DNA of 64,000 nt from Bacteroidota bacterium (lineage in GTDB: Bacteria > Bacteroidota > Bacteroidia > Flavobacteriales > Flavobacteriaceae): positions 124,001 through 188,000 of the forward strand of contig JAHJTN010000012.1 in the NCBI GenBank assembly GCA_018829465.1, given 5' to 3'. How positions within the stretch are numbered: the first letter of the stretch is position 1; every line of letters starts with the position of its first letter. The notes beneath the pieces were generated by a model. That model was not told the DNA's origin. It searched no databases and saw nothing but the letters and a program-made list of their open reading frames with translations. The position numbers and the translations under genes were made by a program. Shown here piece by piece: positions 1-64,000 of the stretch.

Positions 1-62
1 CGCTTGTTTAGCGCGGCTACACAGTTTGCAGGATCTTGTCGTAATCTGTTTAATTCTACCAT
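1..62 (-). CDS. N-terminal fragment, possibly seryl-tRNA synthetase (partial)
   Basis: An ATG at 62 opens a minus-strand frame that runs off the left edge, giving 20 residues that begin MVELNRLRQDPANC and continue VAALNK. The pattern of leucine, arginine, 'DP' and a closing 'LNK' resembles the N-terminal arm of seryl-tRNA synthetases, which often begin with a short strand followed by 'LRxxPexVxxxLxxR'. It lies 33 bases downstream of bioB on the same strand. The identification rests on so few residues that another protein is quite possible. The frame itself is open and has a normal A-rich start region. Confidence 0.35.
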   Translation of the reverse strand, partial: MVELNRLRQDPANCVAALNK

Positions 63-95
63 GTTTTGTTTGTTAAACTTTGTAAAAACCTGATT

Positions 96-1178
96 TTATG
101 CTTTTTTAGAAGCCAATTTGTTTTTCTCAATGCTATGCCCGGGACGCGTCCACTTTGGCTTTTCACCCAAAGGCAGGAAGGATGAATCTTGAGCTTCTAC
201 AGTTTGGGGTTGCGCTTTTTTGGCAAAAGGTTTTTCGGGTTTCATGCCTAATTTTGCAAATAGCTTCATGTCGTCATCCACATTTGGATTGGGCGTGGTA
301 AGTAATTTGTCTCCGGCAAAAATAGAGTTGGCTCCGGCAAAGAAGCACATGGCTTGCCCTTCGTGACTCATGTCTTTTCGGCCTGCTGAAAGACGCACCT
401 GTGTAAGCGGCATGGCGATACGCGTAACGGCCACCATCCGAATCATTTCCCAAATCTCAACGGGCTTTTGGTCTTCCATAGGCGTGCCTTCTACTGCAAC
501 TAGTGCATTGATGGGAACAGACTCGGGTTGTGGGCTCATGTTGGCTAAGGTTCTAAGCATGGCACACCTATCGGCTACCGATTCGCCCATGCCGATAATG
601 CCTCCGCTGCATACCGTTACATTAGTCTTGCGAACGTTTGCTATGGTTTGCAACCGGTCTTCAAATCCTCTTGTGGAAATAACCTCTTTGTAATATTCTT
701 CTGATGAATCAATGTTGTGATTATAGGCATACAAGCCGGCCTCAGCCAAACGTTTGGCTTGGTTCTCCGTTATCATTCCCAATGTACAACAAACTTCCAT
801 CTCGAGTTTGTTGATGGTTCGAACCATCTCCAAAACTTGTTCAAAATCCTCTCCGTCTTTGACGTTGCGCCAAGCCGCACCCATACAAACACGAGAAGAT
901 CCGTTTGATTTTGCACGGAGCGCCATCGCTTTGACTTGAGAAACGCTCATTAAATCATTGGTTTCTATATTGGTGTGATAGCGCGCAGCTTGCGGACAAT
1001 AACCACAATCCTCCGGGCAACCTCCTGTCTTGATGGATATCAACGTACTTACCTGTACTTTGTTCGGGTCGTGAAATTGTCGGTGTACAGTCGCAGCCTC
1101 GTAAAGCAACTCCATCAGAGGCTTGTTGTACAGTGCCACCAACTCTTGATCTGTCCAATTGTTTTTGATTTGAGTCAT
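96..1178 (-). CDS. bioB: Biotin synthase
   Basis: This is a radical SAM enzyme that inserts sulfur into dethiobiotin, the last step of biotin synthesis, in the cytoplasm. The CxxxCxxC motif that binds the [4Fe-4S] cluster is C54, C58 and C61 (GGCPEDCGYC). Ligands expected for the [2Fe-2S] cluster are present: C98, the C130/C131 pair, C190 and the arginine in RLSAGR near 262. The family signature YNHNIDSS is at about 152-159. The product is 360 residues, slightly longer than E. coli BioB because of a charged tail after about residue 318. Only bioB of the pathway is in the window; a ketoacyl synthase lies directly upstream on the same strand. A TAAATTTG box sits 16 bases before the start. Confidence 0.97.
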   Translation of the reverse strand: MTQIKNNWTDQELVALYNKPLMELLYEAATVHRQFHDPNKVQVSTLISIKTGGCPEDCGYCPQAARYHTNIETNDLMSVSQVKAMALRAKSNGSSRVCMGAAWRNVKDGEDFEQVLEMVRTINKLEMEVCCTLGMITENQAKRLAEAGLYAYNHNIDSSEEYYKEVISTRGFEDRLQTIANVRKTNVTVCSGGIIGMGESVADRCAMLRTLANMSPQPESVPINALVAVEGTPMEDQKPVEIWEMIRMVAVTRIAMPLTQVRLSAGRKDMSHEGQAMCFFAGANSIFAGDKLLTTPNPNVDDDMKLFAKLGMKPEKPFAKKAQPQTVEAQDSSFLPLGEKPKWTRPGHSIEKNKLASKKA

Positions 1179-1194
1179 GAAAAAATATTTAAGT

Positions 1195-1202
1195 CAAATT
1201 TA
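1195..1202 (-). promoter_or_regulatory. Putative -7 box of bioB
   Basis: TAAATTTG on the minus strand matches the Bacteroidota housekeeping -7 consensus TAnnTTTG and lies 16 bases before the bioB ATG. No convincing -33 TTG is seen at the usual distance. Confidence 0.45.
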
Positions 1203-1241
1203 CAAAATAAAGTGATGATATGTATTCCCGTATAGAAACCA

Positions 1242-2402
1242 TTAAGGTAATCTCAACATGACGCTCACTGCATTTCCGCCAAAACCTACTGCATTGACTA
1301 ATATACGTTTGATTTTTTTGGGTCTTGAATGGTTATTTAAATAAGGAACTTCTATAAATGTTTGTGTTTGCAGCATAATAACGGCCATTTCCAAACTCAA
1401 TAATCCACTGGCACCAAAAGTATGTCCAAGTTTCCACTTGTTGGTGGTTAAAGCCGGAATGTCCTTGTAAAACACCGCTTCTATAGCGCGCATTTCGGCC
1501 ACATCGCCTTTAAGCGTTCCGGGCGCATGCATCACGATCACATCTACATCCGAAGGAGCCATGTTTCGAAGTGCCATTCGCATCGACTTTTGCAGACATT
1601 CGGCGGTAGCTGAAAGCGAAGCGGCGTGGCTCAGGATTTCCGTCGCATAGCCAATGCCTTCTATCAAAGCCAATGCTTTATCGGAAACACCCAATTCTAA
1701 GCCAACTGCTGCTGCACCTTCTCCCAAAACCATACTGTTTTGCGTTTGGTCCATATCCAGGGCACGACAAGGAAAGGGGTTTTCAATATTTTCGGTATAA
1801 ATTTTTAAGGCATGGATTTGCGACAAGGTAAAATCTGTCAGCGGAGCCTCGCTGCCTCCTACAATAAATTTATCGGCGAAGCCCGCTTGCAACCAAGCCA
1901 TGCCGTTTAGCAAAGCGTGCAGCGCTGTTGAGCAAGTTATGGAATGGCTGACATCAGGCCCGTCTATTTGCAAATCATGAGAAACCCATGAAGATATGTT
2001 ACCCAAGGTAGTGGTTGGCGATGTCAGCACTTCGCTTTTTTGATGCTCAAGGAAAAATGCATATTGTTTTTCAAACAATGCCGTAGCACCTCTTGAAGAT
2101 CCGAAATTCACACCAATAGTCGCCTCCCTGTCCCATCCCGATTTTTCTAGCACTTCGCGAGCCGTGTGTATGGCAAACAAAACCGTATTGTCCAAACTCT
2201 TGTATTTTTTGTCCGAATGGCTCAGGGTCGCCATCGCAGTTTTTGTATCCGGGGTAAGTGCGCCAACAACCACCTCCTTATCAAAAAATGACTGCTTGCT
2301 TAAAAAGTGTTTCGCGAGTCCGTAGTTCGTGATGATTTGGTCACGGTTGTGTCCCAAAGCAGATACTGAGGCGATAGATACGATAGATACGGGAGTTTTC
2401 AA
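1242..2402 (-). CDS. Beta-ketoacyl-[acyl-carrier-protein] synthase family protein
   Basis: A thiolase-fold condensing enzyme of the FabB/FabF type. The Cys-His-His set is visible: nucleophile in SITCSTALHA (about residue 157 from the start chosen here), first histidine in VMHAPGTLKGD, and second in NKWKLGHTFGASG with its nearby lysine. The frame has no ATG. It is open from a TTG at 2501, but the KS fold begins at VSIVSIASVSALG, so I chose the TTG at 2402, which leaves 111 bases to the divergent oxidoreductase. The 2501 start would overlap nothing essential and cannot be excluded. It precedes bioB by 63 bases. A role in the pimeloyl part of biotin synthesis is possible from position only; a role in another acyl or polyene pathway is equally possible. 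Confidence 0.85.
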   Translation of the reverse strand: MKTPVSIVSIASVSALGHNRDQIITNYGLAKHFLSKQSFFDKEVVVGALTPDTKTAMATLSHSDKKYKSLDNTVLFAIHTAREVLEKSGWDREATIGVNFGSSRGATALFEKQYAFFLEHQKSEVLTSPTTTLGNISSWVSHDLQIDGPDVSHSITCSTALHALLNGMAWLQAGFADKFIVGGSEAPLTDFTLSQIHALKIYTENIENPFPCRALDMDQTQNSMVLGEGAAAVGLELGVSDKALALIEGIGYATEILSHAASLSATAECLQKSMRMALRNMAPSDVDVIVMHAPGTLKGDVAEMRAIEAVFYKDIPALTTNKWKLGHTFGASGLLSLEMAVIMLQTQTFIEVPYLNNHSRPKKIKRILVNAVGFGGNAVSVMLRLP

Positions 2403-2513
2403 TGCCGTGGTTTTTCGTTTGCAAATATCCGAAGTTTGGGGCAGGATGCCAATCTTTTTATGTGCTAAAAAATGATAAAACTCCTGTATCTTTATCTCCA
2501 AATTACCTACATA

Positions 2514-3644
2514 ATGTTTGCGCCCTCACTTAGTTATTGGGAAATAAAATCTTGGCTCTCTAAGCTCGATTTTGTCATCATAGGAAGCGGTATCGTCGGT
2601 CTCAATGCTGCGTTATCGTTGAGACAGAAATTCCCAAAAAGCAAAATATTGATTCTCGAAAAAGGTTTTTTGCCGGCCGGTGCCAGCACCAAAAATGCCG
2701 GCTTCTCCTGTTTTGGCAGTATTTCAGAGATTGTAGATGATCTGAATCATCACGCGCAAGAAGAGGTTTTTGAACTGGTAAAAAAACGTTTTGACGGTAT
2801 TGCACTGCTTCGGGAAAATCTGGGAGATAGGGCAATAGGTTTCAAAAATTTTGGCGGCTATGAGTTTTTTGAATCCCAAGACCAAAACACATTAGATAAG
2901 TGTATGCATCATGAAAAGGAGATTAACCAACTGTTGCACAGAATCTTTGGTGAAAACCCCTTCAAAAAAACCAAAAACACCTTTGGATTTAAAAAAGTAA
3001 TCGATGTGGGTTATGTAAATCGTTATGAATCTCAAATAAACACCGGACAGATGATGCAGGCTTTGTTGCGCAAGGTTCAAAAATCAAATATTCTACAACT
3101 AAACGGCGTGGGTGTTTTACAACTGGAAGACAACGGTCGGGAGGTGCTCATAGGTACCGATCAAAAATTTAGTCTGAAAGCCCCAACCGTGCTTGTTGCT
3201 ACCAATGGCTTCGCGGCCGAGTTGATGGATTTGGACGTAAAGCCGGCACGCGCGCAGGTTTTGATTACAAAGCCTGTAAAAAATTTACCACTGAAAGGCA
3301 CATTTCATTTGGATAGAGGATACTATTACTTCCGCAATGTCGGCAATCGGCTTTTGCTGGGTGGCGGGAGAAATTTAGATTTTCAAACAGAAGAAACCTA
3401 CGATTTGTCTTTGACGCAAAAAGTGCAAAACAAGTTAGATACCTTGATTTCTGAAATGATTTTGCCGGGAAAAATTGTTGAGATTGAACATCGTTGGAGC
3501 GGCATTATGGGTGTAGGTGGTCAAAAAAAACCTATCGTAAAATGGGTTTCTCCTCGTATTGGCTGTGCGGTGCGCATGGGTGGTATGGGTGTGGCACTAG
3601 GGAGTAAAACGGGTAAAGAACTCGCCGAACTTACCAATACTTAA
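2514..3644 (+). CDS. FAD-dependent oxidoreductase, DAO family
   Basis: Residues 20-32 ([13 protein letters not shown]) form the GxGxxG dinucleotide-binding loop typical of D-amino-acid-oxidase/glycine-oxidase-like flavoproteins. The C-terminal stretch [20 protein letters not shown] is the second FAD-contact region of the family. I chose the ATG at 2514 (376 residues); an ATG at 2472 in the same frame would add 14 residues, but an N-terminus with SYWE just before the Rossmann strand is what I recall for flavobacterial relatives. The substrate is unknown; an amine or amino acid is likely. The stop lies 7 bases before mtgA, so the two are probably cotranscribed. Confidence 0.88.
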
Positions 3645-3651
3645 AGACCTT

Positions 3652-4347
3652 ATGAGAGCAATCCGATATGTTTTAAAACTGATAATGAAAGCCTTTCTTT
3701 GGTTTCTACTACTTAGTATCGCACTTGTAATACTTTACAGATTTGTTCCTGTTCCGCTTACGCCCCTGATGGTTATTCGTGCTGTAGAACAAAAAACCGA
3801 GGGTAAAAAAGCCGTGTTGAAACACGATTGGATTTCTATGGAGAATATGTCTCCTCATCTTCAATTGGCGGTTGTGAGTAGCGAAGATCAATTGTTTTTG
3901 AGTCATCGCGGTTTTGATGTGCAGGCCATTGAAAAGGCGATGGAAAACAACAAAAAAGGCAAGCGAATAAAGGGCGCGAGTACGATTTCGCAACAGACTG
4001 CCAAAAATGTATTCTTATGGCCCAATCGAAGTTGGATTCGAAAAGGATTTGAGGTTTATTTTACCTTTCTGATAGAAACTTTTTGGGACAAAGAGCGAAT
4101 TCTTGAAGTCTATTTAAACAGTGTAGAAATGGGGCCGGGTATCTACGGTGCAGAAGCAGCATCGCAATATTGGTTCCACAAATCGGCTAAAAATCTGAGC
4201 CAAGACCAATCAGCCGCTTTGGCGGCCATACTGCCAAACCCTTTAAGATACAAAGCCCATCCTCCTTCAAATTATATCCAACAGCGAAAAAAATGGATAC
4301 TGCGACAAATGAATAATTTGGGTACGCTTCGTTTTAAGGAACTATAA
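3652..4347 (+). CDS. mtgA: Monofunctional peptidoglycan glycosyltransferase
   Basis: A GT51 glycosyltransferase that polymerises lipid II into glycan strands at the periplasmic face of the inner membrane. Residues 13-32 form the single N-terminal membrane anchor. Catalytic Glu78 lies in [14 protein letters not shown], the EDxxFxxHxGFD motif, followed by [12 protein letters not shown] at 108-119 and the [14 protein letters not shown] motif near 148-161. At 231 residues it has the length of MtgA and lacks a transpeptidase domain. It follows the oxidoreductase gene by 7 bases and overlaps the convergent plsC end by 14 bases. Confidence 0.95.
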
Positions 4348-5074
4348 TTTTACTTTTAACCTGCGATTCCAAGGTTTTGAACAAGGAATCGAAATCGTAC
4401 TCTTTGGCTTCAATAGGTGGATGCACATGGAACGTTATGCGTTCAAAAGCAGATAGCGGAAATGAACCGTATTTGAATACTTTCCATGAATTGCTGATGC
4501 TCACCGGCACCACTAAAGCGTCAGGTACACCGTTTAAAATTGTTTTAAGACCTCCTATGGCAAATCTCTTGGGAATGCCGTCCCTACTTCGGGTGCCTTC
4601 GGGAAAAATAACAGCACTCCTTTGATTTTTGTTCAGATAATTTGAAAACCGATTCAATTCTGATATTGCCTGTTCGGGATTCTTTCTGTCTATGAGTGCC
4701 GCACCGCCATGCCTGAGGTTAAAAGATACACTTGGGATTCCTTTTCCCAACTCTTTTTTGGCCACAAATTTGGGGTGGTGTTTGCGAAACCTCCATATCA
4801 TGGCCGGAATGTCGTACAAGCTTTGGTGGTTGGCTACAAAAATCAGACTCCTGTTCGTCGGCAATTTTTCTGAGAAAGTAAATCTGGTTGTGATGCCCAT
4901 TAGCAATAAAGAATTGGTCAGGAAAAAGTTTAGCCAATCTACGGATGCTTTGTGTGCACGATAGCCGCCCAACTTTAAGCACGCATATTGAATGGGATGA
5001 AAAACGAGCAAACACAGCCCAAAAAACAGGTAGTGCAAGACAGATAGCAGGTAAGAAACAGCCTTGTGAAACAT
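4334..5074 (-). CDS. plsC: 1-acyl-sn-glycerol-3-phosphate acyltransferase
   Basis: A membrane-associated acyltransferase that makes phosphatidic acid from lysophosphatidic acid. The HxxxxD catalytic motif is H83-D88 (NHQSLYD), and the acceptor-binding motif [10 protein letters not shown] is at 157-166. A hydrophobic segment at about 8-27 should anchor it. I chose the ATG at 5074 (246 residues) because the longer frame would run through the end of the upstream peptidase gene and adds residues the family lacks. The 3' end overlaps mtgA by 14 bases, tail to tail. Confidence 0.93.
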
Positions 5075-5111
5075 GGTCTTAAAGGTATGTTTTTTTGGCA
5101 AATGACAACTG

Positions 5112-7226
5112 CTATTCCAAGGTTTTGATGCCCATGTTATAAAGCGTAAAGGCAAAAACATCTGCCTGCTCGGCTATGGTTTTAGACACGGGTTTTCCGG
5201 CGCCATGACCGGCATTTTTCTCAATCCGAATTAAAGTGGGTGCTGCGCCTGCTTGTGCCTGCTGGAGGGTAGCTGCAAACTTAAACGAATGCGCCGGCAC
5301 TACGCGGTCGTCATGGTCAGCCGTGGTCACCAAAGTAGCCGGATATGCCACGCCCTCTTTAAGGTTGTGCAAGGGCGAATAGCCTTTGAGATACGCAAAC
5401 ATTTCTTGTGAATCTTCGGCCGTTCCATAATCATAGGCCCAACCGGCTCCTGCTGTAAAGGTGTGGTAACGCAACATATCCATCACACCTACGGCTGGCA
5501 AAGCAACAGCAAAAAGTTCGGGACGTTGCGCCATGGTTGCACCTACAAGCAATCCGCCGTTTGATCCACCTCGAATGGCTAAGTAATCGGGCGATGTATA
5601 TTGGTTGTCTATGAGATATGCTGCCGCTGCAATAAAATCATCAAAAACATTTTGTTTTTGCATTTTGGTACCTGCATCGTGCCATTTGCGTCCGTATTCG
5701 CCGCCGCCTCTGAGGTTGGGCACCGCATACACTCCGCCCATTTCCATCCAAACTGCATTTACAATACTGAAAGAGGGGGTCAAACTCACATTAAACCCTC
5801 CGTAACCATACAAAATGGTAGGGTTTGTACCATCTAAAACCAAATCTTTTTTGTGCGTAATAATCATCGGGACGCGCGTTCCGTCTTTGGAAGTATAAAA
5901 AACTTGTTTAGATGTATAAGCATCGCTGTCAAAAGCCACTTTCGGTTTTTGGTAAACTTCAGAAGTGCCGTTTTCGGGGTTAAAGGCGAAAGTGGTACCG
6001 GGTGTGATGTAGTTTGTAAAACTGTAATAAAGTGTTTTGACATCGCGTTTTCCGCCAAATCCGCCGGCCGAACCTACGCCGGGTAATTCAATTTCGCGAA
6101 GTCGGTTGCCTTGATAATCGTATTGAAATACTTGTGAAATGGCGTCTTTCATATATTCGGCGAAGAAATAGCCTCCGCCTTTAGAAATGCCCAGTACATG
6201 TTCTGTTTCCGATATAAAATCTTGCCAGTTCTCGACACCGGGTGCATTGACATCAACCTGAACAACCCGCTTGTTAGGGGCGTTATGGTTGGTAAACAAA
6301 TACAGCGTATTGCCCGATACATCCAGCGGTGAAGTTTCATAATCAAACCCTTGTATAACGGGAACGATAGTTGCGTTGGATTTGGATAAATCCATCAGAT
6401 AGAGTTCGTTTCCGGCTGTGGAAATTGCAGCATTGATAAATAAAAACCGGCCATCTTCTGAAACAGAACCGCCCACATACCTCCTTTTTTGTTCGGGTTT
6501 ATCGCCATAAATCACCATATCTGTAGTTTGTGGCGTTCCTATTTTGTGAAAATACAATTTGTGTTGGTCGGTTTTGGCTGAAAGTTGGCTACCATCCGGA
6601 CGGTCATAGCTCGAATAGTAAAAACCTTCTTCACCACGCCATGAAAGACCACTAAACTTGATATCTGTGAGCGTGTCTTCTATTATTGCTTTGGTTTCTG
6701 TATTAATTACAATCACTTTTCGCCAATCGCTTCCTCCTTCGGAAATGGAGTAAGCTGCCAGTTTTCCGGATTTGGAAAAGCTCAAACCCGCTAATGAAGT
6801 GGTTCCGTCTGTTGAAAAGGTGTTGGGGTCTAGAAAAACCTCTGCTTCACTTTCTCCTTTTTTTCGATACACTACGGATTGATTTTGCAAACCGTCATTT
6901 TTGGTAAAATAAGTGTAGTCTCCTTCTTCAAATGGTGCAGATATGCGTTCGTAGTTCCATATTTTTTCTAGTTTTTGAGCGATGGTATTTCTATAAGGAA
7001 TTTGATCGAGGTAGCCGAAGGTAACTTTATTTTGGGCATCTACCCAAGCGGCCGTTTCTTCAGACAAATCGTCTTCGAGCCATCTGTAAGGATCTGCTAC
7101 GGTCTCGCCAAAGAATGTGGTGGTGCTGTCAGCCTTTTTTGTCACTGGGTAATCTAAACGTTCGGCCTTTTTTTCGTTGCAAGCCATGATGAGTATCAAC
7201 ATTGAGAGAAAGCTTATTTTTTTCAT
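5112..7226 (-). CDS. Prolyl oligopeptidase family lipoprotein (S9A)
   Basis: A serine peptidase that cleaves short peptides after proline. The N-terminus has a lipoprotein signal with lipobox IMAC (Cys16), so the enzyme should be outside the cytoplasm on a lipid anchor. The family opening PYRWLED is present, followed by a seven-bladed propeller region and a C-terminal alpha/beta hydrolase domain. The catalytic Ser is in GGSNGG (about residue 555), with the Asp in [10 protein letters not shown] and the His in NAGHGAGKP. The length of 704 residues is normal. I chose the ATG at 7226 because it gives the signal peptide directly. That start codon lies inside repeat array A, in the stretch ATAAACAGATGAAA, and may be occluded by an RNA hairpin (see findings). 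Confidence 0.95.
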
Positions 7227-7430
7227 CTGTTTATATTTATTGTTTTTCAAAGGTCAGATGGAACACCCTAGGATAATCATTCTCCTGTGTGCAAATTTTT
7301 TACATGGGCGTTTCATCTGTTTATATTATTTGTTTTTATCGGTCATGCTTCGACTGCGCTCAGCACAGGAATGGAACGTCCTTAATAATCATGCCTCTGT
7401 GTGCAAAATTTTTACATGGGCGTTTCATCG
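7217..7430 (-). repeat. Repeat array A anchored on the prolyl oligopeptidase start codon
   Basis: This array has about 2.3 units, with TTTCATCTG copies whose CAT triplets are at 7224, 7314 and 7426 (steps 90 and 112). Read on the minus strand, a unit is: A-rich leader, CAGATGAAACGCCCATG, a 30-base spacer, then GGGTGTTCCATCTG, the inverted partner of the first arm. The first CAT is the complement of the peptidase ATG. The second unit carries a 26-base insert with the core CTTCGACTGCGCTCAGC at about 7349-7366. Two short minus-strand frames start in the units (7316 to 7254, 20 residues; 7428 to 7360, 22 residues), both opening MKRPCK. Related arrays are at 25.4, 40.1 and 48.6 kb. Confidence 0.85.
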
Positions 7431-7542
7431 TTTTTGGTTCTTATGCGTTTGTTAATTTCTGGTGTTACTTGCTTTGAAGCGTCAAAGTTTTGGTTTCGGT
7501 TCCTTGGCGTTAAAAAGATTTGATACGCACGAAAGTAAAACA

Positions 7543-7577
7543 AAAAAGCCCTTGGGATATTTTCGCAAGGGCTTTTT
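7543..7577 (-). terminator. Rho-independent terminator, probably bidirectional
   Basis: AAAAAGCCCTTG and CAAGGGCTTTTT form a 12-base-pair stem with an 11-base loop and T-runs on both sides. It lies 19 bases downstream of the doxX stop. The remaining gap between array A and this hairpin (7431-7542) shows no gene. Confidence 0.85.
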
Positions 7578-7595
7578 AACATTTCTTTAAAAACT

Positions 7596-7970
7596 TCAGC
7601 TAAACAACGGCTTGAGTTTATCTTTGTAGGAAAACAACAGCAAAATGTGCAAAATAACCACAACTGCTGCAGGTAAAATTCCAGCCGGTGCCAATGCCAA
7701 GTGAAAGAGGACAAAGCCTACGCTGAGTGGCACCAAAGCTGTGAGGGCAAAAGGCACCCATTTGTTGAGCACCAACAAAGCACCCACTACAATTTCCACA
7801 ATTGCAATAAGCGGTATCATAAATCCTGTTGCCACCATGGCACCAAAGAAATTTCCGGCTGCCTCAGGCATCTCGCCGGCAGGCATAAAGTTTGCAAATT
7901 TGTTAGCACCGAAAATAATGAGAACAAGTCCGAGTAGTATGCGAACTACCATTAAAAGTTTTGCATTCAT
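7596..7970 (-). CDS. DoxX-family membrane protein
   Basis: A 124-residue protein with four hydrophobic segments (roughly 5-22, 45-66, 70-90 and 95-115), the topology and length of DoxX/DoxX-like proteins. The opening RILLGLVLIIFGANKF is typical of the family. Exact function is unsettled in this family; some members act in thiosulfate or quinone metabolism and others in oxidative stress complexes. The gene is monocistronic by appearance, with a strong hairpin just after its stop. Confidence 0.8.
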   Translation of the reverse strand: MNAKLLMVVRILLGLVLIIFGANKFANFMPAGEMPEAAGNFFGAMVATGFMIPLIAIVEIVVGALLVLNKWVPFALTALVPLSVGFVLFHLALAPAGILPAAVVVILHILLLFSYKDKLKPLFS

Positions 7971-8061
7971 AAGTGTGTTTTTTGGGTTAAAAGATTTGAG
8001 GTTTGTTTGAGTAAAAATATCAAAAAAACTTGAAATTCAACAATTTCCCAAAAAATATTTA

Positions 8062-9075
8062 TCAGGCTTTTGCTAAAAACGAGGCGTTTACCAGTTTTTT
8101 TGCTATCAGATATTCTGCAATTTGGATGGCATTGGTGGCTGCACCTTTTCTGAGGTTGTCTGCTACTACCCACATGTTAAGGCCGTTTTCAACTGTTTCA
8201 TCTTTGCGAATGCGTCCGACAAATACATCGTCCTTGTCTTGTGCATAAATCGGCATCGGATACACATTGGTGGCCGGGTTGTCTTGCACGGTAACGCCTT
8301 CTGTCTCGTGAAGCAATTTACGAATGTCGGACACTTCAAACGGTTTGCCCAACTGCACGTTTATAGATTCGGAATGGCCGCCCACAACAGGAACGCGTAT
8401 GGCTGTGGCTGTTACGGATACTGTATGGTCATTCAATATTTTTTTGGTCTCGCGAACCAACTTCATTTCTTCTTTCGTATAGCCATTCTCCTCAAAAACA
8501 TCACATTGTGGCAAGGCATTTTTGTGAATGGGATACGGATAGGCCATTTCTCCTTTTTTGCCTTCAAATTCGTTTTCCAATTGGCGAACTGCCTTTACGC
8601 CTGTGCCCGTAATAGATTGGTAAGTTGACACCACAATGCGTTTGATACCGTATTTGCGATGAAGCGGCGCCAATGCCATAATCATTTGAATGGTTGAACA
8701 GTTCGGATTGGCTATAATTTTGTCTTCGTGGGTCAATTCGTGCGCATTGACCTCGGGGACAATTAATTTTTTAGTTGGATCCATACGCCAAGCTGACGAA
8801 TTGTCTATGACGGTAGTTCCCACATCGGCAAATTTGGGTGCCCAAGCCAAAGAGGTTTCTCCACCTGCAGAAAAAATAGCAATATCGGGACGAAGGGAAA
8901 CGGCTTCTTCCAAGCCTATAATTTTATATGACTTCTCCTCAAAAACAATTTCTTTGCCGACAGATCTTTCTGAGGCTACCAAAAGCAATTCGGATATGGG
9001 CAATTTTCTCTCGGCAAGGACTTTCAACATGACGGTGCCAACCAAACCGGTTGCGCCAACTACTGCTACTTTCAT
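8062..9075 (-). CDS. asd: Aspartate-semialdehyde dehydrogenase
   Basis: Reduces aspartyl phosphate to aspartate semialdehyde with NADPH, the branch point for lysine/diaminopimelate, threonine and methionine. VAVVGATGLVG at residues 3-13 is the nucleotide-binding loop, and the nucleophile Cys126 lies in ANPNCSTIQ. The length is 337 residues. The ATG at 9075 is chosen because the Rossmann strand starts at residue 2; the frame extends upstream, but those 22 codons have no family match. A TACATTTG box lies 33 bases upstream. Confidence 0.96.
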   Translation of the reverse strand: MKVAVVGATGLVGTVMLKVLAERKLPISELLLVASERSVGKEIVFEEKSYKIIGLEEAVSLRPDIAIFSAGGETSLAWAPKFADVGTTVIDNSSAWRMDPTKKLIVPEVNAHELTHEDKIIANPNCSTIQMIMALAPLHRKYGIKRIVVSTYQSITGTGVKAVRQLENEFEGKKGEMAYPYPIHKNALPQCDVFEENGYTKEEMKLVRETKKILNDHTVSVTATAIRVPVVGGHSESINVQLGKPFEVSDIRKLLHETEGVTVQDNPATNVYPMPIYAQDKDDVFVGRIRKDETVENGLNMWVVADNLRKGAATNAIQIAEYLIAKKLVNASFLAKA

Positions 9076-9107
9076 ACGTGTAAGGGTTTTAAAATAAAAA
9101 CAGGTGG

Positions 9108-9115
9108 CAAATGTA
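9108..9115 (-). promoter_or_regulatory. Putative -7 box of asd
   Basis: TACATTTG on the minus strand fits TAnnTTTG, 33 bases before the asd start. No clear -33 element is seen. Confidence 0.4.
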
Positions 9116-9192
9116 AGCATATTTTCTGCCCGGAAAAACATGAAAACATAAATTGTTACAAAAACAACAAAATGTTTTATTTTAAAATATAT

Positions 9193-9222
9193 ACAAAAAA
9201 ACTGCCTTGTGAGACAGTTTTA
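9193..9222 (-). terminator. Putative terminator after mscL
   Basis: On the minus strand AAAACTG and CAGTTTT form a short stem followed by a run of T residues, 17 bases past the mscL stop. The stem is short, so confidence is moderate. Confidence 0.5.
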
Positions 9223-9238
9223 AGCTAAGTGATGTCGT

Positions 9239-9637
9239 TTATTTTTTCTTTAATAAATCTCTGATTTCAGTCAACAATTCTTCTTGAGTAGGCCCTTTGG
9301 GTGCCGCAGGAGCCGGTGCTTCTTTTTTCTGAGACCTTTCATAAGCCTTTAGTACTATGAAAATACAGAAACCAATGATGACAAAATCAATCACTGTTTG
9401 GATGAAGCTGCCATAGTTAATGGTAACGGCAGCCGTTTCGCCAACAGCTTCTTTGAGGGTGTATTTGAGCTCGGTAAAATTGACGTTGCCAAGCAAAATG
9501 CCAATAGGTGGCATGAGTACATCATTGGTAAAAGAGGCAACAATTTTTCCAAAAGCACCACCTACAATCACGGCAGTAGCTAAGTTGATAATATCTCCCT
9601 TGAGCAGGAAAGATTTAAAGTCTTTTAAAAACCCCAT
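9239..9637 (-). CDS. mscL: Large-conductance mechanosensitive channel
   Basis: A homopentameric inner-membrane channel that opens under membrane tension during hypo-osmotic shock. The N-terminal helix and first transmembrane helix (FKSFLLKGDIINLATAVIVG, then GAFGKIVASFTNDVLMPPIG) match the family closely. The second membrane helix is at about 82-102 and is followed by a proline/alanine linker and a charged C-terminal coiled bundle ending in KKK. The length is 132 residues. The same-strand neighbours are asd and alr. Confidence 0.96.
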   Translation of the reverse strand: MGFLKDFKSFLLKGDIINLATAVIVGGAFGKIVASFTNDVLMPPIGILLGNVNFTELKYTLKEAVGETAAVTINYGSFIQTVIDFVIIGFCIFIVLKAYERSQKKEAPAPAAPKGPTQEELLTEIRDLLKKK

Positions 9638-9712
9638 ATCGAAAGAATTAATTGGTTAATATGGCTGCAATTTAGTTAATTTTTTTTAACAAAAATTCAA
9701 TTTAAAAATTCG

Positions 9713-10813
9713 TTACTTGACCACTCTTTTAATCCTTTTAGAAATCTTTGTCAAAACTTCGTATGTGATGGTTTCTGTGCTTTGTGCGAGTGTTTCAGCA
9801 GTTGGGTTTTCACCAAAAACGATTACTTCATCACCTTCTTCACAGGTGATGCCCGTGACATTGACCATGAGCATATCCATGCAAACGTTGCCCACATAAG
9901 GCGCTTTTTGGCCGTGAATAGTGACAAAGCCAACGCCATTGCCTAAGCGCCTGCTTAAACCGTCTGCATGGCCAATCGGAAGCGTGGCTATTTTTTGTGG
10001 CTCAGGTGCCTCAAAAGCCCGGTTGTATCCCACCGTGTCTCCGGGTTGTATGGTGTGCAGTTGGGAAATAATTGTTTTCAGTGTTGCTATGGGTTTTAAC
10101 GATTGATCTACACGGGCTTCATTTCCATAGCCGTACAGACCAATGCCCGACCGCACCATGTCAAAATGGGCATCGGGATAGTTTATTATCCCGGATGTAT
10201 TGGTACAGTGAAACAAGGGTTTGTATGGTAAAATTTCTAAAATCGCTGAACGAATCTTCGAAAAAAAAGCAATTTGGCGAAGCGTAAAATCTCGCTCGTT
10301 CGGATCTTCGCTTGCCGCCAAGTGAGAAAAAACAGACCGAATCTTAATTTCCGGATTTTCGCAGATGCGCCTGGCCAATTCTTTGGCCTCGTCAGGATCA
10401 AAACCAAGCCTGTTGAGGCCTGTGTTAAATTTTAAATGAACCGGATAATGTTGCTGTTTTTTGAGTTGTGCCGATTTTAAAAAGGCATTGAGCACAAAAT
10501 GCGAATACAGGGCAGGCTCCAAACAATGATGTATAATTTCTTCAAAATGGACAGATTGCGGATGCAATACCAATATCGGTTTGCGAATGCCGGCCTCTCT
10601 GAGTTCTATACCTTCTGAGGTGTAGGCTACTGCAAAATAATCGGCCTTGTCTTCCAAAAACTTGGCCACTGCAACGGCATCGCTACCGTAAGCATTGGCT
10701 TTCACCACGGCCATAAAAAGGGTTTGGGGTTGCAATTTGCCTTTCAGTTGCAGAAAATTGTGATGCAACGCTTTAAGATTAATTTCCAACTGCGTTTCGC
10801 GTGCTTTCTGCAT
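9713..10813 (-). CDS. alr: Alanine racemase
   Basis: A PLP enzyme that makes D-alanine for peptidoglycan. The PLP lysine is K38 in VVKANAYG, and the C-terminal domain carries GYNRAFEAP with the catalytic tyrosine and the [11 protein letters not shown] segment. I chose the ATG at 10813 (366 residues) because the conserved [11 protein letters not shown] strand follows at once; an ATG at 10840 in frame would add nine residues. Either start lies within the 3' end of tdk, so the two genes overlap and are probably translationally coupled. Confidence 0.95.
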
Positions 10814-11435
10814 TTTGTTTGAGATTGATTTCTTCCGCAAGTTTGATTTGCTGTTTTTGTCTTTGCATAGCTTTGAAAAAAGCGGCGCGGCTCAACGGTT
10901 CGTATTCCTGCTTTTCACCCAGCAAAATCAGGTGGTCATTGGTGGAAAGCCTGTGGCTGTAGTGGGCCAAATTTCCGGTCCGTGTACATACGGCATGCAC
11001 CTTGGTCACATATTCGGCCGTAGCCATTAAGTTGGGCATCGGACCAAATGGATTGCCTTTAAAATCCATATCAAGCCCGGCAACCACCACGCGGATGCCG
11101 CTGTTCGCCAAATCGTTGCACACTTGTACAATTTCTTCGTCAAAAAACTGTGCTTCATCTATGCCCACAACATCTACGCCCGCACATAGCAGCGGGATGT
11201 TGGCAGCAGCAGGAACCGGTGTGGAACGGATTTGATTCTTGTCGTGAGAGACGACCATATCCGTCTCGTAGCGCGTATCTATAGATGGTGTAAAAATCTC
11301 TACGCGCTGTTTGGCAATCTGTGCGCGTTTGAGTCTTCGTATCAATTCTTCCGTTTTTCCCGAAAACATGGAACCGCAGATAACTTCTATCCATCCAAAT
11401 TGTTCTTTATGATTAACCGTATTTTCGAGAAACAT
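10779..11435 (-). CDS. tdk: Thymidine kinase
   Basis: Phosphorylates thymidine in the salvage pathway. The P-loop GSMFSGKT is at 21-28, the Walker B/DEAQ segment is [11 protein letters not shown], and the lasso region is [17 protein letters not shown]. Only one cysteine is present there, so the structural zinc site of many type II enzymes appears incomplete; I recall similar sequences in other Bacteroidota. The length is 218 residues. The gene overlaps alr downstream and is divergent from the hypothetical gene at 11542. Confidence 0.95.
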
Positions 11436-11541
11436 TTTGTAATTTTAGGCTTTATTTTGAAACTAAAGATATGTGTCTTGTCACAAAGAACAAATTTATC
11501 AAAAATATGGTGCTGTTGCACATAATACTTTTCCACAAGTT

Positions 11542-12297
11542 ATGAAGAAAAAAATTGAAGAAGAATTGTTGAGTTTGGCACATCAAATTTTGCAGATGAG
11601 CGGACGGGGAGATGTAGAAAAATTGTATCAGGCTTCGCGTCAGGTTTACGAAAAGTTAGCCTTGATGCGGTTTGTAGATCATCATTTTTCCGATGTAAAA
11701 CCGACCATTTCCAAAGAAGACGCCATGGTGTATTTGGAGGAGGTATTCCAAACAACCAAGGGCAAGGTGGACGACCAAGCCAACATAGAAGAGCGATTGA
11801 GAGAACTTATACCCGATCAGAATCCGCATGAAAACGATTTGATTGAACCCTTGATGGAGACCATCAAAGATATGGTGGCACAAATGCCTTCCGAATCATC
11901 GGCAGTTGACGATCTTTTTGAACCCGCACCTAACCGCCGTGAATCGCTCTCCTTTGATTTTGAAGAAGTGGCTAAAGACTATCAAAATCTTCCTACTTTT
12001 GAAGAAGTAAAAAAGCCATCGGATGTCAAAACAGATGTCAGGCCCAAATCGCTCAATGACAGTTTTAATAAAGGTATTCAATTTGGTTTGAACGACAAGT
12101 TAGCCTTTATCAACCATTTGTTCGATGGGGAAGCGGAAAATTTTAACCGGGTGGTTTCTCAATTAAACACCTTTTCGGATGCCGAAGAAACGATGAATTT
12201 TATAAACGAAGTGGTGAAGCCCGACTATAACCAATGGGAAGGAAAAGAATCCTTGGAAGATCGATTTATACAAATAATTAATGCGCGTTTTAACTAA
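11542..12297 (+). CDS. Conserved hypothetical protein
   Basis: A soluble, acidic 251-residue protein without signal peptide or membrane segment. The N-terminal third is helical (KKKIEEELLSLAHQILQMSG), the middle is charged and low in complexity (about 115-175), and the C-terminal third is again compact (FGLNDKLAFINHLFDGEAENFNRVV). I do not recognise an enzyme motif. The ATG at 11542 is preferred over an upstream in-frame start because the extra residues look like leader DNA. It overlaps the next gene by 17 bases, which suggests one transcript with the DoxX-like gene and rsmI. Divergent from tdk. Confidence 0.75.
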   Translation: MKKKIEEELLSLAHQILQMSGRGDVEKLYQASRQVYEKLALMRFVDHHFSDVKPTISKEDAMVYLEEVFQTTKGKVDDQANIEERLRELIPDQNPHENDLIEPLMETIKDMVAQMPSESSAVDDLFEPAPNRRESLSFDFEEVAKDYQNLPTFEEVKKPSDVKTDVRPKSLNDSFNKGIQFGLNDKLAFINHLFDGEAENFNRVVSQLNTFSDAEETMNFINEVVKPDYNQWEGKESLEDRFIQIINARFN

Positions 12298-12673
12298 GAC
12301 TCTCTTGAAAACATATCAAATTGCCTTCTGGTTTTCTACCTTGTTGCTCACAGCTTTGATGCTGTATTCAGTAAGTATGTATTTTCTGAGCTACGAGGCC
12401 ACGACTCACTATTTTGTTCAATTGGGTTATCCTGTATATCTGATTTATCCATTGGCCGCGGTTAAAATAATTGGACTCCTCGTTATTTGGTTTTTTTACA
12501 ATTACAAAAGTCTGTTGGAATGGGTTTACGCAGGATTTTTCTTTAATTTTATGCTCGCATTTTTTGCGCATTTTCTCATCTCCGACGGCAGCCATTTCGG
12601 TGCCTTTACAGCGGTTCTTTTATTGCTCATCTCTTATTTTACCGGCAAAAAAGTGAGAGCGTCAAATGGCTAA
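12281..12673 (+). CDS. DoxX-like small membrane protein
   Basis: 130 residues with four predicted membrane helices (about 12-33, 46-68, 78-98 and 103-122). The arrangement, with YPVYLIYPLAAVKIIGLLVIW in the second helix, fits the DoxX-like (DoxX_2) family. It overlaps the upstream hypothetical gene by 17 bases and rsmI by 8 bases, so the three genes are tightly packed. No catalytic residues are evident and the role is unknown. Confidence 0.75.
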   Translation: MRVLTKTLLKTYQIAFWFSTLLLTALMLYSVSMYFLSYEATTHYFVQLGYPVYLIYPLAAVKIIGLLVIWFFYNYKSLLEWVYAGFFFNFMLAFFAHFLISDGSHFGAFTAVLLLLISYFTGKKVRASNG

Positions 12674-13340
12674 ACTTTATCTCGTCCCGACACCGATAGG
12701 CAATTTGGAAGATATGACGCTTCGCGCCATCCGCATCTTAAAAGAAGTCGATTTGATTCTGGCCGAAGATACGCGCACCTCTAAGGTTTTGCTCAATCAC
12801 TTTGAGGTTCAAACGCCACTGCAGAGTTATCACATGCACAACGAACATCAATTGGTGGAAAGGTTGGTAGCGAAAATAATGACCGGATTGTCCGTAGCCT
12901 TGATTTCAGATGCTGGTACGCCGGGTATTTCAGATCCGGGTTTTTTGTTAATCCGGGCCTGCTTGCAAGCGGGTATAGAAACCGAATGCCTGCCCGGTGC
13001 TACTGCTTTTGTACCGGCTTTGGTACAATCCGGACTGCCTTGCGACCGATTTGTGTTTGAAGGTTTTTTACCCGTCAAAAAAGGACGGCAAACCCGTTTA
13101 GAAGCACTCAAAAACGAAAGCCGAACCATGGTTTTCTACGAATCGCCGCACAAACTGCTCAAAACATTGACCGATTTTATATCACATTTTGGTGCAGAAA
13201 GACCGGTTTCACTATCGAGAGAAATCAGTAAAAAATTTGAGGAAACCAAACGCGGTTCTTTGGCAGAAGTACATGACTATTTTCAGCAAAAACCACCCAA
13301 AGGAGAGTTTGTGATCGTATTGGCTGGTCTTCCCAAATAA
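12666..13340 (+). CDS. rsmI: 16S rRNA (cytidine-1402-2'-O)-methyltransferase
   Basis: A tetrapyrrole-methylase-fold enzyme that methylates C1402 of 16S rRNA using SAM. The N-terminal LYLVPTPIGNLEDMTLRA and the ILAEDTRTSKVLL segment are family signatures, and the SAM site contains SDAGTPGISDPG at about 80-91. The length of 224 residues is normal for Bacteroidota. The stop lies 3 bases from the convergent hemE stop. Confidence 0.95.
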   Translation: MAKLYLVPTPIGNLEDMTLRAIRILKEVDLILAEDTRTSKVLLNHFEVQTPLQSYHMHNEHQLVERLVAKIMTGLSVALISDAGTPGISDPGFLLIRACLQAGIETECLPGATAFVPALVQSGLPCDRFVFEGFLPVKKGRQTRLEALKNESRTMVFYESPHKLLKTLTDFISHFGAERPVSLSREISKKFEETKRGSLAEVHDYFQQKPPKGEFVIVLAGLPK

Positions 13341-13343
13341 GTA

Positions 13344-14372
13344 TTATTTCTGACCATACATCTTCACTGCATCTACAAATGCCTTGGCATGATCAACAGG
13401 GACATTCGGCAAAATACCATGGCCAAGGTTGGCAATGTAGTTGTCTTTTCCAAAAGCATCAATCATTTCCTTAACCATTTTTTGTATGGTGGGAATGGGC
13501 GACAAAAGGCGTGAAGGATCAAAATTGCCTTGTAAAGTTTTTTGTCCGCCTGTAAGATATCTGGCAATTTCGGGTGAACACGTCCAATCTACACCAATGG
13601 CAGCTGCCTTACTTTGTGCCATCTCGCGCAAGGAAAACCAACAGCCTTTACCAAATACGATTACGCGTGTCTCGTCGGCCAAAGCTTCTACAATTTGGTT
13701 GATGTACTGCCAAGAAAATTCTTGGTAATCTGCCGGTGATAGCATTCCGCCCCAGCTGTCAAAAATCTGAACGGCATCTACCCCCGATTTTACTTTCTCT
13801 TTTAAATACAAGATGGTGGTATCTGTGATTTTTTGCAACAAAGCGTGTGCGGCTTGGGGTTGGGTAAAACAAAAACTTTTGGCTACATCATAACTTTTAG
13901 AGCCTTTGCCTTCCACGGCATAACAAAAGATGGTCCAGGGCGAACCGGCAAAACCGATAAGCGGCACTTCGTTGTTCAGCATTTCTTTGGTCAGTTTGAT
14001 GGCATCCATCACATAGCCCAAAGTTTCTTGTATGTTGGGCACGATGACTTGTTCCACATCTTTGGCAGAACGAATCGGATTTGGCAACCACGGGCCAAAG
14101 TCTTCTTTCATCTGCACCTCTATGTTCATGGCTTGTGGTACTACCAAAATATCGGAAAACAAGATAGCCACATCGGGCTTGACAATACGGATGGGTTGCA
14201 CGGTGATTTCCGCAGCCAACTCAGGCGTGCGGCAACGGGTAAAAAAATCGTATTTGTCACGCAAGGCACGGAACTCCGGCAAATATCGACCTGCTTGGCG
14301 CATCATCCAAACGGGTGGACGATCTACTTTTTCATTATTTAAGGCGCGGAGGAAAAGATCGTTTTTTATCAT
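13344..14372 (-). CDS. hemE: Uroporphyrinogen decarboxylase
   Basis: Decarboxylates the four acetate groups of uroporphyrinogen III to give coproporphyrinogen III. The signature [17 protein letters not shown] is near the N-terminus (about 19-35), followed by the catalytic Asp region [14 protein letters not shown] and [16 protein letters not shown]. The length of 342 residues is typical. It is the last gene of the minus-strand heme cluster, 4 bases after hemD. Confidence 0.97.
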
Positions 14373-14376
14373 TTTT

Positions 14377-15057
14377 CTAGGGGTTTTTAAAATAATCTAT
14401 ACATGTTTTGGCGACGTTTTCTACAGCAGGCGAAGCGGCAACTTGTATCAAACGTGTCAAGGTTTTTAATTCGGTTGCAGTGGTTTGTCCTATACAAAAA
14501 CAAACGGAATTACTCAGGGTGTTTTTTAAGAGGTAACTCTTTACGCCCGAGGGGCTAAAAAACAGAATACCATCGGGTTGGGGAGATATCTCTATCGGCT
14601 GGGGCAGGGTCTCGTACACAACAATTTCAGCATCTAAGATTCCTTTTTTTTGAAGATATTCCGGCAACACATCGCGGCGTAAATTTCCTGAGAAAAAAGT
14701 AAATTTCCTGTCCAAATACATCTCATCTATAATCTGCACGAGTGATTCCGCATCGGGTGCGTCGGCGACTACCTTAGCGCCGTGTTTTTCTAGTGTTTTT
14801 CGGGTTTGCGAACCTACACAAAAACAGGGCTTTTTTTCAAAGTAGTTTGCATCTATTCTGACGATGGCTTTCAGTGCGTTTTGGCTGCTTATCACGATAC
14901 TCTGTGGCGCATCGGGCAGTTTGGTCTGTAAATAATTAAACCGGAGAAAGTCGGAATCTTGCAAACGGATTTGTGCCTCTGTAAAAAGATGGTGAATCGA
15001 TTTGGGGAGTTTTTTGGTGCTTACGATAAATGGATTTGAACCGTGTTCTTTCATCAA
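14377..15057 (-). CDS. hemD: Uroporphyrinogen-III synthase
   Basis: Cyclises hydroxymethylbilane to uroporphyrinogen III. This family is weakly conserved; the evidence is the two-domain Rossmann-like pattern ([13 protein letters not shown] at about 54-66 and [14 protein letters not shown] at about 157-170, the latter a common HemD motif), the length of 226 residues, and the position directly before hemE. The start overlaps the stop of trkA by 4 bases, so translation is probably coupled to the potassium gene. Confidence 0.88.
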
Positions 15058-15740
15058 TAATTTTCGAGTAAATTAGATATGTCTTTATTCAATCCGAAAA
15101 CGACCAAAACATCGCCCTCTTCGATTTTAGTCTCGCGTGTGGGCAAGCCAATCACTTCGTTGGACACCATTTTGCTGCCAATGAGGTTGGTTTTCTCTCT
15201 TCTACGGATAACGGTGATGATGTTGAGTCGGTGGGTTTCTCTGAATCGAACTTCTTCTATCGTTTTTCCCACAAATTCTTTTTGTGCTTTAATCTCCGAA
15301 ATAGAATAGTTGGTATCTATTTCAAAATTTTCTACAACTTTCTTAAAGTTGATTTTATTGGTCAATCGCTCGGCTGCTTCTTGCTCGGGATGTACAATTT
15401 TTTCAATGCCCATGGCCTGAAGCACCGTGTCGTGAATCGGGGAAAGTGAACGGCTGATGACAACCGCTTTAGAGAGTTTTTTGATGATGGCAGTGGTGAT
15501 GATGGCGGCACCTTCGTTTTCGCCTATGGCTACAACTACCATATCTGCCTCTTTTATGGGCAGTGCTCTGTAGGCGAGTTCGTTGGTAGAATCCATACAT
15601 ATGGCATGTGAAATCTTTTCTTTGACTAGGTTTACTTTGTCCATATTGAGATCGACCCCAATGACCTCATTGCCTGTTTCGGTGAGGTTAAGTGCCAAAG
15701 GCGTGCCGAAATTACCCAAACCAAAAATGATGATTTTCAT
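15054..15740 (-). CDS. trkA: Trk/Ktr potassium uptake regulatory subunit (RCK)
   Basis: A cytoplasmic NAD(H)/nucleotide-binding gating subunit for the membrane channel encoded just upstream. Residues 3-13 (IIIFGLGNFGT) form the RCK_N Rossmann loop with GLGNFG at 7-12, and the C-terminal part (about 140-226) is a TrkA_C domain ending EEGDVLVVFGL. The size of 228 residues matches single-RCK KtrA-type subunits rather than the duplicated E. coli TrkA. It lies 11 bases after trkH and overlaps hemD by 4 bases. Confidence 0.9.
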   Translation of the reverse strand: MKIIIFGLGNFGTPLALNLTETGNEVIGVDLNMDKVNLVKEKISHAICMDSTNELAYRALPIKEADMVVVAIGENEGAAIITTAIIKKLSKAVVISRSLSPIHDTVLQAMGIEKIVHPEQEAAERLTNKINFKKVVENFEIDTNYSISEIKAQKEFVGKTIEEVRFRETHRLNIITVIRRREKTNLIGSKMVSNEVIGLPTRETKIEEGDVLVVFGLNKDISNLLENY

Positions 15741-15751
15741 AGTTTTTCAGT

Positions 15752-17488
15752 TTAATTGATAAAAATATTTTCCTGAGGATATTTGTAAAATTTTGTTTGA
15801 ATGCGTCGCATCATCCCGAAGAGCAAGTTAAGCGTCCCGATTCGGCCCACAAACATTACCACGATAATCACATACCTGCTTTCTACACTCAAATTGGGTG
15901 TCAATCCGAGGCTTAAACCTACAGTGCTGTAGGCAGAAAAACACTCAAAGACCACATCTACCAATCGGGCACCCGGCTCAAAAAAGAGGAGGAGTAAAAT
16001 GGCTGCGCCAATAGTTATTAGAGATACAACAACTATGGCAAAAGCGCGGTTGACGGTTCCGCTCGATACCTCTCTTGTGCCGAGTTCGATGTGATTTTTT
16101 CCTCTAGCTATCGAAAATACATTGAGTGTGGCAATGGCAAAGGTAGTTGTTTTGATACCGCCACCTGTAGAGCCCGGCGAAGCTCCAATCCACATCAATA
16201 AAATAACGAAAAGCAGCGAAGGCATAGCCATTTGAGAAAAATCAATGGTGTTGAAACCGGCTGTTCGGGGTGTGACCGCGTTAAACACGGAAGTTGTAAA
16301 TTTTCCAAACAAGGTCAGGTGTTCAGACAGCGTGTGAGACCTTTCTGAAAAAAGCAAAAATACAGTAGAAAACAACAAGAGGATTGCTGTGGTGTAAATG
16401 ACGATTTTGGTATTGAGCGTAATGATTCGGGTAGGTCGGAAGGCTTTGTGTTCAACAAATTGTTTTTTGAAAAATTCCTTAGCGTACGTGAAATAGTTGA
16501 AAACGATATTATATCCCAAACCGCCCAAAATAATCAGGATGATGATGCCCCACTGGAAAGCGTAGTCAAAGCGAAGCATACTGTCGCCAAGCCCGGAAGA
16601 CATGGTTGAAAATCCGGCGTTGCAGAAGGCAGAAACCGCATGAAAAATGGAGAAGAAAAGCCGATCATCAACGGGAATGTTTTCTGCTGTAAAAAAGATA
16701 TAAACCGCTCCCATAGCTTCCAAACTCAGTGTAAAGACGACAATTCTCATTCCCATTTTTAGGGCGTCTTGCAATTCGGAAGACGTAAAGTCCTTGACGT
16801 ATAATTCTTCTCTAAACGAAGTGCTGCCCTTAAAAAAAAACGAAAAGAAAGAGGTGAATGTCAAAATCCCGATACCGCCCAATTGAAACAGGATAAGTAT
16901 GATGGTTTGCCCCAAAAAAGTGAAGTCGTTGGCAGTGTCGAGCACAATGAGCCCCGTCACACATACAGCACTTGTTGCGGTAAACAACGCATCTACAAAC
17001 GAAATCCCTGAGACCGTGGCTTTAGGCAGCATCAGCAAAAAAGCTCCGATGAGTGCAATAGAAGCAAAACTTCCGACAAAGAGGATGGTTGGATTGGTAT
17101 ATCGGCTGTAAATATGCCTCACAAAAACCATCATTCGAATAATAAAATAGGCAAACAAACCACCGTTGAGCAAGGGTTTTGCTTTTTGGAAAATCTCTTT
17201 AAAACTTAAATCTATATGGATGAAAAACAATACCACCACGCCCGCCAATACAGCCAATAGCAAGAGCATGTTTACCAAAATGGTTTTTCTATATACGGGT
17301 TTAGATTTGAAAAGGAAATATTTAGAAATATTGAAGCCTAAAAGCAAGGCAAACAGACCCAACAAGCCTATCATTTTATAGGGTTTGTAAACTTCATTCA
17401 CGATAAACCCAAAGTCAAAAATGAGGAAAAACAATATAAAAAAATCAATAAAACCGTAAATGGCTCTAAAGCGTTTCAGATTTTTCAT
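15752..17488 (-). CDS. trkH: TrkH/KtrB-family potassium uptake channel
   Basis: The inner-membrane pore of a K+ uptake system. The four pore-loop filter segments each with the key glycine are visible: SAVCVTGL, SAFCNAGF, TPRTAGFN and SAYSTVGLS. About 12 hydrophobic helices are present, including four extra N-terminal ones in the first 150 residues, which makes the protein 578 residues, longer than KtrB. With trkA it sits between hemC and hemD, an unusual place. The start (MKNLKRFRA) is the only good ATG. Confidence 0.93.
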   Translation of the reverse strand: MKNLKRFRAIYGFIDFFILFFLIFDFGFIVNEVYKPYKMIGLLGLFALLLGFNISKYFLFKSKPVYRKTILVNMLLLLAVLAGVVVLFFIHIDLSFKEIFQKAKPLLNGGLFAYFIIRMMVFVRHIYSRYTNPTILFVGSFASIALIGAFLLMLPKATVSGISFVDALFTATSAVCVTGLIVLDTANDFTFLGQTIILILFQLGGIGILTFTSFFSFFFKGSTSFREELYVKDFTSSELQDALKMGMRIVVFTLSLEAMGAVYIFFTAENIPVDDRLFFSIFHAVSAFCNAGFSTMSSGLGDSMLRFDYAFQWGIIILIILGGLGYNIVFNYFTYAKEFFKKQFVEHKAFRPTRIITLNTKIVIYTTAILLLFSTVFLLFSERSHTLSEHLTLFGKFTTSVFNAVTPRTAGFNTIDFSQMAMPSLLFVILLMWIGASPGSTGGGIKTTTFAIATLNVFSIARGKNHIELGTREVSSGTVNRAFAIVVVSLITIGAAILLLLFFEPGARLVDVVFECFSAYSTVGLSLGLTPNLSVESRYVIIVVMFVGRIGTLNLLFGMMRRIQTKFYKYPQENIFIN

Positions 17489-17516
17489 GTGGGTTTTTCA
17501 AGAATAAAGTATAAAA

Positions 17517-18449
17517 CTACTCATTTTTTTTGAGTTGCGCTTCAATTTCTTTTAGCAAAGAAACACCGCCTTTATCTCTAATTTCATTAGCCGCTAAGAT
17601 GCCTAAGTTGTGAAAGTCTTGCGAAGAAGCTTTTAGGGTGTGGGCGATTTTTTGCTTACCATCTAGTGAAAACAATGCGCCTTCAAAGTGTATGGCATCG
17701 CCATGCTGTTTTGCCAATGCGCCAATCGGAGCTGTACACCCGCCTTCTAGTGTTTGTAAAAAACTTCGTTCTATATGGGCAGCTACAGCCGCTTCTCGAT
17801 TGTTTATCTGTGCGGTGAGTTCGATCAGTTCTTTGTCGTCTTTCCTGCCGGCAACCATCACAATGCCTTGTGCCGGCGCGGGCAACATCCAATGGAGTAC
17901 TTGGTGATTATCGGCTAATAATTCGATACGTTGCAGTCCGGCTTTGGCAAAAATAGCACCCTGCCAAGGGTTTTCGGAAAGTTTACGAAGCCTGGTATTG
18001 ACGTTTCCTCTCAAATTGACAATGTGATGGTTGGGATATTTGTGTAACCATTGCGCTTTTCTTCGCAGGCTTCCTGTAGCAATGGTCATGCTTACACTTG
18101 AGTCTTTGGGAAAAGGCTTATTTGGTGGGCTGATGAGGACGTCTTCATAGGCGGCCCTTTCTAACACAGCCATTTGCATCAAGCCGTTTGGCAATTTTGT
18201 AGGGACGTCTTTCATGGAATGTACGGCCAAATCGATTCGACCTTCGATCAGTGCAATATCTAAATTTTTGGTAAAAATACCTGTAATGCCCATTTCATAA
18301 AGCGGCTGGGTCAACTCTATGTCGCCGGATGAAGTTATGGGAACTATGCTGACTTTTTGCCCCAAACTTTCCAACAGCGAGGCTACTGTATTTGCCTGCC
18401 ACAAGGCGAGCGGACTTTCCCGCGTTCCAATTTTAATAATTCTTTTCAT
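17517..18449 (-). CDS. hemC: Porphobilinogen deaminase (hydroxymethylbilane synthase)
   Basis: Joins four porphobilinogen units into hydroxymethylbilane. The N-terminus IKIGTRESPLALWQAN is the family start, NLRGNVNTRL is the substrate-binding arginine segment, and the cysteine in EGGCTAPIGALA carries the dipyrromethane cofactor. The ATG at 18449 is chosen because the first strand begins at residue 3; the open frame upstream is shadow sequence within hemA. The length is 310 residues. It overlaps the hemA end by 17 bases. Confidence 0.96.
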   Translation of the reverse strand: MKRIIKIGTRESPLALWQANTVASLLESLGQKVSIVPITSSGDIELTQPLYEMGITGIFTKNLDIALIEGRIDLAVHSMKDVPTKLPNGLMQMAVLERAAYEDVLISPPNKPFPKDSSVSMTIATGSLRRKAQWLHKYPNHHIVNLRGNVNTRLRKLSENPWQGAIFAKAGLQRIELLADNHQVLHWMLPAPAQGIVMVAGRKDDKELIELTAQINNREAAVAAHIERSFLQTLEGGCTAPIGALAKQHGDAIHFEGALFSLDGKQKIAHTLKASSQDFHNLGILAANEIRDKGGVSLLKEIEAQLKKNE

Positions 18450-19704
18450 GCTTTTTGACTTCATTTTCCAATGCAAAGATACTTTGGATAAATGAAACAT
18501 GATCGTCAAACTCCTGTGGATGTGTTTTTAGATGATTGGCGAAGAGTGTTGTGATTTTTTGAACGAGTCTTCCGGCAATTGCCTCAGCCTGATCCTGATT
18601 GAATTGCTCTGTTTTTTTACTCTGATAATCCAGTTCTCCGTTTTTAATCTCTTCGAGCTTGCTTTTGAGTGCTTTGATGGTAGGCGCAAACTTTCTGGCC
18701 TCCACCCATTCTTCAAAATCTCCTTGAATGTCGGCTATTATAGCTCGGGCATCGGGCAAAAAAGACTTGCGCATTTCGAGGGTTTCGTCTGTCATTTTAG
18801 ACAAGGCATCCATATGAATTAAGGTGACATTTTGCATGTCGCCTACAACCGGATTTACATTTCTGGGAATGGAAAGATCCAAAATCAAAATAGGCCGGTT
18901 CGGGTTGATATCATCTGGGTTGATGGTAGGTTGGTTGGCTCCGGTAGCTACAATCAGCACATTTGCATTGGCTGTTTCTTGGCGAAGATCTGAGACGTCT
19001 TTAACAATCAAGTTGAATTTTCCGGCTAATTTTTCGGCTTTTTCTTTGGTACGATTGATTAATGTAATGGCATTTCCGGCTGTGTGTTTTACCAGATTTT
19101 CACAGGTATTGCGCCCAATTTTACCTGTGCCGTAAAGCACTATTTTATTGTCCTGATCGGGAATATTATGCAAAATGTATTTTACCGCTGCAAAAGCTAC
19201 GGAAGTAGCTCCCGAACTCAATCCGGTTTCCGATTTTATTTTTTTGCTGGCTTGGATGGCAGCATTGACCATGCGCTCCAAATAGGCGTCTGTGAGGCCG
19301 TGTAGCCGTGCTTCCAAAAAACTGTTTTTAATTTGACCTATAATCTCAAAATCGCCGAGTATTTGGCTTTCCAAACCTGTTGCAACGTTGAAGAAGTGCG
19401 ATATGGCTTCGTGATTTTTATAAACAAATCCTACTTTTTGGAAATCCTCTACATCACCATTGGTATGGTCGCAAAGGAGTTTAATCAATTTAAAGGGGTG
19501 CTCGGCAAATCCGTAAATTTCTGTGCGGTTGCAGGTAGATATGGTTAGGAGACAATCTGTACCCTCTGCTAAGGCTTGGTTGTACAGTGCGATGCGTGCA
19601 TCCTCAGTCAAGCTAAACTTCCCTCTAATTTGGGCGTCTGCTTTCTGATAACTAAGACCTATAACGTAAAAATATTTTCCTCTAGTTAGTTTGAAATTTT
19701 CCAT
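18433..19704 (-). CDS. hemA: Glutamyl-tRNA reductase
   Basis: First enzyme of the C5 heme pathway, reducing Glu-tRNA to glutamate-1-semialdehyde. The catalytic Cys58 lies in TISTCNRTEIYG, the Glu-tRNA-binding segment is GLESQILGDFEIIGQIK, and the NADPH loop is VLYGTGKIGRNTCENL. The product is 423 residues with the usual C-terminal dimerisation helices. The ATG at 19704 is chosen over an upstream start because MENFKLTRGKYFYVIGLS is the expected N-terminus. A TAATTTTG box lies 27 bases upstream, and an AraC-type regulator is divergent. hemL and hemB are not in the window. Confidence 0.96.
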   Translation of the reverse strand: MENFKLTRGKYFYVIGLSYQKADAQIRGKFSLTEDARIALYNQALAEGTDCLLTISTCNRTEIYGFAEHPFKLIKLLCDHTNGDVEDFQKVGFVYKNHEAISHFFNVATGLESQILGDFEIIGQIKNSFLEARLHGLTDAYLERMVNAAIQASKKIKSETGLSSGATSVAFAAVKYILHNIPDQDNKIVLYGTGKIGRNTCENLVKHTAGNAITLINRTKEKAEKLAGKFNLIVKDVSDLRQETANANVLIVATGANQPTINPDDINPNRPILILDLSIPRNVNPVVGDMQNVTLIHMDALSKMTDETLEMRKSFLPDARAIIADIQGDFEEWVEARKFAPTIKALKSKLEEIKNGELDYQSKKTEQFNQDQAEAIAGRLVQKITTLFANHLKTHPQEFDDHVSFIQSIFALENEVKKHEKNY

Positions 19705-19730
19705 CTGTACATTTGACTCGGGTTCTCCTA

Positions 19731-19738
19731 CAAAATTA
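19731..19738 (-). promoter_or_regulatory. Putative -7 box of the hemA operon
   Basis: TAATTTTG on the minus strand fits TAnnTTTG, 27 bases before the hemA start. The rest of the 200-base gap up to the AraC gene contains the inverted repeat AATAAGG-N8-CCTTATT at 19848-19869, on the AraC side. Confidence 0.4.
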
Positions 19739-19847
19739 CACCACATCAGCTTGAAAGAGTATCGCAAGCGGTTCGTCTAAAAATTAAGTTGTATTTTGGT
19801 TTTATTTAACAGGTGTAAATCAATATAATATAGTATTTTCGTATCAA

Positions 19848-19869
19848 AATAAGGGTTTTAATCCTTATT
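19848..19869. promoter_or_regulatory. Inverted repeat in the hemA-AraC gap
   Basis: AATAAGG and CCTTATT are perfect 7-base arms separated by GTTTTAAT, 36 bases before the AraC-type gene. It may be an operator for autoregulation or a small RNA hairpin in the leader; the sequence does not decide. Confidence 0.35.
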
Positions 19870-19904
19870 AATTTGTATGTAGAATAAATAAAGATAAACA
19901 AAAA

Positions 19905-20810
19905 ATGCTTAATTCGAACCTAAAAAGTGTCGCTGAAAGTCCCTCCATGGTGTTTAATATAGAGGAAGGTTTCCAGCTTATTTTGATTTCTCACGATAAA
20001 GATCAAGCTGTTCATTGGCAAAAACAAGTGTTGCCGGAGTGTATTCAATTCCACTTTTGCATGACCGGAAATGCCAAATTCACTTTCAATGCGCGGGGCT
20101 ATAATATGGCACTCGGTGCCGAAAAGGCACTTTTGTTATACAATCCGGACAAAGAGTTGCCCATCGATTTGCTGATTGAACCCAAAACTAAAATTCTAAC
20201 GCTACTCATCTCTATTGAAAAATTTCATGCCCTTTTTACAAACGAGGCGCATTATATACCGTTTCTAAGTCCGGAAAATCTCAACAAAAAGTATTACAGC
20301 GAACACCCGATTGCTCCGGCTCTATATATCATCATCAACCAAATATTCAAGCTAGATCCGAACAACACGGCACAAAACCTCTTTTACAAAGCAAAAGCCT
20401 ATGAGCTACTGAGCCTGTACTTTTCGAAAACAGAAGAAACAGACACGCAGCGATGTCCTTTTTTGGTTGATGAAGATAACGTTCAAAAAATCAGAAAAGC
20501 CAAAGATTTGGTTATATCTAATATGACCGATCCACCCGGTTTGGAAGAACTGGCAGACGCTGTTGGGTTGAGTTTAAAAAAACTCAAAACCGGCTTTAAG
20601 CAAGTCTATGGCGACAGCGTATTTAATTTCTTGTTAGACTACAAACTTCAATACGCACGAAAATTGTTGGATACCCAGGATTTTATGATTCACGAAGTGG
20701 GCCAACAGGTGGGTTATTCAAGCCCGAGTCATTTTATAGAGGCTTTTCGCAAGAAGTTTGGCATCACGCCGAAAAAATATGTACAAGGAAAGACGGAATT
20801 TTTTAAATAA
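19905..20810 (+). CDS. AraC-family transcriptional regulator
   Basis: 301 residues with a C-terminal double helix-turn-helix: LEELADAVGLSLKKLKTGFKQVYG is the first HTH and HEVGQQVGYSSPSHFIEAFRKKFG is the second, followed by the usual ITPKKY ending. The N-terminal 190 residues form a sensing domain rich in beta strands without a recognised ligand motif. It is divergent from hemA across a 200-base gap, so control of the heme operon and of itself is the natural inference. Confidence 0.92.
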   Translation: MLNSNLKSVAESPSMVFNIEEGFQLILISHDKDQAVHWQKQVLPECIQFHFCMTGNAKFTFNARGYNMALGAEKALLLYNPDKELPIDLLIEPKTKILTLLISIEKFHALFTNEAHYIPFLSPENLNKKYYSEHPIAPALYIIINQIFKLDPNNTAQNLFYKAKAYELLSLYFSKTEETDTQRCPFLVDEDNVQKIRKAKDLVISNMTDPPGLEELADAVGLSLKKLKTGFKQVYGDSVFNFLLDYKLQYARKLLDTQDFMIHEVGQQVGYSSPSHFIEAFRKKFGITPKKYVQGKTEFFK

Positions 20811-20814
20811 AAAG

Positions 20815-21339
20815 TCAAACTTGTTCGTCTAAAGGTTCCTCCTCCCGGCTTGGATTGTAATTGTCTTTCCAAATATGATACGCTTCGGGCACTATTTTTT
20901 TTATAGGGTTGTACAATTGGCTTTGTGAAGTATCAAATGGTCCTTCATAGGCTATGATGCCCGAAAACCAACTCAGCACGTTTAGCAACACACTTAGAAT
21001 CAGTACCGTAGTTGCCAAATTCAAAAAAGCACCCAATATGCGGTTTAGCAGACCCAGCATGATTAACTCGGCAAATTTTGTAATGAGCTTCCCTATCCAA
21101 TTGACCAAAAAAACCACCAATACAAAAATTAATATGAAAGCAATCAGGTTTACTTGATTGGCCTCCCAATCTCTCCATGTCGTTATTTTTTCGGTCACCC
21201 AACCCGAACCATAATACGCAACAAAAATACCTGCCACTACGGCCAATAATGAAAATATTTCAACCAAAAAACCTCTTGTAAATCCCCTGACAAGTGCCAG
21301 AAAAAGAATAATAACAAGAATTACGTCAATTGCATTCAT
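20815..21339 (-). CDS. cvpA: CvpA family membrane protein
   Basis: 174 residues with four hydrophobic helices (about 5-20, 27-45, 62-85 and 100-122), matching the colicin V production protein family. The opening NAIDVILVIILFLALVRGF and GLLNRILGAF in the middle are typical. The ATG at 21339 is chosen because the open frame upstream overlaps a divergent gene. A C-terminal soluble tail ends in acidic residues. The function in Bacteroidota is not established. The stop is 4 bases from the end of the AraC gene, tail to tail. Confidence 0.85.
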   Translation of the reverse strand: MNAIDVILVIILFLALVRGFTRGFLVEIFSLLAVVAGIFVAYYGSGWVTEKITTWRDWEANQVNLIAFILIFVLVVFLVNWIGKLITKFAELIMLGLLNRILGAFLNLATTVLILSVLLNVLSWFSGIIAYEGPFDTSQSQLYNPIKKIVPEAYHIWKDNYNPSREEEPLDEQV

Positions 21340-21355
21340 CGATAAATAGTTCTTA

Positions 21356-21363
21356 CAAATATA
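21356..21363 (-). promoter_or_regulatory. Putative -7 box of cvpA
   Basis: TATATTTG on the minus strand fits TAnnTTTG and lies 16 bases before the cvpA start, back to back with a plus-strand box at 21385. Confidence 0.45.
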
Positions 21364-21384
21364 GCATTTGCTTGGCAATCCTAA

Positions 21385-21392
21385 TACCTTTG
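21385..21392 (+). promoter_or_regulatory. Putative -7 box of the gene at 21407
   Basis: TACCTTTG fits TAnnTTTG, 14 bases before the ATG at 21407. Confidence 0.45.
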
Positions 21393-21406
21393 CACAAAAA
21401 AGTGAA

Positions 21407-21760
21407 ATGGTTAAAGACGAAATCTTAAAAAGCAAGTGGAATGAGCTGGTGCAAAAACTTTCGGATCGTTTTTCACAAGGAGAAAATTTGGATCTAGACG
21501 CCATTATCTTTTTGGTGGGCGTGCAAGAATTGGGCAAACCAAAACTTTCTTTTAAAAAAGACGAAAAAATAAACCTCATGCACATCGCCATTTGCCGATT
21601 GCTTGAGCCCTATGGATACTATGCGTTTGACTATGTGGATGAAGAAGGCTGGCCACACTACCTTGTACTCGAACCCTTACCGCCGCTTAAAGCAGGCGAA
21701 CAAGCGCTGCTAATGAAAGAAGCGCTTGTGATTTATTTTACCGAAAAAAACTTTATTTAA
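21407..21760 (+). CDS. Conserved hypothetical protein
   Basis: A 117-residue soluble protein. Its centre (DLDAIIFLVGVQELGKPKLSF, then INLMHIAICRLLEPYGYY) reads like a small helical domain, and the second half contains DYVDEEGWPHYLVLEPLPPLKAGEQ. I do not recognise a catalytic motif. The ATG at 21407 is preferred because the -7 box is directly upstream and no leader is left for a longer form. It is convergent with the SPFH gene and divergent from cvpA. Confidence 0.7.
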   Translation: MVKDEILKSKWNELVQKLSDRFSQGENLDLDAIIFLVGVQELGKPKLSFKKDEKINLMHIAICRLLEPYGYYAFDYVDEEGWPHYLVLEPLPPLKAGEQALLMKEALVIYFTEKNFI

Positions 21761-21775
21761 ACCTCTGATTTTAAA

Positions 21776-22723
21776 CTACTCTGAAGCTTCGTTGTCTTTT
21801 TTATCTTTCTTTTCAGAGGCTTTTTTCATCGCCTCTCCCACTTGGTTAGATGCAGAGAAGGACGCAACCATATTGTTCAGCATATCCGAGCCTGCCTGGG
21901 GTGAATTGGGCAACAAAATTAGGTTTGAATTGGTGTCCTGACCAATAGATTGCAAGGTGTCATAATGTTGGGTAACCACAATAAGCGCTGAAGCTTCCTG
22001 CGAATTGATGCCCACTTTGTTGAGCACATCTACACTTTCCACCAAACCGCGGGCAATCTCTCTTCTTTGATCGGCAATGCCCTGTCCTTGAAGTCTTTTG
22101 CTCTCGGCTTCAGCTTTGGCTTTGGCAACAATCCGAATGCGCGAAGCTTCTGCTTCAAATTCAGCCGCGGTTTTCTCCCGGTCGGCTGCGTTGATTCGGT
22201 TCATGGCATTTTTTACCTGTATGTCCGGATCAATATCCGTTACCAAAGTTTTGATAATATCGTAACCATAGCCCATCATGGCTTCGTTGAGCTCGCTTTT
22301 AACAGCGATGGCAATATCATCTTTGCGTTCAAACACATCGTCTAATTTGAGTTTTGGCACCTCTGCTCTAACTACGTCAAACACATAGGAAGTAATTTGG
22401 TCGTGCGGATATTCGAGTTTGTAAAACGCATCATAAGCTTTGTCTTTGATAACCACAAACTGAACAGACACTTTTAGCTTCACAAAAACATTGTCTTTGG
22501 TCTTGGTCTCAATGATAACATCCAATTGTTGGATTTTCAAATTCAACTTTCCGGCTATTCTGTCAAAAACCGGTATCTTCAACTGCAAACCGGATTGTCT
22601 GATGCTTTGAAAACGCCCAAAACGTTCCACGACAGCAGCCGTTTGTTGTTTTACGATAAAGAAAGTTCCTAGAAGAAGTACGACTGCTAAAAAAAATGCG
22701 ATTGGCCAAAAAATAACGCCCAT
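21776..22723 (-). CDS. SPFH/Band 7 (stomatin-prohibitin) family protein
   Basis: 315 residues with one N-terminal membrane segment (about 3-24), a Band 7 domain (VVERFGRFQSIRQSGLQLKIPVFD onward, to about 190) and a long alanine/glutamate-rich coiled coil with AADREKTAAEFEAEASRIR. The C-terminus is charged and ends in a lysine/glutamate tail. Proteins of this type organise membrane microdomains and often associate with proteases; here there is no NfeD partner next to it. The start with a membrane anchor immediately following is unambiguous. Confidence 0.93.
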   Translation of the reverse strand: MGVIFWPIAFFLAVVLLLGTFFIVKQQTAAVVERFGRFQSIRQSGLQLKIPVFDRIAGKLNLKIQQLDVIIETKTKDNVFVKLKVSVQFVVIKDKAYDAFYKLEYPHDQITSYVFDVVRAEVPKLKLDDVFERKDDIAIAVKSELNEAMMGYGYDIIKTLVTDIDPDIQVKNAMNRINAADREKTAAEFEAEASRIRIVAKAKAEAESKRLQGQGIADQRREIARGLVESVDVLNKVGINSQEASALIVVTQHYDTLQSIGQDTNSNLILLPNSPQAGSDMLNNMVASFSASNQVGEAMKKASEKKDKKDNEASE

Positions 22724-22780
22724 AGTGTTGTGTTTTTAAGTTCGACTAAAAGTACAAAAAAGAATGCTAATTTGTATGTA

Positions 22781-24307
22781 TTATTCATTATTTGTTACAA
22801 ACCATTTTATCGCGGTTTGAATGCGTTCTATAGTATTTTGCTTGCCTATCACTTCCATAATGTCGAACAAATGAGGCCCTTGCAACGACCCTACTAAGCT
22901 CAGTCTCAAAGGCTGCATCACTTTTCCAAAACCCGTTTGCGTAGCTTCTAACCAAGTTTTGATCTCTTTTTCAATGTTTTTTGAGTCAAACACATTTACG
23001 TTTTCTAAAATTTTGATGACTTCCTGCATGAGTGCATTTGTTTCCGGCTTCCAGTTTTTAGAAGCTTTAGTGTCATAAGTAGCCGGTGGCAAAAAAAAGT
23101 AAGACCCGAGATGTAACAAATCTTCAGTAAAATGTGCTCTTTCTTTTAAGAGCGAAACAATTTTTACCAAATTTAATCCGGCAGACGACAAGTTATTTTT
23201 TTCTAAAACAATTTGAAATTCATTGGCAATCACAGTATCTTCTTGTTTGATAAAATATTGATGCTGAAACCATTTTGTTTTTTCAGGATCAAATTTTGCG
23301 CCAGCTTTATGCACATTTTCAAGTGAAAAAACGTCCACCAACGCTGAGAGATTGAATATTTCTTGTTCCGTACCCGGATTCCATCCCAAAAAAGCCAACA
23401 TATTGACAACTGCTTCGGGCAAATAGCCTTTCTCGCGATAACCGGAAGAGACCTCTCCCGTGTTCGGATCTTTCCAATTAAGCGGAAAAACGGGAAATCC
23501 CATTTTATCGCCATCGCGCTTAGAAAGTTTTCCGTTTCCGGTCGGTTTTAAAATGAGGGGCAGGTGTGCAAAAGCCGGTTTTGTCCAGCCAAATGCTTCG
23601 TATAGCAGCACGTGAAGCGCCAAGCTCGGCAGCCATTCTTCGCCGCGAATTACATGCGAGATTTCCATCAAATGATCATCCACCACGTTGGCCAAATGAT
23701 AGGTGGGCATGCCGTCGCTTTTAAAGAGCACTTTGTCGTCGAGCAAACCGGTATCTACCGTAATTTCACCTCTGATTATATCTGTAAAAGTCAATTTTCG
23801 ATGGGCAGGCGTTTTAAAACGAACCACATAATTTTCGCCTTGTTGGATTCTTTTTGCTACCAAATCGGTATCCAAAGCCAAGGCGTTGTCTAGTTGGTCG
23901 CGGTTTTCGTGGTTGTAAATAAAGGTTTTCCCCTCGGCTTCTGATGTTTTTCGAAGCGTTTCTAAAGATTCCGGGGAATCAAAAGCCACATAGGCCCAAT
24001 CGTTTTGAAGCAGTGTTTCTACGTATTGTCTGTACAAATCTTTACGTTCGCTTTGTCTGTAAGGTCCGTAGCCTTTTTCCAAACCTATGCCTTCGTCAAA
24101 GGGAATACCGCACCACTGAAGCGATTCTACTATATAAGCTTCGGCGCCGGGCACAAAACGCGTTTGATCGGTATCTTCTATACGCAGTATAAAATCGCCA
24201 CCGTGTTTCTTGGCAAAAAGGTAATTGAACAGTGCCGTGCGAACGCCACCTATGTGCAAAGGACCCGTGGGGCTTGGGGCAAAACGTACCCGAACTCGTG
24301 CATTCAT
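22781..24307 (-). CDS. gltX: Glutamate-tRNA ligase
   Basis: Class I aminoacyl-tRNA synthetase charging tRNA-Glu. The HIGH-type motif is in FAPSPTGPLHIGG (about 8-20) and the KMSKS-type motif is KLSKRD (KPTGNGKLSKRDGD). The 508-residue length is normal. The ATG at 24307 is chosen because VRVRFAPSPTG follows at once. A TATCTTTG box is 16 bases upstream. Its product also feeds hemA, which uses Glu-tRNA, about 4.6 kb away on the same strand. Confidence 0.97.
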   Translation of the reverse strand: MNARVRVRFAPSPTGPLHIGGVRTALFNYLFAKKHGGDFILRIEDTDQTRFVPGAEAYIVESLQWCGIPFDEGIGLEKGYGPYRQSERKDLYRQYVETLLQNDWAYVAFDSPESLETLRKTSEAEGKTFIYNHENRDQLDNALALDTDLVAKRIQQGENYVVRFKTPAHRKLTFTDIIRGEITVDTGLLDDKVLFKSDGMPTYHLANVVDDHLMEISHVIRGEEWLPSLALHVLLYEAFGWTKPAFAHLPLILKPTGNGKLSKRDGDKMGFPVFPLNWKDPNTGEVSSGYREKGYLPEAVVNMLAFLGWNPGTEQEIFNLSALVDVFSLENVHKAGAKFDPEKTKWFQHQYFIKQEDTVIANEFQIVLEKNNLSSAGLNLVKIVSLLKERAHFTEDLLHLGSYFFLPPATYDTKASKNWKPETNALMQEVIKILENVNVFDSKNIEKEIKTWLEATQTGFGKVMQPLRLSLVGSLQGPHLFDIMEVIGKQNTIERIQTAIKWFVTNNE

Positions 24308-24322
24308 ATTTGAAATTTGCCA

Positions 24323-24330
24323 CAAAGATA
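24323..24330 (-). promoter_or_regulatory. Putative -7 box of gltX
   Basis: TATCTTTG on the minus strand fits TAnnTTTG, 16 bases before the gltX start. Confidence 0.45.
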
Positions 24331-24374
24331 CTTTGCTTTGGGCTTCAAAAAAAATCTTTAAAATGCGTAGATTC

Positions 24375-25412
24375 CTAACTATTCGGACGCATCTCGGCAG
24401 GAATTCGACGGTTCATAATGGCAAACCACAATGGGGGCACAAAGGCCAAAACCATAGAAGTTGGATACCCAAAAGGAAGTTGCGGACTGGTTTGGTGACA
24501 ATGCAACAACTGGTATTTTTTATTTGATTTGTAGTGATGGTCGCTATGCCGGGTCAACTCGTACAAAACTATACGTCCGAGTGTGTGGTTGGAATTCCAA
24601 GAATGTATTTCTGCTACGCGCTCGTAGCGCCCCGATGGAAGCTGCTTTCTTCTGAGACCGTAGTGTTCTATATAGTTGATGGTTTCAAGCAGCAGCATGC
24701 CCACTATGGCAGCCACTATAGCGAACAGCAAGGCCGTCTCGCCAAATACCAAATACACGATCAATAAATACATCAGTTGAAAAATGGTAAACATCAACAT
24801 GTCGTTTGTTGTTGAAAGAAAATTTTGATGGTGAGATTTGTTAAGTTTGAGTTGAATTTTCCAGGCTTTGAAGTAGGTGCCAAACACAGATTGGATCCAG
24901 AAGAAATACAAAGCTTGGTTAAATTTTGCTGTTGACGGGTCTTTGGGTGTGCCCACATCTAAGTGATGGCCGTGGTTGTGTTCCACGTAGAAATGCGAAT
25001 ACAAGCTCGGCCAGAGCAATATTTTGGCTAAAAACCTTTCACCAAAAGCATCTCTATGTCCCAATTCGTGCGCTACATTGATGGCGTTGGCGCCGAAAAC
25101 AATACCTGTGCTAATCACAAGTCCTGTAAATTCAAATATACTGAGGTTGTGGTTTGAAACCGTTTGCAGGGCGTACAATAAAATACCGTAAACAATGGGA
25201 ACATTCAAATACAGCATCCAATCGTAAAGTGTCTTTTTTGACAATTTTTCAGCCTTGTCATCCGAAATGTTTTCGGTCTGAAGCGGCAATAAAATTTCAG
25301 CCAAAGGTAGCAACACAAATGCGTAAAAAACGACTGCGTACATTGCCCAGCCTCCAAAATAGAATCCCGTGACGGCTACCACAGGGATAGAGTATGCCCA
25401 TAAATATTTCAT
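24375..25412 (-). CDS. AlkB-type membrane hydroxylase (alkane 1-monooxygenase family)
   Basis: An integral membrane non-heme di-iron oxygenase. All histidine motifs of AlkB/XylM are present: HELGHRDAF (His115, His119), EHNHGHH (His145, His147, His149 and His150), NYIEHYG and LTRHSDHH, followed by LPFGYPTSM and the FVPPLWF ending. Several hydrophobic segments surround them. The length of 345 residues is shorter than Pseudomonas AlkB (about 400). No rubredoxin or rubredoxin reductase gene is in the window, so its electron donor is elsewhere. The start codon is inside repeat array B. Confidence 0.93.
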   Translation of the reverse strand: MKYLWAYSIPVVAVTGFYFGGWAMYAVVFYAFVLLPLAEILLPLQTENISDDKAEKLSKKTLYDWMLYLNVPIVYGILLYALQTVSNHNLSIFEFTGLVISTGIVFGANAINVAHELGHRDAFGERFLAKILLWPSLYSHFYVEHNHGHHLDVGTPKDPSTAKFNQALYFFWIQSVFGTYFKAWKIQLKLNKSHHQNFLSTTNDMLMFTIFQLMYLLIVYLVFGETALLFAIVAAIVGMLLLETINYIEHYGLRRKQLPSGRYERVAEIHSWNSNHTLGRIVLYELTRHSDHHYKSNKKYQLLHCHQTSPQLPFGYPTSMVLAFVPPLWFAIMNRRIPAEMRPNS

Positions 25413-25498
25413 CTGTTTATATTTTTTAAGTATTTGATAATCGGTTTAATATAATCATCCGCCTGTGTGTTAATTTTGCCTTGCCATGGATGTTTCAT
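25409..25498 (-). CDS. Candidate 29-residue leader ORF before the AlkB-type gene
   Basis: An ATG in the second repeat copy opens a frame of 29 codons starting MKHPWQGKIN and ending in TGA, which overlaps the AlkB-type ATG as ATGA. Its start is preceded by the same A-rich leader as the real gene. This fits translational coupling or a leader peptide. The frame is short and lies in repeat DNA, so a chance ORF is possible. Confidence 0.25.
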   Translation of the reverse strand: MKHPWQGKINTQADDYIKPIIKYLKNINR

Positions 25499-25584
25499 CT
25501 GTTTATATTTATTGTTTTTCAAAGGTCAGACGGAACGCCCTAGGATAATCATGCTCCTGTGTGCAAAATTTTTACATGGGCGTT

Positions 25585-25701
25585 TCATCTGTTTATATTA
25601 TTTGTTTTATCGGTCATGCTTCGACTGCGCTCAGCACAGGAATGGAACGCCCTGCGATAATCATACTCCTGTGTGTCAATATTTTTACATGGGCATTTCA
25701 T
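25585..25701 (-). CDS. Candidate 38-residue repeat-encoded ORF
   Basis: The outermost copy of array B opens a frame of 38 residues (MKCPCKNIDT onward) that reads through the CTTCGACTGCGCTCAGC insert and ends in an ATGA overlap with the ATG of the next unit at 25588. Coding status is uncertain; the arrangement of overlapping starts and stops is the point of interest. Confidence 0.2.
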   Translation of the reverse strand: MKCPCKNIDTQEYDYRRAFHSCAERSRSMTDKTNNINR

Positions 25702-25825
25702 CAAATGGTGTTTTCAACGCTTCGAATTTCGTAAAAAAAATTGACTCTTGTGAAACTGGAAGTATTTGGTTTATTTTAACGAGCCTTTTCATCTTAATAT
25801 CTTACTTTTAACGCATTAAAAAAAA

Positions 25826-28800
25826 GTGAAGACTGCTGCTGCTGAAATATTGAACAAACTCGAAGGCTACATTCGGAAATATTATCTGAATGAATTGCTG
25901 CGCGGTGCTATATTTTTCATAGCGCTTGGCTTGTTGTATTTCCTGCTCATCACTTCACTAGAGTATTTTTTGTGGTTAAACACCAACTTCCGAACCCTGT
26001 TGTTTTGGGTTTTTATTTTAGTAGAACTCGGTCTGTTTTCCTGGTTTGTAATACGCCCTGTTTTGGGATTGTTTAACATCCGGCGCGGACTGACTCTTGA
26101 GGCAGCAGCCAAAAACATCGGAAAACATTTTCCGGAAGTAAAAGATAAACTGACAAACCTATTGCAACTGCAAACCCAAGATACGGCCAACGAATTGGTT
26201 TTGGCTGCCATCCGACAGAAGTCTGTGGAATTGAAACCGATCCCTTTTCAAATTGCCATTAACTTACAAAACAACGTTCCGTTTCTAAAATATGCCTTTA
26301 TTCCGGTTTTAATCATCTTAGCCATTTTGTTTACAGGTAAATCCGACTTTTTTGAGGGCTATAGCCGCGTGGCGCGGTTCAACACTCCTTTTTCGCCGCC
26401 TCCGCCCTTTCAGTTTATGCTTCTCAACAATGCGCTAACGGCTATCGAAAACGAAGACTTTACAATTCAGGTAAAAACAGTTGGCGATGTGGTACCGGAA
26501 ACCATGAGTATTGTAGTGAATGGCAAAGAGCGATTATTAAAAAAAATAGATGCACAAAGCTTTGCCTACACTTTCGAAAACATCAAAGAGGGAAAAGATT
26601 TTTTCTTTCGATCCGGGAAATACCGTTCAGAGGTCTATTCCGTAAACCTATTGATGGTGCCGGCCATGTTGCAAATGAAAATGAATCTGGATTATCCATC
26701 CTACACCGGGAAAAAAGACGAAAGCATGGAAAATACCGGAAATGTGACTGTGCCCGAGGGCACGAAAATACGCTGGGAAATCAGGGCCAAAAATACCTCG
26801 CAAATTGTCTTTGAAGACCGTGATAGTTTGCGAAGTTTCGATAGACAAAACGATTTGTTTGTGTTTGACAAAACAGCACAAAGCAATCAGACTTATGCTT
26901 TGAGTTCTTCCAACGAAGCTTTAAAAAACCACGAACGCCTTCAATATAATATTGAAGTGGTCAGAGACGAAATGCCCGTCATCAAAGTAAGGCAACTTAT
27001 CGATTCTCTCAATCCGAATGTTCAGTATTTTGCCGGACAATTGTCTGACGATTACGGTTTAAAAACTTTAAAGCTGGTTTACCAAATGAAAGATCAGGCT
27101 AAAACATCTAAAAGTATTTTACTTTCCGTTAAAAAAGGATTGATTGATCAGTTTACGCTTTCGTTTCCGGACAGCTTAAATCTTTTGCCGGGTAATACTT
27201 ATGAAATTTACTTTGAAGTAGGCGATAATGATGGCTTTAACGGCTCAAAAGTTTCAAGAAGTGAAACCTTTTTCTACAATAAAAAAACGAGTACGGAAAC
27301 ACAGGCGTATCTTTTAAACCAGCAACAAAATCTGATGCAGAATTTGGATAAAACCAATGATAATATTCAGAAATTTGACCAACAAATTGAAAAGCTCAAC
27401 GAACTGCAAAAATCAAAATCCAATTTGTCATGGAACGAGCAGCAAGCCCTAAAAGATGTGATTGAACGTCAAAAGCAGCAAGAGAGCATGATGAAGAAAT
27501 TCTCGGAAGATTTGATGAAAAGCTTTCAGCAAAACCCCGAAGAAACGCCCATGCAAGAATCGCTTAAAGCGCGTTTAGAGCAAAACCAAAATGAAGCAGA
27601 GGCCAACGAAAAACTGTTGGAAGAACTCCAAAAAATTGCCGATAAACTTTCGCAAACAGAACTCACAGAGCGTTTGGAAGAGCTGGCAAAGCAATCTAAA
27701 AGCCGAAAAAAAAGTTTACAACAATTGTTAGAACTCACCAAGCGCTACTACGTGGAACAAAAAATGCAATCCATCGCCAATCAGGTATCGCAGTTGGCAG
27801 AAAAACAAGAAGAACTTTCTGAAGAAAACCCGGAAAAAAATACTGCAGACAAGCAAGAAAAACTAAATGAGCGTTTTGACGCACTCAAAAAAGATTTTGA
27901 TGATTTGGAAAAAGACAACGCGAAATTGCAAAAACCGGTTTCGCTAGACCGAGATCCAATTACAGAAAAAGAAATCAGCAGTGAACAAGAAAAAGCGCAG
28001 GAATCGCTAGAACAAAACCAACAAGATCAAGCAAAGCCCAAACAAAAACGCGCTGCAGAGAAGATGAAGCAAATGGCCCAACAGCTGCAACAATCTATGT
28101 CTATGAGCGGTCAAGACCAGCTTCAAGAAGACATAGACGTCTTGCGACAGATTATGGAAAACATGCTTACTTTTTCTATGGAGCAGGAAAAACTGATGGA
28201 AAAAACGGATGCTTCTGAACGCAACACCAAAGGATTTTCGAGTGTTTTGAAAGAACAATATTACCTCAGAGAACATTTCTCACACATAGATGACAGCATT
28301 TTTACCTTATCGCTTCGACACCCGGAATTCTCTGAAAAAATCAACCAAGAAATTGAAAAAATTTACAGTTTCACAGACCGGTCTTTAGAAGAACTATCTG
28401 AATATCAAATATATAAAGCAGCTTCTACACAACAGTACACCTTGGCTTCGGCCAATGTATTGGCAGATTTTTTAAGTGACATCTTGCAGAACATGCAAGA
28501 GCGTATGTCCGGTAAAGGCGGTGGTGGTGAACAGGGTTTTCAACTGCCCGACATTATCCAACAACAAAAAACGCTTACGGAGCAAATGGAAGAAAAAATG
28601 GGTGAGCAGAAAGGAAAAGAAGGGCAAAAAGGGAAAGATGGTGAGCAGGGAAAAGCGTCCGGACAAGAAAAAGGTAAGGGTTTGAACAATGGTGAGAATG
28701 GAGAAAATTCTGAAGAAAATTACGGTGAATTGCTCGAAATGCTCAAACAACAACAAGCCTTAAACCAGGCCTTAAAAGACCTCATTCAAAAAGAAGGCCT

Positions 28801-29128
28801 AACGCCGCCTAACACCAATTTGCTCAAGCAAGCAGACCAGCTTGAAAGAGAAATGCTGATGCAAGGCTACAACGCAAATGTTTTGGAAAAAATGAAAAAT
28901 TTCCAACACCAATTGCTTCAGCTTCAAGATGCCGTCAACAAACAAAATAACGAAGAACAACGCGTTTCCAAATTCAATGATAAAATTTTTTCCCAACCGG
29001 ATACAATGCCCTTAAACATCAAAGAATATTTCCGGGAAATTGAAATATTAAACAGACAACCCTTACCTTTGCAACCCTCTTTTAAACAAAAAGTTAAAAA
29101 GTATTTTACAAAGGATGATTCAATTTAA
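25826..29128 (+). CDS. DUF4175-type large membrane protein
   Basis: 1100 residues, starting at GTG because an in-frame TAA lies 7 bases upstream. Three membrane segments are at about 28-49, 57-78 and 155-172. A beta-rich region follows (about 190-495), then a very long charged, glutamine-rich coiled-coil region (about 495-900) and a low-complexity G/E/K/Q-rich stretch (about 910-970). This layout is the DUF4175 family, which I recall upstream of ybeY and mnmG in Flavobacteriia. No enzymatic motif is seen; a structural or envelope role is an inference. Its end overlaps ybeY by 14 bases. Confidence 0.85.
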   Translation: MKTAAAEILNKLEGYIRKYYLNELLRGAIFFIALGLLYFLLITSLEYFLWLNTNFRTLLFWVFILVELGLFSWFVIRPVLGLFNIRRGLTLEAAAKNIGKHFPEVKDKLTNLLQLQTQDTANELVLAAIRQKSVELKPIPFQIAINLQNNVPFLKYAFIPVLIILAILFTGKSDFFEGYSRVARFNTPFSPPPPFQFMLLNNALTAIENEDFTIQVKTVGDVVPETMSIVVNGKERLLKKIDAQSFAYTFENIKEGKDFFFRSGKYRSEVYSVNLLMVPAMLQMKMNLDYPSYTGKKDESMENTGNVTVPEGTKIRWEIRAKNTSQIVFEDRDSLRSFDRQNDLFVFDKTAQSNQTYALSSSNEALKNHERLQYNIEVVRDEMPVIKVRQLIDSLNPNVQYFAGQLSDDYGLKTLKLVYQMKDQAKTSKSILLSVKKGLIDQFTLSFPDSLNLLPGNTYEIYFEVGDNDGFNGSKVSRSETFFYNKKTSTETQAYLLNQQQNLMQNLDKTNDNIQKFDQQIEKLNELQKSKSNLSWNEQQALKDVIERQKQQESMMKKFSEDLMKSFQQNPEETPMQESLKARLEQNQNEAEANEKLLEELQKIADKLSQTELTERLEELAKQSKSRKKSLQQLLELTKRYYVEQKMQSIANQVSQLAEKQEELSEENPEKNTADKQEKLNERFDALKKDFDDLEKDNAKLQKPVSLDRDPITEKEISSEQEKAQESLEQNQQDQAKPKQKRAAEKMKQMAQQLQQSMSMSGQDQLQEDIDVLRQIMENMLTFSMEQEKLMEKTDASERNTKGFSSVLKEQYYLREHFSHIDDSIFTLSLRHPEFSEKINQEIEKIYSFTDRSLEELSEYQIYKAASTQQYTLASANVLADFLSDILQNMQERMSGKGGGGEQGFQLPDIIQQQKTLTEQMEEKMGEQKGKEGQKGKDGEQGKASGQEKGKGLNNGENGENSEENYGELLEMLKQQQALNQALKDLIQKEGLTPPNTNLLKQADQLEREMLMQGYNANVLEKMKNFQHQLLQLQDAVNKQNNEEQRVSKFNDKIFSQPDTMPLNIKEYFREIEILNRQPLPLQPSFKQKVKKYFTKDDSI

Positions 29129-29534
29129 CTACCGTTGTGATTTTAGTCTGGCTGATGAGATTCAGATTGAAAACTGGCTACAGCTTTGCGCAGCTGACGA
29201 AAACAAAGAAATAGGTGAATTGGCCTTTTTCTTCTGTACAGACGCTGAAATCTTGGCTTTAAATCAGGAGCATTTGGGTCACGATTTTTACACCGATATC
29301 CTCACGTTTGATTACGTTGTTGGCAACCTACTTTTTGGCGATATTTTTATTTCCGTAGAGCGTGTGTCAGAAAATGCAAAAACACTACAAATCTCTTTTG
29401 AGCTAGAATTGCAAAGGGTTATCATTCACGGCCTATTGCATCTCTGTGGTTATACCGATAAAACAGACACCGATTCTGCTTTGATGCGGGTTAAAGAAAA
29501 CGAAAAACTAAAATTGTTTCACGTGAAACCATGA
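29115..29534 (+). CDS. ybeY: Endoribonuclease/rRNA maturation factor YbeY
   Basis: A zinc-dependent endoribonuclease involved in 16S rRNA 3' maturation and 70S quality control. The metal motif appears as IIHGLLHLCGYTDKTD near residues 109-124. The common form has HGxLHLxGYDH; here the last position has diverged, as in other Bacteroidota. The length is 139 residues. It overlaps the DUF4175 gene by 14 bases and mnmG by 4 bases. Its last codons, for LFHVKP, contain a parS-like palindrome. Confidence 0.92.
   Translation: MIQFNYRCDFSLADEIQIENWLQLCAADENKEIGELAFFFCTDAEILALNQEHLGHDFYTDILTFDYVVGNLLFGDIFISVERVSENAKTLQISFELELQRVIIHGLLHLCGYTDKTDTDSALMRVKENEKLKLFHVKP
29515..29530. promoter_or_regulatory. 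parS: parS-like site 1
   Basis: TGTTTCACGTGAAACC matches the ParB-binding consensus TGTTTCACGTGAAACA at 15 of 16 positions. It lies in the last codons of ybeY and ends directly before the mnmG ATG. parS sites normally cluster near the replication origin, and mnmG is often close to oriC. Confidence 0.6.
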
Positions 29535-31408
29535 GCTTATTTCAAGACATATACGATGTAATTGTAGTAGGGGGAGGTCATGCCGGTTGTGAAGCCGCAG
29601 CTGCTGCAGCCAACATGGGATCTAAGACCCTGCTTGTAACCATGAACCTGCAAACCCTTGGACAGATGTCATGCAATCCTGCTATGGGCGGTATTGCTAA
29701 AGGGCAAATTGTGCGCGAAATTGATGCTTTGGGCGGATATTCGGGTATCGTGAGCGACTTGTCTGCCATTCAGTTTAGAATGCTGAATCGCTCTAAAGGT
29801 CCCGCCATGTGGAGTCCGCGTACCCAAAATGATAGAATGCGCTTTGCAGAAACTTGGCGTTTAAAACTGGAACAGACGCCCAACTTGGATTTTTATCAAG
29901 AAATGGTAAAAAGCCTCATTATAAAAAATGGTCGGGTTACAGGGGTTATAACTTCTCTAGGCATACACATAAAAGGTAAAACAGTAGTATTGACAAACGG
30001 CACTTTTTTAAACGGTTTGATTCACATTGGTGAGAAACAATTTGGCGGCGGTCGGGCGGGAGAATCAGCGGCCTACGGCATCACAGAACAGCTAGTCTCC
30101 CTAGGTTTTGAATCGGGAAGGATGAAAACGGGCACACCGCCTCGGGTAGATGGCAGGTCGCTTAATTACACCTCTATGGAAGAACAAGCGGGTGATGAAG
30201 CGCCACAAAAGTTCTCTTTTTCAGACGAAACAAAGCCTTTGAGCTCACAGCGTTCTTGTTTTATCACTTATACAAATCCGACAGTACACGATTTGCTCAG
30301 AGAAGGCTTTGACCGATCACCTATGTTTAACGGGCGCATTCAAAGTATTGGCCCTCGGTATTGCCCGTCGGTGGAGGATAAAATTAACCGTTTTGCAGAA
30401 AAAGAACGTCATCAAATATTTGTAGAGCCCGAAGGCTGGCATACAGTAGAAGTTTATGTTAACGGATTCTCCACTTCATTGCCCGAAGATGTGCAATACA
30501 AAGCTTTAAAAGCCGTCCCGGGTTTTGAAAAAGTGAAGTTTTTTAGAGCAGGTTATGCCATTGAATACGACTACTTTCCTCCAACACAACTTCAATACAC
30601 ACTCGAAACCAAAATGATAGGTGGCCTTTATTTTGCCGGGCAAATAAACGGCACTACCGGATATGAAGAAGCGGCGTCACAGGGATTAATGGCGGGAATC
30701 AATGCACATTTGTCGGTGAAAGGAGAAGTCCCCTTTATACTCAAAAGAAGTGAAGCATACATAGGGGTGTTAATTGACGATTTAATTACCAAAGGAACAG
30801 AAGAACCTTACAGGATGTTTACTTCGCGTGCCGAACACAGAACCCTATTGCGTCAAGATAACGCTGATGTGCGCTTAACAAATATCGGCCATCAAATTGG
30901 ACTAGCTTCAACAGAACGGCTCAGAAAAATGGAAGCGAAGAAGAATAAAACAGATTCGTTTGTACAATTTTTAAAAAAAACAAGCGTGACCACAAAAGAA
31001 ATCAATCCGATTTTGTCAGCTGTCGATTCGGCAAATGTGACACAGTCCGACAAGTTGTTTAAGTTTCTGAGTCGCCCAAATATCAATTTGAAAATGTTAG
31101 CGAGTTTAAACAATGTGGCTGATTTTATTTCCGATAATCATTTGGAAGAAGAAGAAATTGAACAAGCCGAAATTCGAGTTAAATATTCCGGATATATAGA
31201 GAAAGAAATGGCCCAAGTTGAAAAACTCGGCAGGTTAGAAGACATCCAAATACCCGTCGGTTTTAATTACGATAAAGTAAAGTCATTGTCAATAGAAAGT
31301 CGCCAAAAGCTTCAAAAAATATTACCTGCCACCCTAGCACAAGCCTCAAGAATTAGCGGTGTTTCACCAAGCGATATTTCTACGTTGCTCGTTTATATGG
31401 GCAGATAA
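29531..31408 (+). CDS. mnmG: tRNA uridine 5-carboxymethylaminomethyl modification enzyme MnmG (GidA)
   Basis: FAD protein that works with MnmE to modify U34 of certain tRNAs. The FAD loop VVGGGHAGCEAA is at 12-23, followed by TLGQMSCNPAMGGIAKGQIV, a GidA signature. The C-terminal helical domain for MnmE and tRNA binding is intact, and the length of 625 residues is standard. It overlaps ybeY by 4 bases and is followed by a methyltransferase 7 bases downstream. parS-like sites lie at both ends. Confidence 0.97.
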   Translation: MSLFQDIYDVIVVGGGHAGCEAAAAAANMGSKTLLVTMNLQTLGQMSCNPAMGGIAKGQIVREIDALGGYSGIVSDLSAIQFRMLNRSKGPAMWSPRTQNDRMRFAETWRLKLEQTPNLDFYQEMVKSLIIKNGRVTGVITSLGIHIKGKTVVLTNGTFLNGLIHIGEKQFGGGRAGESAAYGITEQLVSLGFESGRMKTGTPPRVDGRSLNYTSMEEQAGDEAPQKFSFSDETKPLSSQRSCFITYTNPTVHDLLREGFDRSPMFNGRIQSIGPRYCPSVEDKINRFAEKERHQIFVEPEGWHTVEVYVNGFSTSLPEDVQYKALKAVPGFEKVKFFRAGYAIEYDYFPPTQLQYTLETKMIGGLYFAGQINGTTGYEEAASQGLMAGINAHLSVKGEVPFILKRSEAYIGVLIDDLITKGTEEPYRMFTSRAEHRTLLRQDNADVRLTNIGHQIGLASTERLRKMEAKKNKTDSFVQFLKKTSVTTKEINPILSAVDSANVTQSDKLFKFLSRPNINLKMLASLNNVADFISDNHLEEEEIEQAEIRVKYSGYIEKEMAQVEKLGRLEDIQIPVGFNYDKVKSLSIESRQKLQKILPATLAQASRISGVSPSDISTLLVYMGR

Positions 31409-31415
31409 AACTCAA

Positions 31416-32306
31416 ATGCTTCACGTGGAACATTCCAAAAACCTATCGGAAAAAGAGACTTTTATATACTTAAAAGTATCCGACCATGCCTTGTCAAAAG
31501 AAGTGTTTTCACTCGTTGCCGAAGAAAACGGTAATGTGCTAAAAACACATCCGCAACCTGAAAAAAATGAAATCGGAAAATATTATCAAAGTGAAAATTA
31601 CATTTCTCATACAGATGTAAAAAACTCTCTTTTTGATAAACTTTATCATATCGTACGTAAGATTGCTACAAAACAGAAACTGAGAAACATAGAAAAAATA
31701 ACCCATCAAAAAGGAAAGATACTCGATATAGGTGCGGGAACAGGTGAATTTGTCAAAGCAGCAAAAAAAAGTGGGTGGATATCGGAAGGTGTAGAACCTG
31801 ATGCTGGTGCCAGAAAAAAAGCTTTAGAAAAAGGCGTGACGTTGCACAGTGACACCAAACAGTATGCAGATAAAAGTTTTGATGTAGTAACCCTTTGGCA
31901 TGTGTTAGAGCATGTTTATTATCCGGATGAACAAGTCAAAAAAATACACAGGCTGCTTAAAGAAGAAGGCATCGCGGTAATTGCTGTACCAAATTTTACG
32001 TGTTATAGCGCACTGTATTATAAAAACCACTGGGCTGCATTTGATGTTCCAAGGCATTTGTGGCACTTTTCGCCGAACTATCTGAAAAAATTATTTACAT
32101 CAGAACAATTCGAATGTATCAAAACAGCAGCTTTATATCAGGATGCTTTTTACATCAACTTGCTTTCAGAAAAATATAAAACCGGAAAATCAAATCCTGT
32201 AAGGGCATTTTGGATTGCCCTCAAATGCAACCTTCTTGGGAGAAAAAAAGAAAAATGTGCCACTATGGTATATTATTTTAGAAAGAAATCAAAAGAAGCG
32301 ATTTAA
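31416..32306 (+). CDS. Class I SAM-dependent methyltransferase
   Basis: 296 residues. The SAM-binding motif KILDIGAGTGEFV is at about 101-113, VVTLWHVLEHVYYPDE is the motif II region, and VIAVPNFTCYSALYYKNHW is typical of methyltransferases of the Methyltransf_23 type. The family often modifies cell-surface sugars or quinones; no substrate can be named. I chose the ATG at 31416, since the longer frame overlaps mnmG. This start codon is within parS-like site 2. Confidence 0.85.
   Translation: MLHVEHSKNLSEKETFIYLKVSDHALSKEVFSLVAEENGNVLKTHPQPEKNEIGKYYQSENYISHTDVKNSLFDKLYHIVRKIATKQKLRNIEKITHQKGKILDIGAGTGEFVKAAKKSGWISEGVEPDAGARKKALEKGVTLHSDTKQYADKSFDVVTLWHVLEHVYYPDEQVKKIHRLLKEEGIAVIAVPNFTCYSALYYKNHWAAFDVPRHLWHFSPNYLKKLFTSEQFECIKTAALYQDAFYINLLSEKYKTGKSNPVRAFWIALKCNLLGRKKEKCATMVYYFRKKSKEAI
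31417..31432. promoter_or_regulatory. parS: parS-like site 2
   Basis: TGCTTCACGTGGAACA matches TGTTTCACGTGAAACA at 14 of 16 positions, with the palindromic core TTCACGTGGAA. It overlaps the methyltransferase start codon and codes for LHVEH. It is 1.9 kb from site 1. Confidence 0.45.
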
Positions 32307-32484
32307 CGCCGTTTACAACAACCTGCTATACAAATAGTGACACAAAAGAATTCTATGGATTAAAACTTAAATAAAACACCTTTTAAAAATAGAAAATATT
32401 TATACATAATGCATCAATAATAGTTTTGGGATATAGTAATAATATGACTTAAAAATTCACAAACAATTGTTAGAGTTTTATTCG

Positions 32485-32492
32485 TAAATTTG
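32485..32492 (+). promoter_or_regulatory. Putative -7 box of the ompH-like transcript
   Basis: TAAATTTG fits TAnnTTTG, with a TTG 15 bases upstream. It lies 24 bases before a candidate leader ORF and 110 bases before the ompH-like ATG. The preceding stretch 32307-32484 is AT-rich and shows nothing I can call. Confidence 0.45.
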
Positions 32493-32516
32493 GCGCCAAT
32501 TAAACGGAATCGTGAA

Positions 32517-32606
32517 ATGCACAATAACGGATTTAACCATCCAAAAGGTATCATCCTAAAGCATTACATTCAAATTATTAAAAAACATATTAAAAACAAA
32601 AGATGA
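32517..32606 (+). CDS. Candidate 29-residue leader ORF of the ompH-like gene
   Basis: An ATG 24 bases past a TAAATTTG box opens 29 codons (MHNNGFNHPKGIILKH onward, then basic residues) and stops in TGA that overlaps the ompH-like ATG as ATGA. The peptide is basic at its C-terminus, partly because of the A-rich leader. The spacing fits a translated leader that is coupled to the lipoprotein gene. A chance ORF is possible in this AT-rich stretch. Confidence 0.3.
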   Translation: MHNNGFNHPKGIILKHYIQIIKKHIKNKR

Positions 32607-33115
32607 AAAATTATTTATTAATTACTTTAATTGGGTTCTTCGCTGTTTCGTGCAACCAGGAAAAAACAGCCTATGTAGAAACAGAAAAACTGATGCAAGA
32701 TTACCTTGAAACCAAGGATGTAGAAAAATCGCTACAGCAAAAATCAGATTCTGTTCAAACGGGCTTGGCTCAAATGAGTCAGGAATTTCAAACACAAGTA
32801 CAAGAATACCAATCCAAGGCCTCTTCTATGAGCGCTCAAAAAAGAGAAGAAACGGAACAAACTCTCCTAGGACAACAAAGGCAAATTCAGCAAATTCAGC
32901 AAAGAGAAAGTCAAATATTTCAGGACGAATACAAAGCGCGTATGGACAGCTTGGTAAACAAAGTAAAAAAATACGTAGGTGAGTATGCGAAAAAGAATGG
33001 ATATACTTACATATTTGGTTCCAACAACACAGAAAACATCCTATATGGTGCGGAGAGTAAAAACGTAACTGAAGACGTTTTAAAAGCATTAAACGAGGCA
33101 TATAAACCTGAATAA
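32603..33115 (+). CDS. OmpH/Skp-like periplasmic chaperone, lipoprotein form
   Basis: 170 residues. The signal has a lipobox AVSC (Cys17). The rest is an alpha-helical coiled coil (about 30-115, rich in Q and E) with the OmpH-family C-terminal sequence KKNGYTYIFGSNNTENILYG. Skp-like proteins bind unfolded outer-membrane proteins; the lipid anchor suggests a membrane-tethered version. A terminator follows at 33134. Confidence 0.88.
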   Translation: MKNYLLITLIGFFAVSCNQEKTAYVETEKLMQDYLETKDVEKSLQQKSDSVQTGLAQMSQEFQTQVQEYQSKASSMSAQKREETEQTLLGQQRQIQQIQQRESQIFQDEYKARMDSLVNKVKKYVGEYAKKNGYTYIFGSNNTENILYGAESKNVTEDVLKALNEAYKPE

Positions 33116-33133
33116 AAAGTTTTAAAATATATT

Positions 33134-33165
33134 AAAAACCGGCCTTAGTTGTCGGTTTTTTTTTG
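33134..33165 (+). terminator. Terminator after the ompH-like gene
   Basis: AAAACCG and CGGTTTT pair around an 11-base loop and are followed by a run of nine T. The convergent glycosyltransferase gene stops inside this hairpin (33145). Confidence 0.75.
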
Positions 33166-34188
33166 GTCGTATATTTCGTAAACTTTTTCCAAAATAGTTT
33201 CAGGTGCAATGCTGCGCATACAATCTTCATAGCCGGGCGGAACAGTCTTGCCAAAAACAGAAGTTGGGATACAGGGAAATAAATCGCGATTCACAGTAAT
33301 TGCTCGAGAAAGTGATTGGCCGAATGGCGCAAAACCGGCATGTGGGTGTGTTACGCCCCAAATCGTAACTACAGGTATGCGATACAAGGCAGCCAAATGG
33401 GCATTTCCAGAGTCCATAGAAAGCATCAAATCTAAATTTGAAATCAACCTGAGCTCATCAGAAAAAGTGAGATGACCGGCTAAGTTTATAATGTTTGATT
33501 CGGGTTGGCATAGTGATGAAAGGGCATCGCGTTCGTTTGGCCCACCAAAAAGAATCAATTTGACACCTGATAAAGATGAAAGTGAAGCAAGTACTTTGCG
33601 CATCAAATCGGGTGGGTAGGTTTTAGAATCAAATTTGGCAAAAGGTGCCACACCGATGAGAAAATCTTGACGCGTAAGTTTTAAGCTGCTTCGAATGTCT
33701 TCAATGGGTTGTATAGCCATTGGAACGTGCTCTAAAACGATAGGAAAACCAACTTTCCTGAAGACATCTGCGTAGCGTTCGTGCGTAGTCTTGAGGGGCT
33801 TAAAAACCTTGTTTTTGCAGCGTGTCAGTCTTTTCTTTTCTAGTCGGCCTTTATCAATTACTAGCGTTTTAATGCCGGATAATCTTAAGAAAAAACCAAC
33901 AACAAGACTTCTTAAAACCTGATGGCAATCTGCAAAAGCATCAATCTTTAAACTGCGTAAATCTAATGCCAAACGTATCAATCCAAAAAAACCTTTGTGT
34001 CTGTCTGTAAGGTCAATAGGAAAAAAACGCACTTGGGGTATGTCGTCAAAAAGTGGCTTAAAAAAAGGGCGTGAAACAACCGTAATGGTCAGTTTTGGAT
34101 ATTGGTGAGTAATTGCGCGCAATACAGGAACAAGCATAGCCACATCGCCGAGTGCAGAAAGCCTGAAAACCGCAATATGCTTGTGCAT
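33145..34188 (-). CDS. Glycosyltransferase family 9 (heptosyltransferase-like)
   Basis: 347 residues. FRLSALGDVAMLVPVLRAI at the N-terminus is the ADP-heptose:LPS heptosyltransferase motif, and the C-terminal part has SMDSGNAHLAALYRIPVVTIWGVTHP, the nucleotide-sugar binding region. It should act at the cytoplasmic face of the inner membrane on lipopolysaccharide core. I chose the ATG at 34188; a TTG at 34197 would add three residues. Nine bases separate it from the DUF4254 gene. Confidence 0.92.
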   Translation of the reverse strand: MHKHIAVFRLSALGDVAMLVPVLRAITHQYPKLTITVVSRPFFKPLFDDIPQVRFFPIDLTDRHKGFFGLIRLALDLRSLKIDAFADCHQVLRSLVVGFFLRLSGIKTLVIDKGRLEKKRLTRCKNKVFKPLKTTHERYADVFRKVGFPIVLEHVPMAIQPIEDIRSSLKLTRQDFLIGVAPFAKFDSKTYPPDLMRKVLASLSSLSGVKLILFGGPNERDALSSLCQPESNIINLAGHLTFSDELRLISNLDLMLSMDSGNAHLAALYRIPVVTIWGVTHPHAGFAPFGQSLSRAITVNRDLFPCIPTSVFGKTVPPGYEDCMRSIAPETILEKVYEIYDQKKTDN

Positions 34189-34197
34189 ACGAGCCAA

Positions 34198-34806
34198 CTA
34201 GTTTTTATTTTTTGCGTACAAAACCGGATTGAGGGATTCGTCGTTGTACATTTTCATTTGCTTGTAAAGTTTCATGTACTTGCGTCCTGCTGCAATATCT
34301 TCGAGCAATTGATCAATAGCAACGGATAAATCCTGTCGTTGCGTCAAAAGCACATCTAGCTTAGCTTGACAAGCAGCACGATGATCGGTCGATGCATTCT
34401 CCCTTGTGGCTTCTTCGCGCATGTGGTATATTTTAAGCGATAAAATAGACAACCTATCAATAGCCCAAGCGGGTGTTTCGGTGTTGATAGATGCATCGGC
34501 TTGAGGGGTAACATTTTTATACTTTTCAAGAAAAAAACTGTCTATGTATTCTACAAAATCTGTCCTGTCTTGATTTGATGCATCAATTTTTCGTTTCAAA
34601 ACCAAAGCCGCATCAGGTTGAATTTGTGGATCTCTAATTAAATCTTCATAATGCCACTGAACGGTATCTATCCAACATTTTCGGTACAATAGGTGTTTGA
34701 CATCACCATTTGGATAAGGATTTGAAAAAGCTTGTGAAACATCATCAATGACATGATACACACGTATAACTTCATCAAAAATTTGGTTGGCAAGTGTAGA
34801 AAACAT
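34198..34806 (-). CDS. DUF4254 domain protein
   Basis: A 202-residue soluble helical protein. The stretch AIDRLSILSLKIYHMREEA is the mark of DUF4254, a family I know from Bacteroidota next to family-9 glycosyltransferases. No catalytic residue is evident. A TATCTTTG box lies 17 bases upstream, and the stop is 9 bases before the glycosyltransferase, so both are likely made from one transcript. Confidence 0.85.
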   Translation of the reverse strand: MFSTLANQIFDEVIRVYHVIDDVSQAFSNPYPNGDVKHLLYRKCWIDTVQWHYEDLIRDPQIQPDAALVLKRKIDASNQDRTDFVEYIDSFFLEKYKNVTPQADASINTETPAWAIDRLSILSLKIYHMREEATRENASTDHRAACQAKLDVLLTQRQDLSVAIDQLLEDIAAGRKYMKLYKQMKMYNDESLNPVLYAKNKN

Positions 34807-34823
34807 AATTCTATATTTTAAGA

Positions 34824-34831
34824 CAAAGATA
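34824..34831 (-). promoter_or_regulatory. Putative -7 box of the DUF4254 gene
   Basis: TATCTTTG on the minus strand fits TAnnTTTG, 17 bases before the start. Confidence 0.45.
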
Positions 34832-34846
34832 AGCCAAATCCATAAA

Positions 34847-35770
34847 TTAGATCGATTGAATCAACAATACGGCTGTAAAAGCTGTCAATAGCCACATCCA
34901 CAACTCTTTGAGTATGGGTTTGTGAATGTACTCCGTAAATGATGCGGAGAAAATAGCAACAAAGGGAAACAGCAACAACATCAAATTATCTGCCTCTGAC
35001 ATGAATGATGCGATAAGCAGAAGAGAAATAAGCCATCCAAAAAAGATAAGCAAGCGAACCTTTCTGTAAATAGCAGATTTTCTGAGTAATTTCTTATAGA
35101 AAAAAAACGCGGTTAACAAGCTGGTAAAAAAAATAAAATAGAGTGTATTGGGCGCATTGGAATATTGGGCAAAATCCCAAAAAACAATGTTATCAAAAGC
35201 AAACAAGTCGAAAAAAAAAGGAAGGTGATCTGTAACGTAGCACCAAGTAAAAACCAGAAAAACAGACACAAAAACACCTACAAAAGGAATAAACCAAAAC
35301 CGATTTGGCTTTCCCTCAAACAAGGCTAGTGAGCTATAAATGAGCAATAGAAAAAAAAGCGCTTGTGGCTGAAAAAAAGCGGAAATAGACATCCAAAAAG
35401 CGGCGTCAAACACTTTCTGTCTGATATCTACTGCGGTGCGAATAGACAAAATGCGGCGCAGTCCTAACAAAAAAAACGAAAAGGAAAACAACACATCTAT
35501 ATCAGAAGAAACGCCCAAAAACAACATCAAAAACAAGGAAAAAAAATAGAGCGCAAGGCTGTTGTTTTGCGTCAATCTATTTCGATGTACTATAAAATTA
35601 AACAAGGCCAAAATAAATAAAACGAGTAAACCATTCCATACAATATCCAAAAAAACAGGTTTGAACGAATCGGAACGCATCAAGGAAATAAAGACTATCC
35701 AACAAAGCATCAAGCAGTAAACAACTACAAAATGTATGGGTTTGGACTTGCTGAAAAATTGATGGAGCAT
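34847..35770 (-). CDS. DUF6427-type multi-spanning membrane protein
   Basis: 307 residues with about eight hydrophobic helices. The N-terminus LHQFFSKSKPIHFVVVYCLM and the motif SISAFFQPQALFFLLLIYSS match the DUF6427 family of Flavobacteriia as I recall it. The role is unknown. It usually sits near purD and DUF6341, as here, and often beside a uracil phosphoribosyltransferase gene that is absent from this window. A TACTTTTG box lies 17 bases upstream. Confidence 0.75.
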   Translation of the reverse strand: MLHQFFSKSKPIHFVVVYCLMLCWIVFISLMRSDSFKPVFLDIVWNGLLVLFILALFNFIVHRNRLTQNNSLALYFFSLFLMLFLGVSSDIDVLFSFSFFLLGLRRILSIRTAVDIRQKVFDAAFWMSISAFFQPQALFFLLLIYSSLALFEGKPNRFWFIPFVGVFVSVFLVFTWCYVTDHLPFFFDLFAFDNIVFWDFAQYSNAPNTLYFIFFTSLLTAFFFYKKLLRKSAIYRKVRLLIFFGWLISLLLIASFMSEADNLMLLLFPFVAIFSASFTEYIHKPILKELWMWLLTAFTAVLLIQSI

Positions 35771-35787
35771 GTTCTAAAATAAGATAC

Positions 35788-35795
35788 CAAAAGTA
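35788..35795 (-). promoter_or_regulatory. Putative -7 box of the DUF6427 gene
   Basis: TACTTTTG on the minus strand fits TAnnTTTG, 17 bases before the start. Confidence 0.45.
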
Positions 35796-35847
35796 AAAAA
35801 ACACTTCAATTAATCAGATATTAATCGTGAAAGTTTGAACGGAAGTG

Positions 35848-35855
35848 TATGTTTG
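35848..35855 (+). promoter_or_regulatory. Putative -7 box of the PhnA-like gene
   Basis: TATGTTTG fits TAnnTTTG, 15 bases before the ATG at 35871. Confidence 0.45.
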
Positions 35856-35870
35856 CAAAAATTTATATAT

Positions 35871-36419
35871 ATGTCAAGCAATCTTGAACGGTGCGAACTG
35901 TGCCAGTCCGAAACCGCTATCTCAGTTTATGAATTACCACCGCATGGGCACAATAGTTCATACCGAGGCGTTTGTGTTTGTGAAAACTGCCTTAGTCAAA
36001 TAGAAAATCCGGATTTGATGGATATCAATCACTGGCGTTGTTTAAACGACAGCATGTGGAGCGAAAAGGAGGAAGTAAAAATTTTGGTTTGGAGAATTTT
36101 ACACCGCCTTAAGGGTGAGGGCTGGCCTCAAGATCTTTTAGATATGATGTACCTAAACGAATCCTCATTGGCGTTTGCCCAAAGTGGGTTAGACGACGAA
36201 ACAAAACCCAAGCACCAAGACACTAATGGCAACTTGCTTAGCAACGGAGATCAGGTAACCCTCATTAAGGATCTCGATGTAAAAGGAAGCAGCCTGACCG
36301 CCAAGCGAGGAACTGTGGTAAAAAAAATTACACTAGTGGAAGACAATCCGGAACAAATTGAAGGAAAAATTGATGGCCAACTCATCGTAATCCTGACAAA
36401 ATTTGTTAAAAAATCTTGA
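35871..36419 (+). CDS. PhnA/YjdM-family zinc-ribbon protein
   Basis: 182 residues. The N-terminus has a zinc-ribbon pattern (CELCQSE at about 8-14 and CVCENCLSQ at about 34-42), and the C-terminal half is the YjdM/PhnA domain with DTNGNLLSNGDQVTLIKDLDVKGSS. E. coli YjdM is about 111 residues, so this form is extended in the middle by a helical insert. Despite the old name it is not a phosphonoacetate hydrolase in most genomes. The role is unknown. The ATG at 35871 is used because the -7 box is just upstream. Confidence 0.87.
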   Translation: MSSNLERCELCQSETAISVYELPPHGHNSSYRGVCVCENCLSQIENPDLMDINHWRCLNDSMWSEKEEVKILVWRILHRLKGEGWPQDLLDMMYLNESSLAFAQSGLDDETKPKHQDTNGNLLSNGDQVTLIKDLDVKGSSLTAKRGTVVKKITLVEDNPEQIEGKIDGQLIVILTKFVKKS

Positions 36420-36464
36420 CAATCTCAAAGACAAATAAAATTTTACGACCATAAAGAAAATATT

Positions 36465-36472
36465 TATCTTTG
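36465..36472 (+). promoter_or_regulatory. Putative -7 box of the DUF6341 gene
   Basis: TATCTTTG fits TAnnTTTG, 25 bases before the ATG at 36498. Confidence 0.45.
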
Positions 36473-36497
36473 TGGCTCAAATTTAAAATTTGATTAC

Positions 36498-36734
36498 ATG
36501 ACACCGATGAAAAATTTTTTTGAAGGCATACAAAGTTTCTTTGAATTTGTAATGTTTAATAACCTTGATTGGGTTAGGCAAATGGAATTGGAAAATTGGT
36601 GGATGGCCAATCTGGTAAACTGGACTTTTTTGATAATTGGCTTTGTAGCTGCAGTCTATTGGATTAAACAATTACAACTTTTTAATGATCGTGGCGAAGA
36701 AGACAAATCCATCACTTCGCATTCCTACCTATAG
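36498..36734 (+). CDS. DUF6341-type small membrane protein
   Basis: 78 residues with one central hydrophobic helix (WTFLIIGFVAAVYWIKQL, about 42-59). The opening MKNFFEGIQSFFEFVMF and the following WWMANLVNW match a family I recall from Flavobacteriia next to purD. The start may also be the ATG three codons later. It is tail to tail with purD, overlapping by 6 bases. The function is unknown. Confidence 0.78.
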   Translation: MTPMKNFFEGIQSFFEFVMFNNLDWVRQMELENWWMANLVNWTFLIIGFVAAVYWIKQLQLFNDRGEEDKSITSHSYL

Positions 36735-38000
36735 ATCAAAACCCAGATCTTTTCTAAAATACATCTTGTCAAAAGCTATTTTATCGATGCTTGTATAAGC
36801 CTTTTTTAGGGCTTCCTTGTGGTCGTTGCCCAATGCCGTCACAGCAAGCACACGCCCGCCCGTACTCACCACCGCACCGTCTTTAAAGGCAGTTCCGGCA
36901 TGAAAAACCAAACTATCCGTTACATTTTCCAATCCCGAAATCGTTTTGTGTTTTTCATAGGCCTCAGGATAACCCCCGGACACCACGACTACCGTTGCAG
37001 CCGTTTGTGGATTGATGCGCAAATCCATCTTGTGCAGCTGACCGTCGGAAACAGCCAGTAAAAGTTTTAAAAAATCATTTTCAATGCGCGGAATGACCAC
37101 TTCCGTCTCCGGATCGCCCATACGCACATTGTATTCTATCACATAAGGATCATCTCCTACCTTCATCAATCCGATAAATATAAACCCTTTGTAGGGTAAA
37201 TTTTGCTCCTTTAATCCTTTTATTGTGGGGATAACAATACGTTTTTCAACCTTGTTGAGAAAATCTGCTGTAGCAAATGGAACCGGCGAAACAGCACCCA
37301 TGCCACCTGTGTTGAGCCCGGTATCGCCTTCACCTATGCGCTTGTAATCTTTGGCAGAAGGCAAAATCATGTAGTGCTCACCGTCAGAAAGCACAAAAAC
37401 ACTGAGTTCGATGCCATTTAAAAATTCTTCTATGACCACTTTTTGACCCGCTTTGCCAAACTTGGCATCTAGCAATATGGCACGCAATTCCTGTTTGGCT
37501 TCATTTATATCATCTAAAATCAAAACCCCTTTTCCCGCCGCCAAGCCATCCGCTTTCAAAACATAGGGCGGTTGCAGGCTTTCCAAAAAGGCAAAAGCAG
37601 CAGGTAGTTGCGTCTTATCAAAACTTTGGTAAGCAGCCGTTGGAATATTTTGGCGGCTCATAAAATGCTTAGCAAACTCTTTGCTTCCTTCCAGTTGCGC
37701 CGCGGCGGCCGCCGGGCCAATAAAACGAACAAACTTTAATATCTTGTCATTTTCAAAAAAATCGCGAAGGCCTTCAACCAAAGGCACTTCGGGCCCCACA
37801 ATGACCAATTCTATGGCGTTTTGTATAACTGCTTTTTTGATGCCTTCAAAATCCAACACATCCAAATTGAGATTGATGGCTATGGAAGCCGTTCCTGCAT
37901 TGCCGGGAATTACAAAAATTTTTTCGGCATACGGACTTTGCTTCATCTTCCAAGCAAATGTGTGCTCTCTGCCACCGGAACCAATAATTAAAATATTCAT
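36729..38000 (-). CDS. purD: Phosphoribosylamine-glycine ligase
   Basis: ATP-grasp enzyme, second step of de novo purine synthesis, making GAR. MNILIIGSGGREH is the canonical N-terminus, KADGLAAGKGVLI is the ATP-grasp loop and MGDPETEVVIPRI the metal-binding signature. The length is 423 residues. I chose the ATG at 38000, since 23 extra codons upstream have no family match. A TAATTTTG box lies 17 bases before it. Confidence 0.97.
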   Translation of the reverse strand: MNILIIGSGGREHTFAWKMKQSPYAEKIFVIPGNAGTASIAINLNLDVLDFEGIKKAVIQNAIELVIVGPEVPLVEGLRDFFENDKILKFVRFIGPAAAAAQLEGSKEFAKHFMSRQNIPTAAYQSFDKTQLPAAFAFLESLQPPYVLKADGLAAGKGVLILDDINEAKQELRAILLDAKFGKAGQKVVIEEFLNGIELSVFVLSDGEHYMILPSAKDYKRIGEGDTGLNTGGMGAVSPVPFATADFLNKVEKRIVIPTIKGLKEQNLPYKGFIFIGLMKVGDDPYVIEYNVRMGDPETEVVIPRIENDFLKLLLAVSDGQLHKMDLRINPQTAATVVVVSGGYPEAYEKHKTISGLENVTDSLVFHAGTAFKDGAVVSTGGRVLAVTALGNDHKEALKKAYTSIDKIAFDKMYFRKDLGFDL

Positions 38001-38017
38001 TTTTATAAATTGTTTGA

Positions 38018-38025
38018 CAAAATTA
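38018..38025 (-). promoter_or_regulatory. Putative -7 box of purD
   Basis: TAATTTTG on the minus strand fits TAnnTTTG, 17 bases before the purD start. Confidence 0.45.
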
Positions 38026-38077
38026 ACTTCTTTTGTAGAGGTTACCGTAGGTTTTCCCTTAAAAATCATCCGGCTTT

Positions 38078-39385
38078 ATGTCATTTTTTGAAAAAACACT
38101 AGAACTTAAAGGTTTTCCGATTGGGCAAGCGAAACAAAAATTAGCTGAAATTCAATCTATTGCGAGTACAGATTTAAAAAAGTTTCAAGAAAATGCCCGT
38201 TGGGAAATCGTTCGTTTTCACTTGGAAAACAATCCTTTGTATAGCGGATGGATCAATGGGAAACTTCCCAAAAAATGGACAGACCTCCCCGTGATGACAA
38301 AATCCGATCTTCAACAACCCATAAAAAACAGATTGAGCAAAGGTTTTCAGCTCAAAGATGTATATCTCAACAAAACATCCGGATCTTCCGGAAATCCCTT
38401 TTCATTTGCCAAAGATAAATTTAGCCACGCGCTCACCTGGGCCATCATCCTAGATCGGTTTCAAAAAATTGGCATCAAACAAAGTATTGATTTACAAGCG
38501 AGGTTTTACGGAATTCCACTCGATACTTTTCAGCACTTCAAAGAACGACTCAAAGATTTTGCAGCCCGGCGCTATCGGTTTCCGATATTCAACCTTGATG
38601 AGGAAGTGCTTTCTCGGTATGTAGCCTATTTTAAAAAGAGAAAATTTGTGTACCTGAACGGCTATACCAGTTCGATTGTGCTGTTTGCAAAGTATTTACA
38701 GTCTAAAGAAATTGTTTTAAAAAATATTTGTCCCAGTCTGAAATGCTGTGTGGTGACCAGTGAAATGTTGTTTGCCGAAGACAGGAAATTGTTGGAACAT
38801 CAATTGGGCGTAAAAGTTGTAAACGAATACGGAGCGTCCGAACTCGATTTGATTGCTTTCGAGACGCAACCCGGTTTTTGGGAAATCAATACCGATTCGC
38901 TTTTTGTCGAAATACTCGATAACGACAACAAACCTGTACAAAACGGTGAATCCGGAAAAATCGTGATTACTTCGCTCTACAACAAGGCGCATCCGTTTAT
39001 CAGGTATGAAATTGGCGATTTGGGAATCATGGACCCGAACAGTCTGCCAGAAAAACCACTGCTAAAAAAACTCATAGGACGCACCAATGATATGGCGATT
39101 TTGCCCGGTGGAAAAAAAGTGCCCGGCCTCACGTTTTATTACGTCACCAAAAGCATTATGGCGGATGACGGCTTGCTAAAAGAATTCACAGTGACCCAAA
39201 CGGCCTTAGATATTTTTAGAATAGATTATGTAAGAAACCATCCACTCTTGCCTCAGGAAGAAAGAAAAGTGCAAGCCGCCATTCATCTATACGTTGGAGA
39301 AACTGTGCAAGTTATCTTTAAACATCGTGAAAAACTCGTGCGCACTCAAGCCGGAAAACTCAAGCAATTTGTTTCAGAAATTTAG
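38078..39385 (+). CDS. PaaK-like adenylate-forming ligase
   Basis: 435 residues of the phenylacetate-CoA ligase family. The phosphate-binding loop is NKTSGSSGNPFSFAKD (about 105-120), NEYGASELDL is the adenine-binding motif, and RYEIGDLGIMD the later conserved aspartate region. Such stand-alone proteins beside purD are often linked to capsule or exopolysaccharide genes; the substrate here is unknown, and a phenylacetate role is unlikely without other paa genes. It is divergent from purD and overlaps xth by 12 bases, tail to tail. Confidence 0.88.
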   Translation: MSFFEKTLELKGFPIGQAKQKLAEIQSIASTDLKKFQENARWEIVRFHLENNPLYSGWINGKLPKKWTDLPVMTKSDLQQPIKNRLSKGFQLKDVYLNKTSGSSGNPFSFAKDKFSHALTWAIILDRFQKIGIKQSIDLQARFYGIPLDTFQHFKERLKDFAARRYRFPIFNLDEEVLSRYVAYFKKRKFVYLNGYTSSIVLFAKYLQSKEIVLKNICPSLKCCVVTSEMLFAEDRKLLEHQLGVKVVNEYGASELDLIAFETQPGFWEINTDSLFVEILDNDNKPVQNGESGKIVITSLYNKAHPFIRYEIGDLGIMDPNSLPEKPLLKKLIGRTNDMAILPGGKKVPGLTFYYVTKSIMADDGLLKEFTVTQTALDIFRIDYVRNHPLLPQEERKVQAAIHLYVGETVQVIFKHREKLVRTQAGKLKQFVSEI

Positions 39386-40138
39386 GGTTACTCCAACCGG
39401 ACAGTGGTCCGAATGTCGCGCATCGGGCAATATAAATGCGCGCGACAGGTTGCTTTCGAGGGGTTGACTCACCAAAACATAATCGATGCGCCAACCTTTG
39501 TTGTTGTTTCGCGCATTGGCACGATAACTCCACCACGAATATTGGTGTGGCGATTCGTTAAAATGACGAAAAGAATCTATAAAGCCGGCATTTATAAAAC
39601 CGTCAATCCAAGCGCGTTCTTCAGGCAAAAATCCGGAAACGGTGGCGTTTCTCACGGGATCGTGAATGTCAATTGCCCGGTGACAAATGTTGTAATCGCC
39701 ACAGATGATCAATTTTGGAAATTTTGCTTTTAAACCATTGACATAGCTCTGAAAATCGTCCATATATTGAAACTTATGTGCCAAGCGTTCTATATTTGTT
39801 CCGGATGGCAGATATAGACTCATTACAGAACAGTCGTCAAAATCGACGCGTATGTTGCGTCCCTCGGCGTCCATATAATCTATTCCGGTGCCGTATTCTA
39901 CGTGATTAGGCTTTATTTTAGATAAGATAGCCACGCCGCTATAACCTTTCTTTTGTGCGCTAAACCAATACTGATAAGGATAACCGATGTTCGTCAAAAT
40001 ATCTGTTTCTATTTGGCTTTCCTCAGCTTTGATTTCTTGCAGACAAATCACATCCGGATCAGCACTTTTAAGCCATTCTGCAAATCCCTTTTTCATGGCG
40101 GCGCGAATGCCGTTGACGTTGTACGAAATGATTTTCAT
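39374..40138 (-). CDS. xth: Exodeoxyribonuclease III / AP endonuclease
   Basis: A Mg-dependent nuclease of the EEP fold for base-excision repair. It begins MKIISYNVNGIRAAMKKGF; the metal Glu is in CLQEIKAEE (E37 or nearby), GDYNICHRAIDIHDP holds the catalytic Asp-Asn, and the final SDHCPV holds the catalytic Asp-His. The length is 254 residues. The ATG lies in repeat array C in the context ATAAACAGATGAAA, as for the peptidase and AlkB-type genes. Confidence 0.95.
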   Translation of the reverse strand: MKIISYNVNGIRAAMKKGFAEWLKSADPDVICLQEIKAEESQIETDILTNIGYPYQYWFSAQKKGYSGVAILSKIKPNHVEYGTGIDYMDAEGRNIRVDFDDCSVMSLYLPSGTNIERLAHKFQYMDDFQSYVNGLKAKFPKLIICGDYNICHRAIDIHDPVRNATVSGFLPEERAWIDGFINAGFIDSFRHFNESPHQYSWWSYRANARNNNKGWRIDYVLVSQPLESNLSRAFILPDARHSDHCPVGVTLNF

Positions 40139-40340
40139 CTGTTTATATTTATTGTTTTTAAGTGGTCAGATGGAACACCCTAACTCATCATGTCCCTGTG
40201 TGCAAAATTTTTACATGGGCGTTTCATCTGTTTATATTATTTGTTTTTATCGGTCAGATGGAACGCCCTAACTCGTCATGTCCCTGTGTGCAAAATTTTT
40301 ACATGGGCGTTTCACCTGTTTATACTTATTGTTTTTTAAA
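40134..40340 (-). repeat. Repeat array C anchored on the xth start codon
   Basis: Two full units and a partial third: CAT at 40136 and 40225, and CAC at 40313 (steps 89 and 88). The first is the complement of the xth ATG. On the minus strand GGTGTTCCATCTG sits 25 bases before the leader and can pair with CAGATGAAA, which contains the start codon. A 15-residue frame runs 40227 to 40180 (MKRPCKNFAH onward). A hairpin CTTTTGTT-N12-AACAAAAG at 40343-40370, with GACTGCGCCCA in its loop, looks like a decayed form of the insert found in arrays A and B. From 40371 to 40545 I see no gene. Confidence 0.85.
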
Positions 40341-40545
40341 GTCTTTTGTTGACTGCGCCCAAAACAAAAGTATCCGTTTAATTTTTGGCAAGTTAAACAT
40401 CTACTAATACAAGCGCATCGCAGTTTGTTTTTTTAGACTTTAAAAATAGACATTATTTTAAAAAAGCGCACAAAACATCTGTATCCATAATTTTTTTTTA
40501 AATTTAACGGTCTGAATAATTTTTGACAAAACAAACAAAACCCTC

Positions 40546-42453
40546 ATGAGCAACTACCACATCAAACACCTCGAAGAATACTATCAAGTCTATCGCAAAT
40601 CGGTGCGCAACCCCGAACTTTTTTGGGAAGAAGTGGCCGAAGAGCATTTTCTTTGGCATAAAAAATGGGACAATGTTTTGAGCTGGGACTTTAAAAAACC
40701 TGAAGTCAAATGGTTTGAAGGTGCCAAACTCAACATCACCGAAAACTGTATAGACAGGCATTTGCATACACGCGGAAACAGAACCGCTATTCTTTTTGAA
40801 CCGAACAATCCGGAAGAACCGGCCCAACACATTTCGTATTCCCAACTCCACGCACGCGTTAACCAAATGGCCAATGTGCTCAAAAGCAAAGGCATCAAAA
40901 AAGGCGACCGCGTTTGCATCTATCTGCCCATGATACCCGAATTGGCTGTAGCTGTTTTGGCTTGTGCCAGAATTGGCGCCATCCATTCGGTGGTGTTTGC
41001 CGGCTTCTCCAGCACAGCACTTTCTACCCGCATTAACGACTGCGGTGCAAAAATGGTGATCACATCCGACGGCTCGTATAGAGGCGATAAAACCATCGAC
41101 CTGAAAGGCATCGTCGATAAAGCATTGGATGACTGTCCCGGAGTAAATTGTGTGTTGGTGGTCAATCGCATCAACGGTGAAATTAATATGAAATCGGGGC
41201 GCGACTATTGGATTCAGCCTCTTTTAGACAAGTCCTCGAGCGATTTTCCGGCGGAAATTATGGATGCGGAAGATCCGTTGTTTATTCTTTATACTTCAGG
41301 CTCCACCGGCAAGCCCAAAGGCATGCTACATACCACAGCCGGCTATATGGTTTATACCGCCTACACTTTTAAAAATGTATTTCAATACAAGCAAGACGAT
41401 GTATATTGGTGCACGGCAGATATCGGCTGGATTACAGGCCACAGCTATATTATCTATGGTCCTTTGCTCAATGGCGCTACTTCTGTAATGTTTGAAGGCG
41501 TGCCTCACTACCCCGATTTTGGTCGTTTTTGGGAAATTGTCGAAAAGCACAAAGTCAACCAATTTTACACAGCTCCAACGGCTATTCGGGCATTGGCGAA
41601 GCAACATTTGGACTTTGTAGAAAAAAGAGATTTATCCTCGTTGAAAGTGCTCGGAACTGTAGGCGAACCCATCAATGAAGAAGCTTGGCACTGGTATAAC
41701 GACAATGTTGGGAAGAAAAAATGCCCCATCGTAGATACGTGGTGGCAAACCGAAACCGGCGGCATTATGATTACGCCCATTCCCTTTGCTACGCCTACCA
41801 AACCCACCTATGCTACACTTCCATTTATCGGCATACAACCGGTTTTGATGGATGAAAATGGTGCAGAAATACACGGCAACCAAGTAGATGGCAGGTTGTG
41901 TATAAAATTTCCGTGGCCGTCAATAGCCCGAAGCATTTGGGGTGATCATCAACGATTTAAAGACACCTATTTTTCAGCGTTTGAAAACATGTATTTTACC
42001 GGAGACGGTGCTTTGCGTGATGAAGTGGGCTACTACCGAATTACCGGTCGTGTGGACGATGTGATTATTGTTTCCGGACACAATTTAGGCACAGCACCAA
42101 TTGAAGATGCCATCAACGAGCATCCGGCCGTGGCAGAAAGTGCCGTAGTGGGGTTCCCGCACGACGTGAAAGGCAATGCGCTATACGGTTTTGTTATTTT
42201 AAAAGAAACGGGCGAAGGCCGTGTGCAAGACAATGTACGCAAGGAAATCAACCAAATCATAACCGAACACATCGGGCCTATTGCCAAGTTGGACAAAATT
42301 CAGTTTACCTCCGGTTTGCCCAAAACCCGGAGCGGTAAAATCATGCGACGCATCCTGCGGAAAATTGCTGCCCGCGATGCCGAAAATTTAGGAGACATCA
42401 GCACTTTACTGAACCCGGAAGTGGTGGATGAGATTAAGGGCAGTGCGATGTAA
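40546..42453 (+). CDS. acs: Acetyl-CoA synthetase (AMP-forming)
   Basis: Activates acetate to acetyl-CoA through acetyl-AMP. The phosphate loop is YTSGSTGKPKGMLHT (about 246-260), TADIGWITGHSY and DTWWQTETGG are the acetyl-CoA synthetase core motifs, and the C-terminal PKTRSGKIMRRILRK contains the catalytic lysine that is a known acetylation target. The length of 635 residues is standard. A weak inverted repeat (ATTATAAA at 42453, TTTATAAT at 42480) follows the stop. Confidence 0.97.
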   Translation: MSNYHIKHLEEYYQVYRKSVRNPELFWEEVAEEHFLWHKKWDNVLSWDFKKPEVKWFEGAKLNITENCIDRHLHTRGNRTAILFEPNNPEEPAQHISYSQLHARVNQMANVLKSKGIKKGDRVCIYLPMIPELAVAVLACARIGAIHSVVFAGFSSTALSTRINDCGAKMVITSDGSYRGDKTIDLKGIVDKALDDCPGVNCVLVVNRINGEINMKSGRDYWIQPLLDKSSSDFPAEIMDAEDPLFILYTSGSTGKPKGMLHTTAGYMVYTAYTFKNVFQYKQDDVYWCTADIGWITGHSYIIYGPLLNGATSVMFEGVPHYPDFGRFWEIVEKHKVNQFYTAPTAIRALAKQHLDFVEKRDLSSLKVLGTVGEPINEEAWHWYNDNVGKKKCPIVDTWWQTETGGIMITPIPFATPTKPTYATLPFIGIQPVLMDENGAEIHGNQVDGRLCIKFPWPSIARSIWGDHQRFKDTYFSAFENMYFTGDGALRDEVGYYRITGRVDDVIIVSGHNLGTAPIEDAINEHPAVAESAVVGFPHDVKGNALYGFVILKETGEGRVQDNVRKEINQIITEHIGPIAKLDKIQFTSGLPKTRSGKIMRRILRKIAARDAENLGDISTLLNPEVVDEIKGSAM

Positions 42454-42661
42454 TTATAAATTCATCCTCATGCTCTCATTTTATAATCCAAATATTGCCT
42501 ATTCTACTCATTACCTAAGCATGGAGCAATACTTTTTATTTTGAAAGCAGAATGCTTTATGGGCAATGATAAAATAACGCTCTTCTTTGGACTTCATTAT
42601 ATCATTTAAAATGTGCTTTTTATTATATGTTTTTAGTCAATACAAAACACCGTAAGTTTAC

Positions 42662-42814
42662 TTAATGAGATTTTTGATAGTCTTTTGACCGTGTACTGCC
42701 GTGTCCGCCGGCGACAATAAGCATTCCTTTTAAGCTTAGCCAGAGGTATTTAAAAAATTGCCAGACTGGGTTCATCATCCAGAAGCGTTTGTTTTTTGAT
42801 ATGCGTTGTGTCAT
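42662..42814 (-). CDS. Small conserved-looking protein linked to the SQR-like gene
   Basis: A 50-residue frame starting at the ATG at 42814, 13 bases after the flavoprotein stop on the same strand. It begins MTQRISKNKRFWMMNPVWQF and continues with an aromatic amphipathic stretch FKYLWLSLKGMLIVAGGHGS, then a basic tail. The mixture of WQFFKYLWLSLK and a short hydrophobic LIVAGG suggests a membrane-surface peptide. It reads as a genuine gene: the frame runs from a good start to a stop with protein-like composition, and the position suggests cotranscription. The stretch 42454-42661 between it and acs holds nothing I can call. Confidence 0.6.
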   Translation of the reverse strand: MTQRISKNKRFWMMNPVWQFFKYLWLSLKGMLIVAGGHGSTRSKDYQKSH

Positions 42815-42827
42815 AATTTTAAGTTTT

Positions 42828-44285
42828 TTATTCTGGTAACAGCCACCAGAAAGGTTTCATTTTTGCTTTGTACATAAATACATAGTGAAGTGTCAGCTTA
42901 AGCCAGTGCCCTGCTAATCCTATTTCTCCAAAGGTCTTCCCGAGCTTACGCCCGTGAGTGTCCGGGTATTTTTTATAATCGGGTACGATGGGAAAGGTGG
43001 TAATACTTATACCGCTTCCTGAAAATGTACCGTATCCTGCTGAGGCTATACAAGCCGCACCCATATTGGCCATAGAGCCTTTGTGTTCTTGCAAGTTTTT
43101 ACCTTTTTTGATGGTGTCTATAATAGTATCAGCTACTAGTTTTGCGGTAATCCCCGAAGGCATTCCCGTGCGTGGCGGTGAGGGAAAAATCTCAGTCCCA
43201 CTTTTACTTTTTCGAGGTTTTGAAATGCTGTGTGGTGGTGCAAAAGCGATACCGGGAGCAAATATGTTTTTATAACTTGGATTTTGATAGGTTTCCGGCC
43301 AGTCTTGTGCCGTCCATTCTTCATAGGGTTTTGGTGTGTAATCGGCATCGACTAGCATAAAACCTTTAAAGAGTTTATCGGTAATCTCGTTGTTGTTCTT
43401 GTCGAAAGCTTTAAACCCGTGTCCTGAAAACGAGGGAATGAGCATTGCAAAATCGTAGGTCTCGGTTTTTTGTTCGCCTTCTAATGTTTCGTAATGTGTC
43501 TTGCCGTCTTCAATTTTGTTGACGCCTGCACCAAGTATCCATTTAATATCGCGGTCTTCAAAGACCATCTCAACCATTTCACTTGATTTCATAATATTGC
43601 TGCCATAGGAAAGGAGCATACCGTCCATTCCAAAATCACCCAGTTGATATTCATTTGAAATCCAAGTTATTTCTGCTCTGTCTCGCACTTTATGACGGCG
43701 GAGTTCTTGCTCTACATTTAGTATGTACTCAAAAGCGGCTCCTTGACAAGTGGCTTTTGCGTGTCCTGTGCCTATTAAAATTTTCGCTTTTTTTCCATTT
43801 TTCATTTCTTGAATTAGCGCATTTAAACCTTCCCAAGCGTGGTTAGCGTGTGTGTACGTGCAAACAGAATACGTTTTATTTTGACCGGGAATTAAACCTG
43901 CTGTAGCTTCAAAATTTAGTTTCGGCCCTGTGGCGTTTATTAAATAATCGTAAATGACTTTTTCTTGTTGTCCTTTGTTTTCGCCAGCTACATATTCAGC
44001 TAAAACATAGGGCTTTGTTTCATTTTTATCGCCTTCAGGAAAAAATGAAATCGCTTTGGCTTGTTTAAAATCTATTCCTTTTTTCTTGTACAAAGGAGCT
44101 AATGGGAATAAGATTTCCTTGGATTTCATTCTACCAATTCCTACCCAAATATTTGAAGGAATCCATTGGTAATTGCTGTTTGGTGACACGACCACCACCT
44201 GATGCTCTTTAGACAATTTTCTACGGAGGTGTGATGCAGCCACGTGTCCCGAGATGCCTGCGCCAAGAATTAGAATTGTAGCCAT
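42828..44285 (-). CDS. Sulfide:quinone oxidoreductase-like flavoprotein
   Basis: 485 residues of the NDH-2/SQR superfamily. ATILILGAGISGHVAASHL at the N-terminus is the FAD Rossmann loop, NATGPKLNFEAT and FAPGIAFAPPHS are SQR-like. Cysteines that could form the redox pair are C142, C180 and one near 410 (GAACIASAGYG). The C-terminal aromatic helix (LKLTLHYVFMYKAKMKPFWW) fits membrane association and quinone access. SQR oxidises sulfide to polysulfide and reduces quinone, but flavocytochrome c and NDH-2-type enzymes look similar. A -7 box and a palindromic site lie upstream. Confidence 0.82.
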   Translation of the reverse strand: MATILILGAGISGHVAASHLRRKLSKEHQVVVVSPNSNYQWIPSNIWVGIGRMKSKEILFPLAPLYKKKGIDFKQAKAISFFPEGDKNETKPYVLAEYVAGENKGQQEKVIYDYLINATGPKLNFEATAGLIPGQNKTYSVCTYTHANHAWEGLNALIQEMKNGKKAKILIGTGHAKATCQGAAFEYILNVEQELRRHKVRDRAEITWISNEYQLGDFGMDGMLLSYGSNIMKSSEMVEMVFEDRDIKWILGAGVNKIEDGKTHYETLEGEQKTETYDFAMLIPSFSGHGFKAFDKNNNEITDKLFKGFMLVDADYTPKPYEEWTAQDWPETYQNPSYKNIFAPGIAFAPPHSISKPRKSKSGTEIFPSPPRTGMPSGITAKLVADTIIDTIKKGKNLQEHKGSMANMGAACIASAGYGTFSGSGISITTFPIVPDYKKYPDTHGRKLGKTFGEIGLAGHWLKLTLHYVFMYKAKMKPFWWLLPE

Positions 44286-44300
44286 ACATTTTGTTTTGAA

Positions 44301-44308
44301 CAAAAATA
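44301..44308 (-). promoter_or_regulatory. Putative -7 box of the SQR-like gene
   Basis: TATTTTTG on the minus strand fits TAnnTTTG, 16 bases before the start. Confidence 0.5.
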
Positions 44309-44330
44309 TAATTCCCTATCATAGTGTGCA

Positions 44331-44344
44331 GTAACATTTGTTAC
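44331..44344. promoter_or_regulatory. Palindromic operator GTAAC-N4-GTTAC, copy 1
   Basis: GTAACATTTGTTAC has perfect 5-base arms. Its centre is 33 bases upstream of the centre of the -7 box of the SQR-like gene, that is near position -41, where CRP/FNR-type activators bind at class II promoters. The same motif at the same distance is found before the peroxiredoxin gene. Confidence 0.6.
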
Positions 44345-44353
44345 ACTCAAAGT

Positions 44354-45475
44354 TTAACTGGTTTTCTTATAACTCCAAACTGCCAAACCGTTCATTACAA
44401 TGGCATAAGCCAATGTTTTTATGGCCAAAGGAAAAATATCTGTAAAGCCGGAACCTTTGAGCATTACCATTCGTATAATCTCTACAAAATATTTAATGGG
44501 ATTGAATTCAGTCAGTATCTGCGCCCATTTGGGCATACTTTCTATGGGTGTAAACAAGCCGCTCATCAAAATAAATATCACGATAAAAAACCAAGCAATA
44601 AACATTGCTTGCTGTTGGGTATCGGTAAAGTTTGAAATAAATAATCCCATTCCTAAAATCACCAAAATATACACCGATGTATAACCATAAAGTAACAGTA
44701 AATTTCCGAGCATAGGCACGTTGAAAATAACCTTCGCAAGAATTAACCCAATGGTTAAGAGCCCCATACCCAACACCCAAAACGGAAAGAGCTTACCGAT
44801 TATAAATTGATGTTTTTTTATGGGTGTTACATTGATTTGCTCCAAGGTGCCTATTTCTTTTTCCCTAACGATGTTCATTCCTGATAAAAACAGCGTAATC
44901 ATAGTAACGAGCAGCACCAAAATACCCGGCACCATAAAGGTTTTGTAGTTTAGGGTTTCGTTATACCAAAACAACGGAATACTATCTATACTACTGAGTT
45001 GCTGAACGGAATCTGAAACCTGAATCAAATCTGTTGCAATGTGTTTGTTATAATTTTGTATAATTTGGGTTGCATACACATTAATGACTCCTGCTGCCGA
45101 ACCGTCAATGGCATCAATAAATACACCTATATCGTTGCGCTTGTTTTTTTGTAAATCACGTTCAAAATGCGTGGGAATGCTTAGATACACATCCACACGG
45201 CCTTCTTGCATCGCTGAAGAAGCCTCTTTTTGGGAAGAAAATTTTTCTGTTACATTAAAATAGGTTGAAGCTTCAAATCGTTCTATCAATCCTCTGGAGA
45301 TGCTGCTGTTATCGGCATCAACATAGCCAAAGCTTATGTTTTTTATTTCATAAGTTGCCGCATTGGACAAAATGACCAATTGTAAAACAGGCAAAATAAA
45401 GATAATGGGCAGCATTCCTTTATTTCTAAAGATTTGCTTGAACTCTTTTCGTATGATATACAGGATAATCTTCAT
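44354..45475 (-). CDS. ABC-2 type export permease (YbhR-like)
   Basis: 373 residues with one N-terminal helix (about 20-38), a large extracytoplasmic domain (about 40-170) and five C-terminal helices, the pattern of YbhR/YhiI-type permeases. GIFTPIESMPKWAQILTEFN near the end matches the family's conserved Pro-rich loop before the last helix. It should form a heterodimer with the neighbouring permease and export a drug-like or lipid substrate. One base separates it from that gene. Confidence 0.9.
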   Translation of the reverse strand: MKIILYIIRKEFKQIFRNKGMLPIIFILPVLQLVILSNAATYEIKNISFGYVDADNSSISRGLIERFEASTYFNVTEKFSSQKEASSAMQEGRVDVYLSIPTHFERDLQKNKRNDIGVFIDAIDGSAAGVINVYATQIIQNYNKHIATDLIQVSDSVQQLSSIDSIPLFWYNETLNYKTFMVPGILVLLVTMITLFLSGMNIVREKEIGTLEQINVTPIKKHQFIIGKLFPFWVLGMGLLTIGLILAKVIFNVPMLGNLLLLYGYTSVYILVILGMGLFISNFTDTQQQAMFIAWFFIVIFILMSGLFTPIESMPKWAQILTEFNPIKYFVEIIRMVMLKGSGFTDIFPLAIKTLAYAIVMNGLAVWSYKKTS

Positions 45476-45476
45476 T

Positions 45477-46583
45477 TTATTCGAGTCTTATTTTATATTT
45501 TTTCACACTGATACCCATAAACACTAAGGTCATAGCAAATAAAATCAAGGTTTCTTTTAAAATAAACCCAATACCAACGCCTTTAAGCATAATGCCTTTT
45601 ACAATAATGATAAACCACTTGGCAGGAATGATATTACTGATAACCTGAAGCGGCATAGGCATACTGCTGATAGGGAAAATAAATCCGGAAAGCAATATGG
45701 TGGGTAGCATTAAGCCCATTAATGAAATCATCATCGCGGTTTGTTGGGTTGCCGAAATGGTTGAAATTAAAATGCCCAAAGCCAGCGAGGTAATGATAAA
45801 CAAGATGCTTTCAAATCCTAACAAAAACAAACTGCCCTTTACGGGAACATTGAAAATAAATATGCTCAACAGCACGATTACCACAGCATTGATAACCGAC
45901 AGAAAAATATAAGGAAATACTTTGCCTACAATTACTTGAAAAGGTTTTAAAGGGGAAACCAATAAAATTTCCATTGTGCCTTGTTCCTTTTCGCGGGTGA
46001 TGGAAATGGAGGTCATCATTGCCGATACCAGCATTAAAATAACCGTCATTACACCGGGAACAAACATATATACGCTTTTGAGTTCGGCGTTGTACACCAT
46101 TCGGCTTTGTGGTACAATTTGGTAATCGACGGATACCGTGTTGTTTAATTCTTGTTGGTAATTTTTAAGGATGGACGTGATGTAATTATTGATGGTATTT
46201 GCCATATTAGGGTCGGTGGCATCGGTAAGTATTTGTACGGTTGCTTGTTTTTCTTTAATGAGATTACTTCCAAAATTGTTTTCAAATTGAAGTACGGCCT
46301 TTACCTTACCTTTTTTGAAAATAGATTCTATGGATGACTCTTGCTGAATGATATCTACAATACTAAAATGCTTTGAAGAGGCTATTTTATTGATAATTTC
46401 TTTGGAAGTAACATCGTTGGCCTGGTCTAAAATGGCGATATCCACATTGTTGATTTCATTGGTGATGGCGAAACCGAACAAAAGGATTTGGGCAATTGGC
46501 ATTCCGAACAAAATAAACAGCGAACGCCTATCACGAAAAATGTGATAAAATTCTTTTCGTACAAAACCTACAAATCGTTTCAT
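45477..46583 (-). CDS. ABC-2 type export permease (YbhS-like)
   Basis: 368 residues with the same topology as its neighbour: an N-terminal helix, a large periplasmic domain and a five-helix C-terminal bundle, with GFIFPISSMPLPLQVISN-like loop sequence (here GFIFPISSMPMPLQVISNII). The REKEQGTMEILLVSPLKPFQV cytoplasmic loop before the bundle is characteristic. It overlaps the ATPase gene by 4 bases, so the two are translationally coupled. Confidence 0.9.
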   Translation of the reverse strand: MKRFVGFVRKEFYHIFRDRRSLFILFGMPIAQILLFGFAITNEINNVDIAILDQANDVTSKEIINKIASSKHFSIVDIIQQESSIESIFKKGKVKAVLQFENNFGSNLIKEKQATVQILTDATDPNMANTINNYITSILKNYQQELNNTVSVDYQIVPQSRMVYNAELKSVYMFVPGVMTVILMLVSAMMTSISITREKEQGTMEILLVSPLKPFQVIVGKVFPYIFLSVINAVVIVLLSIFIFNVPVKGSLFLLGFESILFIITSLALGILISTISATQQTAMMISLMGLMLPTILLSGFIFPISSMPMPLQVISNIIPAKWFIIIVKGIMLKGVGIGFILKETLILFAMTLVFMGISVKKYKIRLE

Positions 46584-47311
46584 CCTCTGGCTAGTTTTAA
46601 AAACACATCGTTCATTGTATCGGTTTTATACTGCTCTTTTAACTTTTTGGGCGTGTCTAGGGCTTCAATTTTTCCGTTTACCATTATGGAAACACGGTCG
46701 CAATATTCGGCCTCGTCCATATAATGGGTGGTTACGAATATGGTGGTGCCATTGTGGGCCGCTTTGTAAATCAGTTCCCAAAATTGTCGTCTGGTAATGG
46801 GGTCAACGCCACCGGTGGGCTCATCTAAAAACACAATTTTAGGTTCGTGCAATAAGGACACCGAAAATGCCAACTTCTGTTTCCAGCCTAGTGGCAATGA
46901 AGCCACCAAACTATTGGTTACTTCTTGAAGTCCTAATTCTTCAACCAGTTCGCAACGTTTTTGATCTATTTTTTTTTTGGACAAGCCGTAAATACCTCCG
47001 AAAAATGTAATGTTTTCCTTTACGGTAAGGTCATCATACAGAGCAAACTTTTGACTCATATAGCCAATGTTTTTTTTAATGGATTCGGTTTGTTTATAGA
47101 CATCAAATCCCGCAACTGTTGCTTTGCCCGAAGAAGGTGATGAAATGCCAATAAGCATTTTCATTGCCGTGGTTTTTCCGGCACCATTGGCACCAAGAAA
47201 TCCAAAAATCTCTCCAGCTTTTACGTGGAAACATATTTGGTTTACTGCTGCAAAATCACCAAATAGTTTGGAAAGGTTTTCTACTTCTATAACGTTTTGT
47301 GCTTTCATCAT
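46580..47311 (-). CDS. ABC exporter ATPase (second YbhF-like half)
   Basis: 243 residues. Walker A is GANGAGKTT, Walker B is KIVFLDEPTGGVDP, and the signature loop is LPLGWKQKLAF rather than LSGGQ, as in the second half of YbhF-like double ATPases. The ABC fold is otherwise complete, with the H-loop in TTHYMDEAEYCD. E. coli YbhF has both halves in one 578-residue protein; here they are two genes overlapping by 4 bases. Confidence 0.9.
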   Translation of the reverse strand: MMKAQNVIEVENLSKLFGDFAAVNQICFHVKAGEIFGFLGANGAGKTTAMKMLIGISSPSSGKATVAGFDVYKQTESIKKNIGYMSQKFALYDDLTVKENITFFGGIYGLSKKKIDQKRCELVEELGLQEVTNSLVASLPLGWKQKLAFSVSLLHEPKIVFLDEPTGGVDPITRRQFWELIYKAAHNGTTIFVTTHYMDEAEYCDRVSIMVNGKIEALDTPKKLKEQYKTDTMNDVFLKLARG

Positions 47312-48210
47312 TTGGCTAATTCCATAAAGGTATCTTCTATGGTGGGTTGGGTACGTTCAATGTGAATATTGGTAAGTCCTTGTTGTACTAAATAGGATTT
47401 TATTTCCTCAACATTCATTGCTTCTCTCTTATCGGTATAATGCACAAATTCCCCGAAAGGGAAAACGCTATAGGTATGCTCATAATGGCTTAAACTCGTA
47501 ATTAAGCTGTACATATTAGAAGCACTGATATTATAAAGTGGTTTTGGAAAGTGTCCAACAATGGCTTTTGGCGTATCTATTTCAAGAATTTTACCGCCTT
47601 GAATTAATGCGATTCGGTCGCATAAAGCGGCTTCGTCCATATAGGGTGTAGATACCAAAATGGTGATGCCTTTTTGTTGCAGGCGTTTCAGCATTTCCCA
47701 AAATTCTTTTCTAGAAACCGGGTCAACGCCGGTGGTGGGTTCGTCTAAAAACAAGACTTTGGGTTTGTGAATCAAGGCACAACTCAAGGCGAGTTTTTGT
47801 TTCATTCCGCCCGAAAGTTTGCCCGCTCTTCTATTTTTAAAAGGTTCTATTTGTACATAGATGTCTTTGATTAAATCGTAGTTTTCCGCTATGGTAGTGC
47901 CAAAAATGGTGGCGAAAAAATTCAGGTTTTCCTCTACCGTTAAATCTTGATACAGCGAAAAACGTCCCGGCATATAGCCTACACTTTTTCTAATGGATTT
48001 GTAATCGTTTAACACATCAAAACCTGCCACGGTGGCTTGACCTTTATCGGCAATCATCAAGGTGGTCAATATGCGGAACAAGGTGGTTTTTCCGGCACCA
48101 TCGGGACCGATTAAGCCATAAAGTTCGCCAGATTTTACATCCAATGAAATATTGGACAAAGCCGTTAGCTTACCGTAAGATTTTGATATGTTTTTTACAA
48201 GGATTCCCAT
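47308..48210 (-). CDS. ABC exporter ATPase (first YbhF-like half)
   Basis: 300 residues with a canonical Walker A (GPDGAGKTT), signature LSGGMKQKLAL and Walker B KVLFLDEPTTGVDP. The GPDGAGK variant is typical of the first YbhF half. The C-terminal 60 residues beyond the ABC fold contain FPFGEFVHYTDKREAMNVEE and look like the accessory domain of this family. It overlaps the second ATPase by 4 bases and directly abuts the cupin gene. Confidence 0.9.
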   Translation of the reverse strand: MGILVKNISKSYGKLTALSNISLDVKSGELYGLIGPDGAGKTTLFRILTTLMIADKGQATVAGFDVLNDYKSIRKSVGYMPGRFSLYQDLTVEENLNFFATIFGTTIAENYDLIKDIYVQIEPFKNRRAGKLSGGMKQKLALSCALIHKPKVLFLDEPTTGVDPVSRKEFWEMLKRLQQKGITILVSTPYMDEAALCDRIALIQGGKILEIDTPKAIVGHFPKPLYNISASNMYSLITSLSHYEHTYSVFPFGEFVHYTDKREAMNVEEIKSYLVQQGLTNIHIERTQPTIEDTFMELAK

Positions 48211-48573
48211 TTATTTTATCAATAAAAAATGACTTTTTTTAAGCGCATCAACTTGGTGTTTTACATTGGCTTCAATAAAGACATAATCGCCTGCTTGTAA
48301 AGTTTCTTTAGTGCCTTTTTCATCAGAATATACGGCTTTACCGCTCACGCAAACAAAGAATGCCGGTACTTTAGAAATGTGCTCTTCAAGGCTTTTGTTT
48401 TTTTCAATTTGAAGCGAAATTACTTTCGCATCAGTAGGCTTAAACAAGAGTTGGGTTTGTACTGCTTTTTCTTCGGTGTGCAGGGTTTTTAAGTTCATTG
48501 TATTACTGTTTTTTACGGTGCCACAACTCCAAAGGGTGGCGAATGTTAATGTTACTAATGTTAGTTTTTTCAT
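48211..48573 (-). CDS. Cupin-domain lipoprotein
   Basis: 120 residues. The signal has lipobox TLWSC (Cys17). The rest is a cupin-2-like barrel with SLEEHISKVPAFFVCVSGKAV and GDYVFIEANVKHQVDAL; only parts of the metal-binding motifs (H in EEH and KHQ) are seen. It lies in the export operon between the cytochrome c gene and the ATPase genes. The start codon is inside repeat D. Its role is unknown; small-ligand sensing in the periplasm is an inference. Confidence 0.8.
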   Translation of the reverse strand: MKKLTLVTLTFATLWSCGTVKNSNTMNLKTLHTEEKAVQTQLLFKPTDAKVISLQIEKNKSLEEHISKVPAFFVCVSGKAVYSDEKGTKETLQAGDYVFIEANVKHQVDALKKSHFLLIK

Positions 48574-48690
48574 CTGTTACTATTTATTTGATTTTTAAGG
48601 TCAGATGGAACATCCAATTTTTCATTTTCGTTCTGTGATTAAGAATTATTATTGGATGTTTCATTTGTCTATATATTTAGTTTTTGTTCA
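48571..48690 (-). repeat. Diverged repeat D anchored on the cupin gene start codon
   Basis: One unit with CAT at 48571 and 48662 (step 91). Read on the minus strand the arms are CAAATGAAACATCCAAT and ATTGGATGTTCCATCTG, inverted partners around a 30-base spacer; these sequences differ from arrays A-C, yet the layout is the same. The first CAT is the complement of the cupin ATG. A 26-residue frame (MKHPIIILNH onward) runs 48664 to 48584 and shares the pattern M-K-x-P-(5)-H-R with the units of arrays A and C. Confidence 0.7.
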
Positions 48691-49174
48691 TTTTTCCTTT
48701 TCCCATTCCTTTTCCATTGCTGTGCTGTTCTTGCATATGTTCTTCCATCCAAATAGGTTCTTCTACATCGTTGTCATAAATGTAGGTGGCAATTTTTTCT
48801 AAATCTTCGGTAGGTACATCCATTTTGGGCATTACCTTAAATCGGTTTACCGCACCTTTCATAAGTGCTTTTTCTTCTTCGGGATTTTGCACCCAATGCA
48901 CCATTGCGTTAACAAAATCGGTTTTGTTGTCATATACATTGGTGTAGCGCATTTTTACCGCTTTAAATGGTGGCGCTATAATGTCGTCGTGCGATGCCGC
49001 TTTTGGATTGTGGCACACGTAGCAGTTGTTTTTCATCAAGGTGTAAGCCTCGTTTGGCTGTGTTTTTAGGTCGGCTGTTTCTTGAGTATTCACCGCTAAA
49101 TAAGCGGTTTCGGTGTTTTGTTTGCAGCTTGCAAATAGTGCAAGAAATGCCATTAAAAAAAATTGAGATTTCAT
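48677..49174 (-). CDS. Cytochrome c-type lipoprotein
   Basis: 165 residues with lipobox LFASC (Cys17), then one heme c motif CYVCH at 51-55 and a possible Met ligand in VMPKMDVP. The domain resembles the N-terminal half of the cytochrome at 54824, including FVNAMVHWVQNPEEEKALMKGAVNRF, and so the two are probably paralogues. A C-terminal tail rich in Gly/Lys/Met/Asn follows. It should be a periplasmic electron carrier. It lies inside the efflux operon, an odd place for a cytochrome. Confidence 0.87.
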   Translation of the reverse strand: MKSQFFLMAFLALFASCKQNTETAYLAVNTQETADLKTQPNEAYTLMKNNCYVCHNPKAASHDDIIAPPFKAVKMRYTNVYDNKTDFVNAMVHWVQNPEEEKALMKGAVNRFKVMPKMDVPTEDLEKIATYIYDNDVEEPIWMEEHMQEQHSNGKGMGKGKMNKN

Positions 49175-49196
49175 AATAATTAAAAGTGTTTTAGGG

Positions 49197-50093
49197 TTAT
49201 TCTTGATTTTGTAGCCACATTTCGGCCGGCATTCCTATTTTTAAGCTGCCATCGTTTTTTACTTGTACTTTTAAGGCATAGACAAGGGCAACGCGTTCTT
49301 CTTTGGTTTGAATGATTTTTGGCGTGAATTCCGCTTCCGAAGCTATCCAGCTAACAATACCATCATAGGATTTCATTCCCTCTTGGTCATCGATTTTTAC
49401 GGTTACGGTTTGGCCAATAGCAACAGATGCCAATTGGGTTTCGCTCACATACACCCGCAAATCCATTGTAGATAAATCGGCAATTTTATAGAGCGGTTTG
49501 CCAAAACTTACAATTTCGTTGGGCTCGGCATATTTGGTCAACACCGTTCCGTTTACAGGGTTAACGATGTTGCTTTTTTGAATTTGGTCGTCTAGTTGCT
49601 GCAGTTGTACATCGATACTTTTTAACTCGTTCACCACTGGTGCATTTTGAATTTCAATACTGCGGATGCTGTTTTTTAAAACGGCAATTTCGCCATCCAC
49701 ATCATCCAATTGTTTTTGTGTTCCGGCATTGTCTTTAATGAGGTTTTCTATTCTTGTTTTGTTGGTGTTGGCTGTTTTTAATTTGGCTTGCAACACATTA
49801 ATCTGCGACAAGACACCTTTAGATTTTGAGGCAATGACCTCTTTTTGTACCAATAATTGCGCTTTTTTTAAGTGAAGCGGAATGGTATCTATAGTACCTA
49901 TTTGTTGGTGTTGTTTAATTACGGCACCTTCGTCGATGTTAAAGGCGATGAGTTTTCCGGTGTTTTCCGCAGAAATGGTTATTTCGGTCGCTTCAAAATT
50001 TCCGTAGCCGTCAGCTTTATCGCCATCGTTGTTACAGGCGGTAAATACAGAAATAACCGTGAGCGTCAAGAGTATTTTTTTTAGGTGTTTCAT
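49197..50093 (-). CDS. HlyD-family membrane fusion lipoprotein (YbhG-like)
   Basis: 298 residues with lipobox VFTAC (Cys20), a lipoyl-like half (GYGNFEATEITISAENTGKLIAF), a long coiled-coil hairpin (about 75-165) and a second beta domain, ending KIGMPAEMWLQ. This is the periplasmic adaptor that should link the ABC-2 permeases to the TolC-like protein. Eight bases separate it from the tolC-like gene. Confidence 0.92.
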   Translation of the reverse strand: MKHLKKILLTLTVISVFTACNNDGDKADGYGNFEATEITISAENTGKLIAFNIDEGAVIKQHQQIGTIDTIPLHLKKAQLLVQKEVIASKSKGVLSQINVLQAKLKTANTNKTRIENLIKDNAGTQKQLDDVDGEIAVLKNSIRSIEIQNAPVVNELKSIDVQLQQLDDQIQKSNIVNPVNGTVLTKYAEPNEIVSFGKPLYKIADLSTMDLRVYVSETQLASVAIGQTVTVKIDDQEGMKSYDGIVSWIASEAEFTPKIIQTKEERVALVYALKVQVKNDGSLKIGMPAEMWLQNQE

Positions 50094-50100
50094 CTTTTTT

Positions 50101-51354
50101 CTAATTTAAATCCCCTTTTAAGGTGTTGTAATTGGCTTTTGCCAGCTCCAGTTGGGTTTTATGTTGGTTAAATAAATTTTCGGCTTCGAAAAGCTTGGTA
50201 AGTTCAATAATGTATTGCGATGTGGTAATGACACCGTTTTTTAATTGCGCATCAAAGGTGCGGACGACTTCTTGCTGAAGGGACATAAGCTGTTGGTCGA
50301 TGGCAATGGTGCTTTGAAGGGTTTCCATTTCCTTTTGTTGTTCGTTTAAGGCGGTGTTGGTGTTCAGTCTAAAAACCTCTTCTTGATTGTTGATGAGTTC
50401 TTTTGAAAAATCGAGTGCTTGCCGTTGTTTTTTATTGCCGTTCCAGTCAAACACATTCCAGTTGAGCTTTAGCCCAACAATGTAATAGGCAGAAAAATCG
50501 TTTTCTAAAAAGTTGAGCCCCGGATTGCCCAAACCGCCGGTTGCAAAGGCGTTTACTGCAGGTGCTGTGGTTTTGGACAAAAGGTTTTGTTGTTGTTCAA
50601 TTTCTTGTTTTTGTAAGTTGAACAAGGATAATTCAGGTCGGTTTAAATCGTTTGTATCCACCACAGAAAGCAAGGGTTTTTGAAATTGGGTTGCTACGGA
50701 AAGCGGAATGCCGATTAGGGTGGATAAGGAAGCTATTACTTTAGATTTAGTATTGGCTGCTTCTTGATATTGCTGTGCAATTTTTAATAATTCGGCTTCA
50801 ATAACCTTATCTGAAGTGGGCAGGAGCACCCCATTTTTTACACCCGATTTTACCTCATTCAGCGTGCTGTTCAATTGTTCTTTTCTGGCGTTTAACAAGA
50901 GTAGTTGGTCTTCAATTAAAAGAATAGAGAAATAGAGTTGGTTGACCCGTTGTTTCAATTGGTACAAATTGACCTCGACTTCTTGTTGTTTTCTTTGGGT
51001 ACTGCTATTTTGCAACTCTTGGCTCGCCTTAATTCTTCCGCCATTGTATAGCAACTGATTGGCAGTAAGCGTTGCGCGATATTGCTCGTTGTTCAAGGAA
51101 TTGATGTCCACATTGGGGATAGGCACTTCGGTAACCTCACTTTGATAGGTCGCTTGCGCATCGAGGTTGAACTGAGGCAATGTTTTTGAGGTGATTGCCG
51201 AAAGTTCGGCAGTGTTTTGTTGTTCTAAAATTGCGCCTTGCTTTGCCAGCGGATAATTGGCTTTTAAACCCTCGTAACAGACATCTAAACTGATGCTGTT
51301 TTGGGTATGACCAACAATTGTTGAAAAGAGGAATACTATCAATAAAAATCTCAT
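50101..51354 (-). CDS. TolC-family outer-membrane efflux protein
   Basis: 417 residues with a signal peptide (RFLLIVFLFSTIVGHTQ) and two repeats of the outer membrane efflux protein type, with long helices and beta-strand segments such as LNWNVFDWNGNKKQRQALDFS. It should form the outer-membrane channel of the exporter. It starts 4 bases after the tetR-like stop. Confidence 0.93.
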   Translation of the reverse strand: MRFLLIVFLFSTIVGHTQNSISLDVCYEGLKANYPLAKQGAILEQQNTAELSAITSKTLPQFNLDAQATYQSEVTEVPIPNVDINSLNNEQYRATLTANQLLYNGGRIKASQELQNSSTQRKQQEVEVNLYQLKQRVNQLYFSILLIEDQLLLLNARKEQLNSTLNEVKSGVKNGVLLPTSDKVIEAELLKIAQQYQEAANTKSKVIASLSTLIGIPLSVATQFQKPLLSVVDTNDLNRPELSLFNLQKQEIEQQQNLLSKTTAPAVNAFATGGLGNPGLNFLENDFSAYYIVGLKLNWNVFDWNGNKKQRQALDFSKELINNQEEVFRLNTNTALNEQQKEMETLQSTIAIDQQLMSLQQEVVRTFDAQLKNGVITTSQYIIELTKLFEAENLFNQHKTQLELAKANYNTLKGDLN

Positions 51355-51358
51355 TTGC

Positions 51359-51970
51359 TTATTTTTTTATAGCATTGATAATAAAATCTGAAACTGCCGT
51401 TTTTCGGTCTTCCAACATCGCTTTGTAAGCTTTGTCATCTACATTGGTAAAAGCCTTGATTAATGGTGAAGCCACAAACGGAAAGACGTTTAAGGACAAA
51501 ATATTGATAAACAACTGCTCTGCATTCACCGAAACAATAGTTCCTTTTTCAACTTCCTCTTCCACTTGTGTTTTAAATTTTGAAATGTTGGGAAATGCCA
51601 CATTATTTTTAAGACTTTCAATAAACTTTGGGTTTCTGTTGAGCTCTTGAATGATGAAGTTGGGCAAATACGGATGCTTCATCATAAAGCTGATATAATT
51701 GTGGGTAAAGCTTCTTATTTTATCTTCTAAAGCAGAATCGTCATTCAATATAGCATTGAGTTGAGGTGCCAATAAGGCAAAGGCTTTTTTAAACACCGCT
51801 TCAAACAAAAGCTGCTTGCTTCTGTAGTAATAATGCAACATCGCTTTGTTGATGTTCGCTTTATCTGCAATTTCCTGCATTCGTGCGCCATCCATTCCTT
51901 TGGCTTGAAACACCTGTTGTGCCGCTTCTAGAATTTGCTCTTCGGTTTGATTGTCTTTGTGTTTTGTCAT
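51359..51970 (-). CDS. TetR-family repressor
   Basis: 203 residues. The N-terminal HTH is EEQILEAAQQVFQAKGMDGARMQEIADKANINKAMLHYYYRSK, the classic TetR signature with YYYRSK. The C-terminal ligand domain is variable. It is the first gene of the export operon, and a perfect palindrome overlaps its promoter, which fits autoregulation. It is comparable to E. coli CecR upstream of ybhGFSR. Confidence 0.93.
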   Translation of the reverse strand: MTKHKDNQTEEQILEAAQQVFQAKGMDGARMQEIADKANINKAMLHYYYRSKQLLFEAVFKKAFALLAPQLNAILNDDSALEDKIRSFTHNYISFMMKHPYLPNFIIQELNRNPKFIESLKNNVAFPNISKFKTQVEEEVEKGTIVSVNAEQLFINILSLNVFPFVASPLIKAFTNVDDKAYKAMLEDRKTAVSDFIINAIKK

Positions 51971-51991
51971 AAAATTTACTAACTATAAGGT

Positions 51992-52007
51992 TTAACCATT
52001 TGGTTAA
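51992..52007. promoter_or_regulatory. TetR-type operator
   Basis: TTAACCATTTGGTTAA has perfect 6-base arms and a 4-base centre. It begins directly beside the -7 box and covers the predicted transcription start of the tetR-like gene, the expected place for a repressor site. Confidence 0.7.
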
Positions 52008-52037
52008 CAAAAGTACAAAAAAATATGTAACGTGCAA
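52008..52037 (-). promoter_or_regulatory. Promoter of the tetR-like export operon
   Basis: On the minus strand a -33 TTG (52035-52037), a 19-base spacer and a -7 box TACTTTTG (52008-52015) fit the Bacteroidota consensus. It is one of the best promoter matches in the window. Confidence 0.65.
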
Positions 52038-52062
52038 TACTTTAATTCTATTTATGAAACTA

Positions 52063-52356
52063 TTAACTCATTTTTCTAGTGATAAACTTCATCATAATTA
52101 GACCAACAACACCTCCTAGAATGGATAGGATACAATTTCCAATAAATAGTGCGCTATGAAATGTACCATTGTCTATAATAGACCAAGGATCAAAACCTAA
52201 TCTTCCTAAGGTTTTGATAAATAAAATACTACCAAATACGCCAATTAAGGTGTTTCCTGTAAAGCCAAAAGAATATTTTTTCTTGAAATGACCAAAAATA
52301 GTTGCGGCAATAATTCCAACGAAAATACTAATTAAAGATAGTAGTGTGCCTGTCAT
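52063..52356 (-). CDS. GlsB/YeaQ/YmgE-family membrane protein
   Basis: 97 residues with three hydrophobic segments and glycine-rich motifs (FTGNTLIGVFGSILF, LGGVVGLIMM), fitting the transglycosylase-associated (YeaQ/YmgE) family of small stress-related membrane proteins. It follows cydB by 15 bases on the same strand and may be the last gene of that operon. The function is not known. Confidence 0.75.
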   Translation of the reverse strand: MTGTLLSLISIFVGIIAATIFGHFKKKYSFGFTGNTLIGVFGSILFIKTLGRLGFDPWSIIDNGTFHSALFIGNCILSILGGVVGLIMMKFITRKMS

Positions 52357-52371
52357 TGTTTTGGGTTTGAG

Positions 52372-53448
52372 TTAATGTTCGCCATAACCCACATCGTCCA
52401 TTTTTCCTTTAAAAACTCGATATTGCACAAACATATACACGCCTACTAAAACGGCTGCAATTGCAAACCAATAAACTCCAACGGTAAGTCCGTAATCCTC
52501 TGCAGCAACGTTATAAAGTGTCAAGGACGGATTTACAGCATTTGTTGACGGCAATACATTTGGAAATATCGATACTACTGTTGAGGCTAAGCCACCTATT
52601 AAAAACAAGGTAGAAAACAAAAAACCCATTCCGTGTTTTCTAAATGATTTCACCTTAAACAAGCCAAAAATACCGGCAAATGTGAGTAATGGAAATATCC
52701 AAAGCCAAGGTGTTTCAATAAAGTTATGAAAGGGTTTTGGCTCAATGATGTGCCAAATTAAAAGCGAAGCTATAACTAGCGCAAGCAATACAAAGTTAAG
52801 CCTGAAAACTACTTTTTTTAATTGCTCATTAAGATCAGAATTGGTTTTAAATATAATCCAGTTGGCTCCGTGAATAGCCAGTGCCACTACACCAATAATA
52901 CCGAGCAACAAGGTAAACCAATCAATTATACCCAAATGCTCAGTTTGCGGACTAAAAGTGGGATTCCAAAGCGGTAAAAAGAAAAAGTGCGGTTCTTGGG
53001 TAGAAACACCATCTGTAACCATTCCTAGATTAACACCTCTTACGATGTTTCCTAAAGCAATTCCAAAAAATAAAGCCAACAATAAACTGGCAATCCCAAA
53101 AGCTTTATCCCAAATAGTTTCCCAAATTTTATTATGGATTTGCCCTCGTAATTCTAAACCAATGGCTCTAAAAATCAATAGCCATAAAATCATAATTAAT
53201 GGCAGGTAAAACCCACTAAAGGAAGATGCATATAAGGTTGGAAATGCAAAAAACAAAACACCACCTACGGCAATGAGCCAAACCTCATTGGCATCCCAAA
53301 AGGGACCAATGGCATTGGTAATGGCTTTTTTGTCTTTCTCGGTTTTAGCAAAAAAGAGATGAATAATTCCTGCTCCAAAATCGTAGCCATCTAAAACGAC
53401 ATATATGGTTAACATTGCCACTATAACGATATACCAAAATAATTCCAT
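52372..53448 (-). CDS. cydB: Cytochrome bd-type quinol oxidase subunit II
   Basis: 358 residues with about eight hydrophobic helices. DGYDFGAGIIHLFFA and FWDANEVWLIAVGGVLFFAFP near the N-terminus are CydB signatures. It forms the heterodimer with CydA. The gene is 2 bases after cydA. Confidence 0.95.
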   Translation of the reverse strand: MELFWYIVIVAMLTIYVVLDGYDFGAGIIHLFFAKTEKDKKAITNAIGPFWDANEVWLIAVGGVLFFAFPTLYASSFSGFYLPLIMILWLLIFRAIGLELRGQIHNKIWETIWDKAFGIASLLLALFFGIALGNIVRGVNLGMVTDGVSTQEPHFFFLPLWNPTFSPQTEHLGIIDWFTLLLGIIGVVALAIHGANWIIFKTNSDLNEQLKKVVFRLNFVLLALVIASLLIWHIIEPKPFHNFIETPWLWIFPLLTFAGIFGLFKVKSFRKHGMGFLFSTLFLIGGLASTVVSIFPNVLPSTNAVNPSLTLYNVAAEDYGLTVGVYWFAIAAVLVGVYMFVQYRVFKGKMDDVGYGEH

Positions 53449-53450
53449 AA

Positions 53451-54785
53451 TTAATTGATTTTTGTAGTTTCAGGTCCTTTGTTGATTATTTTTCCGGCAA
53501 GCATCAGGAATAAAAGCCCTAATAGAAGATAAAGCCCAATAAAACCAAGTAAGGTAAATAAGGTGTTGCCCGATGATACCGTTGGCGAAATACCATCGGC
53601 AGTTTTTAATAAATTATAGACCAACCAAGGTTGTCTGCCCAATTCTGCGGTGTACCAACCCGTTGTGTTTGCTATATATGGGAATGGTAGCATAAACATT
53701 AACGTCCATAAAACCCATTTGGTTTTATACAGTTTTTTTCGGAATAATTGAACACTAGCAATAAGCATAAGTCCTATAAAAATAGTCCCTAAACCTACCA
53801 TAATATGGTAAGCATAATACACGCCGGGAATATTTGTTGGGTAAACGCTTTCGTCAAACTCATTTAGGCCTTTTATTTCTGCATCCCATTTTTGGTACGT
53901 TAAAAAACTCAATATGTTTGGCACAGCTATTTTATTATCCAATTTTTTGTTTTCAACGTCTGGTTGTCCAAATAAAATAATTTCGGCACCACCTTCTTCG
54001 GTTTCAAAAATACCTTCCATTGCTGCAAAGGTTACTGGTTGGTGTTCTGCTACATTTTTTGCCATCCAATCTCCTGTTGGAAAAGCCAATAACACGCTTG
54101 AAATTAAACCAAAAATAACGCCTGTTTTTACAAATAGTTTTCCAAAATCGCTATGTTTATTATTCAAAAGATAAAAAGCACCAACAGCTGCAACTACAAA
54201 TGACGAGGTTACTACAGAACCCATTTGGTTGTGCAAAAATGCCGGCAATAACCAAGGATTGGAAAACAAAGCTCCAAAATTATTGAGTACAAATTTTCCG
54301 TTTTCCAAAATTTCATATCCTACAGGATATTGCATCCACGAGTGCGTTGCAATAATGAGATAGCCACTGGCCCAAGAGCCTAAAAAGACAAGAAACCCTG
54401 TTAAAAAATGTAATTTTTGTCCCAATAGTTTTTCGCCGAACAAAAAGAGACCTAAAAATGAGGATTCTAAAAAGAAGGAGAACATCCCTTCCATTGCCAG
54501 AGTTTGACCAATGACACCACCTGTAAGTTCAGAAAATTTTGCCCAATTGGTGCCAAATTGAAATTCCATAGGAATGCCTGTTACGACGCCCATTGCAAAA
54601 TTAAGCGCAAAAATTTTCATCCAAAATTTTGCAGCATCGTTGTATTTATCAATTTTTGTCCTGAGGAATTTCCATTTAAAAAAGACAATCATTAAAGACA
54701 ATCCCATCGTTAATTGTGGAAATAAGTAGTGAAATGTGATCGTAAATGCAAACTGCATTCGATCGTAAAAAAGCATATCTTCCAT
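53451..54785 (-). CDS. cydA: Cytochrome bd-type quinol oxidase subunit I
   Basis: 444 residues. His19 in TITFHYLFPQLTMG is the expected heme b595 ligand, a second histidine is in LPAFLHNQMGSVVTS, and the conserved GRQPWLVYNLLKTADGISP marks the Q-loop region. The Q-loop is of the short type, as in many Bacillus and CIO enzymes. The enzyme reduces O2 to water with quinol, at high affinity, and also tolerates cyanide or peroxides. It sits in a run with peroxide and iron protection genes. Confidence 0.95.
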   Translation of the reverse strand: MEDMLFYDRMQFAFTITFHYLFPQLTMGLSLMIVFFKWKFLRTKIDKYNDAAKFWMKIFALNFAMGVVTGIPMEFQFGTNWAKFSELTGGVIGQTLAMEGMFSFFLESSFLGLFLFGEKLLGQKLHFLTGFLVFLGSWASGYLIIATHSWMQYPVGYEILENGKFVLNNFGALFSNPWLLPAFLHNQMGSVVTSSFVVAAVGAFYLLNNKHSDFGKLFVKTGVIFGLISSVLLAFPTGDWMAKNVAEHQPVTFAAMEGIFETEEGGAEIILFGQPDVENKKLDNKIAVPNILSFLTYQKWDAEIKGLNEFDESVYPTNIPGVYYAYHIMVGLGTIFIGLMLIASVQLFRKKLYKTKWVLWTLMFMLPFPYIANTTGWYTAELGRQPWLVYNLLKTADGISPTVSSGNTLFTLLGFIGLYLLLGLLFLMLAGKIINKGPETTKIN

Positions 54786-54823
54786 CTGCTACTAAATTAG
54801 GTCAAGGGTTAAATTTTTAATGA

Positions 54824-55828
54824 TTACTTCTTGTTTATTAGTTTCTCAAACTCAATGCTCCAAATACCTCTTACTTCATTTTCAGAATAACCCGTTGCCA
54901 AATCATTGGGATACAGTTGCAGTATTTTAGCCCTCACTTCGTGTTTTATGGTTTTAGTAGTGCCGTGGCATTGCAGACACATACTATTGGTGGTGATGGG
55001 ATAATAAAATTGGACTTTACTTCCTTTATCTACAACAACAGGTGTTGGATCTACATTGGCAGCAATTTGTTCTTTGTAAAATGCGATTTGTTTTAATTCA
55101 TCAGTATTTGCCTTGTTGTTTGGGTTTCTGTATTTGTCAGAAACTCTTTTGATATGGGCGTTGTGCACCGTTGCCATACTATCGGTTAAGGGCATTGCTT
55201 GTACGTTACAAAATTCAAGCGCATTAAGCGTTCCTTTATTTTGAATAGCACCCATTAAATTTTTGCCTAAAAGTTGTTTTGTGGCTAAGGCATAGTCTAA
55301 ACCAATTTCTTCATAGGTTTTGGGCTGTTCTATGTCTGTTAGATTTTTTCCGGATTGATTAAATGCACCGAAACCTTGCTGTTCCCAATGAGCTTTGAAC
55401 CATTCGGGTTCTTCAATTTGGTAGTCGTACATATATTCGGCAATTTGTTCTAAAACACCGTCGGGAAATTGCTGTTTGGGCATTAGGCCAAAGCGTTTTA
55501 CGGCACCTTTCAGTTTTGCCGATTCGAGCATTGGGTTTTCTGTAAAAGCTACCAATTGCGATATAAATTCTTCTTTAGAGGTATTTTCTTGAAGATAATG
55601 TGCTTTAATGGCAACCATCGGCGGCGCAATTCTACCTGTATTTTCTTTGGCAGTAGGACTATGACAAAGATAACAATGGGTTTCCATTAATTTTTTATCG
55701 GGATGAACCAATGTTGAAACTACCGACGTATTATCGATAGTTTCCACATTTTTTTGTTCAACTTTTGTGTTGTTATTACAACTTAGCAGCGTGATAATGG
55801 CTAAGCTTACCAATGCTATGTATTTCAT
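54824..55828 (-). CDS. Fused cytochrome c / DUF3365 lipoprotein
   Basis: 334 residues with lipobox LLSC (Cys17). The N-terminal domain has CYLCH at 53-57 and a Met ligand likely in LMPKQQFP; the C-terminal domain has a second heme motif CLQCH near 284 in a DUF3365-like (Tll0287-type) context with NALEFCNVQAMPLTDSM. Both heme sites are intact, so this is a diheme fusion. It is 38 bases upstream of cydA and may pass electrons or sense redox state near the quinol oxidase. The first domain is a paralogue of the cytochrome at 48677. Confidence 0.88.
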   Translation of the reverse strand: MKYIALVSLAIITLLSCNNNTKVEQKNVETIDNTSVVSTLVHPDKKLMETHCYLCHSPTAKENTGRIAPPMVAIKAHYLQENTSKEEFISQLVAFTENPMLESAKLKGAVKRFGLMPKQQFPDGVLEQIAEYMYDYQIEEPEWFKAHWEQQGFGAFNQSGKNLTDIEQPKTYEEIGLDYALATKQLLGKNLMGAIQNKGTLNALEFCNVQAMPLTDSMATVHNAHIKRVSDKYRNPNNKANTDELKQIAFYKEQIAANVDPTPVVVDKGSKVQFYYPITTNSMCLQCHGTTKTIKHEVRAKILQLYPNDLATGYSENEVRGIWSIEFEKLINKK

Positions 55829-55843
55829 TTTCTTCTATAAATC

Positions 55844-56317
55844 TTAGTTATTATAAGCAGAAAGCATCCACACCAATTTTTCTTGTTGCGAAATATAATC
55901 GCTCATTAGTGCTACGGTGCCTTCGTCATTAGCAGTACTTGCTATATCAAGAATGCTTCTTTCTTTTTGTAACAAAATAGCTAGTCCATCGAGAATGTGT
56001 GCAATAGCCGTTGAGCCGTCATTAACATTTTCTACAGCTTTAACTTGCGAATGCGCAATATATTCTGAAAACGAATGCAAAGGTGTCTTGCCAAGTGTAA
56101 GCACTCTTTCTGCCACTTCATCTATTTTTAAAAGGGCATCATTATAGAGCTCTTCAAACTTTAGATGCAGTTCAAAAAAGTGTTTCCCTTTAATATTCCA
56201 GTGAAACCCTCTTAGGTTCATATAAACTATTTGGTAATTAGCCAGTAAATCGTTGAGCTCTGCGGCTATGTTTTGCGATGCCTCTACCGGCAATCCTATG
56301 TTTGATAGTGATTTCAT
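55844..56317 (-). CDS. dps: Dps-family ferritin-like protein
   Basis: 157 residues. VYMNLRGFHWNIKGKHFFELHLKFEELYND holds the ferroxidase ligands, with His39 and a second His/Asp set nearby, and the four-helix bundle length is right. Dps dodecamers oxidise Fe(II) with peroxide and protect DNA. It lies between the DUF2202 and cytochrome genes. The gap upstream has AACTTCA-A-TGAAGTT at 56340-56354, which may be an operator or a hairpin. Confidence 0.93.
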   Translation of the reverse strand: MKSLSNIGLPVEASQNIAAELNDLLANYQIVYMNLRGFHWNIKGKHFFELHLKFEELYNDALLKIDEVAERVLTLGKTPLHSFSEYIAHSQVKAVENVNDGSTAIAHILDGLAILLQKERSILDIASTANDEGTVALMSDYISQQEKLVWMLSAYNN

Positions 56318-56339
56318 TTTTATTGTTTTTTAACTGTTA

Positions 56340-56354
56340 AACTTCAATGAAGTT
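56340..56354. promoter_or_regulatory. Inverted repeat before dps
   Basis: AACTTCAATGAAGTT has perfect 7-base arms around one base, 23 bases before the dps start in the 95-base gap. Role unknown; it may bind a regulator or shape the transcript. Confidence 0.35.
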
Positions 56355-56412
56355 GATTTTAATAAAAAAAAGATGTTTAATTATTGATTGTTTTTGATAA
56401 AGATTTTTAAAT

Positions 56413-57033
56413 CTAAAAGTTGCACTGCTCGTTATTGCCGGCAACGATTTCGTCATATTCTTGCTGACTTAAAAATTGAGGAACATATTCACTTCCTAAG
56501 TTGACTAATGCAGAAGTGAAACTTCTAAGATGGTTTCTGGAGCCACACTGCAAGTTTCTGAAAACAGCTATTATTGTTGGGTTATCTATCTCATTTATCC
56601 AATCCTCCAAATCAACAATATCTAAATCTTCTATAGTTGCACCCACTTGTAAGGCCTGAATTTGGCTTTGAGTACCTACAGTAATAAATTGATCATAAAA
56701 ACCTTGTAAATCTGAGTTCGCAAACTCTCCGTAGGGCAAAACGTTGTAAGAAACAGCATTTTGCTCAAGCAAACTGATTACAGCATCCATATGAGATTGC
56801 TCACTTAATTTAATATTTGCAAATTGAGCCAAAGCCCATTGATTGTCTAGAAATTCGTAAGTATCTCTTGCTAATTTTTCCTCCTCAAGCATAAAAAGCA
56901 AGGCTTCGGTTTCTGTTTGGGTCAGGTTGTTAGTTGTCACTATGCTATCGTCCGAATCAGAGCAAGATGTTAAAAAAGAGACGATTATAAAGTAAGAGAA
57001 CAAAAGAAGTGAATATGATTTAAGCGTTTTCAT
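56413..57033 (-). CDS. DUF2202 lipoprotein
   Basis: 206 residues with a lipobox FLTSC (Cys24). The rest is a ferritin-like bundle with the repeated pattern LLFMLEEEKLARDTYEFL and LSEQSHMDAVISLLEQ, typical of DUF2202 (about 160 residues). Metal-binding glutamates and a histidine are in those helices. It is a plausible periplasmic iron or peroxide protein; the function of the family is not established. It starts 22 bases after the peroxiredoxin stop. Confidence 0.85.
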   Translation of the reverse strand: MKTLKSYSLLLFSYFIIVSFLTSCSDSDDSIVTTNNLTQTETEALLFMLEEEKLARDTYEFLDNQWALAQFANIKLSEQSHMDAVISLLEQNAVSYNVLPYGEFANSDLQGFYDQFITVGTQSQIQALQVGATIEDLDIVDLEDWINEIDNPTIIAVFRNLQCGSRNHLRSFTSALVNLGSEYVPQFLSQQEYDEIVAGNNEQCNF

Positions 57034-57055
57034 TGTTTTAGTATTTATGATTATC

Positions 57056-57775
57056 TCACGCTTTTAGGATGCGTGACAAAACTTCTTCCTTACTAATTTT
57101 TTTAGTACAGAAAAACCAATCCTTACAGTCTAAATCGTCTGTTGAAGTCATTCGATCTTCAGCAACGCCACACGATCCTGCTGGAGATACAATCACGTCG
57201 TCTCCAGGATTCCAATCGGCTGGAGTTGCCACATTAAAGGCGTCTGAGGTTTGCATTGCGATAAGCGCTCTGTATAATTCGTCAAAATTTCTACCCAAAC
57301 TTAAAGGATAATAGATTATAGCTCTAACAATGCCTTCTCCATCTACAAAAAACACGGCTCTAACGGCTTGTGTTTTGCTTTCACCCGGTTGAATCATTCC
57401 GTATTTTTTGGCAACCTCCATAGAGATGTCTTCAATTAAAGGAAACTTAACTTCAATGTTTTTCATTCCGTTAAATTCAATTTTATCTTTAATGGTTCTT
57501 AACCAAGCAATGTGGCTGTAAATACCATCTATTGACAAACCAATAAGGCTACAGTTGGCTTTTTCAAATTTTTCTTCTAAATGTGCAAACGTCATAAACT
57601 CTGAGGTACAAACAGGTGTAAAATCTGCCGGATGGCTAAAGAGTATGCTCCACTTTCCTTTATAATCTGAAGGATAATTAATGTCTCCTTGTGTTGTTAC
57701 TGCTTTAAATTCGGGGGCTTTATCTCCAATTCTTGGCATCGTGTGTAATTGTTGTTGTTCTGTTGTTGTTTCCAT
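57056..57775 (-). CDS. Peroxiredoxin (Prx6/1-Cys-like)
   Basis: 239 residues. The peroxidatic Cys56 lies in FSHPADFTPVCTSEF, the PxxxT/SxxC motif of peroxiredoxins. The C-terminal extension with DLDCKDWFFCTKKI adds cysteines that may act as a resolving pair, so calling it 1-Cys would be premature. It reduces peroxides in the cytoplasm. A -7 box is 35 bases upstream of the start and a palindromic site precedes it, so it may head the run dps-cydAB. Confidence 0.95.
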   Translation of the reverse strand: METTTEQQQLHTMPRIGDKAPEFKAVTTQGDINYPSDYKGKWSILFSHPADFTPVCTSEFMTFAHLEEKFEKANCSLIGLSIDGIYSHIAWLRTIKDKIEFNGMKNIEVKFPLIEDISMEVAKKYGMIQPGESKTQAVRAVFFVDGEGIVRAIIYYPLSLGRNFDELYRALIAMQTSDAFNVATPADWNPGDDVIVSPAGSCGVAEDRMTSTDDLDCKDWFFCTKKISKEEVLSRILKA

Positions 57776-57810
57776 TTTGTGTTTTGTTACGGATTAATAA
57801 TTTGTTTCAG

Positions 57811-57818
57811 CAAATGTA
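57811..57818 (-). promoter_or_regulatory. Putative -7 box of the peroxiredoxin gene
   Basis: TACATTTG on the minus strand fits TAnnTTTG, 35 bases before the start. Confidence 0.5.
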
Positions 57819-57840
57819 TGGTATGCTTTCTACGCCAAGA

Positions 57841-57854
57841 GTAACTTTTGTTAC
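57841..57854. promoter_or_regulatory. Palindromic operator GTAAC-N4-GTTAC, copy 2
   Basis: GTAACTTTTGTTAC has perfect arms, and its centre is again 33 bases upstream of the -7 box centre, as for the SQR-like gene at 44331. The rest of the gap to 57986 holds a long-range inverted pair (GACCTG at 57905, CAGGTC at 57946) and no gene. Confidence 0.6.
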
Positions 57855-57986
57855 CTATAAATTAAACTCTTAGGGTTAAGTAAAAGATTGTAAAACAGCT
57901 AAATGACCTGCCTAATAAAGCAAATAAAAGGCTTCCTTGGATTACCAGGTCAATAGGATGTAGAGATTTAAAAGAAAGTCATAAAG

Positions 57987-58922
57987 TTATCCCGCTTTCA
58001 CCCCATTTTTATCAAATATATCATCTTTGTGGCATTTCATAAAGTGATCGCAATAGAGGCAAATGTTTTTCAGTTCTTCGTTTTTAGTTTTTGCTTCGGT
58101 TTCTGAAACGCCTAAATGCAAGCCCATTTTTAAAGGTTCACCTTCATTGAGCATTTTGAAAACAGTATTTTGAGAAGCGCGCTGCAATACCTCGGCGACC
58201 TTTTGTTTGCGTGCATCGCCCATCGGAAAATGCGTACCCGGACAACAAGGATTGATGCGCCACAGCTGTATACTTATTTCCTGCGGAATGTCGTCATAGC
58301 CACCTAAAAAGTTGCGTGCGCCACTTAAAATGGTGCAAAAATTATGGTTGGGGTCTTTGTGCCAAATATCGTTTTTCAGGGCTTTACCTCGCGCCCAATT
58401 GCCGCCAATCCACATTTCTTCGTTGGCGCCCCAATAGCCCCAACTCAAGTTTTTATTGGTTAGGTAATTACTGTCTACCAAAGGGTCTTTGTCGTCGCCG
58501 TTTACGCCGCAACTTTCAAACAAATCGGCCAATTGCATCAAGCGGTTGCCGGCGTGTTTGTGGTAGCGGTCTATACTGGCAATGTCAAATCGGGTAACGC
58601 CTTTTTCTATGAGTTTTTCAAGGCGTTCTTTGTTGAGCAAATCGCCATTGGTTTGCAACATGATTTGGGTGTTGCCTTGGTATTTTTCTTGAACTTTATC
58701 TAAAATGGCGTAGAGCAATTTTTTATCCGCCAATGGTTCGCCGCCGCTTAAAATGAGGCGATCTACTTTTTCGGGTAAATTATCGATAATCGCCATACAA
58801 TCTTCTTTGGAGATGCGCGCACCAAACGGACTGCTATCGTTGTAACAGTGGTCGCAATCGTCGTTGCAAAGTTGGGTAAACACCCAATAAATGGACTGTA
58901 TGTGGTTGAAATTTTGATTCAT
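57987..58922 (-). CDS. Radical SAM protein with C-terminal cysteine cluster
   Basis: 311 residues. The cluster motif is C19-x3-C23-x2-C26 (CNDDCDHC), and LILSGGEPLA is the SAM-binding GGE segment. The C-terminal region has INPCCPGTH and a CLYCDHFMKC cluster, so a second iron-sulfur site of SPASM or related type is likely. No RiPP precursor is seen next to it. It is the last gene before the transposase and lies downstream of the YnjBCD-like importer. The substrate is unknown. Confidence 0.82.
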   Translation of the reverse strand: MNQNFNHIQSIYWVFTQLCNDDCDHCYNDSSPFGARISKEDCMAIIDNLPEKVDRLILSGGEPLADKKLLYAILDKVQEKYQGNTQIMLQTNGDLLNKERLEKLIEKGVTRFDIASIDRYHKHAGNRLMQLADLFESCGVNGDDKDPLVDSNYLTNKNLSWGYWGANEEMWIGGNWARGKALKNDIWHKDPNHNFCTILSGARNFLGGYDDIPQEISIQLWRINPCCPGTHFPMGDARKQKVAEVLQRASQNTVFKMLNEGEPLKMGLHLGVSETEAKTKNEELKNICLYCDHFMKCHKDDIFDKNGVKAG

Positions 58923-58950
58923 GTTTTCTTTTTCTTTTTTTTAGACCTTT

Positions 58951-58983
58951 AGACCCGAAAGGTTTTGAAAACCTTTCGGGTCT
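58951..58983. repeat. 33-base palindrome 1 (REP-like)
   Basis: Arms AGACCCGAAAGGTTTT and AAAACCTTTCGGGTCT are perfect over 16 bases around one G. It abuts the 3' end of the Y1 transposase gene. Confidence 0.85.
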
Positions 58984-59541
58984 TTAATTAAAATCGTCTT
59001 TAAAATTATCTCCTTCAAACTTTCTGTTTCTATGACAATATAGAAAATTTTCTAAATCGTCAAATAGTTCAATTGCCTGTATTTTATTTAAGAAGGTTTC
59101 TCCATTGGTTTTATAAATCGGAAAAGATGAAAATTTATAGTCTTCAAAATTATCGACAAAACCGTGAATTTGTGGATTTAAATGAACGTAAATAATTGAA
59201 TTCCTCAAATAATCTTCTTCATCAATTTTCTTGCGTTGAAATTGTTTTTGAAATAAACTTCCAGTTCTGTCAAAGGCTTTATTTATTGCTTTGGTATAAG
59301 CATTAAAAAAGTTGGACAACTTTTGAGATGCCGTCCCCGATTCACAATTTAACTGAAGAATTAAATGAAAATGATTAGGCAATAAGACATAAGCTAAAAT
59401 ATTAAAATAAGGAAAGAGGTGCTTCTGCATCAACTTCAGGAAATACATATAATTATCCACGTTCTTAAAAAGATTCTCCTTATTATTACCACGGTTATAG
59501 ATGTGGTAGAAATGGCCTTCTTCCAGTTTTTCGTAATACAT
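58984..59541 (-). mobile_element. REP-associated tyrosine transposase (Y1/IS200-like domain)
   Basis: 185 residues. The HUH motif is H57-F-H59 in VLLPNHFHLIL, and the catalytic Tyr82 is in FFNAYTKAINKAF. This is the RAYT/Y1_Tnp type, a domesticated relative of IS200 transposases that cuts single-stranded DNA at REP-like palindromes. The gene is intact. A 33-base palindrome follows its stop, and a degenerate relative (GACCCGAAAG and CCTTTCAGG) lies upstream at about 59557-59600. Similar palindromes occur at 62066 and 63376. Confidence 0.85.
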
Positions 59542-59606
59542 CTTTTTATTTTTTTTGACCCGAAAGTCCCGATTTACCGGGGTTCAAAACCTTTCAGGCC
59601 TGGCAG

Positions 59607-60332
59607 TTAATTTATTCCTTTCCAAAAGGCTATTTCGTTTTGAACGCCTGATGTTTCATCGTTGTAAAATGCTTGTTTGTTTTGGTATTGTTGCCAGTTT
59701 CCTTTTTCAATTTTACCGATAGTATTTCCCATAATAATGGCTTCTTTGATGTCGTGGGTTACAAAAAGTGCTGAAATATTTAGTTTAGCTACCAAATCTT
59801 TAAAAAGAACCTGCATTTTAGTTCGGGTATGGCTGTCGAGCGCACCAAACGGTTCGTCTAACAATAAAATTTTGGGTTCGACTACCATTGCCCTACCAAA
59901 CGAAACACGTTGTTTTTGTCCGCCCGATAGTTGATGAGGCATTTTGTTTTGATGTTTTTCTAGCTCTAAAAAGTGTAGCATTTTTTCGACCTTGGTTTTG
60001 ATGTCGTTGTTGGGTTGTTTTTTGAGTCGTAATCCAAAGGCTATGTTTTCAAAAACATTTAAATGTGGAAACAAAAGGGCTTCTTGGTAGAGATACACGA
60101 TGTTTCTTTTTTGCGCGGGTTGTTCGCTTATTTCGGTTTGGTCTAAAAACAGCTCGCCTGAGGTTTGTTGTTCTAAGCCGGCAATAATTTTAAGTAAGGT
60201 GGTTTTTCCACTTCCTGAGGTGCCAATAACGCTCAATACTTCGTTGTGGTTTAATTGCAAATTCACATAGGTCAAAATGCTTTCGTTGCCAAAAGATTTT
60301 GAAAGGTTTTTTATGTGAAGTAGTGGTTGCAT
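59607..60332 (-). CDS. ABC importer ATPase (YnjD-like)
   Basis: 241 residues. Walker A is GTSGSGKTT, the signature is LSGGQKQRVSFGRA, Walker B is KILLLDEPFGALD, and the H-loop is VTHDIKEA. The ABC protein most likely energises the two permeases upstream in the same transcript. It resembles YnjD and other CUT1/POPT-type ATPases. Confidence 0.9.
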   Translation of the reverse strand: MQPLLHIKNLSKSFGNESILTYVNLQLNHNEVLSVIGTSGSGKTTLLKIIAGLEQQTSGELFLDQTEISEQPAQKRNIVYLYQEALLFPHLNVFENIAFGLRLKKQPNNDIKTKVEKMLHFLELEKHQNKMPHQLSGGQKQRVSFGRAMVVEPKILLLDEPFGALDSHTRTKMQVLFKDLVAKLNISALFVTHDIKEAIIMGNTIGKIEKGNWQQYQNKQAFYNDETSGVQNEIAFWKGIN

Positions 60333-60366
60333 TTTTTTTATTCTAAATTACTGTTTTTAATTCCTA

Positions 60367-60426
60367 TTCACCAAAAGTCATACAATTTGGTGAACGTATT
60401 CACCAAAAACACTGCTTTTTGGTGAA
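60367..60426. repeat. Tandem inverted repeats between permease and ATPase genes
   Basis: Four copies of TTCACCAAA (or its complement TTTGGTGAA) lie in 60 bases: TTCACCAAA at 60367-60375, TTTGGTGAA at 60386-60394, TTCACCAAAAA at 60399-60409 and TTTTTGGTGAA at 60416-60426. Each pair can form a hairpin. This sits in the 107-base gap inside the operon, so it could be a regulator site for an internal promoter or mRNA stem-loops that change expression of the ATPase. Confidence 0.6.
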
Positions 60427-60439
60427 TAGAAAAATAGTA

Positions 60440-61201
60440 TCATCGGTTTATAAATATATACCGCTTGTTGATGTATAGCAAAATCATTGGCGGAACAACA
60501 AGTAAACAGCACGCCAAAGCTGCATAAAATATATTGGCTTCGTTTATAAAATTAAACACGCTTACGGTTAAGGTTTTAATTTTTCCGGTGCCTATTAAAT
60601 TGGTCAATCCGTATTCAAACCACGAAATGAGAAACACTTGAAAAAAGCATAGTATCATCGCGTTTTTTGAAAGTGGTAATAAAACTTTTTTTAAAGTTTG
60701 CCATTTGTTTGCGCCTAAAGTGTAACTCAAAGCTTCCAACTCGTTGATTTGTTTGTTCCAAAAATTGGTGTAAATAAGCACTCCAAAAGGAAATGCAATG
60801 AGAAATTGTGCTAAGGCAACACCCAAAAAGGTGCCGGACAAATGGGTTAATATAAAGTAATACTGAAAAATCACAGCCATAATTACGGGCGACAGCAAAT
60901 AAGGAATGTAGGTTAAAAACAAATAGGTTGATTTACGTTTGCTATAAGCAATTTCTTTAGAAATAAAAAAGGCTAAAACCGTTACCGTAACAGCTACCAA
61001 AAGCGAAATTCCCACCGAAAGAAAAAAGGTTTGAAAAAGTTGCGCATTGCTTTTTTGAAGAAATTCCCAATTGGCAAAGGATAATTGCTGCGGCCAGATT
61101 GCCGGAAATTGCCAACTGCGGCTCAAGGATAGCAACAGCAAAAACACCAACGGAAACCCTATGGAACTTATAAACACATATTGCAATATTTTTTTAAACA
61201 T
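60440..61201 (-). CDS. ABC importer permease 2 (YnjC C-terminal half-like)
   Basis: 253 residues with six hydrophobic helices and the EAA loop ELEALSYTLGANKWQTLKKVLLPL typical of binding-protein-dependent permeases. It overlaps the upstream permease by one base. E. coli YnjC carries both permease halves in one protein; here they are separate. Confidence 0.9.
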   Translation of the reverse strand: MFKKILQYVFISSIGFPLVFLLLLSLSRSWQFPAIWPQQLSFANWEFLQKSNAQLFQTFFLSVGISLLVAVTVTVLAFFISKEIAYSKRKSTYLFLTYIPYLLSPVIMAVIFQYYFILTHLSGTFLGVALAQFLIAFPFGVLIYTNFWNKQINELEALSYTLGANKWQTLKKVLLPLSKNAMILCFFQVFLISWFEYGLTNLIGTGKIKTLTVSVFNFINEANIFYAALACCLLVVPPMILLYINKRYIFINR

Positions 61202-62055
61202 TACTGGTTTTGATGATTAAAAAGTCGATTGTTATTAAGGTACAACACCAACAAAATTATTAAAATGAACAGCACATAAAGCAAACTCATAGCATAGCCT
61301 TGCGGCATATCATACAGGTTAAAACGTTGTATTTTTTGAAGCACAGCCACCGAAATCATTTGCGGATTTTGGCGTCCTAAAAGCAGCGGCACTTCATAAC
61401 TTCCCATCACAAAAATGATGAAGAGGTAAATGGTAGTCGCACTTCGTTTTAATAAAATAGGAATGATTACTTTTCTAAAAATCTGGCGGTTGGTGGCGCC
61501 AAAGGTTTTGGAAAGGTTTACAAACGCGTGAATTTTTTCACTTTGGTATAAATTGGCAAACAAAATAATAAAAAAAGGTGTTACCAAAAGAACCGATGTA
61601 AAAATGATGCCAATTCCATAACTATCTTTAATGAGTAGCGGAAAACTGTTAATGTCTTGGGTGAATCCTAAGTTAAAACTCATTCGCGAAAGCAAACCCG
61701 ATTTCGACAACAAATGAAATCCAAAAAAAGCCATCACCGTGGCCGGAAAACAAAGCGGCAAATAAATAGCGTTGGAGAGAAATCCTTTTTGCAATTGTTT
61801 TTGCCAACCCAGCGCGATGGTTAAAGCAATGCTCAAACTCATACCCACACTTACTAAAGCAATGTATAAACTATACCCAATACTGGACCAAAAGGGTTTG
61901 TTAAACAAAACCACTTGCCAGGCATCTCCATTAAAACCCTGTTTTAAAACGCCAATAATTCCCAAACTAAACAGCAACGCATATACCAGACCTGATGCTA
62001 CGGGCAAGACCACTAAGGCGAGGAAAAGTCCTTTAAAGAATTTGTTGTCTTTCAT
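61201..62055 (-). CDS. ABC importer permease 1 (YnjC N-terminal half-like)
   Basis: 284 residues, six hydrophobic helices, and an EAA-type loop AFVNLSKTFGATNRQIFRKVIIPI. Proteins of this type move the substrate delivered by the binding protein. It follows the binding protein after a short gap that holds a 33-base palindrome. Confidence 0.9.
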   Translation of the reverse strand: MKDNKFFKGLFLALVVLPVASGLVYALLFSLGIIGVLKQGFNGDAWQVVLFNKPFWSSIGYSLYIALVSVGMSLSIALTIALGWQKQLQKGFLSNAIYLPLCFPATVMAFFGFHLLSKSGLLSRMSFNLGFTQDINSFPLLIKDSYGIGIIFTSVLLVTPFFIILFANLYQSEKIHAFVNLSKTFGATNRQIFRKVIIPILLKRSATTIYLFIIFVMGSYEVPLLLGRQNPQMISVAVLQKIQRFNLYDMPQGYAMSLLYVLFILIILLVLYLNNNRLFNHQNQ

Positions 62056-62065
62056 TTATTGATGC

Positions 62066-62098
62066 AAACCTCACAGGTTTTGAAAACCTGTGAGGTTT
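62066..62098. repeat. 33-base palindrome 2 (REP-like)
   Basis: Arms AAACCTCACAGGTTTT and AAAACCTGTGAGGTTT pair perfectly around one G, the same length and core (AGGTTTTGAAAACCT) as palindrome 1. It lies between the binding-protein and permease genes. Confidence 0.85.
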
Positions 62099-62102
62099 TG
62101 TT

Positions 62103-63326
62103 TTATTTATTTATTATTTCCTTCCTAAAATCTTCGGCTAAGCGAATCATATATTCCGGAGCGAGCTCCATCAATGCTTTGTGTTGAATGTCTTTACGGT
62201 TGGGTGCATATTTTCGTTGCGGAATGTTTTCGAAGACATTTTTTTGGGTTTCAGAAAGTTTATTCAAACTTAAAACCGTGCCGTCTCCCCAAACATCGGG
62301 ATTCATTTTTTTTAATTGCGCTTCGGGCGAAACCATTGTGTTTGCAACCACCATTGCAGCGGCTTTATCACTTGAATTTTTGGTAATGCCAATATAATGC
62401 GAATTTTGAATGCTGCCAAAATCCGGCACATAGGCTCTTGCGGTTTCCGGAAACAAGCCTTCGTTTATTTTGTTATCAACTTCGGCATCGTTATTACTCA
62501 TTGTAAACCACAATTCACCACCGGCAAACAGCTGATGCATTTGGGCCACATTTTCAGGAAAAACCTTGCCGTTGTTCCACAAATAAGGTTTTATTTTTTT
62601 TATATAGTTCCAAAGTTCGGTGCTGTATTGGTTGTATTTTTCTTCATTAAAGGCACCCGAAAGTGCATCGTTTCCGCCTGCGATATCAATTAAAAGTGCT
62701 TTTAAAAAAGTAAGCCCTGTAAAATGGTTGTCAAAGGTAAACGTGCCGGGATGTTTTTTTACAAAATCTTCCAATTCGGCTCGTGTTAATGGCGGATTTT
62801 CAATTTTATTTTGATCATAAATTAAGGTCATTTGCACATTGCCCCAAGGCAGTTCAAAACCTTCAATGGGTTGCTGAAAATCGATACCGATAAAAGGATT
62901 TTCAAAATCAATGTATGTCGAATTCGGAATCTTATCTGTCCACGGGCCAAAAAGCCCATCTATTTGTTTTATTTGGTAAAATGTTTCGCCATTGATCCAA
63001 ACCAAATCGATGTCGCTTTGGGTTTTATTTGCCATTTTTTCAGTCATTAAAACTTGAACAATGGCAGCACCTTGACCGCTTGTTATTTCTAAATTGATGT
63101 TGTGTTCCTTTTTAACCTTTGGCACGATAAATTCCTGCATATAGGCATTGATTTTAGCATCGCCTGTCCACATCATCATCGTGACGGTTTTGCCGTTGGC
63201 TTGTTGCGCTATTTCCTCCCAGGACAGCTTCTCAAAATCTTTACCGGAAATTGTCGGATGCTCATTCTTACAAGCGAAGAGGAGTAATCCGAAAGTTAGG
63301 GTTAGAAAAACGGATTTTATTTTCAT
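62103..63326 (-). CDS. ABC importer substrate-binding lipoprotein (YnjB-like)
   Basis: 407 residues with lipobox LLFAC (Cys19). The opening WEEIAQQANGKTVTMMMWTG resembles E. coli YnjB, followed by DLVWINGETFYQIK and GFELPWGNVQMT, also as in that family. The substrate of YnjB is not established. The family belongs to the periplasmic-binding type used for sulfate/thiamine/iron-like importers. The TonB receptor directly upstream may bring the substrate across the outer membrane. Confidence 0.85.
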   Translation of the reverse strand: MKIKSVFLTLTFGLLLFACKNEHPTISGKDFEKLSWEEIAQQANGKTVTMMMWTGDAKINAYMQEFIVPKVKKEHNINLEITSGQGAAIVQVLMTEKMANKTQSDIDLVWINGETFYQIKQIDGLFGPWTDKIPNSTYIDFENPFIGIDFQQPIEGFELPWGNVQMTLIYDQNKIENPPLTRAELEDFVKKHPGTFTFDNHFTGLTFLKALLIDIAGGNDALSGAFNEEKYNQYSTELWNYIKKIKPYLWNNGKVFPENVAQMHQLFAGGELWFTMSNNDAEVDNKINEGLFPETARAYVPDFGSIQNSHYIGITKNSSDKAAAMVVANTMVSPEAQLKKMNPDVWGDGTVLSLNKLSETQKNVFENIPQRKYAPNRKDIQHKALMELAPEYMIRLAEDFRKEIINK

Positions 63327-63375
63327 CTTTTAATATAATAATATGTTAAACCTAAACCCGAAAGGTATCTTTTTT

Positions 63376-63408
63376 AAACCTCACAGGTTTTTGAAACCTG
63401 TGAGGTTT
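63376..63408. repeat. 33-base palindrome 3 (REP-like)
   Basis: Arms AAACCTCACAGGTTT and AAACCTGTGAGGTTT around TTG, a sequence variant of palindrome 2. A half-site of palindrome 1 (CCCGAAAGGT) lies just before at 63357-63366. Confidence 0.8.
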
Positions 63409-63420
63409 AATTTTTAACTC

Positions 63421-64000
63421 CTAAAACAAATACCGTAAGCCAAACTGAAACTGTCTGGGGGGGCCGGCATTTTTTTGTACAATCCTTCCGGACGAACGCG
63501 GTTCGGTCTGAATCTGGTTGCTCTGCGTGGCGTTGTTACTGAACCCGCTCAGGTTTTGCGCATTGAACACATTAAAAACATTGGCGCTAAATTCCAATTT
63601 GTTGCTCAAAAAATTCAGGTTGTACAAAACCGACACATCAAAGGTATTGGACCACGGCAAACGGTCGTTGTTTCTATTTTCACCCGGATAGCGGTCGCTG
63701 TTGCCCACAAAAGCATCGCCAAAAGACGAACCGTCGCCATTCAAATCGGCCGTGCCAAACTCAGCAGCATCCGGTGTGCGGTTGATGGGCTGCCCGCTTT
63801 GGATAAGCCCCGCCAAGGTCAAGGTCAAATTGTCAACCGGATAATAATTGAAAATCGCGTTGATGATATGTGTGCGGTCGTTGATGGACGGACCCCATTC
63901 GTTGCCAAAATTATTCCCGTCGGATGCCCTGAAATTGATATCTTCTGTGTTGTTTTCCAAACTCGACAGCGTGTAGTTGATGCGGTAACCGTAATCATCC
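63421..64000 (-). CDS. TonB-dependent receptor, C-terminal fragment (partial)
   Basis: The frame runs to the right edge; 193 residues are visible. Alternating strands such as NALTLTLAG-like segments, FGNEWGPSINDRTHIINAIF and the last strand FQFGLRYLF with a C-terminal Phe are the outer-membrane beta-barrel end of TonB-dependent receptors, of the Oar/CarboxypepD-reg type. A short acidic stretch TADLNGDG looks like an EF-hand-like loop. It lies upstream of the YnjBCD-like importer on the same strand and is probably its outer-membrane partner. Confidence 0.88.
   Translation of the reverse strand, partial: DDYGYRINYTLSSLENNTEDINFRASDGNNFGNEWGPSINDRTHIINAIFNYYPVDNLTLTLAGLIQSGQPINRTPDAAEFGTADLNGDGSSFGDAFVGNSDRYPGENRNNDRLPWSNTFDVSVLYNLNFLSNKLEFSANVFNVFNAQNLSGFSNNATQSNQIQTEPRSSGRIVQKNAGPPRQFQFGLRYLF

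Follow-up and report, generated by a model that had tools for sequence, protein, structure and literature searches.

HEARO elements, which are associated with IscB and IsrB, insert next to ATGA or GTGA and form an RNA, much longer than the sequences described here, that contains an HNH-endonuclease ORF. In insertion sequences of the IS200/IS605 group, according to excerpts of one published account, the target lies beside the left end, and an internal guide pairs, partly through non-canonical pairs, with both the target and the right end (PMC6006769). The same excerpts describe REPs as sequences that lie between genes and near a RAYT gene, with a tetranucleotide of the GT[AG]G type at the foot of the hairpin (PMC6006769). 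TAACTGA direct repeats of the Beggiatoaceae, also present in some Bacteroidetes, occur in many sets close upstream of the starts of unrelated genes; in the portion of the report available, they are proposed to be binding sites of a post-transcriptional regulator, and their mechanism of transmission was not evident to the author (PMC4679880).

We analyzed a 64,000-nucleotide stretch of a Flavobacteriaceae genome (the window) in which an earlier note had reported paired arms before the genes for exodeoxyribonuclease III (xth), a peptidase and a small cupin protein. On the minus strand, each of the three genes has its two arms, which pair as claimed. At xth, CAGATGAAA (40133-40141) contains the start codon and TTCCATCTG (40167-40175) is its pairing partner; the corresponding arms lie at 7255-7263 and 7221-7229 before the peptidase gene and at 48602-48610 and 48568-48576 before the cupin gene. 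Eight of nine bases pair, with a single A-C mismatch, and the spacing is constant across the three genes, at 25 bases rather than the 24 given before. A fourth gene, labeled AlkB-type and described as having lost the partner arm, encodes an FA_desaturase-family protein (24375..25412, minus strand; PF00487); the arm is indeed decayed in the last repeat unit before it, where the region aligns at only 64%. The arms are not a leader common to three genes. The start-codon hairpin belongs to the right end of a short mobile element, and we put the probability at roughly 0.8 that this element, which has no protein gene, inserts at start codons (RTGAAA, mostly ATGAAA).

Anatomy and copy number

The arms are only part of a larger structure that the note had not recognized, as each leader is a run of one to three units of the element, all on the minus strand. 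The unit adjoining xth (40139..40227, 89 nt) reads ATGAAAC...TTCCATCTGACC...ATAAACAG, with the arm at 40167-40175 and the right end CAG at 40139-40141; the ATGAAA of xth itself (39374..40138; TIGR00633, 300 bits) is the right-hand copy of the target. A second unit of 88 nt, whose left end is GTGAAAC, lies upstream of it at 40228..40315. The prolyl-oligopeptidase-family gene (5112..7226; PF02897 and PF00326) starts with the ATGAAA at the end of an array consisting of a 90-nt unit (7227..7316) and a 112-nt unit (7317..7428) whose arm is interrupted by a second repeat, CTGAGCGCAGTCGAAG; farther upstream is unique DNA. Before the desaturase gene lie a decayed unit without the arm (25413..25498), a 90-nt unit (25499..25588) and a 113-nt unit with the second repeat inside (25589..25701). 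The cupin gene (48211..48573; PF07883) has a single 91-nt unit (48574..48664) with the stem AACATCCAAT/ATTGGATGTT. Within the window, the dispersed second repeat CTGAGCGCAGTCGAAG lies at 7348-7363 and 25619-25634 (minus strand).

Each unit opens with RTGAAA, continues with a stem that returns after a loop, and then runs through TTnCATnTGACC and an A-rich stretch to CAn and ATGAAA. Units are solitary or arranged head to tail in register. To the left of the left-most unit is unique DNA, similarity beginning at RTGAAA, and to the right is ATGAAA with the gene. Neighboring units can be identical (L013, L021).

The element is abundant in its own genome. The 14-mer ATAAACAGATGAAA, with at most one mismatch, has 171 sites in the 3.07-Mb genome versus 2 for the reversed pattern, and a stricter two-part pattern, GTTCCRTCTGACC and AACAGATGAAA separated by 10-30 bases, has 58 matches versus 0 reversed; the stricter pattern had no match in two congeneric genomes searched. 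In the loci of this genome that were examined, single or tandem, we found 104 distinct right ends. A list of 91 rows, less one chance match in coding sequence (L030 at 162) and one double reading (L028), gave 89 units. Plain units make up 67 of them, all of 88-94 nt except one of 103 nt; the other 22, mostly of 111-115 nt, carry CTGAGCGCAGTCGAAG inside the arm. The second repeat occupies a single position within CATCTGACC, which looks like a jump of one repeat into another, and the units that contain it also precede genes. With units of 88-115 nt and upstream ORFs of at most 38 codons, the element has no transposase gene of its own; we noticed no longer, autonomous version in the loci examined. 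Arrays also stand at contig ends of the assembly of this genome (G000), at the starts of C12, C36 and C40 and at the end of C16, where they probably broke the assembly.

Start codons, empty sites and distribution

Of the 104 right ends, 35 lead into another unit, without a single ORF of at least 60 codons opening there. The other 69 are terminal, and 58 of them open such an ORF, in comparison to 41 of all 103 ATGAAA sequences in the window. Eleven terminal ends lack a long ORF: three were read as internal (window 38503 in reverse coordinates, L034 at 1502, and L240), one (L023) was read as cut by the end of the stretch, and seven remain off a long ORF. The search patterns behind most loci prescribe parts of the right end; two checks are less biased, an arm-only search in the same genome and a pattern with three free bases on each side, discussed below. 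With the right end unconstrained, the arm gave 93 distinct matches in the loci examined. For nine of them, ATGAAA was absent from the next 48 nt. By reading, chance accounts for seven of these nine and for two (L244, L249) of the remaining 84, leaving 84 elements, of which 82 end in ATGAAA, one in GTGAAA (L195) and one in ATGATA (L205). On the left side, ATGAAA is the terminal hexamer in 84/91 rows of the own-genome list and in 52/59 aligned units of mainly other genomes, the left ends of the latter having been chosen partly by ATGAAA. Some left ends are GTGAAA, AAGAAA, ACGAAA or ATAAAA.

Special targeting of start codons beyond the hexamer was considered and found unnecessary. Outside the elements, ATGAAA in the window marks 12 gene starts versus 4 intergenic sites, so that about three in four tolerable sites are already starts; the observed figure is 58 of 65 resolvable array ends. 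Insertion at any RTGAAA, followed by purging from gene interiors, would therefore leave the element mostly at starts, and no further targeting need be assumed. The host genes are unrelated. In the window they encode exodeoxyribonuclease III, a prolyl-oligopeptidase-family peptidase, a small cupin protein and an FA_desaturase-family protein; 18 of 20 further hosts had Pfam matches, with 17 different best families.

Comparison of related genomes revealed occupied and empty sites. At ald (alanine dehydrogenase) in one genus, two genomes (G127, G413) have the element inserted between the native leader and the ATGAAA start; three others (G324, G412, G414) have empty sites, the leader, with aligned flanks, running directly into ATGAAA. 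At xth, the arm is absent within 120 nt upstream in all 80 named relatives (Aequorivita, Flavobacterium, Aquimarina and others), 52 of which start the gene with ATGAAA. We also compared copies at unrelated places, using the copies examined (3 to 59 per genome) and excluding pairs with similar downstream flanks. The best pair is 95-100% identical in G000, G179, G111, G390 and G596 and 65-89% identical in G127, G147, G324, G086, G543 and G588. Some copies sit at the same gene in related genomes (L166/L167). At the level of genome comparison, the dispersed and tandem copies, the unique left flanks, the empty sites and the near-identical copies at unrelated genes show that the element moves, and its dispersed copies, empty sites and lack of a transposase place it in the broad class of short, non-autonomous, palindromic mobile elements.

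Local tandem duplication of leaders without transposition would account for identical neighbors and for copies shared at one gene between relatives. We consider it extremely unlikely as the origin of the copies, since it is contradicted by the empty sites and by near-identical copies before unrelated genes; the unique left flanks joined at RTGAAA also speak against it. Tandem duplication may, on the other hand, explain the growth of arrays.

The element is widespread. The pattern CATCTGACC, 8-32 bases, CAGATGAAA was found in 84 of 397 genomes from the family, evidently the Flavobacteriaceae from its named relatives, and the reversed control had 0 matches among the rows listed. In a phylum-wide sample the same pattern was found in 14 of 395 genomes, including four of another family in the same class (G596, with 24 matches) and one of another class (G543, with 4); the matches in G641 and G486 look like chance, and G728 is counted on its match alone. 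The copies read from the other family and class have the same architecture, with the left end CTGAAA in L384 and L387. By these comparisons the element is old, and its presence is shown in several families and two classes of the phylum. Spread by phages was a further candidate that we rejected: 21 stretches of viral contigs contain the two-part pattern, and only one (L375) looks genuine, the other 20 lacking the A-rich linker or the left arm by reading. L375 is a minimal copy at about 5540-5616 of the viral contig IMGVR_UViG_2617271210, with only AACCT-GCATA-AGGTT as its left hairpin; judging from this copy, the loop of the left hairpin seems to be dispensable.

Two hairpins on one arm

The arm, TTnCATnTG, can form either of two mutually exclusive hairpins, one with the left end of the unit and one, that of the earlier note, with the right end and the start codon; the left hairpin covaries at more positions. 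To assess both we aligned 59 units, 58 from other genomes and one (L299) from the element's own; 63 had been found and four were dropped for a doubtful left end (L170, L175, L191, L290). The unit-finding procedure recovered units in 19 of 30 loci, and about six of the rest look like chance or decayed copies by reading. In the left stem, 90.3% of pairs are formed. It contains 82 double-change cells versus a shuffle mean of 20.3 (0/500 shuffles reach 82), and its covariation score is 0.319 versus at most 0.088 for slid versions, figures that lean toward this stem in that the choice of left ends favors stem-forming ends, a selection the slid versions share only partly. In 18/59 units two left-stem pairs are replaced by a tandem G-A/A-G mismatch (columns 8-9 and 63-64 of alignment A1). 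Facing the first A of AAA (column 4 with 68) is A, C or G in 59/59 units; in the own genome, T stands there in 2/97 arm matches. These mismatches and the near absence of T suggest non-canonical pairs in the active fold.

The right stem is formed at 99.6% of pairs in the 59 units, chiefly because its letters are invariant and in part because the search patterns prescribed them. Its one variable pair is C-G in 51 units, G-C in 5 and U-A in 3, and RNAalifold applied to the alignment predicts the right stem only. The pattern with three bases free on each side provided a separate test of the pair that adjoins the start codon. It yielded 125 matches listed in 11 other genomes (own-genome rows left out), 111 with an A+T-rich linker and 104 unique sequences, of which 97 have a Watson-Crick pair between the base before the start codon and its partner. 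All four pair types occur (59, 20, 12 and 6), and 10,000 shuffles average 43 such pairs and reach 59 at most. The compensatory changes that the earlier note had named as a check on its stem are therefore present. From these alignments, the pairing of the right stem with the start codon is real and kept, with one position kept mostly unpaired.

The predicted folds tell against the use that the note proposed for this stem, namely a post-transcriptional switch in which TTCCATCTG hides the start codon of several genes needing common control. In the complete leaders of xth (-21.1 kcal/mol, z -2.1) and the peptidase gene (-22.7, z -4.3), the left hairpin is favored, and the partner of the arm is the upstream start-codon copy, not the gene start. 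Only the cupin leader, one of the three window genes, is predicted to fold as proposed, with both hairpins (-14.7, z -2.7). For the 61-nt stretch originally considered, the fold is on a par with shuffles (z 0.00) and leaves the two arms unpaired with each other; the ald leader of G127 is likewise no better than chance overall (z -0.83). The covariation of the stem and the cupin fold speak for the switch, as does the finding that structure near the start lowers initiation in Flavobacterium johnsoniae, in the excerpted part of that study (PMC6847099). Against it, the host genes are unrelated, the leader is present or absent between congeners at one gene, at xth and the peptidase gene the arm is occupied by a stronger hairpin upstream, and the arm is interrupted in 22/89 units. 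We consider a common switch very unlikely.

A mobile element that has become a translational device in some genes, its arm alternating between masking the old start and the gene start, possibly through ribosomes on the upstream ORF, is rather less improbable, and we still hold it to be unlikely. Both mutually exclusive pairings on the arm are kept, and in 23/91 rows of the own genome a 20-codon upstream ORF ends at the TGA of the arm CATCTGACC. However, mobility alone can explain the pairing, and ORFs opened by the old start share neither length nor frame: they vary between 2 and 38 codons and are just two codons long in 25/59 units elsewhere. Translational coupling through the upstream ORF therefore cannot be a general rule, and a conserved leader peptide was rejected on account of the varying lengths. 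We infer that conservation of the arm chiefly serves the life of the element rather than control of the genes.

The right end does have features of an initiation region. In the excerpts of the F. johnsoniae study, A at -3, -6, -12 and -13 and a lack of structure help initiation, and the A-rich stretch before CAn fits this region (PMC6847099). The C at -3, invariant in the aligned units, is not the base favored there (PMC6847099, in part), and we attribute it to pairing with the arm. From its sequence, the element appears to supply the gene with a new translation start site.

Proposed mechanism and mobilizing enzyme

We propose that the element would move as a folded single strand, with a hypothetical enzyme acting in trans. 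The arm would serve as an internal guide whose pairing partners are the target ATGnAA on the left and CAnATGnAA on the right, and insertion at RTGAAA would leave ATGAAA at both ends. As the right end would itself be a target, new copies may land head to tail, giving in-register arrays. After insertion, the old start would open a short upstream ORF and tend to lie in the left hairpin, while the A-rich right end would act as the new initiation region, so that the gene would keep a start and the insertion would be tolerated.

An IS200/IS605-like guide mechanism is kept, tentatively and at less than even odds, as the most likely on our analysis. As in those elements, a fixed target (mostly ATGAAA) adjoins the left end, and the conserved mismatch opposite ATG-A-AA and the tandem G-A mismatches may correspond to their non-canonical guide pairs. 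In contrast, the element has no linked transposase gene, apparently uses one arm for both ends, inserts at start codons, and has an initiation region in its right end.

The element is also similar to REPs and REPINs in being short, palindromic, non-coding and present in many copies without a gene of its own, and RAYT genes are present locally. A RAYT-type Y1 transposase gene lies at 58984-59541 (minus strand) of the window and is 50% identical to the RAYT at L064. In L064 (571-2025), a copy of the element sits at the start of trpF, 0.8 kb upstream of the RAYT gene, in what looks like a trp gene cluster. The perfect palindrome AGACCCGAAAGGTTTT/AAAACCTTTCGGGTCT at 58951-58983, unrelated to the element, adjoins the RAYT gene of the window. 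Palindrome copies with ACCTCACAGGTTTT at 62068-62096 and 63378-63406 match the one beside the L064 RAYT gene.

That the local RAYT/Y1 transposase moves the element as its REP sequence is, in our view, unlikely. In its favor, PF01797 (Y1 transposases) has matches in 5/5 genomes with copies at least 95% identical versus 2/6 with only diverged copies (G086, G543), relatives of the local RAYT occur in 4/5 of the former, and the trpF copy lies close to one RAYT gene. On the other side, G111 has near-identical copies and no relative of the local RAYT at E<=0.001, G013 and G053 have such relatives and no match to the element pattern, and G588, without a PF01797 match, has a RAYT relative that would turn the contrast into 3/6. 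PF01797 had no match in G127, G147, G324, G087, G588 and G383, all of which carry copies; the complete element was absent from the 29 Y1 loci scanned; and we found no Y1 subclass common to the five genomes with near-identical copies. The element was rejected as the REP of the local RAYTs, as the genes at 58984-59541 in the window and at 1474-2025 in L064 are flanked by other palindromes. Unlike REPs, it ends in ATGAAA and sits at start codons. By reading, the foot of its hairpin is ATGAAA or CAGATG in the 59 aligned units, and the GT[AG]G that defines REPs in the excerpted account was not found there (PMC6006769).

Other described sequences differ more. TAACTGA repeats, as presented in the part of the report available, are heptamers without the hairpins of the element (PMC4679880). 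Against Rfam 15, the window gave no match at the gathering score, and eight loci gave none on the element at E up to 5, so that a known structured RNA family was set aside. The RTGAAA target resembles the ATGA or GTGA target of HEARO elements, which differ in their length and their endonuclease ORF and in the element's lack of an Rfam match. Searches of open-licence literature, including by the conserved letters of the element, returned no description of it, and a search on HEARO gave nothing relevant. As far as these searches go, start-codon insertion with a built-in replacement initiation region is undescribed.

A gene is normally destroyed when DNA inserts at its start codon. In this one genome, a sense-oriented element of about 90 nt has reached dozens of start codons, at metabolic, repair and envelope genes, and its spread is apparently tolerated since it replaces the initiation region that it displaces. 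We suggest, as a possibility that is less likely than not, that it represents a phylum-wide class in which a single internal guide would find the start-codon ATGnAA at either end by pairing and which, bringing its own initiation region, could invade almost any ATGAAA gene without silencing it, through an enzyme not yet linked to such elements. The element offers a testable system for guide-directed insertion, for translation starts without Shine-Dalgarno sequences and for the avoidance of harm by selfish DNA. For annotation, it means that upstream AUGs and 'leaders' in many Bacteroidota genomes are ends of this element.
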